This document shows, piece after piece, positions 1 to 30,784 of a stretch of 30,784 nt of DNA (within the stretch, counting starts at the first letter, position 1; the number at the start of each line of letters is the position of its first letter). This DNA is from a virus. The DNA lies in the IMG/VR virus record IMGVR_UViG_3300045911_000285, positions 1-30,784 of that record; one strand, given 5' to 3'. Under the pieces are notes generated by a model, which did not search any database, was not told where the DNA came from, and worked only from the letters and a program-made list of their open reading frames with translations. Made by a program: the position numbers and the translations under genes.

Positions 1-23
1 TGGGAATGCTTGGCACCACGAAA

Positions 24-48
24 CCCCGACGCTCAAGGAACGTCGGGG
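24..48 (-). terminator. Terminator-like hairpin after the 103-aa gene
   Basis: Perfect 8-bp GC-rich stem (24-31 with 41-48), 9-base loop, followed on the minus strand by TTT only. A short T-run makes it moderate. Confidence 0.55.
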
Positions 49-85
49 GTCTTGGCGGCCATGCTAGGCCTAGGGGCGCTGGGTC

Positions 86-397
86 TCAGCTTAGGGCTGC
101 GGCGGCCTTGGCGGCCACCAAGGCCGCCGCGCGGTCCTCCCACGTGTACCGTGGGTTGGCAGCGCGGAGCTCGCGCTCCACGCTGATGCGCAGCCTAGTG
201 GCTGCGCATTCGACCGTTTGCCGGCATGCGGTTGCCCGCTCCAGCAGGCTGTACGCCTGCGGGTCCCGCGCTTCATCCGCGGCAACCCATGCGGCATATG
301 CCGCGCGCAGGGCGCGCTCGGCCTGTTGCAACGCAGCAGCGGCCTCAGCCGCCGAGTTCATGCTCGGCGCGCTGGTGGTGGGGGTAGTGGGTTTCAT
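86..397 (-). CDS. Small Ala/Arg-rich helical protein, moron-like cassette
   Basis: A 103-residue protein of unknown function. The N-terminus is low-complexity (MKPTTPTTSAPS) and the rest is Ala-rich and strongly helical (roughly residues 14-100), with no membrane segment or recognisable domain. The ATG at 397 lies about 50 bases downstream of a good promoter -7 box (448-455) and is preceded by CAAAAC-TT, the leader element seen at several other genes here. A terminator-like hairpin follows the stop. A gene with its own promoter and terminator, placed after the tail tube gene and its terminator, has the layout of a phage moron expressed independently of the late operon. Codon use is very GC-rich compared with its neighbours, partly because of Ala codons. 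The reading frame is supported by context rather than homology. Confidence 0.6.
   Translation of the reverse strand: MKPTTPTTSAPSMNSAAEAAAALQQAERALRAAYAAWVAADEARDPQAYSLLERATACRQTVECAATRLRISVERELRAANPRYTWEDRAAALVAAKAAAALS
101..128. repeat. Perfect 11-bp inverted repeat at the 3' end of the 103-aa gene
   Basis: GGCGGCCTTGG (101-111) pairs with CCAAGGCCGCC (118-128) across a 6-base loop. It is inside the coding end, encodes Ala-rich residues and would form a very stable RNA hairpin just ahead of the terminator. A related GGCGGCC copy lies at 54-60. Confidence 0.75.
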
Positions 398-447
398 AAG
401 TTTTGGGGGTTTATGCCCTTGCCGGGCGTTACTGAATCATTATGCTA

Positions 448-478
448 CAAATATAACTGCTTTTGTTATACCGCGCAA
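448..478 (-). promoter_or_regulatory. Bacteroidota-type promoter for the 103-aa cassette
   Basis: On the minus strand: TTG at 476-478, exactly 20 bases, then TATATTTG at 448-455, followed by about 50 bases of leader to the ATG at 397. The spacer contains ATAAC-N7-GTTAT. It belongs to a family of four near-identical promoters in the window. Confidence 0.8.
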
Positions 479-500
479 GTGTCTTCCAAAAATTTTTGGC

Positions 501-532
501 AAAAAAAATACCCTGGCCTAGGACCAGGGTAT
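501..532 (-). terminator. Terminator after the tail tube gene
   Basis: 9-bp stem ATACCCTGG (508-516) with CCAGGGTAT (524-532), followed on the minus strand by a T-run (501-507). It lies 22 bases past the tube stop and just ahead of the next promoter. Confidence 0.85.
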
Positions 533-554
533 TTGTCTCGTGGTTTGGCCGGTA

Positions 555-1010
555 TTACAGCAATACCCGCTTCTCGTTTACCACAAAGGTTAACACGAAA
601 TTAAAGTTGTCGCTAGAGGTACGGCTCAACGCGCCCGGTTCTACTTTTTGCAACCAGCAACCAAGGTATTCATTGACTGATACTACCCTGCCGTTTGGAG
701 CAAGCTTCCGTACTACAATTCGCTGGGTAATGTCTTCCCAAAGACTACCAGTACCTGTCCGGCGATTTTGCACCCTATTGTACAACGTATCAAACCAAGC
801 ATCGCGATCGTCTGACCGCTGTAGGCAAGTGATGACCAGCTCGCTTATCATCGCGCGGCCAGGTGTTTTGACCGGACCGTTTGCACCACCATGCTCAGAA
901 ATTTCAGCCTCCTGGGTCGGCTCTTGCACATCTTGCACAATCACCTGTTGACGGCCATTGACTTCAATCTCAAAGTTGAAGTTTTTGATAAAATTACGAA
1001 GCTCTGCCAT
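555..1010 (-). CDS. Putative tail tube protein
   Basis: A 151-residue protein encoded 5 bases downstream of the tail sheath gene, the usual place for the tail tube of a contractile phage tail. Tube proteins stack as hexameric rings inside the sheath and form the DNA channel. The sequence is rich in alternating beta segments (FNFEIEVNGRQQVIVQDV near residues 11-28 and NFNFVLTFVV near the C-terminus). This fits the two-sheet tube fold, and the length matches the family (about 140-170 aa). A strong terminator lies directly after the stop. Assignment rests on position, size and beta pattern; no diagnostic motif was seen, so another small tail protein is possible. Confidence 0.6.
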   Translation of the reverse strand: MAELRNFIKNFNFEIEVNGRQQVIVQDVQEPTQEAEISEHGGANGPVKTPGRAMISELVITCLQRSDDRDAWFDTLYNRVQNRRTGTGSLWEDITQRIVVRKLAPNGRVVSVNEYLGCWLQKVEPGALSRTSSDNFNFVLTFVVNEKRVLL

Positions 1011-1015
1011 GATGA

Positions 1016-2923
1016 TTATTGGTTGATGTTGATCTCAAGACCGGAAGGTGTCACGTTCAAGTTGAGCAAAATAAACTCTATCGACGTTACTGGAACGACA
1101 TAAAGCTCGCTTCGCCAAATACCATTGTCAAGGTCTGCGGAGGTGTTAATCTTGAGGTCTTCAGGCAAGTTTCGGGCCTCCAAATCCCCTTCAAATACCC
1201 ACTCACGAATTCCACGACGGGAGACCGCATCGTCCAGGACCGGGAAAATGAAATTATTGTAGATGTTGTTCCAAGTTGTCGGGTCGTTGGGCTGAAACAA
1301 GGCCACGTCCACGCGCCGACGGATTTCTTTGGCCAGGTAAATTACCACATCTGCTACCTCTGTTTTTTGTAGCAGGGTTGCCTCTGTCTGCGCGGTGCGG
1401 TTGCCCCAAAACACGACTTTGGGCGTGGCAGCACTGCCCAGCAGACGCTTGATCAGCGGATTAAGCTGCGCATTAATTTGTTGATCTAATGGACCGCCGG
1501 CATTGCTGTTTACGGCATTGCCAAGGTTGGGTGTACCAACCCCCAAAGAACCACGTACCACGCCAAATTCATTGCCAGAAAAGGCCGCCCAGGGCGTATT
1601 GCGCACGCAATGTGCACCAATTGCAGCCCCAATAGCTGAAAGCGTGAGCGGCTGACCAGTCACTGGGTGGGTTGAAATTTCTGGCCGTGAAATAAAACGC
1701 GCGAAGTAACTGTCGATCTGGGCGTGACTGTAAGGCGCTGTCCCACGCCGGTAAGCGATTTCGGCACTTGGGGTAATACCCAATGGTGTGCGCAGAATCG
1801 CTTGTACGTCTTTCCGGGATTCGCAATATGTTACCATCGCAATATCCAAATTCGGGCTTGCTTTGTCGGGGACGGCAATGTATGCGATGTCCGTCAGATC
1901 GTTAAAGACGTGTAAGCCAGTTTCACCAGTCTGCGACCCGATGTAGTCCGCGTCAACGATCGCCGCGGGGTTGTATGCCCCGCCGGAAAGTGTACCAGTA
2001 CCGGGCGCGATGGGCGCGTTAATTGTCCCAATTCGAACCACATAACTACTGGCGTTCAGACCTGCAATGTCATCAACGTTGGGGTTGGCGGGAAAGTCTG
2101 TATACACTTCCGTGAGGTCTGGATAGCCTGGACGTGTGATCACAATGTCCAAAAAGCCGGGACGGGCACTTGCGGCAGCGGTCACCGAGACCTGAATCCC
2201 ATTATACCCTGGCTGCGGACCTTTTGCCGTGAACGTGGCATTGTTGGCCGCTACGGCAGTCACACCGCCGCTGAAGCTGGACCCGCCACCGGTAGCGGTA
2301 TTACTGCCAGTAACCCCGACCGTAAGCGTGAAAGCATTTGCCCCAGCACCGCTTCCCACTGGCGCGGTTATTGTCACGACAGCGCCGAGCGCCGTGGCCT
2401 GGTAGCCGTGCGTCCCCGTCCCGGTATTGATGCCGTTGGCAATTGCCAAAGCCGCCGCAGGTTCGTTATCACCGACCTGGACGGTGTAGGTGTAGAGGGC
2501 TACGGGCGCTGGGGTGTTTACGCCAATGACAAAGTCAGCACCCGTATCAACCGCAGTGACGGTCATTTGTACCGTGGCCCGGGTCTCGGGTACACCTACC
2601 ACACCAATTAACACGCTGGCAGGTGTACCTTGGAGCGTGCTGGGATCGTCTGGGTCTGTATAGTGACCGATTGGGGCTACATACAGCTGACCGCCCGTAT
2701 CCAGTGCCCGGCGGACATAAAGCGGAAAGAGGTTTGGTGTGTCCAAAAATCCGCCAAAGTGTCGGCGATAATCCGCCCAGCTGGATACTCGAATGGCTTT
2801 GCCAATCTCGCCGATCTCGGTGACCCCTTGCACGGCCACAATCGTACCTTGCCGGCTGACCTGTGGCGGGCTGAGGTCTTGGATATTAACAATTGCCTTG
2901 GCTGCTCCAGTTGGTTGTGACAT
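1016..2923 (-). CDS. Contractile tail sheath protein
   Basis: A 635-residue tail sheath subunit. In contractile tails this protein polymerises around the tube and shortens to drive it through the cell envelope. The N-terminal region (about residues 20-90) has the family pattern: a GTI-AVQG-type strand, WADYRRHFGG, then PLYVRRALDTGGQLYVAPIG. The C-terminal part (about 450-635) has the conserved region with PTTWNNIYNNFIFPVLDDAVS and an edge-strand ending. Between them (about residues 105-220) is a Gly/Thr/Val-rich beta insertion, probably a surface domain on the sheath. The ATG at 2923 is in a 52-base gap after the hub gene that carries an AGGGGGTA-N17-CACCTATTTTG leader, also found before the protease gene. 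Confidence 0.88.
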   Translation of the reverse strand: MSQPTGAAKAIVNIQDLSPPQVSRQGTIVAVQGVTEIGEIGKAIRVSSWADYRRHFGGFLDTPNLFPLYVRRALDTGGQLYVAPIGHYTDPDDPSTLQGTPASVLIGVVGVPETRATVQMTVTAVDTGADFVIGVNTPAPVALYTYTVQVGDNEPAAALAIANGINTGTGTHGYQATALGAVVTITAPVGSGAGANAFTLTVGVTGSNTATGGGSSFSGGVTAVAANNATFTAKGPQPGYNGIQVSVTAAASARPGFLDIVITRPGYPDLTEVYTDFPANPNVDDIAGLNASSYVVRIGTINAPIAPGTGTLSGGAYNPAAIVDADYIGSQTGETGLHVFNDLTDIAYIAVPDKASPNLDIAMVTYCESRKDVQAILRTPLGITPSAEIAYRRGTAPYSHAQIDSYFARFISRPEISTHPVTGQPLTLSAIGAAIGAHCVRNTPWAAFSGNEFGVVRGSLGVGTPNLGNAVNSNAGGPLDQQINAQLNPLIKRLLGSAATPKVVFWGNRTAQTEATLLQKTEVADVVIYLAKEIRRRVDVALFQPNDPTTWNNIYNNFIFPVLDDAVSRRGIREWVFEGDLEARNLPEDLKINTSADLDNGIWRSELYVVPVTSIEFILLNLNVTPSGLEININQ

Positions 2924-2941
2924 GTCTCTCTATTTTTGCCG

Positions 2942-2977
2942 CAAAATAGGTGTGTAATGCGGATCACACTACCCCCT
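2942..2977 (-). promoter_or_regulatory. Shared late leader element before the sheath gene
   Basis: On the minus strand AGGGGGTA, 17 bases, then CACCTATTTTG, 18-20 bases before the sheath ATG. The same order and spacing occurs before the protease gene. It may be a promoter or an mRNA element. Confidence 0.35.
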
Positions 2978-4148
2978 ATATTTTCTTACCCGATTGTCCG
3001 CTATAAGTAACTAGCGGCTTCTTTGTCTCTGCGTTATTGGGACCCGTGGTATTATTTACAGTCCCGTCTTCGGCGGTCGCCGCGCCGGTCCTCGCCGGTG
3101 CATTTGTCCCCGTTTTATGGGTGTCTAGGGTTGTAATATACGCCCTGCCGCCGCCAAGTGTATGCGTCACGCGGTTAATATAATAGTTGCCACTGAATCG
3201 ATTCCCAACGTTCAAAACAGTAATAACCTGACCGGCACGGATGGCAGGGTTCCCCTCTATTGTCATGGACGCTTCCAGTATCTTTTGTTTTGCCTCTTGT
3301 TGCGCCGACTTTGCCACCCCTTGGGCTGCCGCTTGATCTGCGCTTGGGGATGGTACTGCTTCCCCATTCCGATTTTCCGCATCCGCCCGGGGTATGCGCC
3401 CACCTGTCTGACCTTGGTAAGATACCAAAGCAGGTCCTAACGCCCCCCGGCTCGCGTCTTCGTCCGTCGTCTGTATTGGTGTCTCGGTACCAACGGCTGC
3501 CGTTCCGCCCGCGCCTCCTTTGTCTTTTCGGTCGTTCATGCTGGCTGAAAAGCTGAGCAACGCACCGTTGGGGTCCCCAAATCGCAAGGTCAACGCTGAC
3601 GGCGCTTCATATTCGTATCGCTCCAATCTCAAGTCCCGCTGCGAGACCGTGAGCAAAAAAGGCCCACCCGGGTCTTTTTTGACCAGCCCCCGCAAAAAAT
3701 CCATGTCCGAACGCTGTCCTTGACTTTGTTCGTCCCATTTGTGCGTGGTCTCCATGCCAACATACTCAAGCTGATTTTCTTCGGCCAATGTCCGTGCAAT
3801 TTGGCTCGTGGTTTGACCATTCCAGACGCGCCCGCTAGCCTCCTTTTTCATCACAACGCTGAAATCGGAAATCTGCAATTCGGCCAGGATGTTTTGCTGG
3901 AATTTTGGATTAAACTCGCTAATTCTGCCTACATATCGTCCAGATTGCATACCACCCATATAACCAAATGTGAACGTGGCGGTTCTTCCGATCTCAAATT
4001 CTGGCGCATCAATATCAGCCGGGGTTTTGCATGATATGGTGACGGCAATCGCGTCTTCGTCTTCTACGCTGTCTTCAAAGCGAAAGGACTCTACACGCTC
4101 ACTAAAGTCCGTGTCTCCCAGCAGCAGCTTAACAAATGGGGCTTTCAT
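2976..4148 (-). CDS. Baseplate hub protein, phage late control gpD family
   Basis: A 390-residue protein resembling the gpD/gp27-type hub at the tip of the tail tube. The N-terminus (about 1-100) follows the family: a short strand region, then VESFRFEDSVEDEDAIAVTI and an FTFGYMGG strand. The C-terminal domain (about 290-345) has NPAIRAGQVITVLNVG, then FSGNYYINRVTHTLGGG, matching the gpD pattern 'aGq-v-v ... f-G-Y-v-V-H-l'. In between lies a Gln/Gly/Ala-rich linker (about 210-285), probably disordered. There is no lysozyme domain, so this hub does not itself carry a cell-wall hydrolase. Its start overlaps the LysM gene stop (ATGA), pointing to coupled translation within the baseplate block. 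Confidence 0.75.
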   Translation of the reverse strand: MKAPFVKLLLGDTDFSERVESFRFEDSVEDEDAIAVTISCKTPADIDAPEFEIGRTATFTFGYMGGMQSGRYVGRISEFNPKFQQNILAELQISDFSVVMKKEASGRVWNGQTTSQIARTLAEENQLEYVGMETTHKWDEQSQGQRSDMDFLRGLVKKDPGGPFLLTVSQRDLRLERYEYEAPSALTLRFGDPNGALLSFSASMNDRKDKGGAGGTAAVGTETPIQTTDEDASRGALGPALVSYQGQTGGRIPRADAENRNGEAVPSPSADQAAAQGVAKSAQQEAKQKILEASMTIEGNPAIRAGQVITVLNVGNRFSGNYYINRVTHTLGGGRAYITTLDTHKTGTNAPARTGAATAEDGTVNNTTGPNNAETKKPLVTYSGQSGKKI

Positions 4149-4471
4149 CGGTTTTGGTTGTACAGCAAGATGTCCGGTATTACGATTACTTGGCCGACCA
4201 GCGCTTGCAATTGCATTGGGTTTTCGATCTGATTCGCGAATGCAATCGCATGCCAGTAGCGACTGGGGTTGGGTACTTGATTCGCGTAATATTCCGCTGC
4301 CAGTGCGTCCAGGCTTTCCCCTTCAGATACTTGGTGGTATCTGTCGTTTCGGCTTGGCGGGATTGGAGGTTCGACAAAATCCAGCTCGGCTAACCCATCC
4401 GGGAAAACCAGCCTTTTGCCGCCGAAGTAAAGGTTTTCCGGGCTAAAAGAAAGTGTATTAGCGTCTAACAT
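4145..4471 (-). CDS. LysM-domain tail/baseplate protein
   Basis: A 108-residue protein with one LysM-like domain at about residues 45-100: the YHQVSEGESLDALAAEYYAN segment, an aromatic segment NPSRYWHAIAFAN and a closing VGQVIVIPD. In contractile tails such proteins (gpX/gp53-like) connect hub and tube; the LysM fold here is structural and need not bind peptidoglycan. The first ~40 residues (SFSPENLYFGG and LDFVEPPIPPSR) look like a linker to the neighbouring protein. It overlaps the upstream CIS-tube-like gene by 14 bases and the downstream hub gene by 4. In many injection systems the CIS-tube and LysM domains sit in one polypeptide; here they are separate. Confidence 0.75.
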   Translation of the reverse strand: MLDANTLSFSPENLYFGGKRLVFPDGLAELDFVEPPIPPSRNDRYHQVSEGESLDALAAEYYANQVPNPSRYWHAIAFANQIENPMQLQALVGQVIVIPDILLYNQNR

Positions 4472-4940
4472 CAGATACTCGAATGTTGAGATCAGGGTCT
4501 AGGGCAAGTGTCAAAGAAACATCTGCATATACTGGCCGCATGCCTTGCGTGGGGTCTGGCATGCGCGTGGCAACAGAAAGTGCTTTGACTATCCAAGTCT
4601 CACGTGGGTAGAGTTCACCCCACACCAGCTGCACCCGTTCCGGTGGGGCTTCAAAGCCGTCCGAATAAGTCAGGCTTTTGAGATACGCAACGGTTTCTTC
4701 CACATCTCGACGGTCTGCCGATGTAGAGTAATACGAAAGCTGTAGCTGAATCTCTGTGCTGCCACCGGTATATTGATAGAGTGGTGTATTGCGCTGGACC
4801 GGTTTTACTTCCTGCCAGTCCACATTCCGGCTTTCCGTGAGAGATTCAGGCACAAATTGGAATGGTACCCGGCGGAGGGTGCTCAGTCCAACCAAGTACA
4901 ACTGGTCCTGGGCCGTAGTTAATGAAAATTTGGCAGACAT
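4458..4940 (-). CDS. Contractile-injection-system tube-initiator-like protein
   Basis: A 160-residue protein resembling the N-terminal domain of Afp7/gp53-like 'CIS tube' proteins, which join the tape-measure/hub end to the inner tube. Matching pattern: PFQFVPESLTESRNVDWQEV at about 26-45, where the family has 'F-FNPeel', then a P..QYTGGSTEIQLQLSYY strand pair at about 54-72 and a YLKSLTY helix near 87. The C-terminal half alternates strands, with PTQGMRPVYADVSLTLALDP near 130-150. It begins at the tape-measure stop (TAATG overlap) and runs into the LysM gene. Family assignment is by pattern recall, not a search. Confidence 0.65.
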   Translation of the reverse strand: MSAKFSLTTAQDQLYLVGLSTLRRVPFQFVPESLTESRNVDWQEVKPVQRNTPLYQYTGGSTEIQLQLSYYSTSADRRDVEETVAYLKSLTYSDGFEAPPERVQLVWGELYPRETWIVKALSVATRMPDPTQGMRPVYADVSLTLALDPDLNIRVSDVRR

Positions 4941-7405
4941 TATCCTTTTAGAAAGTTACGTGTCTGAATTTGATCTGTTACCCGTACAAGCTCGCTGCCG
5001 TCAATCGCCACAACAATGTTTGGCGCTGGTGGGGCTGCTACGTTCACCTGCGGGGCCGGAGCGACCACCTGCCGCATTGCGACGGATGCCTGAGTTTGCG
5101 CCGCCTCTTGGGCGATTGCAGCCCCTGCAGATGGCATTGGAGTAATGGACGGACTGGTAGAAGCGTCTCCACTGATCCCCAGTGCCTCGTTCAGAAACTC
5201 CCCGCCGGGCAACGAGCCCAGCAGCCCGGACAGCATCCCCTTGAGCGACTCCCACGCATTGGCAATCCCTTGAACTATAGCACCGACAATACCCTCCCCT
5301 ATGCCCGTAAACCAGCTGATACCCGCCTCCATAAATCCAAATACAGACACAAATGCGGCTTTCACCTCGTCAATTGCCATCCCAATCGCCTGAAATGCGG
5401 CGACACCACCCTGCCAAAGTGCTTGAAACATCTTGACAGTACCGACAATTAAGCCAATCCCTAGTTGTAGACCCCAATTGATTACCGAGAAAAATGTACC
5501 AAACACCTTACCAAGCATACTGCCAAGCGAATTCCATTCCTCCAAGGACCCCTTACCCTTTTCCATACTGGGTAAAAACAAGTCAAACAGGCTACTTAAG
5601 GCAGCGCCAATGGGTACAATAGCATCTTTCCAAAGGCTTTGGAAAGAGCTAATAATTGGACCAAGTCCTTGTTTTAGGCCGTCAAAAAAGCCAGAAAAGA
5701 AATTCCGAAGACGAACGATCCACGTGCCCAGTGCGATGGCAAAATCCAGGAGGCCCAGCTTTTCAAGCGCAGCATTGGTCTTATCCGTGAAAGCAAAAGT
5801 ATCGGCGGTCATGTACTGGAATATCTCACGAACTGCGGTAATAATCCCCCCGATTTTCTGGAAAAAACCCAACAACCCACCTGACGGCTCTGCGCCCTCT
5901 GCTACTTTCTTAAACGAGTCGATTGCGTAAGTCACTGCCTTATAAGCAAGGGCTGCCGCGCCGATCACCAATGCAATCTTAATAAACGGCAGGGCCGCCG
6001 CCCAGGCTGCGGGCGCTGAAGCAATCAAACCTTTTACGAATCCTTGCTGGGCGATATTGGCCACGACCGTCTGAAAACCAAACTTTTGGAGCGCGATGAT
6101 CACCTTGCCTGTGGCCACTTGCATTGCACCCTGTGCTGCAATTACCAAACCCATTGTGATTAACAGCGCCGAAAGACCGGCAGTAACCAGGGCAACTGCC
6201 TTGCCTACAGGCGTGCTGACAAACCAGGCCAACGCCGACGCAACGCGCCCAGCGACATCCGCCAAAAATGAGAGGGCAGGGGCAATTGCTTGATAAATTG
6301 AGATCGCTGCATTGGCGATGTTTGCCCGCAATCTCGCCATCCGTTCGCTCAGAGTCTGCATTAACGTGTCTGCCATTTCAAAACCGACCTGCGTGCCTGT
6401 GACCGCGTCCTTAAAGGACCCTAATGCATCTACGTTTTTGATTAGACCCTGTGCAGCATTCACGCTCTCACGTCCAAAGACTTTAGCCAATAGCGCCGTG
6501 TCTTCCACCGCGGGCTGTAATAACCTCATTCGTTCCTCTAAGGTCAATGTTTTGTCCGCCAGCTTAATAAAGTCGATACCTGCGGCAGCGAGCATATCCT
6601 GTGCGTCTTTGGGCAAAACTGGCGCGCTCGCCATGGTTATAAATACGTTTTTTAGCGCGTTCCCGGCTTGCGAACCTTTGATCGAACTCATTCCAAGCAC
6701 CTGTATTGCCGCGTTAAGTTCCTCAAAGGAAATGTTGGCAGTCTTTGCCGTCGCGCCAGATTCTTTGATCGCGTCACCAATGAGCGTCGTGTTAACCGAT
6801 CCCGCCTGCGATGCCGCTGCCATCACGTTCATCATCCGGGTGTACTCGGATGTAGCAAGCGTCGCGTTTTTGGTGTCCACGCCATATTGCAGCATGGCAG
6901 TATTGAGTACGCCGATAGCCCCGGTGACATCACCGCCCATCGTTTTCCCGAGCGTAATCCCAACCTCTGTCATTGCCTGAAGTTCCTCTTGATTTTGGGC
7001 CAATTGGGGTCCCAAATCTGACAGAATCGAGGTAAATGACCGGTTAATGTCGGAAGCGGAGACGCCCATTTTACTGGCAGATGCCTTCGCACGTTCTCCA
7101 AGCTGCACCAGCGCCTCGCCCGCCACACCTGTAATTGCAGACACTTCCGTTAGGGTGTTTTCAAAATCCATCCCAGCGGCAGTGGCCGCAATAAAGGGCG
7201 CGGCCAGGAGACCACCGGCTGCAATCAAACCAAGTCCGCTTTTAATCCGAGCAAGACCTTGCTCCATGCTTGTAGCAAGCGTGTCACTGGCCTTGCTCAA
7301 ATCTTTCATCTTACCCTCAATATCGCCCGCGGTCTTTGAAAACGCGTCTTCAAGCGTAAACACAAGACCAAAGCCCAAATTGCCACCGCCTGCCGATATT
7401 GACAT
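4940..7405 (-). CDS. Tail tape measure protein (TP901 family)
   Basis: An 821-residue tape measure protein. It sets tail length, occupies the tube before DNA ejection and probably helps DNA cross the inner membrane. The TP901-type core is plain at about residues 60-300: a hydrophobic GLGLIAAGGLLAAPFIAATA stretch, MDFENTLTEVSAITGV, then conserved helical segments through GSQAGNALKNVF and MRLLQPAVEDTALLAKVFG. Strongly hydrophobic helices follow at about 380-490 (ALVTAGLSALLITMGLVIAA; AALPFIKIALVIGAAALAYK). The C-terminus is Pro/Ala-rich, then ends in a short strand/helix region. Its start lies 3 bases after the frameshifted chaperone stop. A length of 821 aa implies a fairly short tail. Confidence 0.92.
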   Translation of the reverse strand: MSISAGGGNLGFGLVFTLEDAFSKTAGDIEGKMKDLSKASDTLATSMEQGLARIKSGLGLIAAGGLLAAPFIAATAAGMDFENTLTEVSAITGVAGEALVQLGERAKASASKMGVSASDINRSFTSILSDLGPQLAQNQEELQAMTEVGITLGKTMGGDVTGAIGVLNTAMLQYGVDTKNATLATSEYTRMMNVMAAASQAGSVNTTLIGDAIKESGATAKTANISFEELNAAIQVLGMSSIKGSQAGNALKNVFITMASAPVLPKDAQDMLAAAGIDFIKLADKTLTLEERMRLLQPAVEDTALLAKVFGRESVNAAQGLIKNVDALGSFKDAVTGTQVGFEMADTLMQTLSERMARLRANIANAAISIYQAIAPALSFLADVAGRVASALAWFVSTPVGKAVALVTAGLSALLITMGLVIAAQGAMQVATGKVIIALQKFGFQTVVANIAQQGFVKGLIASAPAAWAAALPFIKIALVIGAAALAYKAVTYAIDSFKKVAEGAEPSGGLLGFFQKIGGIITAVREIFQYMTADTFAFTDKTNAALEKLGLLDFAIALGTWIVRLRNFFSGFFDGLKQGLGPIISSFQSLWKDAIVPIGAALSSLFDLFLPSMEKGKGSLEEWNSLGSMLGKVFGTFFSVINWGLQLGIGLIVGTVKMFQALWQGGVAAFQAIGMAIDEVKAAFVSVFGFMEAGISWFTGIGEGIVGAIVQGIANAWESLKGMLSGLLGSLPGGEFLNEALGISGDASTSPSITPMPSAGAAIAQEAAQTQASVAMRQVVAPAPQVNVAAPPAPNIVVAIDGSELVRVTDQIQTRNFLKG

Positions 7406-7408
7406 TTC

Positions 7409-8346
7409 CTAGCGTTTTTGATATTTGCGAATTTCTTCTTTTTCTAGCTCTTTCGCCTTCCCTAACATCTCCATATATCGCTCAACTACCCACATGGGTT
7501 CGCTTTCTATTTCTGCCATCGAGACGGGCAGGCCCAAATACGCAAAATGAAAACGTATGTCCTCAATTAGACCTGCCCGTCCAAGAAAAAACTCGGCTGT
7601 AAAAGCACGTTTACCCGCTCTACTCGGCTTGGATTTTCGGGGTGCGTGACCATGATTGTGGTGTCAATGTCACCTTCCAAGGCTGAGATCATTTCGCCCA
7701 GCCACTTAGTTTGCGGCAGAGTCAGATCGTCAATTCGCAGCTTGTTTAAGTTGCCTTTTTCGTCCCAGTAGCGCGGGCTCGCCATCTCGATTTTTGAATA
7801 AGCGTGCACACCTGCCCGGGCTAGTCGGCGGCGCAAATTTTCATTGCGTTTGTTTGTCAGCTCAATAAGCACCTCAGGTCCGCCTGGCATTTGCAACTTA
7901 AACTCTTGCTGCACTTCCTCAAAGGATGTGTAATGTGCATCAACTAGCTGACCTGTAGCATCAATAACTTTAGGTTTTCGAACTTTGAAATCGTTTTCAG
8001 TGAATTCGTATTCATGCTCGGAACACAATGGCTCATCAACTTGTGTGCCTGGCCAATTCATCTGAAATCTGAAATTTGGCGAAAAGTCAAAGCTGAGCAT
8101 CCGAAGCTGAATCAAGATCATCGCACGGTCAACTTCTAAGATACTGTGAATACCTAAAGCACCAGGCGATTCGACATCCCCAAGTCGTTTGACGCGATCC
8201 GCAAGGATCTCAGTCGTGGGGTCAGAGTCTTTCCCCCTGTGCGGGTTTGTGAGCGTGCGAATGTGCCCGGCTTTCATCGCCATTATTTCGCACTCAATAC
8301 CGCTTGGGAGAGTGAATGTATACGTTTGGGTATCTGCAATTGACAT
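7409..8346 (-). CDS. Tail assembly chaperone, predicted -1 frameshift product (gpGT-like)
   Basis: Predicted fusion of the chaperone's first 254 residues with a 58-residue extension read in the -1 frame from 7585 to the TAG at 7409-7411, about 312 residues in all. The extension begins LGRAGLIEDIRFHFAYLGLP and ends in a charged helix (KELEKEEIRKYQKR). It fills the only sizeable gap in the tail operon and stops 3 bases before the tape measure ATG, as the T part of lambda gpGT and its analogues does. An internal ATG (7512-7514) would give a separate 34-residue peptide as an alternative. The slip site, open frame, position and exact fit to the gap together make a programmed frameshift the better reading. 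Confidence 0.72.
7567..8346 (-). CDS. Tail assembly chaperone, unshifted product
   Basis: A 259-residue protein directly upstream of the tape measure gene, the classical place of a gpG-like tail assembly chaperone that coats the tape measure during tail assembly. A longer reading frame opens at a GTG (8385). That codon lies upstream of the -7 box at 8365-8372, so the ATG at 8346 (MSIADTQTYTF) is preferred; it is preceded by CAAAAC at the usual spacing. The protein has an N-terminal beta segment and a largely helical remainder. The zero frame stops at 7567, but a slippery TTTTTTC lies six codons before the stop and the -1 frame stays open to the tape measure gene. The chaperone role is inferred from position and frameshift layout; sequence similarity was not recognised. 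Confidence 0.75.
   Translation of the reverse strand: MSIADTQTYTFTLPSGIECEIMAMKAGHIRTLTNPHRGKDSDPTTEILADRVKRLGDVESPGALGIHSILEVDRAMILIQLRMLSFDFSPNFRFQMNWPGTQVDEPLCSEHEYEFTENDFKVRKPKVIDATGQLVDAHYTSFEEVQQEFKLQMPGGPEVLIELTNKRNENLRRRLARAGVHAYSKIEMASPRYWDEKGNLNKLRIDDLTLPQTKWLGEMISALEGDIDTTIMVTHPENPSRVERVNVLLQPSFFLDGQV
7585..7591 (-). promoter_or_regulatory. Programmed -1 frameshift slippery heptamer
   Basis: On the minus strand the sequence reads T TTT TTC in the phase X XXY YYZ relative to the chaperone frame (codons AGT TTT TTC TTG). This is a canonical -1 slippery site. Re-pairing one base back continues in a frame open for 58 codons. I did not identify a definite downstream stimulatory stem, though a GACGGGCAGG / GGCCTGCCCGTC complementarity spanning about 45 bases lies downstream and could form one. 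Confidence 0.72.
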
Positions 8347-8364
8347 GGTAATATTGGTTTTGGG

Positions 8365-8372
8365 CAAATATA
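8365..8372 (-). promoter_or_regulatory. Promoter -7 box before the chaperone gene
   Basis: TATATTTG on the minus strand, 18 bases before the chaperone ATG and downstream of the 8453-8478 terminator. No TTG stands at the standard 19-20 base spacing, so it is weaker or activator-dependent. It supports the ATG at 8346 over the GTG at 8385. Confidence 0.5.
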
Positions 8373-8452
8373 ACGAAAACCCCACGGCAATTAACCAATG
8401 GGGATACGGGTACGGTTGTTAGCAGGTTATTTGGTTGCCCATTGCGTTTGAC

Positions 8453-8478
8453 AAAAAAATCCCGGCGCAAGGCCGGGA
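8453..8478 (-). terminator. Terminator after the coiled-coil membrane protein gene
   Basis: 7-bp stem TCCCGGC (8460-8466) with GCCGGGA (8472-8478), then seven T on the minus strand (8453-8459). Confidence 0.85.
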
Positions 8479-8498
8479 CTTAATAAATGAAACGCAAC

Positions 8499-8789
8499 TT
8501 ATTTAAGTATTTCTGCAAAGTGATTAACCAGGGCCCCCGCGCCCAGGGCCCCCCCTGCCGCCGCTACCCACTGCACAATCCGCAATCCAGTACGCAATCC
8601 ATTTAGAACGTCCTCCAGGACCTGGACCTTAGCTTCAAGTCTGGCGACCCGCGAAACAAGCCCGGTTGAACCAAGGCTATCTCCGCGGATACTATTTGTC
8701 AGCTCTGCCACCTTGCTGGAAAGTTTCGCGACCTGCAGCGAAACACTAGAGATTTGCTCCAGCAGTTGGGCGTATTGATTCTCATTCAT
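8499..8789 (-). CDS. Coiled-coil protein with C-terminal membrane segment (holin/XhlA-like?)
   Basis: A 96-residue protein. Residues about 5-65 form heptad-like helices (ISSVSLQVAKLSSKVAELT; VARLEAKVQVLEDVLNGL). Residues about 70-90 form a Gly/Ala-rich hydrophobic segment (IVQWVAAAGGALGAGALVNHF), likely membrane-spanning. Coiled coil followed by one transmembrane helix resembles XhlA-type lysis accessory proteins and some small holins. No endolysin is visible beside it, so a lysis role is only a suggestion. The ATG is preceded by CAAAAC at 8 bases. A strong terminator lies just past the stop, so it ends the transcription unit before the chaperone. Confidence 0.6.
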   Translation of the reverse strand: MNENQYAQLLEQISSVSLQVAKLSSKVAELTNSIRGDSLGSTGLVSRVARLEAKVQVLEDVLNGLRTGLRIVQWVAAAGGALGAGALVNHFAEILK

Positions 8790-8806
8790 GGCTATCTGTT
8801 TTGCAA

Positions 8807-9010
8807 TTATACGACAGGATTTAGGTCGTCGTTCGTTTCAATCCAGCCAATTTGGACTAGACCCCGCGCCCAGATCACGGCGGCTGACTCTGTGGGCTCG
8901 CAGTCAATTTCATGTTCTGCAACCAAGTTGCCATCCTGGTCCCAAATTCGAACAAAAAAAGCCGAAATTAGGTGCCCGCTGGAGACTATTCGTGCGTCAA
9001 TGCTGGTCAT
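8807..9010 (-). CDS. Small hypothetical protein (67 aa)
   Basis: A 67-residue acidic protein with a strand-rich centre (HLISAFFVRIWDQDGNLVAE), an acidic stretch, then IWARGLVQIGWIETNDD. Its ATG overlaps the stop of the upstream fibre-like gene in the ATGA arrangement and it is 17 bases from the next gene, so translational coupling supports it. It could be a small tail-fibre accessory or chaperone by position, but no family was recognised. Confidence 0.55.
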   Translation of the reverse strand: MTSIDARIVSSGHLISAFFVRIWDQDGNLVAEHEIDCEPTESAAVIWARGLVQIGWIETNDDLNPVV

Positions 9011-10695
9011 TGGATTGTGAAGTTATAGAGTGGTACCCGGTCATAACCGCTTGCTTGCTGTACCGCTGGTGTGTTTGGGAATGTAATTGTGCTGAAAGTT
9101 ATGCCCGGTCCTGGACTCAATGACCTCGCCACCTGATAGTTAGGAGCGGTGTAGTTGGCCGTGCCTGTAATGCCGTTATCAATCCAGTCTTGTGCTACCG
9201 AGTTGGTGCTTGCTCCTGCGGCTGCCGCATTGGCAAGGGTAACGAGTGCGATATTTTCGCCCAGCAAGGGTGCGGCAATGGGTGTCAATAGCAATTGTCG
9301 TAGCCCAGGTACGTCCAGCGCGTACGTAGCGTCTACCAGCGCAGGACCAATGATTTGGTTATTGGTGTTGATTCGCGCCATCACCAGCCGCGCCAATGCA
9401 CCTGGCAACGCGGTACCGGCGCGCACCAATATCTCAATTTGCTGTATCTGCTGCACGTCGTAGCCCCATCGGAAGGCAATAATCTGACCAAACGTTTGGA
9501 TGCTTAACCAGCTGTTGGCTGCAGATGCAATAACGGGAATCTGCGTTGGACAATACGGTACTACACTCTGTTGGGGTGTGCCCCACACATACCCACCTGT
9601 GCGGGCATTGGCGCGGGCAACTGCCAGAGCCGTGGCAGCATTGCCCACTGCGGTGTCTGCCGTAGACTGCGCAGCCGCAGCATTGCCCACTGCGGTGTCT
9701 GCCGTAGACTGCGCAGCCGCAGCGTTGCCCACTGCGGTGTCTGCCGTCGATTGCGCCATCCCCGCCGCCGCCAGTGCCGTGGCCGCATCGTCCGACGCGT
9801 CTTCGGCCAATGAAGCAGCTTCGGCGATGGCATCGCAAACGGGCACGCCATTACATTCGGTCGTACCGTTACCACCTGACTGGGCGAGCTCTTGCTGTAA
9901 CTGCGTGATCTGATCCTGCAGGCTTTGTAACTGCTGTGCCAGTGTCGGTCCCCCAGGTCCGGGTACTATCTCGACATCCAGCTCTATCCCTGCACCAGGG
10001 TCAGGGGTATTCCCGTCAACCGTGTCCGTCGGGAAAATAGAAAGGTCAATTCGTTTAAGCGGGGAGACCCCTTGCCGGTCCGGCACGGCACGCGGTGTAA
10101 TCGTGGCCACGTCCTGGACGTAATAACGCACCACTCGCTCACCAACCTCCACATAACCGACATCAGGCTCATTGGCTTTCTGCAAAAGCATGTAGCCACC
10201 TGGCATCAGCTGCAATGTGTCCGCGTCAAACAGTTCGACGTGTCCCAAATTGCTAAAGACCGTCAGCACCAAGTCTGACATCAGCCGATCGTAGAACGGC
10301 TGATTTTCGCCTTGGCTTACAAGACGAAATTCGTATTGCAGTTGCTCAGATGTACCTGCGGAATCATAGGCATTGTACCCAACAAGGTTGCCATCTGCAT
10401 CGTACTGCGGGACAAATTCACGGTTTTGTCCATAACCAACATTCCCCGGTAAGCGATCGGCACGGTTGATAACGATCCGGTGAGTTTGCATCTCCCCGCG
10501 CGTCCGGCTGAAGCCTACGGGGAAGACTTCTACAACCTCACGTCCCGACGCCACAATGGCAGCTTTGGCGGCCTCATAGCCGGCAACATCCTCTGGGTCA
10601 AAGACCGATACATCGGGCAGATAACCAAGTTCTACCAGCCGCCGACGCAAGTGCTCGTAAAGGCTAAAATCAATGTGTCTGATTGCCGTATCCAT
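9007..10695 (-). CDS. Large structural protein with fibre-like repeats
   Basis: A 562-residue protein in three parts. Residues 1-235 form an alpha/beta region (HIDFSLYEHLRRRLVELGYL; EVVEVFPVGFSRTRGEMQTHR; FYDRLMSDLVLTVFSNLG). Its character and its place right after the gp10-like gene recall tail terminator/completion proteins. Residues about 255-275 are a Gln-rich coiled coil. Residues about 290-365 are Ala-rich, with three tandem copies of a 14-residue unit (AQSTADTAVGNAAA), typical of trimeric fibre shafts. The C-terminus (about 370-562) has no Cys after the repeats beyond YCP and looks beta-rich, like a fibre tip. The ATG at 10695 shares an A with the upstream stop (TGATG); a GTG one codon earlier is less likely. 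A terminator-fibre fusion or a neck whisker are both possible. Confidence 0.6.
   Translation of the reverse strand: MDTAIRHIDFSLYEHLRRRLVELGYLPDVSVFDPEDVAGYEAAKAAIVASGREVVEVFPVGFSRTRGEMQTHRIVINRADRLPGNVGYGQNREFVPQYDADGNLVGYNAYDSAGTSEQLQYEFRLVSQGENQPFYDRLMSDLVLTVFSNLGHVELFDADTLQLMPGGYMLLQKANEPDVGYVEVGERVVRYYVQDVATITPRAVPDRQGVSPLKRIDLSIFPTDTVDGNTPDPGAGIELDVEIVPGPGGPTLAQQLQSLQDQITQLQQELAQSGGNGTTECNGVPVCDAIAEAASLAEDASDDAATALAAAGMAQSTADTAVGNAAAAQSTADTAVGNAAAAQSTADTAVGNAATALAVARANARTGGYVWGTPQQSVVPYCPTQIPVIASAANSWLSIQTFGQIIAFRWGYDVQQIQQIEILVRAGTALPGALARLVMARINTNNQIIGPALVDATYALDVPGLRQLLLTPIAAPLLGENIALVTLANAAAAGASTNSVAQDWIDNGITGTANYTAPNYQVARSLSPGPGITFSTITFPNTPAVQQASGYDRVPLYNFTIQ
9638..9756. repeat. 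Tandem 42-bp repeat within the fibre-like gene (about 2.8 copies)
   Basis: Two 42-base units (9638-9679 and 9680-9721) are essentially identical, and a third (from 9722) is near-identical for about 35 bases. On the minus strand each encodes AQSTADTAVGNAAA. The near-identity at DNA level suggests recent duplication, and copy number may vary between relatives. Confidence 0.9.
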
Positions 10696-11180
10696 CACTT
10701 GCTGACGCTTTTCAGTTTTTCCAAAAACAACTCTTGACCTTTGCCTTGCGCCAGCCTTTGTCGAATCTCAGCCAGGACGGGGTGCCAAAGTGGCCGGCGC
10801 GGGATATTACGCTTGATAGACCCATACTCGTGGATACGGGCAATGTCAGCAATCAGCTCACCATCCTTACCCCTTATTTGCCGGCGTACGCCTACCAATG
10901 CTTCTTTGTTTTCCACCCAAGAGGTTATTGCCTGCATGTAGCTGCTGCTTCGTATCAGCGTTAGACTGCTGTAACCCTTTTTCTTTTTCGCAGCAATAGT
11001 GGCAGGTTGAAGCGGTTCCCAGCCTAGATCTTGGTTGGCTAAGTGCCGCTTGGCCAGCGCCTCTGCCTCCAAACCAACGTGTTTGATTGTTGCAGTAGCC
11101 GCAGCGTTCAGCATGCTGTCAAGCTGACCGGTTAGGCGCGCGGCTTTTTGCCAATTGCCTGTTTTATGTATTGCTGCCAT
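10695..11180 (-). CDS. Head-tail joining / virion morphogenesis protein (HK97 gp10 / Mu gpG-like)
   Basis: A 161-residue basic protein. The N-terminus is helical (LDSMLNAAATATIKHVGLEAEALAKRHLA) followed by LGWEPLQPATIAAKKKKG, LIRSSSYMQAITSW and a loop IARIHEYGSIKRNIPRRPLWHPVL. The 'L--s-l---i' then 'ya--hEyG-----ipaRpf--p' pattern is characteristic of phage virion morphogenesis and HK97-gp10-like tail completion proteins, which sit at the top of the tail. It overlaps its upstream neighbour by 17 bases and the next gene at TGATG. Family call is confident; exact ring position is not. Confidence 0.8.
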   Translation of the reverse strand: MAAIHKTGNWQKAARLTGQLDSMLNAAATATIKHVGLEAEALAKRHLANQDLGWEPLQPATIAAKKKKGYSSLTLIRSSSYMQAITSWVENKEALVGVRRQIRGKDGELIADIARIHEYGSIKRNIPRRPLWHPVLAEIRQRLAQGKGQELFLEKLKSVSK

Positions 11181-11622
11181 TGTTGCCCAAATTGCGTGTC
11201 AAACCTACGTAAAATAGCACGTACTGGTCGACAAACTGAGCCCCAAGGCGATACCATGCAACTCGATAACTGACACCATCAACCACGCATTCGTCTGCTG
11301 TAGGATCGGCTTTTGACACGTCTTCATTTGTTAACAACCCGACTTCCTGGGCGTAATCCCGGTGAATTACCAACATGGCATCTGGCTGGTATTCAATGCC
11401 AATATCGCGCAAAACGGCGGGCTTCGGGTTGTGGGTCACACCCGCCTGTAGTTGAATTTGTGTCGTGATATATCCAGCGCCAGACCCCGTCCGGTCAAGT
11501 TTTCGAACCCGACGCGTGTATTGCACCGTCCGTCGGTGAAACGTGTCGGTCGTTTGCCGAAATGCTTCCCTGGTTGCCGCAATATCCTCTGGCGAAAGAA
11601 ACGAAAATGGGTCCATCAGCAT
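11164..11622 (-). CDS. Putative head-tail connector / stopper protein
   Basis: A 152-residue protein lying between a putative connector and the gp10-like protein. In this gene order that place usually holds the head-tail stopper (head closure) protein. It begins helically (DPFSFLSPEDIAATREAFRQ), followed by beta-rich segments (AGYITTQIQLQAGVT; MLVIHRDYAQEVGLLT) and a C-terminal DGVSYRVAWYRLGAQFVDQY, consistent with a small beta-barrel. Two possible ATGs (11622 and 11616) differ by two residues. It overlaps both neighbours, consistent with one polycistronic message. The function is positional inference. Confidence 0.55.
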   Translation of the reverse strand: MLMDPFSFLSPEDIAATREAFRQTTDTFHRRTVQYTRRVRKLDRTGSGAGYITTQIQLQAGVTHNPKPAVLRDIGIEYQPDAMLVIHRDYAQEVGLLTNEDVSKADPTADECVVDGVSYRVAWYRLGAQFVDQYVLFYVGLTRNLGNNGSNT

Positions 11623-12125
11623 TCATTGGTGACGAGCAGGGGCAGGTAGTCAAAATGGCTGTGTACCATAATCCCGCCGCTGCTGCAATCGATATAAAAG
11701 CCGTATTTGCCAGCCACGGTATTGGCGTTGGCACAATAGCCGGCGATCATTTGCGCAGTAGTGGCTGCCAGCATCGTCCGGTCCGCCAACTTTGGGGTCT
11801 CAAACTCTACCTTGGCTTCCCCAGCTTCAGCCCGGCGCACCTGCCGACCGGTGTCCACTGACTGCCCCGCGGTACCTGTCATGTTGCGCAATGCCTTGGT
11901 TTGCAGTTCGGTAATCGCAACGACATATGCCATCAGGCTGCGCTCCGGGTACGTGTAGTACTGCCAAAACCCCACTTGCTCCTCAGGTTTTTTGAGGTAA
12001 TGATTGAGATTCCAAGCCCATTCGATAATCGACGATTCAACGCGATTGCGGTCTAGCGGGTCATCAGGGTTCAAAAAGGGAACCCGCGTGAAAACCATTT
12101 GCGGTATGTCCAAGCTGTTGGCCAT
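11616..12125 (-). CDS. Putative head-tail adaptor protein
   Basis: A 169-residue protein, helical in its first two thirds (RVESSIIEWAWNLNHYLKK; RSLMAYVVAITELQTKALRN) with a short beta-rich end (AGKYGFYIDCSSGGIMVHS). Helical adaptor proteins bind the portal and usually follow the capsid gene block, so the position suits a gp6-like adaptor. Its ATG lies 3 bases past the stop of the previous gene and its end overlaps the next by 7 bases. No specific motif was recognised. Confidence 0.5.
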   Translation of the reverse strand: MANSLDIPQMVFTRVPFLNPDDPLDRNRVESSIIEWAWNLNHYLKKPEEQVGFWQYYTYPERSLMAYVVAITELQTKALRNMTGTAGQSVDTGRQVRRAEAGEAKVEFETPKLADRTMLAATTAQMIAGYCANANTVAGKYGFYIDCSSGGIMVHSHFDYLPLLVTNEC

Positions 12126-12128
12126 CGA

Positions 12129-12605
12129 TTAGGTGTTGACAGGGAACGGCAAGACGCGGTTCGGGTTGGCCAAAATCCGCATAACTACGTGAAACTGATA
12201 CGTTCGCCGCCGGACGGGATTCGTAAAACCACTGTCCGGGAACTGCGCGGTAGCGTTACCGTAGTATTCGCCCTCCCGCAGGACAGACGTAACGCCCCGC
12301 GTCAACTCTAATTGTATGATATTGTTATCTACCCCCACCACTTCCAGCTTACCGTAGCCAGAAAAGTCCCCTTGCTGATTGAGCGCAAAGCGGGCAGACA
12401 TTTTTTCGTCGTCCGTTTGCAGGTTGGCCGAACCGAGGGTCAGAATCACGGCGATTTGAGTTGCCCCGGAAAGGTCAATCGGCGAATTATCCAACGGGTT
12501 GGTGACTACAATTTGAATTAGGCGATCGTCGCCTTGAAGCACGTCTGGGATCATCGTTTCTGCGTTGCCTAGTTTAAGTGTACCAATGGCTTGGCTTGCG
12601 CCCAT
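12129..12605 (-). CDS. Beta-rich structural protein of unknown function
   Basis: A 158-residue protein counted from the ATG at 12605; a frame opening at a TTG (12620) would add five residues. The first half reads DRLIQIVVTNPLDNSPIDLS, then TQIAVILTLGSANLQ, a beta-sandwich pattern like the N-terminal domain of baseplate upper proteins. The second half continues with strands ending in an Arg-rich RRRTYQFHVVMRIL. Such domains serve as anchors or decorations on phage particles. It lies between the 176-aa gene and the putative adaptor. The role is unknown. Confidence 0.55.
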   Translation of the reverse strand: MGASQAIGTLKLGNAETMIPDVLQGDDRLIQIVVTNPLDNSPIDLSGATQIAVILTLGSANLQTDDEKMSARFALNQQGDFSGYGKLEVVGVDNNIIQLELTRGVTSVLREGEYYGNATAQFPDSGFTNPVRRRTYQFHVVMRILANPNRVLPFPVNT

Positions 12606-12656
12606 ACAAGCAACGCTCAAAGATACGCAGACACGTATATTGACATGTCCCGTTGA

Positions 12657-13187
12657 TTACACACGGGTAAACGCGTCCCAAGGGGCATAACCGGTACCGG
12701 GAAAAAACCAATCATTTTGCCCCTCCAGCCACCACTCGCAGCTCGCGCATTGTCCCCAGTGATCTGCACTGCGGATGACACCATGGCGGGTATACCAGTA
12801 CAAGCTTCCGCTCGCACTCACATAGTCCGCAGGTGTGGTGGGTGTTTCGCAAGGGGTGAAAGTTGCCTTTGTACGAATATGGAAATTAGTGGCATCGACC
12901 GGGCTTGCGTTAATCCGGTCGTATTCTGCCCATGCAGCGACCATGGCATCTGCACGGTCGGCGCTCAAACAGGTATCGGTCTTAGCCTTGTTGCCCTGCG
13001 CGTCAACAAGGTACAGGCAAAGACCCCGGACGGATGAGATCGTCCATTCGTCCCCTTCATAATAGACGCGCATGCCCTTTTTTGCATTGGCAAAGGTCAG
13101 CCGTGCATATTGGGCGTAACCGCTGCCCTGGCTCTCGTAGCGGGCTTGGGCTTCTAAGGCGGCTTGAATTTTTTCGGCGACTTGCAT
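12657..13187 (-). CDS. Hypothetical protein, first gene of the connector transcription unit
   Basis: A 176-residue protein without a recognised family. A helical N-terminus (EKIQAALEAQARYESQ) leads into alternating strands (MRVYYEGDEWTISSVRGLCL), a helix (RADAMVAAWAEYDRIN) and a Trp-rich C-terminus (SLYWYTRHG; CASCEWWLEG; DWFFPGTGYAPWDAF). The CxxC and paired Trp residues suggest a small beta domain, possibly carbohydrate-facing or structural. The ATG lies about 20 bases from the -7 box of a strong promoter (13208-13238), so it opens the unit that runs through the connector, tail-completion and fibre genes. Confidence 0.6.
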   Translation of the reverse strand: MQVAEKIQAALEAQARYESQGSGYAQYARLTFANAKKGMRVYYEGDEWTISSVRGLCLYLVDAQGNKAKTDTCLSADRADAMVAAWAEYDRINASPVDATNFHIRTKATFTPCETPTTPADYVSASGSLYWYTRHGVIRSADHWGQCASCEWWLEGQNDWFFPGTGYAPWDAFTRV

Positions 13188-13207
13188 CTCGTTGAATGAT
13201 TATGATA

Positions 13208-13238
13208 CAAATATAACAGCTTTTGTTATGCCGCGCAA
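13208..13238 (-). promoter_or_regulatory. Bacteroidota-type promoter for the connector unit
   Basis: TTG at 13236-13238, 20-base spacer, TATATTTG at 13208-13215, about 20 bases before the ATG at 13187. The spacer includes the perfect 6-bp inverted repeat ATAACA-N5-TGTTAT. Confidence 0.82.
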
Positions 13239-13275
13239 GTCTTTCGCAAAAAAATTTTTGAACGCAAAATACCGC

Positions 13276-13294
13276 CGCGCCTGATCTAGGCGCG
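13276..13294 (-). terminator. Terminator-like hairpin after the 137-aa gene
   Basis: 7-bp stem CGCGCCT (13276-13282) with AGGCGCG (13288-13294). The T-run after it is displaced and short, so strength is uncertain. Confidence 0.5.
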
Positions 13295-13385
13295 AGCACG
13301 ATTCGCTCGAGTTGCGCTAGCTGTATGCTGCGCTTGTTGTTATTACCCCAATTTGGTTGCTGCGGGCGAAACCCCACCCGGTTGG

Positions 13386-13799
13386 TTAGTAGCCGCGCAG
13401 TTTTGCCTCAGCCCAAGCGGCTTTGAGCGCTTCGCTCAAGTTGGCTTCCTTGCCAAACTTGAGAAGCGTCCATGCGCGGCGCATGATAGCCGCTTTGTCG
13501 AAGCGCGGCTGCTTTGCGGCTGGGCTGCTGGTTGCTGAGGCAATTGCCTCAGTGATCTCAGCCCCGTAAGCCTCAAGGAAGCGACGCTCCCCTTCGGCTT
13601 GCGCAGTGCTGCTGCGATTTTTGCCGTGCTCGACGATCGTCTCGCCGAGACTGTTGATGTACGCTTTTCCTACAAATTGCACCCGGTTTAAGTAAATCCG
13701 GGGCTCGCCAGTGCGGGGATGAATCCACACGTTGGCGGGTGTACCGCTTTTAGTTAAGTGGCTGGCAATTGCTTGGGCGGTGGCGGCGGTGAAAGTCAT
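13386..13799 (-). CDS. Small accessory protein in a private promoter-terminator cassette (moron-like)
   Basis: A 137-residue protein of unknown function. The N-terminal half is a mixed domain (MTFTAATAQAIASHLTKSG; VWIHPRTGEPRIYLN; FVGKAYINSLGETIVEHGKN). The C-terminal third is a helical basic module (FDKAAIMRRAWTLLKFGKEA, then LSEALKAAWAEAK), a type seen in many unrelated mobile-element proteins. The gene has its own promoter (13843-13873) and a hairpin terminator after its stop (13276-13294), and sits between head and connector genes, which is the classical organisation of a moron. The DNA is GC-rich. A host-interaction or anti-defence role would fit but cannot be shown. Confidence 0.65.
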   Translation of the reverse strand: MTFTAATAQAIASHLTKSGTPANVWIHPRTGEPRIYLNRVQFVGKAYINSLGETIVEHGKNRSSTAQAEGERRFLEAYGAEITEAIASATSSPAAKQPRFDKAAIMRRAWTLLKFGKEANLSEALKAAWAEAKLRGY

Positions 13800-13842
13800 T
13801 GTCTCGGTGTGTTTTGCCCTGCGGCGTTGAATGATTATGATA

Positions 13843-13873
13843 CAAATATAACAGCTTTTGCCATACCGCGCAA
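13843..13873 (-). promoter_or_regulatory. Bacteroidota-type promoter for the 137-aa cassette
   Basis: TTG at 13871-13873, 20-base spacer, TATATTTG at 13843-13850. It shares about 40 bases with the promoter at 13208 but has a changed right arm (CCAT for TTAT) in the inverted repeat. A strong terminator lies just upstream. Confidence 0.82.
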
Positions 13874-13882
13874 GTGTTTTGC

Positions 13883-13920
13883 CAAAAAAAATAAAAAAAA
13901 CCCCGGCAAAATTGCCGGGG
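13883..13920 (-). terminator. Terminator ending the capsid transcription unit
   Basis: 9-bp stem CCCCGGCAA (13901-13909) with TTGCCGGGG (13912-13920), followed on the minus strand by a long T-rich tract. It lies 26 bases past the 76-aa gene stop. Confidence 0.88.
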
Positions 13921-13946
13921 CCATTCTACTAATCCCAATCAGCAAA

Positions 13947-14177
13947 TCAGTCCACTTTGTGTACCCGGGGACGCGTACCCCGGGCGGGCTCCATTACAAC
14001 GGCATTTGACTGCACCGGGGCTTCCACAAAGCTAATAATGCGTACCAATCGGCCAGCAATGGCGGCTTGTACCATCGCATCCGATTCATCCACACAAGCG
14101 ATCACCTCGCCGTGTAGTATTGCATTACCCGGCAGCTGCAGGGTCGCGGATGGGTCTGTTAGTTGTACCTGTACCAT
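13947..14177 (-). CDS. Small hypothetical protein (76 aa)
   Basis: A 76-residue protein from the ATG at 14177 (MVQVQLTDPSATLQLPGNAI); a TTG two codons upstream is possible. It is mostly beta (AILHGEVIACVDES; RLVRIISFVEAPVQSNAVVM) with a basic tail. It lies 18 bases after the 127-aa gene and just before a strong terminator, so it ends the capsid-gene transcription unit. It might be a small head or structural accessory; no family recognised. Confidence 0.55.
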   Translation of the reverse strand: MVQVQLTDPSATLQLPGNAILHGEVIACVDESDAMVQAAIAGRLVRIISFVEAPVQSNAVVMEPARGTRPRVHKVD

Positions 14178-14195
14178 GTCCAAAGATAGGTATTA

Positions 14196-14579
14196 TTAGG
14201 TTTTTTTGTTCCCCTCCACTGCCGCCAGCTTAGTCTCCAACTCGTTTAAGCGCGCTTGCATCAAACGCATTGCTTCCTGCAGTGTTTTGCTTTCTTGCTT
14301 GCTTTCTGGCTTTGGCACCGCAGCCTCACGGGCTTTGTATGCCTCGTATTCTTTGACTGTTACGGCTTCAAGCCCCCCAGCCAAAAAAGCCGATTTGGCC
14401 AAGCGGGTTTTAACCATTTTGCAGACCATGCCCGGTCCTAAGTATTGATCACAGCCAGGCGGTTGTGTTGGGTCCCAAAAACAACCGCGCTCGATTCCTT
14501 TGGCCGATTCGTTGATATTTGAGGTACCTGTGGTTGCGAGCTTGTAATAACCGATTTCGGTCTCTGTCTCTTGTGTCAT
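14196..14579 (-). CDS. Hypothetical protein with C-terminal coiled coil
   Basis: A 127-residue protein. Residues 1-70 include a short Cys-bearing segment (RGCFWDPTQPPGCDQYLGPG) and a conserved-looking patch KMVKTRLAKSAFLAGGLEAV. Residues about 75-127 are charged and helical with a heptad pattern (LQEAMRLMQARLNELETKL), likely a coiled coil. The gene follows the major capsid gene after a hairpin that may act as a partial terminator. A head-assembly or accessory capsid role is plausible only by position. Confidence 0.55.
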   Translation of the reverse strand: MTQETETEIGYYKLATTGTSNINESAKGIERGCFWDPTQPPGCDQYLGPGMVCKMVKTRLAKSAFLAGGLEAVTVKEYEAYKAREAAVPKPESKQESKTLQEAMRLMQARLNELETKLAAVEGNKKT

Positions 14580-14591
14580 TTTCGTAAATGG

Positions 14592-14627
14592 GAAAAGGTG
14601 TTACTCTTTGCAAAGCAACACCTTTTC
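14592..14627 (-). terminator. Hairpin terminator after the major capsid gene
   Basis: Perfect 11-bp stem GAAAAGGTGTT (14592-14602) with AACACCTTTTC (14617-14627), with an inner palindrome CTTTGCAAAG. It may be partial, letting the two small genes downstream be read at a lower level. Confidence 0.7.
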
Positions 14628-14649
14628 GGTCAAGATTCCAACATTTCGA

Positions 14650-16011
14650 TTAGAAGGCCTGAAAGCCCTGCGTGATTTGAGCTTCTACGTTCATCCAGGA
14701 TGGGAACGAGTTGCTGGAGTACGGTACAGCAGGGTTGACAATCAGACGTGCATCGCGCCGGTCGATGCTAAAGCCTACATGTTCGGTTACAAACATTTCC
14801 GTCGTTTGTGTCTCGGGGTTGTACTGCCGCTCGAAAGTCATGTTACCGAACATCAGCTTAGCCAATGCGCGCCGAGTGTCGATAAACATCAGCTGCGCAG
14901 GCGTAGGCAACGGATACCGGGTGTTTGGGATCATCGGGCGCGGCCCGACCATCGACGAAAACTCAAGGAGCCGGGCATTGCCATCAAACCCCAAGACCTG
15001 CGGGACCAAGTTGACCAGGTCCGTCGCGTCCAACCCGGCGATCATGTGGTTAAGCTCATGTCCCAGCATCTCCATGCGGCCCTCAACGCGCAACCAGTCG
15101 AGATACTGAAAGCCGTTCGTGGTGTTTTCTACACCAATCACCGCAGCCGATTCCGACAAATCCGCTTGGTCACCGTTGACCAGTACGTTCATTGCCAACG
15201 CGTCCGCTCCACGGTTGAAGCCTTCACCAATTTTTCGCATTGCCAGCTCAAAGCCGTCCAATACGATCTCTTGGACCATCTCGCTGGTCATCGAAAACCC
15301 AACACCGTATTTGTGGATGTTGACCTTTTTCTTACCCAACTTGAACGCACCGACAGGGATAGTGCCCCCCTCTGCCACTTTGTAGGGTCGGATCGGATTG
15401 CCCAGGACGTATGGCTGCACCATTTCCCGGCGTGGCATAATGACGGTCCGGCCAATCCAATCCAAGTGGCGTGCCACGTCCTCATACCCGAGATAGATCA
15501 GTGCAGAAATAAACTCAGGGATCAGGAACGTGAAATCGTTAGGTACCTGAGCTGAGCCTCCAACGCTGCTGATTGTCCCGTTAAATCGCTCCTTTGGGCT
15601 TTTTTCTAGCATGGTGGTAAGCTCACCCTCTGTCAGACGCCCATTGAGGCGTCCACCCATCTTACCATACAGGTCTTCCAGGGTATCGAATGCCGGTTGT
15701 GCACCGAAACTCGCCATGTACTGGCGAAGATCGCAGCCATATTGCGCGGCAATTGCCTGCGTAAAGCCAATTGGTAGCGATTTGACATTTGACGTGTTGC
15801 TCTCGTCTTTCATGCCATCCCGCAGGCGCAGCAGTTCGCCGTAAAAACCACGGGTATCGCTTTGCACGAATTTGGCCACTTTAGCCTCAACGTACGTGCT
15901 TTGACTGTCTCCGCGCGATTCCTTGAAGAACTCCTGTACGTACTTGGCTTCGTTGCCAACTGAGGGTGCAACGTTTGCACCCAAATTGCTTTTTTGTTCG
16001 GTGTTTTCCAT
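14650..16011 (-). CDS. Major capsid protein (HK97-fold)
   Basis: A 453-residue protein immediately after the protease and decoration genes, as in HK97-like head modules. An N-terminal segment (about 1-130) is charged and helical, like a delta/scaffold region removed on maturation. The body shows HK97-type features: FTFLIPEFISALIYLGYED, an E-loop-like RPYKVAEGGTIPVGAFKLGKKKVNIHK region split by Gly/Pro, then FSMTSEMVQEIVLDGFELAM, where the family has its spine helix, and a C-terminal beta region FVTEHVGFSIDRRDARLIVN. The ATG at 16011 is preceded by CAAAAC at 7 bases. Length suits a mid-sized capsid. The call rests on order plus these features. Confidence 0.85.
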   Translation of the reverse strand: MENTEQKSNLGANVAPSVGNEAKYVQEFFKESRGDSQSTYVEAKVAKFVQSDTRGFYGELLRLRDGMKDESNTSNVKSLPIGFTQAIAAQYGCDLRQYMASFGAQPAFDTLEDLYGKMGGRLNGRLTEGELTTMLEKSPKERFNGTISSVGGSAQVPNDFTFLIPEFISALIYLGYEDVARHLDWIGRTVIMPRREMVQPYVLGNPIRPYKVAEGGTIPVGAFKLGKKKVNIHKYGVGFSMTSEMVQEIVLDGFELAMRKIGEGFNRGADALAMNVLVNGDQADLSESAAVIGVENTTNGFQYLDWLRVEGRMEMLGHELNHMIAGLDATDLVNLVPQVLGFDGNARLLEFSSMVGPRPMIPNTRYPLPTPAQLMFIDTRRALAKLMFGNMTFERQYNPETQTTEMFVTEHVGFSIDRRDARLIVNPAVPYSSNSFPSWMNVEAQITQGFQAF

Positions 16012-16047
16012 TATTCTGGTTTTGTGTGGATTTCTGGTGAATGAACC

Positions 16048-16524
16048 TTATTCTGCGGGGATAGGCATCGGGGTGTCAAACCAGCCGATTAACGCTACTG
16101 CGTTTTCTGCTGCACCGCGGATTACGATACCCTCAGCATACCCGCCTGTAGCCGCCACAACGTAGTTGGGTAGCGGATTTTCGAGACCAGTGGTATACAT
16201 AGTGCCCGCATTGATAACTAAGTCACCTGCGGTAAGAGCGCCACCGTTTGCCACGCCGCGAACAACTTGCTTGCAGTGGATGCGGATCGGACCGGTCGCA
16301 TCTTCAGCGATTGGCTGACTGGCAACGCCGAACGGGAATTGGGTTGCAGGGGCAGAGATCGCTGAGACCTGAGCGTCGCCACTAATGCGGACCCCTTGGC
16401 CCATCGCCAGGCTAGAACCGGTGACCTGAAGTGTAATCTCAATCAGTCCTTGTTCAGTCAAGATAAAAGGCGGGATGGGGTCTGGACGAACGGTCCCCGA
16501 GCCGATAGTTCCAAGTGTTGACAT
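16048..16524 (-). CDS. Capsid decoration / cement-like protein
   Basis: A 158-residue beta-rich protein placed directly before the major capsid gene. It has the repeating 'G-V' strand pattern of DUF2190-type cement proteins: GQGVRISGDAQVSAISAP, FPFGVASQPIAEDATGPIRI, LTAGDLVINAGTMYTTG, GYAEGIVIRGAAENAVALI. Such proteins bind the outside of the mature shell and stabilise it against DNA pressure. Few charged residues and many Gly/Ala/Val fit a compact beta fold. The ATG is preceded by CAAAAC-GAT. Confidence 0.65.
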   Translation of the reverse strand: MSTLGTIGSGTVRPDPIPPFILTEQGLIEITLQVTGSSLAMGQGVRISGDAQVSAISAPATQFPFGVASQPIAEDATGPIRIHCKQVVRGVANGGALTAGDLVINAGTMYTTGLENPLPNYVVAATGGYAEGIVIRGAAENAVALIGWFDTPMPIPAE

Positions 16525-16578
16525 ATCGTTTTGTGTTTATGGTGCAATGATAATTTGACAAATTCAAACCACTTACCC

Positions 16579-17958
16579 CTAAAATCCGTGAACAAGACGG
16601 GATAGTGGCGATGGCGCGGCGGTGGGCTGAGGTGTCCCTTCGTCCGGCGTGTCTGCGGAACTGCGCAAAGTGATGTTTTGGCTTCCGCAATTGGCACATT
16701 TGGCATCAAACTGCGCGTAGGCTTTACCACCGTACGCTTCTACTGCTTTGCTCAGGTCTGCCACGGTGTCCAATTTTGAGAGGTCTTCAAGTAGGCGTTG
16801 TGGTGCTTTGCCATTGTAGCTCAATTGCATCAATCGTGCAGCCTCCATCCGCAGCTGGTCAAGTGCTTCGGTACCAGCCGCTGCAAGTGGCTTGAGCTGC
16901 GTGACTTCGGTTCGCAAAGATTCAGATTCTTTTTGCGCTGCAATGAGTGAATCTGTGAACGTCTTGATTTCTGCCCGAAGCTGTTCGCACTTTTGAGATG
17001 TCTCCAGGGCTTCCGCCTTGGCCGCATCGACCGCTAGTTGCAGGCTCAGTGCTTCAGCTTTGACTTTGGACAATTCGGCAAGTGCTGCTTCGAACTTTTG
17101 CAGTTGATCTTTGTCGGATGCAGGCATTTTGTCGACCTGAACCGCTTGGTCTTGATTGCTGGTCATGTTGGTTTTAGTCATTGATTCGGTGGTAATCATA
17201 AGATTATTGGCTTCTTCGATTTTGCTTAGGGCTTGCTCGTTAATGCCGTAAATACCGCTGTGGTCGATGTTTAGATATGTCCCGTCTGGCATTTTAACCT
17301 TTGCGTAAGGGTCTGCGCCCATGTAAACAAGGCTCGTTTCCTCATAATTAACAATACTGGTGACGATTCGGCGCACCATCTCACTTTTACCGTTGCTGTC
17401 GATCACTTTACCTACAAGTCGTTTGAATTCCCATTCGTCCGAAAACTCGTGCGACGGGGTCCAATCATAAACGACGGTAACGCTGTTGCTTTGGATTCGC
17501 GGCGGGTTTGATAGAATTGCGCGGGCGATACCTGGGTTGCCTTTTGCGTCAATTTTTAACAGCCCGTCAATGCCGCCGGGCACAAGGGTACCGTCCGGCT
17601 GAGTTTTTGCATCCGTGTACTGAACGGATTCAATAGTCCCAATTGCCAGCCGTACGTCACTACTGTGGTTGATCATCACGGGCTTGTTCAGAAGCAACTT
17701 CATCGACTGCTGCAAAACGCCGGGCTTGGTGAAGTCCGAAGCGCGGTAGCTGTAAGCAGCAACGATGGTCGCAGAAATCAACCTGAATGGTACCATAATA
17801 TAGTCACCGTCCTCAGGCTGCCAGTCATTCTGCGCAACCAAGCGATCCCACTGGTCGGTATCGCGGTCAAATTTCTCTAGCAATTGACGGGCTTCCGCCT
17901 CGGTGACCACCGGGCGTATTTCCGCGTCACGGAAAAGGATCATTTTATCCCTTGGCAT
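16579..17958 (-). CDS. Prohead protease fused to coiled-coil scaffold-like domain
   Basis: A 459-residue protein. The first ~240 residues look like an HK97-type prohead protease: PVMINHSSDVRLAIGTIESV carries the candidate catalytic His98, and RIQSNSVTVVYDW carries Ser157 or Ser159 as nucleophile. A long helical region, about 270-370, with heptads (LQKFEAALAELSKVKAEALS; CEQLRAEIKTFTDSLIAAQK) is typical of scaffold proteins. The C-terminus has one CANCGSQ motif, perhaps half of a zinc site, and a Pro-rich tail. A protease-scaffold fusion would supply the internal scaffold and cleave it, and the capsid N-terminus, during maturation. The ATG is preceded by CAAAAC and an AGGGGTA-N17-CACCTATTTTTG leader. 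Confidence 0.78.
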   Translation of the reverse strand: MPRDKMILFRDAEIRPVVTEAEARQLLEKFDRDTDQWDRLVAQNDWQPEDGDYIMVPFRLISATIVAAYSYRASDFTKPGVLQQSMKLLLNKPVMINHSSDVRLAIGTIESVQYTDAKTQPDGTLVPGGIDGLLKIDAKGNPGIARAILSNPPRIQSNSVTVVYDWTPSHEFSDEWEFKRLVGKVIDSNGKSEMVRRIVTSIVNYEETSLVYMGADPYAKVKMPDGTYLNIDHSGIYGINEQALSKIEEANNLMITTESMTKTNMTSNQDQAVQVDKMPASDKDQLQKFEAALAELSKVKAEALSLQLAVDAAKAEALETSQKCEQLRAEIKTFTDSLIAAQKESESLRTEVTQLKPLAAAGTEALDQLRMEAARLMQLSYNGKAPQRLLEDLSKLDTVADLSKAVEAYGGKAYAQFDAKCANCGSQNITLRSSADTPDEGTPQPTAAPSPLSRLVHGF

Positions 17959-17975
17959 AGTGTCTTCGTTTTGGA

Positions 17976-18011
17976 CAAAAATAGGTGAACGAAATTCGGG
18001 GCATTACCCCT
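17976..18011 (-). promoter_or_regulatory. Shared late leader element before the protease gene
   Basis: On the minus strand AGGGGTA, 17 bases, then CACCTATTTTTG; TATTTTTG fits the TAnnTTTG -7 box. Same layout as at the sheath gene. Confidence 0.4.
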
Positions 18012-20506
18012 CAACTCACAGCAATAATCGTATCACGGCAATGGGGATGAAACGGGGGCATATCAAACCCCATAGCCTGTAACTCTGTACCAGTCTTTTG
18101 ACTAATATCCGAAGCCGGGGCTGCTGAGGTCAAAAACGGAGACAGGTTGGGCAAAGCGTCTGGTGGTGCACCAAATATCTGCAATTGCCGTTGTACTGCC
18201 GCTTGCACAGTAAAGGTTTTGCCCTGGACTGCACGACACCAATCGCATTGCAGGTCGTCGGGAACACCTTGGATTTGATACGCTTTAATCTGCGCCTGCT
18301 CCATGTACATGATTGATCCAGTATTCCGCATTCGGTTAACGCTTGTGTCAATCACCCGGCGAATTTTCCAATCTTCATCATTAAGCCGAGTCTCAAATTT
18401 TGCCTTAAATACAGCAATCCCTTCCGAACCTCGCCCAATTGGCATCGTACCGGCCAGGTATTCTTCTTTTAACCAATTGGTGATTCGGCGCCGGGTGTCT
18501 GTGTCGGTAATAAACCGCCCCAGATAAAGTTGATCAATTTGACGAAAAAAGTTGAGTGCGCGCATGTCGTTTAGTCCAAACGTAGCATTTGGTACTGCTG
18601 CGCCGGCGCCAAGCAACGGCTCTTTGAAACTACGGTAGTATCGGTAGACACTTGACGTATAGGTATTGATCAATGGCATAAGTTGATCCACAAAGGTTTG
18701 GCCCCAGCGGCGGTAAAGTGCCAGCACCGCAATGCTAACCGCCACGTCTTCGGGCGTGTTTTCTGGTATCTCACCCAACGCCCGGGCAACGGCAGCAGCA
18801 CCGTCTGTAGCAGCCTGACCGTACAGTTTACGCACCCGGCCTAAGTATTGCTGAATGAAACGCTCCAGGACGGAAGAGACGGCAAACCCCTCTTTGTCTC
18901 TTTTTGCACAACTGCAACCACATTGTCCTTTTAACTTGTACTGATACTCGGGATAACCTTGTGATAAAGCGTCCTCAAATGCTTTAATTTCCTCTTTTAA
19001 CCCGTCGGCATTAACAGTAAAGCCGGCCAGGTACTTTGCCAAGCTTTCGTATTGCAGCGTCATCAACGCATTTTGTTCGGCTTCGGCGATTGTTTCTCCA
19101 TTAGATGCAAACATACCAGCATCTAGGTCCGGTAGCTCTGGCAGGATAGGTCCATCAGCAGCAGCCTGCTCGTATCCCAACGCTTGCGCAGCCTGGGTCT
19201 GGGAAATGATACCCTGATCGCGCAGTGCGATGGTATTTGCAATCTTGAGCTGCTCCACCTGCTGCTCTCGCAGACCGTCCCCAATTTCTGGTAGCTCAAA
19301 CTCAACGTCAATTGAAATAGGGTTGTAGCCTGCCATCAGCAGCTCCAACATAAATAGACGCTCTAAAAACGCAGCCAAGCATTTTTGCGCAGCCTGTATC
19401 GTTCCCGTTTCTTTCGTGATTACAACTTTCGCGAACGCTTCGGTTGTACTAAACTGCCGCCCCAGCATAATTGGGCTTTGTTTTAGACTGGTGATCAGGT
19501 TTTGTAAATTTATGTCAACCAGTTTTTCAGCTCCCGTAGCTTTGTCTGCCCCTATTGCGTTTAGTTCAAATTCAACTTGATCAATAAGTCCCGCAGCAAA
19601 TGGGTTCTTTGTCTGCACGATTTTGCGGGCCTGGTCTTCTAGCCCAGCAAGGTATTTTTTTACACGCTCTTGATATTGTTCAGGCAGCTCGTTGTTGTGC
19701 ATCATCGGGGCTCGGCCTTTAACCAAAAGAAACCCCAACAAGCCCATTTTTTGAATAATATGGGACATACCTTCAGTCATGTTTTTGTGCAACAACGCCG
19801 GCTCTATAGCTGAAAGCAGTGGCGGTACGGCATAGGGCGTTTGATCCCAACGGGTCAGCGCAATGTATTGATAGGTCTCGGGGTTTAGTTTTCGGTATCC
19901 GCCCAACCGCCCAAGGTTACCTGCCGTCGATGCTCCTTCTTGGACGGGTTGGTATCCTTTTTCTGGCGTCCACACAAAGCGAACAAAAGTGGGGTCAACT
20001 TTCACGACGCGCTGAACACCCCGCAGGTTCATTTGTGGGACGACCTCTGCGCTAATGCAACCGAAAATATACAGTTGGCGCAAAAGATCGGAAATCATTG
20101 AGGTCAAACCCTCGCTATGCCCATACCAATCACCGGAGACCTGGCGTAGGTGTGCCTTCATTCTGGCTTGATCTTCTTCGGACACCCGGTCATCAAAATA
20201 GATATTGTAATTGGTGTTACCTAACACCGAGTTGCTTGCCGCATAGCTCACGTTTGGGTCGTGCGCGGACATATGCTTTAATAACCGGAGCAACTGCGGG
20301 TCATACGGCAGTGGTAACGCGATATTGGATGCCGCCGCGATACCCGACAGGTTCCATTCTGGCAAACTAGACTGACCGCCAATTACTGGGATTGGGGTAG
20401 AATCGACACCGGCTACGAACTGCTCTTTCGCGGGCTCGGGCGACTGAATTAGGCGGTTGACCCAAAGGGGCAATGCGATTTTGCGACCAAACAGCGTGAG
20501 GTACAT
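18011..20506 (-). CDS. Portal protein fused to MuF-type head morphogenesis domain
   Basis: An 831-residue protein. The first ~480 residues are portal-like: LPLPYDPQLLRLLKHMSAHD, an LYIFGCISAEVVPQMN segment, RVVKVDPTFVRFVWTPEKG, then LTRWDQTPYAVPPLLSAIEP and the PIMLGRQFSTTEAFAKVVI segment. The final ~130 residues carry the MuF/SPP1-gp7 signature: RRVIDTSVNRMRNTG, then LQCDWCRAVQGKTFTV and the ending MPPFHPHCRDTIIAVS, with the paired Cys and HPHCR. In most phages these are separate genes. A Cys cluster (CGCSC) in the linker, about residues 530-540, is unusual. The portal forms the DNA entry channel at one capsid vertex; MuF proteins act at the same vertex and may be ejected. Confidence 0.85.
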   Translation of the reverse strand: MYLTLFGRKIALPLWVNRLIQSPEPAKEQFVAGVDSTPIPVIGGQSSLPEWNLSGIAAASNIALPLPYDPQLLRLLKHMSAHDPNVSYAASNSVLGNTNYNIYFDDRVSEEDQARMKAHLRQVSGDWYGHSEGLTSMISDLLRQLYIFGCISAEVVPQMNLRGVQRVVKVDPTFVRFVWTPEKGYQPVQEGASTAGNLGRLGGYRKLNPETYQYIALTRWDQTPYAVPPLLSAIEPALLHKNMTEGMSHIIQKMGLLGFLLVKGRAPMMHNNELPEQYQERVKKYLAGLEDQARKIVQTKNPFAAGLIDQVEFELNAIGADKATGAEKLVDINLQNLITSLKQSPIMLGRQFSTTEAFAKVVITKETGTIQAAQKCLAAFLERLFMLELLMAGYNPISIDVEFELPEIGDGLREQQVEQLKIANTIALRDQGIISQTQAAQALGYEQAAADGPILPELPDLDAGMFASNGETIAEAEQNALMTLQYESLAKYLAGFTVNADGLKEEIKAFEDALSQGYPEYQYKLKGQCGCSCAKRDKEGFAVSSVLERFIQQYLGRVRKLYGQAATDGAAAVARALGEIPENTPEDVAVSIAVLALYRRWGQTFVDQLMPLINTYTSSVYRYYRSFKEPLLGAGAAVPNATFGLNDMRALNFFRQIDQLYLGRFITDTDTRRRITNWLKEEYLAGTMPIGRGSEGIAVFKAKFETRLNDEDWKIRRVIDTSVNRMRNTGSIMYMEQAQIKAYQIQGVPDDLQCDWCRAVQGKTFTVQAAVQRQLQIFGAPPDALPNLSPFLTSAAPASDISQKTGTELQAMGFDMPPFHPHCRDTIIAVS

Positions 20507-20538
20507 AGGCGTAATGATTGCCCAAAGATAACCAAGGC

Positions 20539-20775
20539 TTACCCTTTCGTATCTACCTCAGTTGGTATACCCCAATAGACTGCGTTGTTATACGTCAGCG
20601 GGTTAACAATTGGGACTGGCGGGCTGTGCGGGTAAATAAAGCGAAAGCGTTGGTACCAACGCGCACAAACTACCACACCTCCAAAACAGCCAAGGCAGGC
20701 GACGTGAGGAAAATTTTCCTCAATCAGGCGAGCTTGCTCGCAATAGCCACACTCACGGTCTGCGGCAAAAGTCAA
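20539..20775 (-). CDS. Cys-rich mini-protein, probable zinc-binding
   Basis: A 78-residue protein with a CGYC pair (residues 10-13) and a CLGC pair (27-30), plus another Cys near 37. The two CxxC knuckles are spaced like a small treble-clef or zinc ribbon. No ATG is present in the frame; the only usable start is a TTG that overlaps the previous stop (TTGA), so translation probably depends on coupling. The C-terminal half is aromatic and Pro-rich (WYQRFRFIYPHSPPVPIV). It lies two genes after the Mom-like gene and 32 bases before the portal gene. In phage Mu a zinc-finger protein (Com) controls mom translation, but sequence and gene order differ here. Function unknown. Confidence 0.5.
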   Translation of the reverse strand: MTFAADRECGYCEQARLIEENFPHVACLGCFGGVVVCARWYQRFRFIYPHSPPVPIVNPLTYNNAVYWGIPTEVDTKG

Positions 20776-21059
20776 AACGTTTGCCGTGATGTGTACACCT
20801 TTATTGCCTTCACACGGTAGACCTGGCCGTTAATTTGGTGAGTTGCCTCACGATGTGTAGCCCGCATATTTTGGTACTCTTTGGCCACGGCATGCCCATT
20901 GGGCCCCAGCGTTTTCATAAAGTCAGCAAACGCCTGCCAATCGGCAAACGCCAGGCGGTCTTCCCCGTTTGTTACCGTGAAATGGGTATGATTCATTGCA
21001 GCTAAATTGAGCGGGTGGGTCGGCTCGAACGCCTTCTTCCAGTTGGATACTGGACGCAT
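20772..21059 (-). CDS. Hypothetical protein downstream of the Mom-like gene
   Basis: A 95-residue protein counted from the ATG at 21059 (MRPVSNWKKAF), 7 bases after the Mom-like gene stop; a GTG at 21077 would overlap that gene by 11 bases. It reads as a small alpha/beta protein: HTHFTVTNGEDRLAFADWQA, FADFMKTLGPNGHAVAKEY, then a basic HREATHQINGQVYRVKAIKV strand pair. No family recognised. Tight spacing places it in the same operon as the ParB-like and Mom-like genes. Confidence 0.55.
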   Translation of the reverse strand: MRPVSNWKKAFEPTHPLNLAAMNHTHFTVTNGEDRLAFADWQAFADFMKTLGPNGHAVAKEYQNMRATHREATHQINGQVYRVKAIKVYTSRQTF

Positions 21060-21066
21060 TACCCCG

Positions 21067-21813
21067 TTATGCTTCACCCGCGTGTTCCGGCAAATCTAGC
21101 GACTCGCCCTTGTACATCCTAGCCCCGACCCGATGTATCTCAGAATATGGCAAGTCGGGACACGCTAATCTATATTGTTTGTCTAATATCAATATGTAGC
21201 GGATTTGATACCCGACCAACATTTCACCTCCCGTTTTTTTTACAAATTCAGAAAATGCATACTTACCTCCAGTTATATCATAGAAAGAAGGCTTCCCAGG
21301 GAGAAAAGGGATAGGCTTTGTTGGATTATTTGCAAGAGCCATTTTGTGTATAATTACACCGTTTATCCGTGCAATATTATTGCTTTCTTTTATTTGAGTT
21401 AGCTTAAACCCTGCAGCTTGATAAATCGTCCCGTGGCCGCATTGTGTTGCATCAGCAAATGATATAATCCACTTAATATTTGGGTACTTCTTTTTTATTA
21501 AATTTACGCAAATTGCTATTGCGCGACTTTCTGAATTGCGCGGTAGCAAATCAAGAAAGACCATTCTGTTTAACTCAAAAAAGTCATTCCACGGTGCTGG
21601 GTCACCATTTTGGTTTTTAACCAATCCTATAACTTTGCTTTTGTCGAGCGGGGGCCCAAACTGTAATACACCTGCAAGCAAATTATTGTAAAATACCCCA
21701 AAATGCAATACAGAATTATTTACTACCTTTCCGGAATAGTGATTTTTTAGGACAAAATCAAATGCAATTTTGGCCTTTACTGGGGCTATTTGTATTAGTT
21801 TTGCTTTTCCCAT
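21067..21813 (-). CDS. mom: Mom-like DNA-modification acyltransferase
   Basis: A 248-residue protein resembling the phage Mu Mom family, which has an acetyltransferase (GNAT-like) fold and converts adenines in phage DNA to a methylcarbamoyl-type modification that blocks host restriction. Family-like features: KNHYSGK at 23-29, HFGVFYNNLLAGVLQFGPP at 37-55, WNDFFELNRMVFLDLLPRN at 75-93, and IISFADATQCGHGTIYQAAG at 116-135, the GNAT-like 'gY-a-GF' end. A C-terminal ~85-residue region (PFLPGKPSFYDITGG; GYQIRYILILDK) is an extra domain. It overlaps the ParB-like gene by 19 bases. The DNA is much poorer in GC (about 35% in sampled lines) than its neighbours (60% or more), suggesting recent acquisition. 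Whether it modifies the same base and group as Mu Mom is not shown. Confidence 0.82.
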   Translation of the reverse strand: MGKAKLIQIAPVKAKIAFDFVLKNHYSGKVVNNSVLHFGVFYNNLLAGVLQFGPPLDKSKVIGLVKNQNGDPAPWNDFFELNRMVFLDLLPRNSESRAIAICVNLIKKKYPNIKWIISFADATQCGHGTIYQAAGFKLTQIKESNNIARINGVIIHKMALANNPTKPIPFLPGKPSFYDITGGKYAFSEFVKKTGGEMLVGYQIRYILILDKQYRLACPDLPYSEIHRVGARMYKGESLDLPEHAGEA

Positions 21814-22388
21814 TTTGAAACAATTAAATACAGTGCGTGGCCATTTAGATTTCCGTCTATTTCAATGCCAGAAAGTTTCATTTCTTTTTTCATTTCTTCT
21901 ATTTTGGTCTCTATTTCTTCTTTTTGTGCTAAAGTGAACGTAAAATTGATTGTCGCAAATGTGGACCTTTCGCCACCGGGAATTTCGGGATAATCTGCAC
22001 TTGCGGCATCCATTGTAAAAACCCCGGCAAGTCCCCATTCTTCCAGCATGTCTGCGTCCCATTCATTAGACAAACATTCCCAATCCCATTCGCCAAATTG
22101 CACATTGTCCCGAATAATAAACTCCTGCTTTTGCGCTTCGGTCAATTCGCTGGCCCAGATGACTGGCACCTCCTGCCACCCCAGCTCCTTTGCAGCCTCA
22201 AACCGCTGATTACCGCCTAATATCATCCCGTTAGCGTCTGCTATAATTGGGCGCAAGCGCATCATTTCCGGGAATCCTTTAAGGCTGGCGCACAGCTTCT
22301 TGAATGATTCGTCTCGAAGTACGCGAGGATTATTAGGGTTGGTGTGTAGCTCCACCAGCGGCACCAACTGAGGTGTAGGTAGTTCCAT
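21795..22388 (-). CDS. ParB-like (ParB/sulfiredoxin-fold) domain protein
   Basis: A 197-residue protein. Residues about 8-95 match the ParB N-terminal domain: LVPLVELHTNPNNPR, with NPNNPR at 17-22, then RPIIADANGMILGGNQRFEA, with GGNQR at 58-62, then GWQEVPVIWA. The GG-N-x-R box is the nucleotide-binding motif of the fold. No ParB HTH or dimerisation domain follows; instead there is FGEWDWECLSNEWD and an AT-rich-encoded C-terminus with Lys/Glu helices. Such stand-alone domains occur beside DNA methyltransferases and base-modification genes in phages. It overlaps the Mom-like gene by 19 bases. A partition function is unlikely because the DNA-binding half is missing. A role in Mom-type modification is inference. 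Confidence 0.8.
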   Translation of the reverse strand: MELPTPQLVPLVELHTNPNNPRVLRDESFKKLCASLKGFPEMMRLRPIIADANGMILGGNQRFEAAKELGWQEVPVIWASELTEAQKQEFIIRDNVQFGEWDWECLSNEWDADMLEEWGLAGVFTMDAASADYPEIPGGERSTFATINFTFTLAQKEEIETKIEEMKKEMKLSGIEIDGNLNGHALYLIVSKWEKQN

Positions 22389-22585
22389 CAGCAGTCTCGG
22401 TTGTAAATTGTCCCGTCAACGCGCAAAATGTACTCGTGGATCGGTTGGCTACCCTTACGAAGGATGGCTTTGCCATACTTTAGTTCTTTTTGCACTAGTT
22501 GGTATGCCGCCCGGCAGGCTTCTACGTCAGCCTTTGCTTCGATTCCCAGCCTGGACGCCGTGTTGATTTGCAATGTGTAATTCAT
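22388..22585 (-). CDS. Small hypothetical protein leading the ParB/Mom operon
   Basis: A 65-residue basic protein (MNYTLQINTASRLGIEAKAD, then a helix and a strand ending HEYILRVDGTIYNRDC). It is the first gene after a good promoter; the ATG is only five bases from the -7 box, so the message may be leaderless. Its stop shares a base with the ParB-like ATG (TGATG), consistent with tight coupling. No family recognised. Confidence 0.6.
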   Translation of the reverse strand: MNYTLQINTASRLGIEAKADVEACRAAYQLVQKELKYGKAILRKGSQPIHEYILRVDGTIYNRDC

Positions 22586-22590
22586 TGCGC

Positions 22591-22620
22591 CAAATATAAC
22601 AGATTCAAATTATTCTGCAA
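22591..22620 (-). promoter_or_regulatory. Promoter of the ParB/Mom operon
   Basis: TTG at 22618-22620, 19-base spacer, TATATTTG at 22591-22598. The ATG of the first gene begins at 22585, five bases from the box, so the transcript is likely leaderless or nearly so. The ATAAC inverted repeat of the other promoters is absent. Confidence 0.72.
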
Positions 22621-22702
22621 AGCGTAGAGATTTGGGTGTCTTATTTTTCAACGCAAGCGGTCCGTCTAGTTTTACACGTACAACCTTTGTAGATGTACTT
22701 AA

Positions 22703-24232
22703 CTAAACACCAAGCCCGCCACCTTTGTATGCTTGGGGTGTCTGTCTGATCTCGTTTGTGATTGCGAGCGCGATGATGGCATCGTCCGTATATGCACCGG
22801 TCAGCTCTGACCCATCGTCAAGCATCGCGTCAGCGCGGCTGCCACTGTGCTTGCCCAGTGCGACCGGTCTGTTGGCCGAATCGTACACAAATGTCGTGGC
22901 CTCTGCTATAACAAATGGATTGTTTATCTCAATAGCGTCGTTATCGATGTCTTCATCCAATTTGGCAATAATTCTGGGTCTACTTTTCGCACTGGTGAGC
23001 CAGCCGGGTACTACGCTTTCCCGCCGGCTGTACTCTCGCCCGCGAACGAATGGTTCTACGGCATAGTACAAATTGTTGTATCCTTCGGACTGAAGTCGCG
23101 AAATAACGCTTTCGCCGATCCCATTCATTTCGGGTGCGATCATTGCACCATAGTAGCGGGTACCTACTTGCATTAAAAGTTCTGCAAATGCGTGGACCGA
23201 TATTTTGCCTTTGTAACAAGCGACCTCCACGCCCGACGCTGTCATTACACTGAACGCACTGTAATCATGCCCGCGACCGCTAGCAATGTCTGCGCCGATA
23301 TAATACACGTGCGCCCGATCTGGCGGATAGTACTCGTGCATGATCCCATCTCCATAGCTGTAACTTCTATAACTGCGAGTCTGCATATCTTCCCCGATAG
23401 CCCTGATTTTGCCAAGGTCAAAGACGTTCATACCAGACTGCAAAAAGTCACAGTCGATTTCTTGCGCCGTTCTTTTTGCACCCAGAAGCCTGCGCTGTTC
23501 TTCGTACCACGCCTGGTTTTTTTCTGGATGCATTGTCCAGTGCAGGCGCATTGGATTCATGCCATTTTGACCCTGCACCGCTCGTAACCATTCCTGATGA
23601 AAGAAATTTCCCATGCCGTACGCGGAACTTAGGATAATTGCACTGCCGCCTGTGGCCAATCCTTGTTGTGCCGCCCCCCAGATTGAACTCGCATATCGCT
23701 GGAATGCTGCCTCGTCCAATACGAGAAGACTCGTAGCCTCTGACCGTCCCGCGTCCTCTGTTGCTGCCATGACTTTGATTGAGCTGCCATTCGCAAAAAT
23801 GATCTCCGTTGCGCTACCTATTGTTCCTGGGGTACCATTCAGGATTTGTACCCGTAAATGCCCCGGGAGGCTCTTGTACATGTCTTTTACCTTGCGCAAA
23901 AACGTTTTTGCCACCGTTGCCTTAAGAGACACGTACACGATGTTTTTGTATGGCCGATACATGGCAAACGCTAGAATATGCGCCGCGGCCAGTGTGGTTG
24001 CACCCATCTGGCGGGGCTTGAGCATGATATTGTACCGATTGGTAAGCCATCCCTTTAATACTGCCTTTTGAAATGGGAACAAATGAAAGGGGACGTTCCC
24101 ACGAATCGGGTGTGTGGTTCTCATTTGCTCAATCAGCCAGACCGGGTTTTTGTACGCCCGGACAATGTCGGCGGCCTGCTCCCGCGTTGCACCGGGACGT
24201 GGCAAGTAATGTGGCTGTCTGCTTGTGATCAT
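22703..24232 (-). CDS. terL: Terminase large subunit
   Basis: A 509-residue packaging motor. The ATPase domain shows Walker A at 72-80 (KPRQMGATT, the terminase-type variant) and Walker B at 168-177 (SLLVLDEAAF with D-E), followed by coupling motif LSSAYGMGN near 202-210. The nuclease domain shows Asp315 in YIGADIASGRGHDYSAFSVM, Glu368 in IAPEMNGIG and the Asp pair in YTDDAIIAL near 481-488, the RNase H-like three-acid set. The protein pumps DNA through the portal and cuts concatemers. It overlaps the small-subunit gene by 4 bases (ATGA). About 117 bases separate its stop from the next gene and contain a promoter. Confidence 0.94.
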   Translation of the reverse strand: MITSRQPHYLPRPGATREQAADIVRAYKNPVWLIEQMRTTHPIRGNVPFHLFPFQKAVLKGWLTNRYNIMLKPRQMGATTLAAAHILAFAMYRPYKNIVYVSLKATVAKTFLRKVKDMYKSLPGHLRVQILNGTPGTIGSATEIIFANGSSIKVMAATEDAGRSEATSLLVLDEAAFQRYASSIWGAAQQGLATGGSAIILSSAYGMGNFFHQEWLRAVQGQNGMNPMRLHWTMHPEKNQAWYEEQRRLLGAKRTAQEIDCDFLQSGMNVFDLGKIRAIGEDMQTRSYRSYSYGDGIMHEYYPPDRAHVYYIGADIASGRGHDYSAFSVMTASGVEVACYKGKISVHAFAELLMQVGTRYYGAMIAPEMNGIGESVISRLQSEGYNNLYYAVEPFVRGREYSRRESVVPGWLTSAKSRPRIIAKLDEDIDNDAIEINNPFVIAEATTFVYDSANRPVALGKHSGSRADAMLDDGSELTGAYTDDAIIALAITNEIRQTPQAYKGGGLGV

Positions 24233-25056
24233 GGCTTAAGGTTGGGCAACTGCTCAGGGAAAATGTCTTCTACATTCGACCCGCCGTATCCGGGTGCTTG
24301 GTGTCCCATGTCGGCCAAAAGCTCTTGTATGGATTCTGGGGTTGCTAACATTGCACCAGCTGATTGGTCAAGTATCGCGGTTAGCGGATTGTTGGTCACA
24401 AGACCTTTCACATTATTGTCTAAAAAGTACTTAATCGCTCTAAAATCACCGCCCAGCGCCATTTGAACAAGCTTTGCCATGATGGCGGGCGTAAACAAGC
24501 GCATTACGGTTGTATGCGTATTGATCTCAAGATCGTGAACATGTTGCAATACCGTCTCGTAGTCCACGTCCGCCATCCTGGCCAACTGCTGCACCGTCGG
24601 CGGGACGCCTTTGTTGCTGGCTAAGTAATTGTTAAGCGATTGCAGTAAGCGTTGGTGTGTCTCGTTCCAGTCTTTGGCTGCCACTTGAGGCGTAATTGCT
24701 TTGACAATTTGGCGGGGTGTGACCTTGGGCTCAGGCGTTTCTCCGGCCCGGCCTTTTCCCCTTCGCTTCTTTTTTGTCTTGGATTCTTGATCCGATTTAC
24801 TCAATAGTCTTGCTCGGTAAAACTTAACCGAATTACGGTCGGAAGGAGACAGCAACAGCAACGACGATTCTTGTAGGTTTTCCGGCGTGTCCACAGGCAA
24901 CCGAAAGAGGCTGCGCCAATTATATACCGTACGCATCGAGACCTTGAATTGCTTCGCCAAAAACTCGTTCCTTTGTGCCTCAGTTAATGGGGCAAGTGCA
25001 TGCCATACGGCAGTGATTTTGTTTTGCTTTTCGGCTTTATTGAGCGGCAGGCGCAT
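24229..25056 (-). CDS. Terminase small subunit (putative)
   Basis: A 275-residue DNA-binding protein directly before the large terminase gene. A first HTH lies at about 22-50 (NEFLAKQFKVSMRTVYNWRS), followed by a basic linker (KSKTKKKRRGKGR-type stretch near 90-105). A second HTH-like segment lies near 150-175 (TVQQLARMADVDYETVLQHV). A helical C-terminus (AIMAKLVQMALGGDFRAIKY) probably mediates oligomerisation. The start chosen is the ATG at 25056; a TTG two codons earlier also fits. A Bacteroidota-type promoter sits directly against the ATG. The role follows from position and HTH content. Confidence 0.75.
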   Translation of the reverse strand: MRLPLNKAEKQNKITAVWHALAPLTEAQRNEFLAKQFKVSMRTVYNWRSLFRLPVDTPENLQESSLLLLSPSDRNSVKFYRARLLSKSDQESKTKKKRRGKGRAGETPEPKVTPRQIVKAITPQVAAKDWNETHQRLLQSLNNYLASNKGVPPTVQQLARMADVDYETVLQHVHDLEINTHTTVMRLFTPAIMAKLVQMALGGDFRAIKYFLDNNVKGLVTNNPLTAILDQSAGAMLATPESIQELLADMGHQAPGYGGSNVEDIFPEQLPNLKP

Positions 25057-25059
25057 TTC

Positions 25060-25090
25060 CAAAATTAAACCCTGAAATATCTTTACGCAA
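25060..25090 (-). promoter_or_regulatory. Candidate promoter for the terminase genes
   Basis: TTG at 25088-25090, 20-base spacer, TAATTTTG at 25060-25067 (fits TAnnTTTG). It abuts the small terminase ATG at 25056, again suggesting a leaderless message. Confidence 0.5.
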
Positions 25091-25138
25091 ATGGGCTTAT
25101 AATCAATCTGTTACGCGGATTTTTTTTCAAGGCTGATT

Positions 25139-25594
25139 TCACAACCGCTGCCGTAAAATTTCTGCCACTTGGTCAATAAATTTTACGCTCAACATTTCAA
25201 TGGCAGTAGTGTCTATTTGGGTGTCTTTTCTAGACTTACCAATCACGCTGGGTATACACCGGAATACAGTCCAACCTTGTTTGGCCAGCAGGTTGGATTT
25301 GATCCGATCGCGTATGCGGCCAGTGATTGACCCGTGTGCGCCACCGGTGAATATACCACCGTCTCTTTCTACTGCGACCTTGGCTCCCGGCCAGGCATAA
25401 TCCAGCCGGTGTTTGGTCTCTGGCGCATTAAACATGTATTCGCGTACAGGCGCAGGCAATCCGCGATCAACAAACTCCTTGGCAAATATTGCAGACTCAG
25501 TATCTACGTCTAAACTGCTGCGCCCGTGTTGCTTTTTGTTGGCCGACTTTCTTTGCTTCAGTAACTTGTTGTAGTCTTCTTTTCTTACCCTCAT
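25139..25594 (-). CDS. PD-(D/E)XK endonuclease-like protein
   Basis: A 151-residue protein with a Vsr/DUF559-like nuclease core: LDYAWPGAKVAVERDGG at 64-80 (Asp65 and Glu76 as metal ligands), then TGRIRDRIKSNLLAKQGWTV at 91-110 ending FRCIP. This matches the pattern 'D-a----aiE-DG ... R--D--k-n-l---Gw-vfR'. The enzyme probably cuts or nicks DNA. Lying directly before the terminase genes, it might assist packaging, recombination or host DNA breakdown. It overlaps the DUF4406 gene by 4 bases. An N-terminal ~60 residues is basic (VRKEDYNKLLKQRKSANKKQ). Confidence 0.75.
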   Translation of the reverse strand: MRVRKEDYNKLLKQRKSANKKQHGRSSLDVDTESAIFAKEFVDRGLPAPVREYMFNAPETKHRLDYAWPGAKVAVERDGGIFTGGAHGSITGRIRDRIKSNLLAKQGWTVFRCIPSVIGKSRKDTQIDTTAIEMLSVKFIDQVAEILRQRL

Positions 25595-26004
25595 TTCAAG
25601 ACGTCTATAATTATGGGATATTGAATAATTCTGGCATCTGGATGATAGAGCAATTGGAACCCCATTTTTTTGGCTGCCACTAACTCAATCTTTGCCCCGG
25701 TGCTGTGCTCCCAGCCCGGCAAAAGGTAGATGGCTGCACTTTCGGCGTGAAGCGCGTAGATTGTGGCCAGCTCTCTAAGACAATTGGCCATACAAGACTC
25801 GTATCCGTCGGTCTGGTTGTTTAATTCGAGCGGATTTACGACGACCGCAAGCGGATAATCTGCCTGAAGTGTTCGCTGAGCCCGCAAAAATGCGCCGTGA
25901 ACCTTTTGATAAGGTTCGTTAGTAACTGGTCCAGCAATGTAAATACAAGTGGGCGCTGAACCTTGCTTTAGGGTCTCGGTATCTGGTTGAGTATGTTTTT
26001 CCAT
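25591..26004 (-). CDS. DUF4406-type nucleoside 2-deoxyribosyltransferase-like protein
   Basis: A 137-residue protein with the DUF4406 fold: IYIAGPV at 21-27, a helix with FLRAQRTLQAD, VVNPLEL near 56-62, then AIYLLPGWEHSTGAKIELVA at 91-110, containing the GW--S-GA--E motif. Members resemble nucleoside 2-deoxyribosyltransferases and may bind nucleotides; activity of the phage versions is mostly unknown. The start follows a leader ATCACCAAA, also used by the exonuclease gene. It could join nucleotide recycling or modified-nucleotide synthesis, but no link to the Mom-like gene is shown. Confidence 0.8.
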   Translation of the reverse strand: MEKHTQPDTETLKQGSAPTCIYIAGPVTNEPYQKVHGAFLRAQRTLQADYPLAVVVNPLELNNQTDGYESCMANCLRELATIYALHAESAAIYLLPGWEHSTGAKIELVAAKKMGFQLLYHPDARIIQYPIIIDVLK

Positions 26005-26069
26005 TTTGGTGATTGGTAAAGTTTTAGGTCACCATGAATAATCGGTATTGTCCGGTACCTTTGTCTTTG

Positions 26070-26459
26070 TTAAAGAGCACCTTGTTCAATTGCGTCTCCC
26101 AATGCGGTCCAAATGCACTGCCAAGGATTTTGACAGCGTGCAGCAAACGCATCTTTAGATATAAAATAATCTTGGTATTGGGTTTTCTGTAATAGGTATT
26201 TTTTATTCCCAATAACCACACGTAATGGCAAGCTTAGATTGGTGTTTTCTAGTTTTTTTTGAACTTCAGTTATCGCCCACAACATTTCGTCGTGACACGT
26301 TAAGTCCAAGCGAATCTCATTCATGTTGATCGGCACTTCAACGTTGGTCTTTTTTACGCGACACTTCAGTGTCTTAATGCCATTGGCTAGCTGATTGGCA
26401 TTGTGCGCGGGCATATCGATACCCGCGCATGCTGTGAGGTTAGGGTTTTTGGGGGTCAT
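26070..26459 (-). CDS. Hypothetical protein (129 aa)
   Basis: Counted from the ATG at 26459 (MTPKNPNLTACAG); a TTG further upstream would add 28 residues that overlap the previous gene extensively, so the shorter form is preferred. It has 129 residues with an N-terminal Cys, a beta-rich middle (VEVPINMNEIRLDLTCHDEM; LSLPLRVVIGNKKYLLQKTQ) and a C-terminus with paired aromatic/Cys residues (RCQNPWQCIW). It overlaps the upstream gene by 20 bases. No family recognised. Confidence 0.5.
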   Translation of the reverse strand: MTPKNPNLTACAGIDMPAHNANQLANGIKTLKCRVKKTNVEVPINMNEIRLDLTCHDEMLWAITEVQKKLENTNLSLPLRVVIGNKKYLLQKTQYQDYFISKDAFAARCQNPWQCIWTALGDAIEQGAL

Positions 26460-26823
26460 GTGATTGGTGAATTGGGTGTATCGCCCGTGGTCTAAGTACG
26501 CTGTCGTGCCAGTAAATGGCTCTATACTGCGCCATCCCTTCAAGTATCAGGCTATCTGTACCTGTGACATGTATACGCCAAGTGGTATCCAGTGCACCGT
26601 ATAGACGCTGTAACCGAACGATTTGGCTGCCTTGGCGGTCTATGATCGCGGCCTGCACATCGATAACTGTAGACAGGCTGTCAAGCTGCCAGTAAGAAAC
26701 CGGCGTTTGCTTTTTGCTGTACCAGTCCATGGCTAGACCACAGAGACCCATAACGGCGATAAATAAGCTGCAAATAGACATCAGCTTCACGCGAAGCAAC
26801 AATGTCTCAATTTGTTTTTCCAT
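26440..26823 (-). CDS. Small membrane-anchored protein
   Basis: A 127-residue protein with one N-terminal hydrophobic segment at about 14-32 (LMSICSLFIAVMGLCGLAMD), followed by WYSKKQTPV, so the C-terminal ~90 residues are likely outside the cytoplasm or in the periplasm. The rest is a helical segment with VIDVQAAIIDRQGSQIVRLQ and a polar His/Pro-rich end (RAIHPIHQSHDPQKP). The layout (anchor plus helical stalk) recalls spanin or membrane accessory proteins, but no lysis gene is nearby. Function unknown. Confidence 0.5.
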   Translation of the reverse strand: MEKQIETLLLRVKLMSICSLFIAVMGLCGLAMDWYSKKQTPVSYWQLDSLSTVIDVQAAIIDRQGSQIVRLQRLYGALDTTWRIHVTGTDSLILEGMAQYRAIYWHDSVLRPRAIHPIHQSHDPQKP

Positions 26824-26841
26824 GCTTTTTGGTTATTTGAA

Positions 26842-27138
26842 TTAGTCAATGTACCGCCACTCTTTTGGATTCCGAATCAAGACTTGGTTGCCGCTTGGCA
26901 AGGACAAAATAATGAGATTCCCATCGTCACTACATTCCTTAACTATCCCTGTGGCTACGCCTGTAGGGTTGCCGTCCCAGACCTCTACGCGTCGCCCATC
27001 AAACGGGTAATCGTCTTCAAACAAGATCCATGCTTCGTTTTCTGGGTCTGCGGGTTTGGTTCGGCCAAACCCATGGTCATGGGCTTGTTCCCATGTGTCC
27101 TCGCTAATTGCGTTTTCTGTGATTGTGAAAGTTTTCAT
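26842..27138 (-). CDS. Hypothetical acidic protein (98 aa)
   Basis: A 98-residue acidic protein. The middle reads DPENEAWILFEDDYPFDGRR, then VEVWDGNPTGVATGIVKECS and a final strand pair ending NPKEWRYID, resembling small beta-barrel phage proteins with a 'P-dG--V-V' motif. The ATG is 18 bases before the next gene's start region and is preceded by an A/C-rich leader. No family recognised with confidence. Confidence 0.5.
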   Translation of the reverse strand: MKTFTITENAISEDTWEQAHDHGFGRTKPADPENEAWILFEDDYPFDGRRVEVWDGNPTGVATGIVKECSDDGNLIILSLPSGNQVLIRNPKEWRYID

Positions 27139-27202
27139 GTTGAAGTTGAGTTAAGGTAATTGATAAATGTGTAGATGCTGTTAATCGTGACGGGCTGACG
27201 AC

Positions 27203-27442
27203 CTAGACGTATATAATCCCGCCGTCTGGTAACCTAACCACCGGGTAATAAACAATATCTGGCGTGTTGGCATCGAACGCCGACCGGTCGTACAGGCGTT
27301 CGATCGTCATTATTGTTGCCCATTGTCTAGCGACCTTAGACGCTTCCTCCAAGGAAGCAAACGACACACTGGCGGCAGACCATTGGTTGATCGGTTGATC
27401 GTCGGCTAGCGACTTGTTTACGTTAATACCGGGAATAAACAT
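27203..27442 (-). CDS. Small hypothetical protein (79 aa)
   Basis: A 79-residue protein with MFIPGINVNKSLADDQPINQ, a helix (FASLEEASKVARQWATIMTI) and a strand-rich end (DIVYYPVVRLPDGGIIYV). It is the first gene after a terminator-promoter cassette (27476-27564), about 25 bases from the promoter, so it is expressed separately from the upstream exonuclease unit. No recognised domain. Confidence 0.55.
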   Translation of the reverse strand: MFIPGINVNKSLADDQPINQWSAASVSFASLEEASKVARQWATIMTIERLYDRSAFDANTPDIVYYPVVRLPDGGIIYV

Positions 27443-27475
27443 GCTGTAGCGCGGTTGAGCTAAATTGTTATGCTA

Positions 27476-27506
27476 TAAATATAACCGGTTTTGTTATGTG
27501 GTACAA
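27476..27506 (-). promoter_or_regulatory. Bacteroidota-type promoter for the 79-aa gene
   Basis: TTG at 27504-27506, 20-base spacer, TATATTTA at 27476-27483 (last base differs from consensus). The spacer keeps ATAAC-N7-GTTAT. It lies directly downstream of the exonuclease terminator. Confidence 0.7.
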
Positions 27507-27530
27507 GCGTTCGGTAAAATTTCTAGCAAC

Positions 27531-27564
27531 AAACAAAGACCCCACGCGGTTAAGCCATGGGGTC
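27531..27564 (-). terminator. Terminator after the exonuclease gene
   Basis: 7-bp stem GACCCCA (27538-27544) with TGGGGTC (27558-27564), followed on the minus strand by TTTGTTT. Confidence 0.8.
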
Positions 27565-27587
27565 TAGGCAACCTACAAAAACAACCA

Positions 27588-28430
27588 TTAGTCAGTGATT
27601 CCAAGTTCTTGGCGCAAAAGCTTTTTGACTTGCAAAGGGAAATCGTTTTTAAGCACCCATTTACCGAATGAGGGCTCGTCTTTTACGCGCGTACCCTTGA
27701 CTTTACCAAAGTTGTAAACCATGTGTCCCTCTTGGTCGTAACCAAGCTTTCCGCCCAGGTCTGCAACGCGCGTCCCATCCATCCTGCGCCCAGCGTTGCA
27801 ATGCTTCAGCGCTTCCAGCATTGGAGTTGGATCGGTTTTATGGGTCTTTGTCTCTTTAACTATCATTGCGGTCAAGATATCCTTAGTAGCCTCGACATCC
27901 GTGAGCGCATCGTGTGCGCCCTCCAATTCAAATCCTGTCCAAGCCTTATACACCGCGGCCAGGTTACGCGGGCGCAAAATTTGATCCAGCTGGAAGACAT
28001 CCAGGCTCCACCATACATGTCGCTCGGAAGGCCAATCAATTCTAAACCGGGCAAATTCAGCTTGCAACATGAGCAAGTCAAAGTTGCCACCATTGTAGGT
28101 TACCACAACGGTATTGTTCAGCAATCCAATCAATTGCGCTGCATGGTTGTAAAATGTATCTGCCTTCGCCACGTCATCCATGCTAATTTTGTGTACGGCT
28201 TCAGCCGCAGACGAAATCACCGCTACGGTAGGACGTATCAGCGTATTGCATTCTCGTTTGATTAGTCCATCGAACGATTCGTACACATACGCAAGCTGAA
28301 TAATCTGGTCGTGATCGACACTAATACCAGTTGTTTCCAGATCGATAAAGAGCACACCCTTTGCAGCCGGGAAATATGCCTTCAGCAAAGCAACAACCGA
28401 TTTTTCGGTTTGATTGATAACGTTTTCCAT
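27588..28430 (-). CDS. DEDDh-family 3'-5' exonuclease
   Basis: A 280-residue nuclease of the DnaQ/RNase T class. Motifs: LFIDLETTG (Asp30, Glu32), TYNGGNFDLLML (Asp118) and AHDALTDVEAT (His173, Asp178), the DEDDh set. The C-terminal domain (about 215-275) resembles the ExoX-like tail: DGTRVADLGGKLGYDQEGHM, NFGKVKGTRV and KWVLKNDFP. Such enzymes proofread or degrade single-stranded ends during replication and recombination. The start is preceded by the ATCACCAAA leader shared with the DUF4406 gene. It is followed by a strong terminator. The likely role is phage replication or recombination. Confidence 0.9.
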   Translation of the reverse strand: MENVINQTEKSVVALLKAYFPAAKGVLFIDLETTGISVDHDQIIQLAYVYESFDGLIKRECNTLIRPTVAVISSAAEAVHKISMDDVAKADTFYNHAAQLIGLLNNTVVVTYNGGNFDLLMLQAEFARFRIDWPSERHVWWSLDVFQLDQILRPRNLAAVYKAWTGFELEGAHDALTDVEATKDILTAMIVKETKTHKTDPTPMLEALKHCNAGRRMDGTRVADLGGKLGYDQEGHMVYNFGKVKGTRVKDEPSFGKWVLKNDFPLQVKKLLRQELGITD

Positions 28431-28512
28431 TTGGTGATTTGGGGTTAGTGAATGTTAAAATGTGGGGTGTTAGTACTATATTGATGTCAGTGCTGAACTT
28501 GAGACAGCGGGA

Positions 28513-29076
28513 TCATTTCTGCTCTTCCAACCTGTGGGCAATTGTGATCTCGCCAGTTTCCGAGCATTCGATTTTAATTGTGGTTTTGCGCCCAGAAACG
28601 ACCGAGATCGCTCGCAGGTACTCCAGCCACTTGCTGATCTGCATATCCTCACGATACCGCAGCCGTGAGATTTCAGGCTGTTTCTTATTCATGTGGTCAG
28701 CAATGCTGTTTACCGAGATTTGCGCAACCTCCTGGAGTATGCCAGTGGTACGGATGATTTGTTTACTCTTTTCTTTCATGTTTTTCTTGTTGATTTTTTT
28801 TAACAATCGTGCAGTGGTGTAAGATGGGTGTGGCTCGAATTCGCTCTCAAACAGCTTGTAAATTCTTTTTGGATTGACCGGGTCCATGTGAACCTGGATG
28901 GTTTGGTGTCTTTTCCATCCGATGGGCTTCGACACCAGCCGCAATACGTAGAGCGGGTTTCGTAGTTTTATAAGGCTGCCGCGTGTGTGGGGACTGTCAA
29001 AGTGTGTCACAACTTCTTCAACGATGGCTTCCCATTCGTTGACTTTGACATAGTCCCCTTGCTTAGGCGGCCACAT
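28513..29076 (-). CDS. Putative DNA-binding regulator, CII-like HTH region
   Basis: A 187-residue protein. The N-terminal ~85 residues are beta-rich and resemble a small SH3-like fold (VKVNEWEAIVEEVVTHF; RGSLIKLRNPLYVLRLVS). After a Lys-rich linker (LLKKINKKNMKEKSKQ) comes a helical region whose core, SVNSIADHMNKKQPEISRLR, then WLEYLRAISVVSG, is like the CII HTH pattern '--A---g-d-SqISRWkr---p--s-lL--l'. This suggests a transcription regulator. Seen: helices and a QPEISR turn; inferred: CII-type role. A shorter form could start at the internal Met near residue 100. Confidence 0.5.
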   Translation of the reverse strand: MWPPKQGDYVKVNEWEAIVEEVVTHFDSPHTRGSLIKLRNPLYVLRLVSKPIGWKRHQTIQVHMDPVNPKRIYKLFESEFEPHPSYTTARLLKKINKKNMKEKSKQIIRTTGILQEVAQISVNSIADHMNKKQPEISRLRYREDMQISKWLEYLRAISVVSGRKTTIKIECSETGEITIAHRLEEQK

Positions 29077-29081
29077 TTGAA

Positions 29082-29924
29082 TTAAAACGTAAACGTTTTG
29101 TTATAGCGCTCTTCATCGGTCATGTCCCGCTCCCATAGCTGCTCCTTGGTTAGAGGGTGCAAAAATCGGACGGTAAAAGTATTCCAGTTATCCAGGCGCA
29201 ATACGTCCACATTGCGCATTTCACTGCCACGCATAAAGGACTCCCGGACCTTCGCCCGGGCACCTTCGTTTTGCTGAATCTCTGATTGTATTTGCTTGAC
29301 GACCGATTTGAGCTTAAACTCAAGCTGAAATTTCTGTTGCTCAAGCTCGATATTTTTCAAGCTCAGATCGATTTTTTCTTGTTGAGTAAACTTATGCTCA
29401 ACCGGCTCGTTGACCTGTCGCACAGAAATTCTCGACTGATCAAGCGCAGGGTCAGATTCTTGCCGATAAGGGAAGTCCGCGCGGAGAGCAAACAAAGCCA
29501 CCGTATCCCAATAATTAACGCAAACACCTTCATCCTCCAGCTCCCGGTCAATTGGCTCGTTCAAGCAATAGCGAGAGGAAATGACAGCGTCTCCTTTTTT
29601 GTTTACCGTTGGGAAATGATAGACGTCCAGGTAATCGACCGCTGATTCCGCGAGTATGCTTGATACATGCTCAGCCATATCTTCAGAGACAGGTGCAAAG
29701 ATTTCCCAATGCGCCGATACTTGCTCTTCGCTAGATTCTAAGAGCGGGTCATCTGAGGTATTGAAGCTCTCATATGCCAACACCAGCATCTCGTAACCGA
29801 AGCGCTCGTTTAGCGATTCAGTCAATGCCTCAAGCGAGGCAAGCGAAGCGATGTCCGGGTCTGTAAGGCCGGAATACTTGCGGCTGAAGAGCCGCACGCC
29901 GTCGCGGTAAAGGGGTAATATCAT
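29082..29924 (-). CDS. Hypothetical protein with C-terminal coiled coil (280 aa)
   Basis: A 280-residue acidic protein. The first ~165 residues are alpha/beta with no recognised family (LASLEALTESLNERFGYEML; HWEIFAPVSEDMAEHV; VCVNYWDTVALFALRADFP). Residues about 183-235 are a charged helix with heptad spacing (LKNIELEQQKFQLEFKLKSV), likely a coiled coil. A short beta end (NTFTVRFLHPLTKEQLWERD) follows. A promoter-like TATATTTG lies about 22 bases upstream. Its gene ends 5 bases before the regulator gene start. Confidence 0.55.
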   Translation of the reverse strand: MILPLYRDGVRLFSRKYSGLTDPDIASLASLEALTESLNERFGYEMLVLAYESFNTSDDPLLESSEEQVSAHWEIFAPVSEDMAEHVSSILAESAVDYLDVYHFPTVNKKGDAVISSRYCLNEPIDRELEDEGVCVNYWDTVALFALRADFPYRQESDPALDQSRISVRQVNEPVEHKFTQQEKIDLSLKNIELEQQKFQLEFKLKSVVKQIQSEIQQNEGARAKVRESFMRGSEMRNVDVLRLDNWNTFTVRFLHPLTKEQLWERDMTDEERYNKTFTF

Positions 29925-29946
29925 GTGTTTTAAGGATTTGTTGTTG

Positions 29947-29954
29947 CAAATATA
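29947..29954 (-). promoter_or_regulatory. Promoter -7 box before the 280-aa coiled-coil gene
   Basis: TATATTTG on the minus strand, about 22 bases before the ATG at 29924. No TTG at the standard spacing, so only the -7 element is supported. Confidence 0.45.
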
Positions 29955-29964
29955 ACAAGTTTCG

Positions 29965-30784
29965 CTAATCTGCGCTAGTTTTGTTTCGAATCGCCTGCAA
30001 AATTTTCTCTTTCGCCTCTGCTGGGGCTTGATTCAGCATTGCCTCAAGTGCCGGTACAGCCATTGCTGATAGCCCAGCATCCCAGCCTTTTGTGCCGAAA
30101 TCAACCGAAGCGTGGAGCTGCCGGGCAGGGTGCTGGCCGGCGCGCATAGGGCCTGTAGTCGGCTCAGCGTCCAGGCTAGTAAAGCATTTTAGCTGGGCTT
30201 CTATTCGTCGTTGACTTGCCTCGATAGATTCCCGGTATTCGGGATCGTTTTGATACCGTTGTACATGCTCACGTTCCGCCTCCGCCTTGGCGGTTCTTTC
30301 CGCTTCCTCTGCCACGGCCACGTTTAGCCTTTGGACTTCCTCCCGGTAGTTTCGCAAGAACTCTCCAAGCGTAGCCGAATCGAGCCGCTGATACAGTTTA
30401 CCCAACTTACCCAAAGCAAGCTGGCGGAAAAACAATTTCAGCTGCGGCAAGGTCAACATACCCCCTTCCTCTCGTACCGTCTCAACCAAAAACTCTAATT
30501 GATCTTCTTCCGGCATGTTTGCCAGTTGGAGGTTTCGTATACACTGAACCAGCATCCGCAATATTTGCACTGACACTTGCTCTACCCCAATTTCTGGGAT
30601 TGTTTTTTCAATTCGTCGGATGCTTGGATGTCCCTCAGCTTTCGCGGCAAGAACCAAATCTTTGGTCGTTACGCCCACCAGTGATCGCTGCATGTGGTGC
30701 TCAGAAAGGCGCATACCTTGCGCTACTGCTGCCAACTGGAGCTGTTTCCCACTCGGTGGGCTCTTTGTCAATTCTTGTTTCGGA
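29965..30784 (-). CDS. Partial hypothetical protein, N-terminus beyond the window
   Basis: The frame is open to the window edge: residues PKQE precede the TTG at 30769-30771, so the start probably lies outside. At least 272 residues are visible. A central segment (EEGGMLTLPQLKLFFRQLAL, then GKLGKLYQRLDSATLGEFLR) resembles a helical module common in Bacteroidota mobile elements (DUF6633-like, from memory). It is followed by a charged coiled coil (EEAERTAKAEAEREHVQRYQ) and an Ala-rich tail ending in NKTSAD. It could be a replication or regulatory protein; unproven. Confidence 0.6.
   Translation of the reverse strand, partial: PKQELTKSPPSGKQLQLAAVAQGMRLSEHHMQRSLVGVTTKDLVLAAKAEGHPSIRRIEKTIPEIGVEQVSVQILRMLVQCIRNLQLANMPEEDQLEFLVETVREEGGMLTLPQLKLFFRQLALGKLGKLYQRLDSATLGEFLRNYREEVQRLNVAVAEEAERTAKAEAEREHVQRYQNDPEYRESIEASQRRIEAQLKCFTSLDAEPTTGPMRAGQHPARQLHASVDFGTKGWDAGLSAMAVPALEAMLNQAPAEAKEKILQAIRNKTSAD

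Follow-up and report, generated by a model that had tools for sequence, protein, structure and literature searches.

Tail assembly chaperones made as a short and a long form are best exemplified here by gpG/gpGT of phage lambda (Levin 1993; Xu, Hendrix and Duda 2004; both via PMC5009743), which bind both the tape-measure protein and the tube protein and are not part of the virion (PMC5009743). In that 2016 review, T4 is singled out as the phage that departs from G-T frameshifting (PMC5009743). T4-like phages also have these chaperones, partly as two genes, as reported by Vladimirov, Gautam and Davidson (2022, doi 10.1016/j.virol.2021.11.003). In cyanophages, a comparison from 2010 found gp51 to be only ∼20% of its usual length (PMC3037559).

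The locus described here lies on the minus strand of a 30,784-nucleotide viral contig from a metagenome (IMG/VR record IMGVR_UViG_3300045911_000285), the whole of which is referred to as the window. It very probably encodes a tail assembly chaperone pair made through a −1 frameshift. The features on which this reading rests are the following.

7567–8346, minus strand: zero-frame gene (ATG at 8346, TAA at 7569–7567) whose 259-aa translation is the putative short chaperone form, with homology to T4 gp26 and the N-terminal portion of gp51.
7585–7591, minus strand: slippery heptamer T_TTT_TTC, in zero-frame phase and identical in 30/30 usable relatives.
7409–7591, minus strand: −1 frame from the heptamer to a TAG, the putative C-terminal extension of the long form (translation, extension alignments and AlphaFold).
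7519–7584, minus strand: stable RNA hairpin with the zero-frame stop inside it, starting immediately 3′ of the heptamer (−33.1 kcal/mol, z −4.98).
4940–7405, minus strand: tape-measure gene, 821 aa, the presumed client of the chaperone (PHROG 1533, E 5.8e-43; Pfam PhageMin_Tail, E 2.5e-24).

The sequence around the heptamer (7591–7585, minus strand) reads AG T_TTT_TTC TTG GAC GGG CAG GTC TAA, in X_XXY_YYZ phase, with five sense codons between the slip site and the zero-frame TAA. Counted from the heptamer, the −1 frame contains 60 residues, or 58 without the two slip codons, and its product is FFLGRAGLIEDIRFHFAYLGLPVSMAEIESEPMWVVERYMEMLGKAKELEKEEIRKYQKR. The frame closes at TAG 7411–7409 and is separated by three bases, GAA, from the tape-measure ATG at 7405, placing the chaperone gene directly 5′ of the tape measure. 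The initial annotation, made from the window sequence alone, was accurate on the phase of the heptamer near the stop, on the 58 open codons and on the three-base distance. It erred on two smaller points: a peptide started at the internal ATG (7519) would have 36 residues instead of 34, and the gap filled by the −1 frame is not the only substantial one in the tail operon, since 152 gene-free bases also lie 5′ of the chaperone gene (8347–8498).

Taken alone, the heptamer and the open −1 frame of the window are suggestive. The bare string TTTTTTC is common (12 copies in the window vs 10 expected), and an open −1 frame of 60 codons has a chance probability of ∼0.05. Only two in-phase copies are found among the 8,029 codons of the window, so that any one gene would be expected to carry ∼0.0025 of them within its final ten codons. 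It is conservation among relatives that, at the level of sequence comparison, settles the question of a frameshift.

Direct searches for relatives came back empty because the proteins of the window are too divergent: the window protein as query gave no matches in viral contigs or phage records by peptide-pattern search or tblastn, and the window tape measure gave none in viral contigs. Kin were reached instead through the terminase, which led to the gut phage MT121964 (47% identity). The tail cluster of this phage carries a homologous gene directly ahead of its tape measure, and this chaperone homologue, used as query, yielded 11 and then 28 IMG/VR loci (overlapping sets). Further loci came from a query headed by the window protein (one), from a genome assembly (one) and from more phage records.

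Among the relatives with an intact 3′ end, the in-phase TTTTTTC is identical in 30 out of 30 and stands 4–8 codons ahead of the zero-frame stop, so the conservation of heptamer and −1 frame proposed as a check holds in every usable relative. Their −1 extensions span 49–63 residues and end between −4 and +40 bases from the start of the tape measure; the 30 include near-copies of one another (e.g. L040/L041; L019/L034/L055). One related contig in which the frame is broken upstream (L017/L053) and one contig that ends early (L054) were set aside. L017/L053 has a premature zero-frame stop, with an FFFP motif then in another frame, and is probably an assembly error or a decayed copy. In a jumbo-phage homologue (L026), the heptamer is found 21 codons ahead of the stop.

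Pfam contains no family matching the zero frame or the −1 frame, and hence no Phage_TAC or lambda gpG family match was obtained. The term "gpGT-like" used initially thus fits the architecture and the probable function of the locus, not its sequence family, in which the kin are T4 gp26/gp51. The family link comes from PHROG 150. The window zero frame alone matches it weakly (E 0.019), while 10 of 11 window-family members match it, the best with an E-value of 7.9e-9. On the same profile, T4 gp26 covers positions 14–235 and T4 gp51 positions 13–280 of 282; judged by these extents, gp26 corresponds to the short form and gp51 to the long form. T4 gp26 and gp51 match each other at 99.3% in profile comparison, and cyanophage gp26 matches T4 gp26 at 99.7%. 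The cyanophage −1 extension matches the C-terminus of gp51 (97.5%), whereas its comparison with T4 gp26 gave nothing. The window family in turn matches cyanophage gp26 (hhalign 96.5%, E 8e-10), and the fused product of the window matches the cyanophage fused product over nearly its full length (97.7%, E 2e-12). Compared directly with T4 gp26/gp51, the window family gave an unconvincing single-sequence hhalign result and a profile result that was not significant; the link to T4 therefore runs through cyanophage gp26. Among viral models, the fold matches of the zero-frame AlphaFold model (pLDDT 77) are baseplate hub assembly proteins of T4 type, and a fold search of the PDB gave nothing significant, with the HK97 tail assembly chaperone ranked first at E 1.0. 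By these comparisons the window protein belongs to the T4 gp26/gp51 group, and the window record holds only one copy of the gene, against two genes in T4. In the family tree, the window occupies a long branch whose placement is uncertain. T4 gp28, which adjoins the T4 tape measure gp29 on its 5′ side, was tested as a counterpart and rejected.

In 80/80 IMG/VR cyanophage gp26 loci, T_TTT_TTC stands one codon ahead of the stop and is followed by an extension of ∼65 residues (the cyanophage gp26 loci are L072–L151, L063 and L067). The same T_TTT_TTC ends the gp26 genes of Aeromonas phiAS5, Rhizobium IC12, Stenotrophomonas Mendera and Vibrio ValKK3, and gp26 of Rhizobium RL38J1 ends with T_TTT_TTG. 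Substitutions in the cyanophage extensions fall on −1 codon positions 1/2/3 in the numbers 331/163/628 (28 independent pairs), which clearly marks the shifted frame as coding. In syn9 and Sf-FS3, the small downstream gene carries the annotation of a separate gp51-like gene; it is the −1 extension of gp26 and no gene of its own. The reading of T4 gp26/gp51 as two genes for the two forms agrees with the comparison made here and is already published (Vladimirov et al. 2022). Two Ackermannviridae homologues, from Salmonella phage Marshall (L070; GAA ATT TTC ATT TAA) and Serratia phage 3M (L071; CAG GTT TTC ATC TGA), have a −1 extension without the canonical heptamer, so that the shift site, if used, would be unusual.

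Membership in PHROG 150 also raises the possibility that the protein is a structural component of the baseplate hub and no assembly chaperone. The PHROG carries the label "baseplate hub", and earlier genetic work on T4 assigned gp26 to the hub (PMC3004832). The same source, however, counts both gp26 and gp51 among the hub assembly chaperones and reports gp51 to be missing from the final particle, and Vladimirov et al. 2022 identify gp26/gp51 as tail assembly chaperones. A short and long pair encoded directly ahead of the tape measure is, moreover, a hallmark of tail assembly chaperones. A structural role in the hub is thus improbable, though it fares best among the alternatives to a frameshifted chaperone.

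A second alternative accepts the long form and differs on its origin, with RNA polymerase slipping on the T6 run in place of the ribosome. A homopolymer is present at the site, and either mechanism could yield the same product. Six T residues are short for slippage by RNA polymerase, however, and slippage would not require the final C or the codon phase of the heptamer, both of which are invariant in the window family. The hairpin downstream of the heptamer likewise argues for the ribosome. The RNA folding 3′ of the slip site that had been proposed as a check revealed this strong structure in the window, and none of 200 shuffled sequences was equally stable. A downstream RNA structure common to the relatives was looked for and not found; their z-scores range from −3.2 to +0.4, indicating that the hairpin is local to the window and no conserved part of the system. 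In the window it is probably a stimulator of the shift. Transcriptional slippage is, on this evidence, very unlikely, and we retain ribosomal frameshifting as the origin of the long form.

The −1 frame could also be a separate small gene, started internally (for example at ATG 7519, 36 aa) and never fused to the zero frame. Five possible start codons, including this ATG, lie within the −1 ORF of the window, and the cyanophage counterpart is annotated in GenBank as a separate gp51-like gene. The relatives speak against it. Six of them (L019, L030, L031, L034, L045, L055) have no ATG, GTG or TTG within the extension, which therefore could not be translated on its own. For these relatives, this rules out the outcome that would have told against the initial annotation, a small peptide made separately and no fusion. 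In eight loci, a −1-frame stop lies directly 5′ of the heptamer and the frame opens exactly at it, so that the shift must happen there. The extensions of the relatives align with one another, and the conserved part includes the stretch from FFL[PSG] onward, ahead of any start codon. In T4 gp51, the domain that corresponds to the cyanophage extension is fused in frame to a gp26-like part. In profile comparison, the window-family extension has only a moderate match to that of cyanophages (40.7%, E 3e-4) and gives no match to T4 gp51 directly. AlphaFold predicts the window extension as three helices (pLDDT 88.5); this model alone has no significant match in the viral fold search. Together these observations make an independent gene highly improbable and favour the −1 extension as the C-terminal part of a fused long form. 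An error of sequencing or assembly, or a gene in decay, might be suspected behind the extra frame given a metagenomic contig and the broken frame of L017/L053, but this is already refuted by the 30/30 usable relatives from independent samples and by the cyanophage isolate genomes, in which the layout recurs.

If the frameshift operates as these comparisons predict, the majority of ribosomes would end at TAA 7569–7567 and release the 259-aa short form. A minority would slip back by one base on T_TTT_TTC, the two tRNA-Phe re-pairing from TTT TTC to TTT TTT, probably aided by the hairpin right after the heptamer, and would produce a long form of 312 aa whose C-terminal domain is helical. If the analogy with lambda gpG/gpGT holds, the short and the long form may both bind the neighbouring tape-measure protein, and the long form may recruit tube subunits through its C-terminal domain; as in lambda, neither form would be expected in the virion. 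The computation shows the sites, their conservation, the −1-frame coding selection (in the cyanophage loci) and the homology of the short form to T4 gp26 and of the long form to gp51. From these we infer the occurrence of the shift, its efficiency and the chaperone function.

The setting of the gene is that of a contractile tail, as initially proposed: the window has PHROG and Pfam matches to a sheath, a gp19-type tube, hub proteins and a tape measure. Its sheath and tube genes are located at 555–2923 (minus strand), 3′ of the baseplate hub genes, whereas the chaperone gene has them immediately on its 5′ side in MT121964, immuto and SP-15. Two candidate control elements were located upstream of the chaperone gene.

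8365–8372, minus strand: TATATTTG box, a possible Bacteroidota-type −7 element, 18 bases 5′ of the chaperone ATG.
8457–8481, minus strand: terminator-like hairpin with a T run (pattern scan), between the gene at 8789–8499 and the chaperone gene.

The Bacteroidota −7 consensus is TAnnTTTG, which the TATATTTG boxes resemble. Six such boxes occur in the window, all on the coding strand, vs 0.95 expected (448, 8365, 13208, 13843, 22591 and 29947, minus strand), most of them just 5′ of genes. A −33 element at fixed spacing is absent at the 8365–8372 box and was found at only one of the six. The boxes, together with the Flavobacterium and gut-phage kin, make the proposed Bacteroidota affiliation plausible, short of proof. 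With the terminator-like hairpin upstream, the genes from the chaperone to the tube may form their own transcription unit.

Six homologous loci carry their extension in the +1 frame: Flavobacterium immuto, Microcystis Mel-JY01, LR756508, Streptococcus GXN1, Rhodothermus RM378 and Bacillus SP-15 (L006:38470, L022:3761, L023:3737, L024:3710, L025:3656 and L152 near 3700). At the FF position, all six have TTT followed by C or T. Shifts of +1 and −2 give the same frame, and the pattern TTT.Y fits +1 in 6/6. The short forms of five of these loci, with SP-15 left out of the profile, match the window family more closely than any other profile does (hhalign 99.3%, E 3e-20), and the extension of the group matches that of the window only moderately (40%, E 3e-4). 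In the tree, the +1 loci fall inside the same half as the window family (100/99 support), which forces at least one change of label. On these sequence relationships, the direction of the shift likely changed within the chaperone family, proof aside. The long form may well be reached in three interchangeable ways, a reading we favour on balance: −1 slippage at T_TTT_TTC (the window family and cyanophages), a +1 shift at TTT.Y (the six loci above) and gene duplication (T4). Since the FF motif stays fixed while the direction changes, selection would act on the ratio of short to long form and not on direction. The apparent use of a +1 shift at TTT.Y by these six loci is possibly new, and is the sole part of the analysis that may be. 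If the +1 cases are true, the family offers a natural series on the evolution of shift direction with the product ratio kept.

The probable frameshifted chaperone of the window is itself a well-supported case of a well-known phage device, tied to gp26/gp51 of T4. It annotates the chaperone of a divergent group of contractile-tail phages and points to a systematic gap in annotation: in the genomes of cyanophages and related phages, the extension is either overlooked or entered as a gp51-like gene of its own.

Compared with lambda gpG/gpGT, to which it has no detectable sequence relation, the window has the slip site T_TTT_TTC, a larger short form (259 aa) and a contractile tail. T4 gp26/gp51 belong to the same family, with PHROG 150 common to both: gp26 ends just past the position of the window slip site, and gp51 runs on into a domain that shares homology with the −1 extension of cyanophages. 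T4, however, makes its two forms from two separate genes, and the window from one gene with a frameshift. The gp26 genes of cyanophages, phiAS5, IC12, Mendera and ValKK3 resemble the window in having T_TTT_TTC in phase near the stop, and in cyanophages both the short form and the fused product are homologous to those of the window; they differ in that the heptamer is one or two codons ahead of the stop (4–8 in the window family), the extension is slightly longer and sequence identity is very low. The immuto group shares with the window a homologous short form and an extension in an overlapping frame, which in that group is the +1 frame, apparently reached at TTT.Y.
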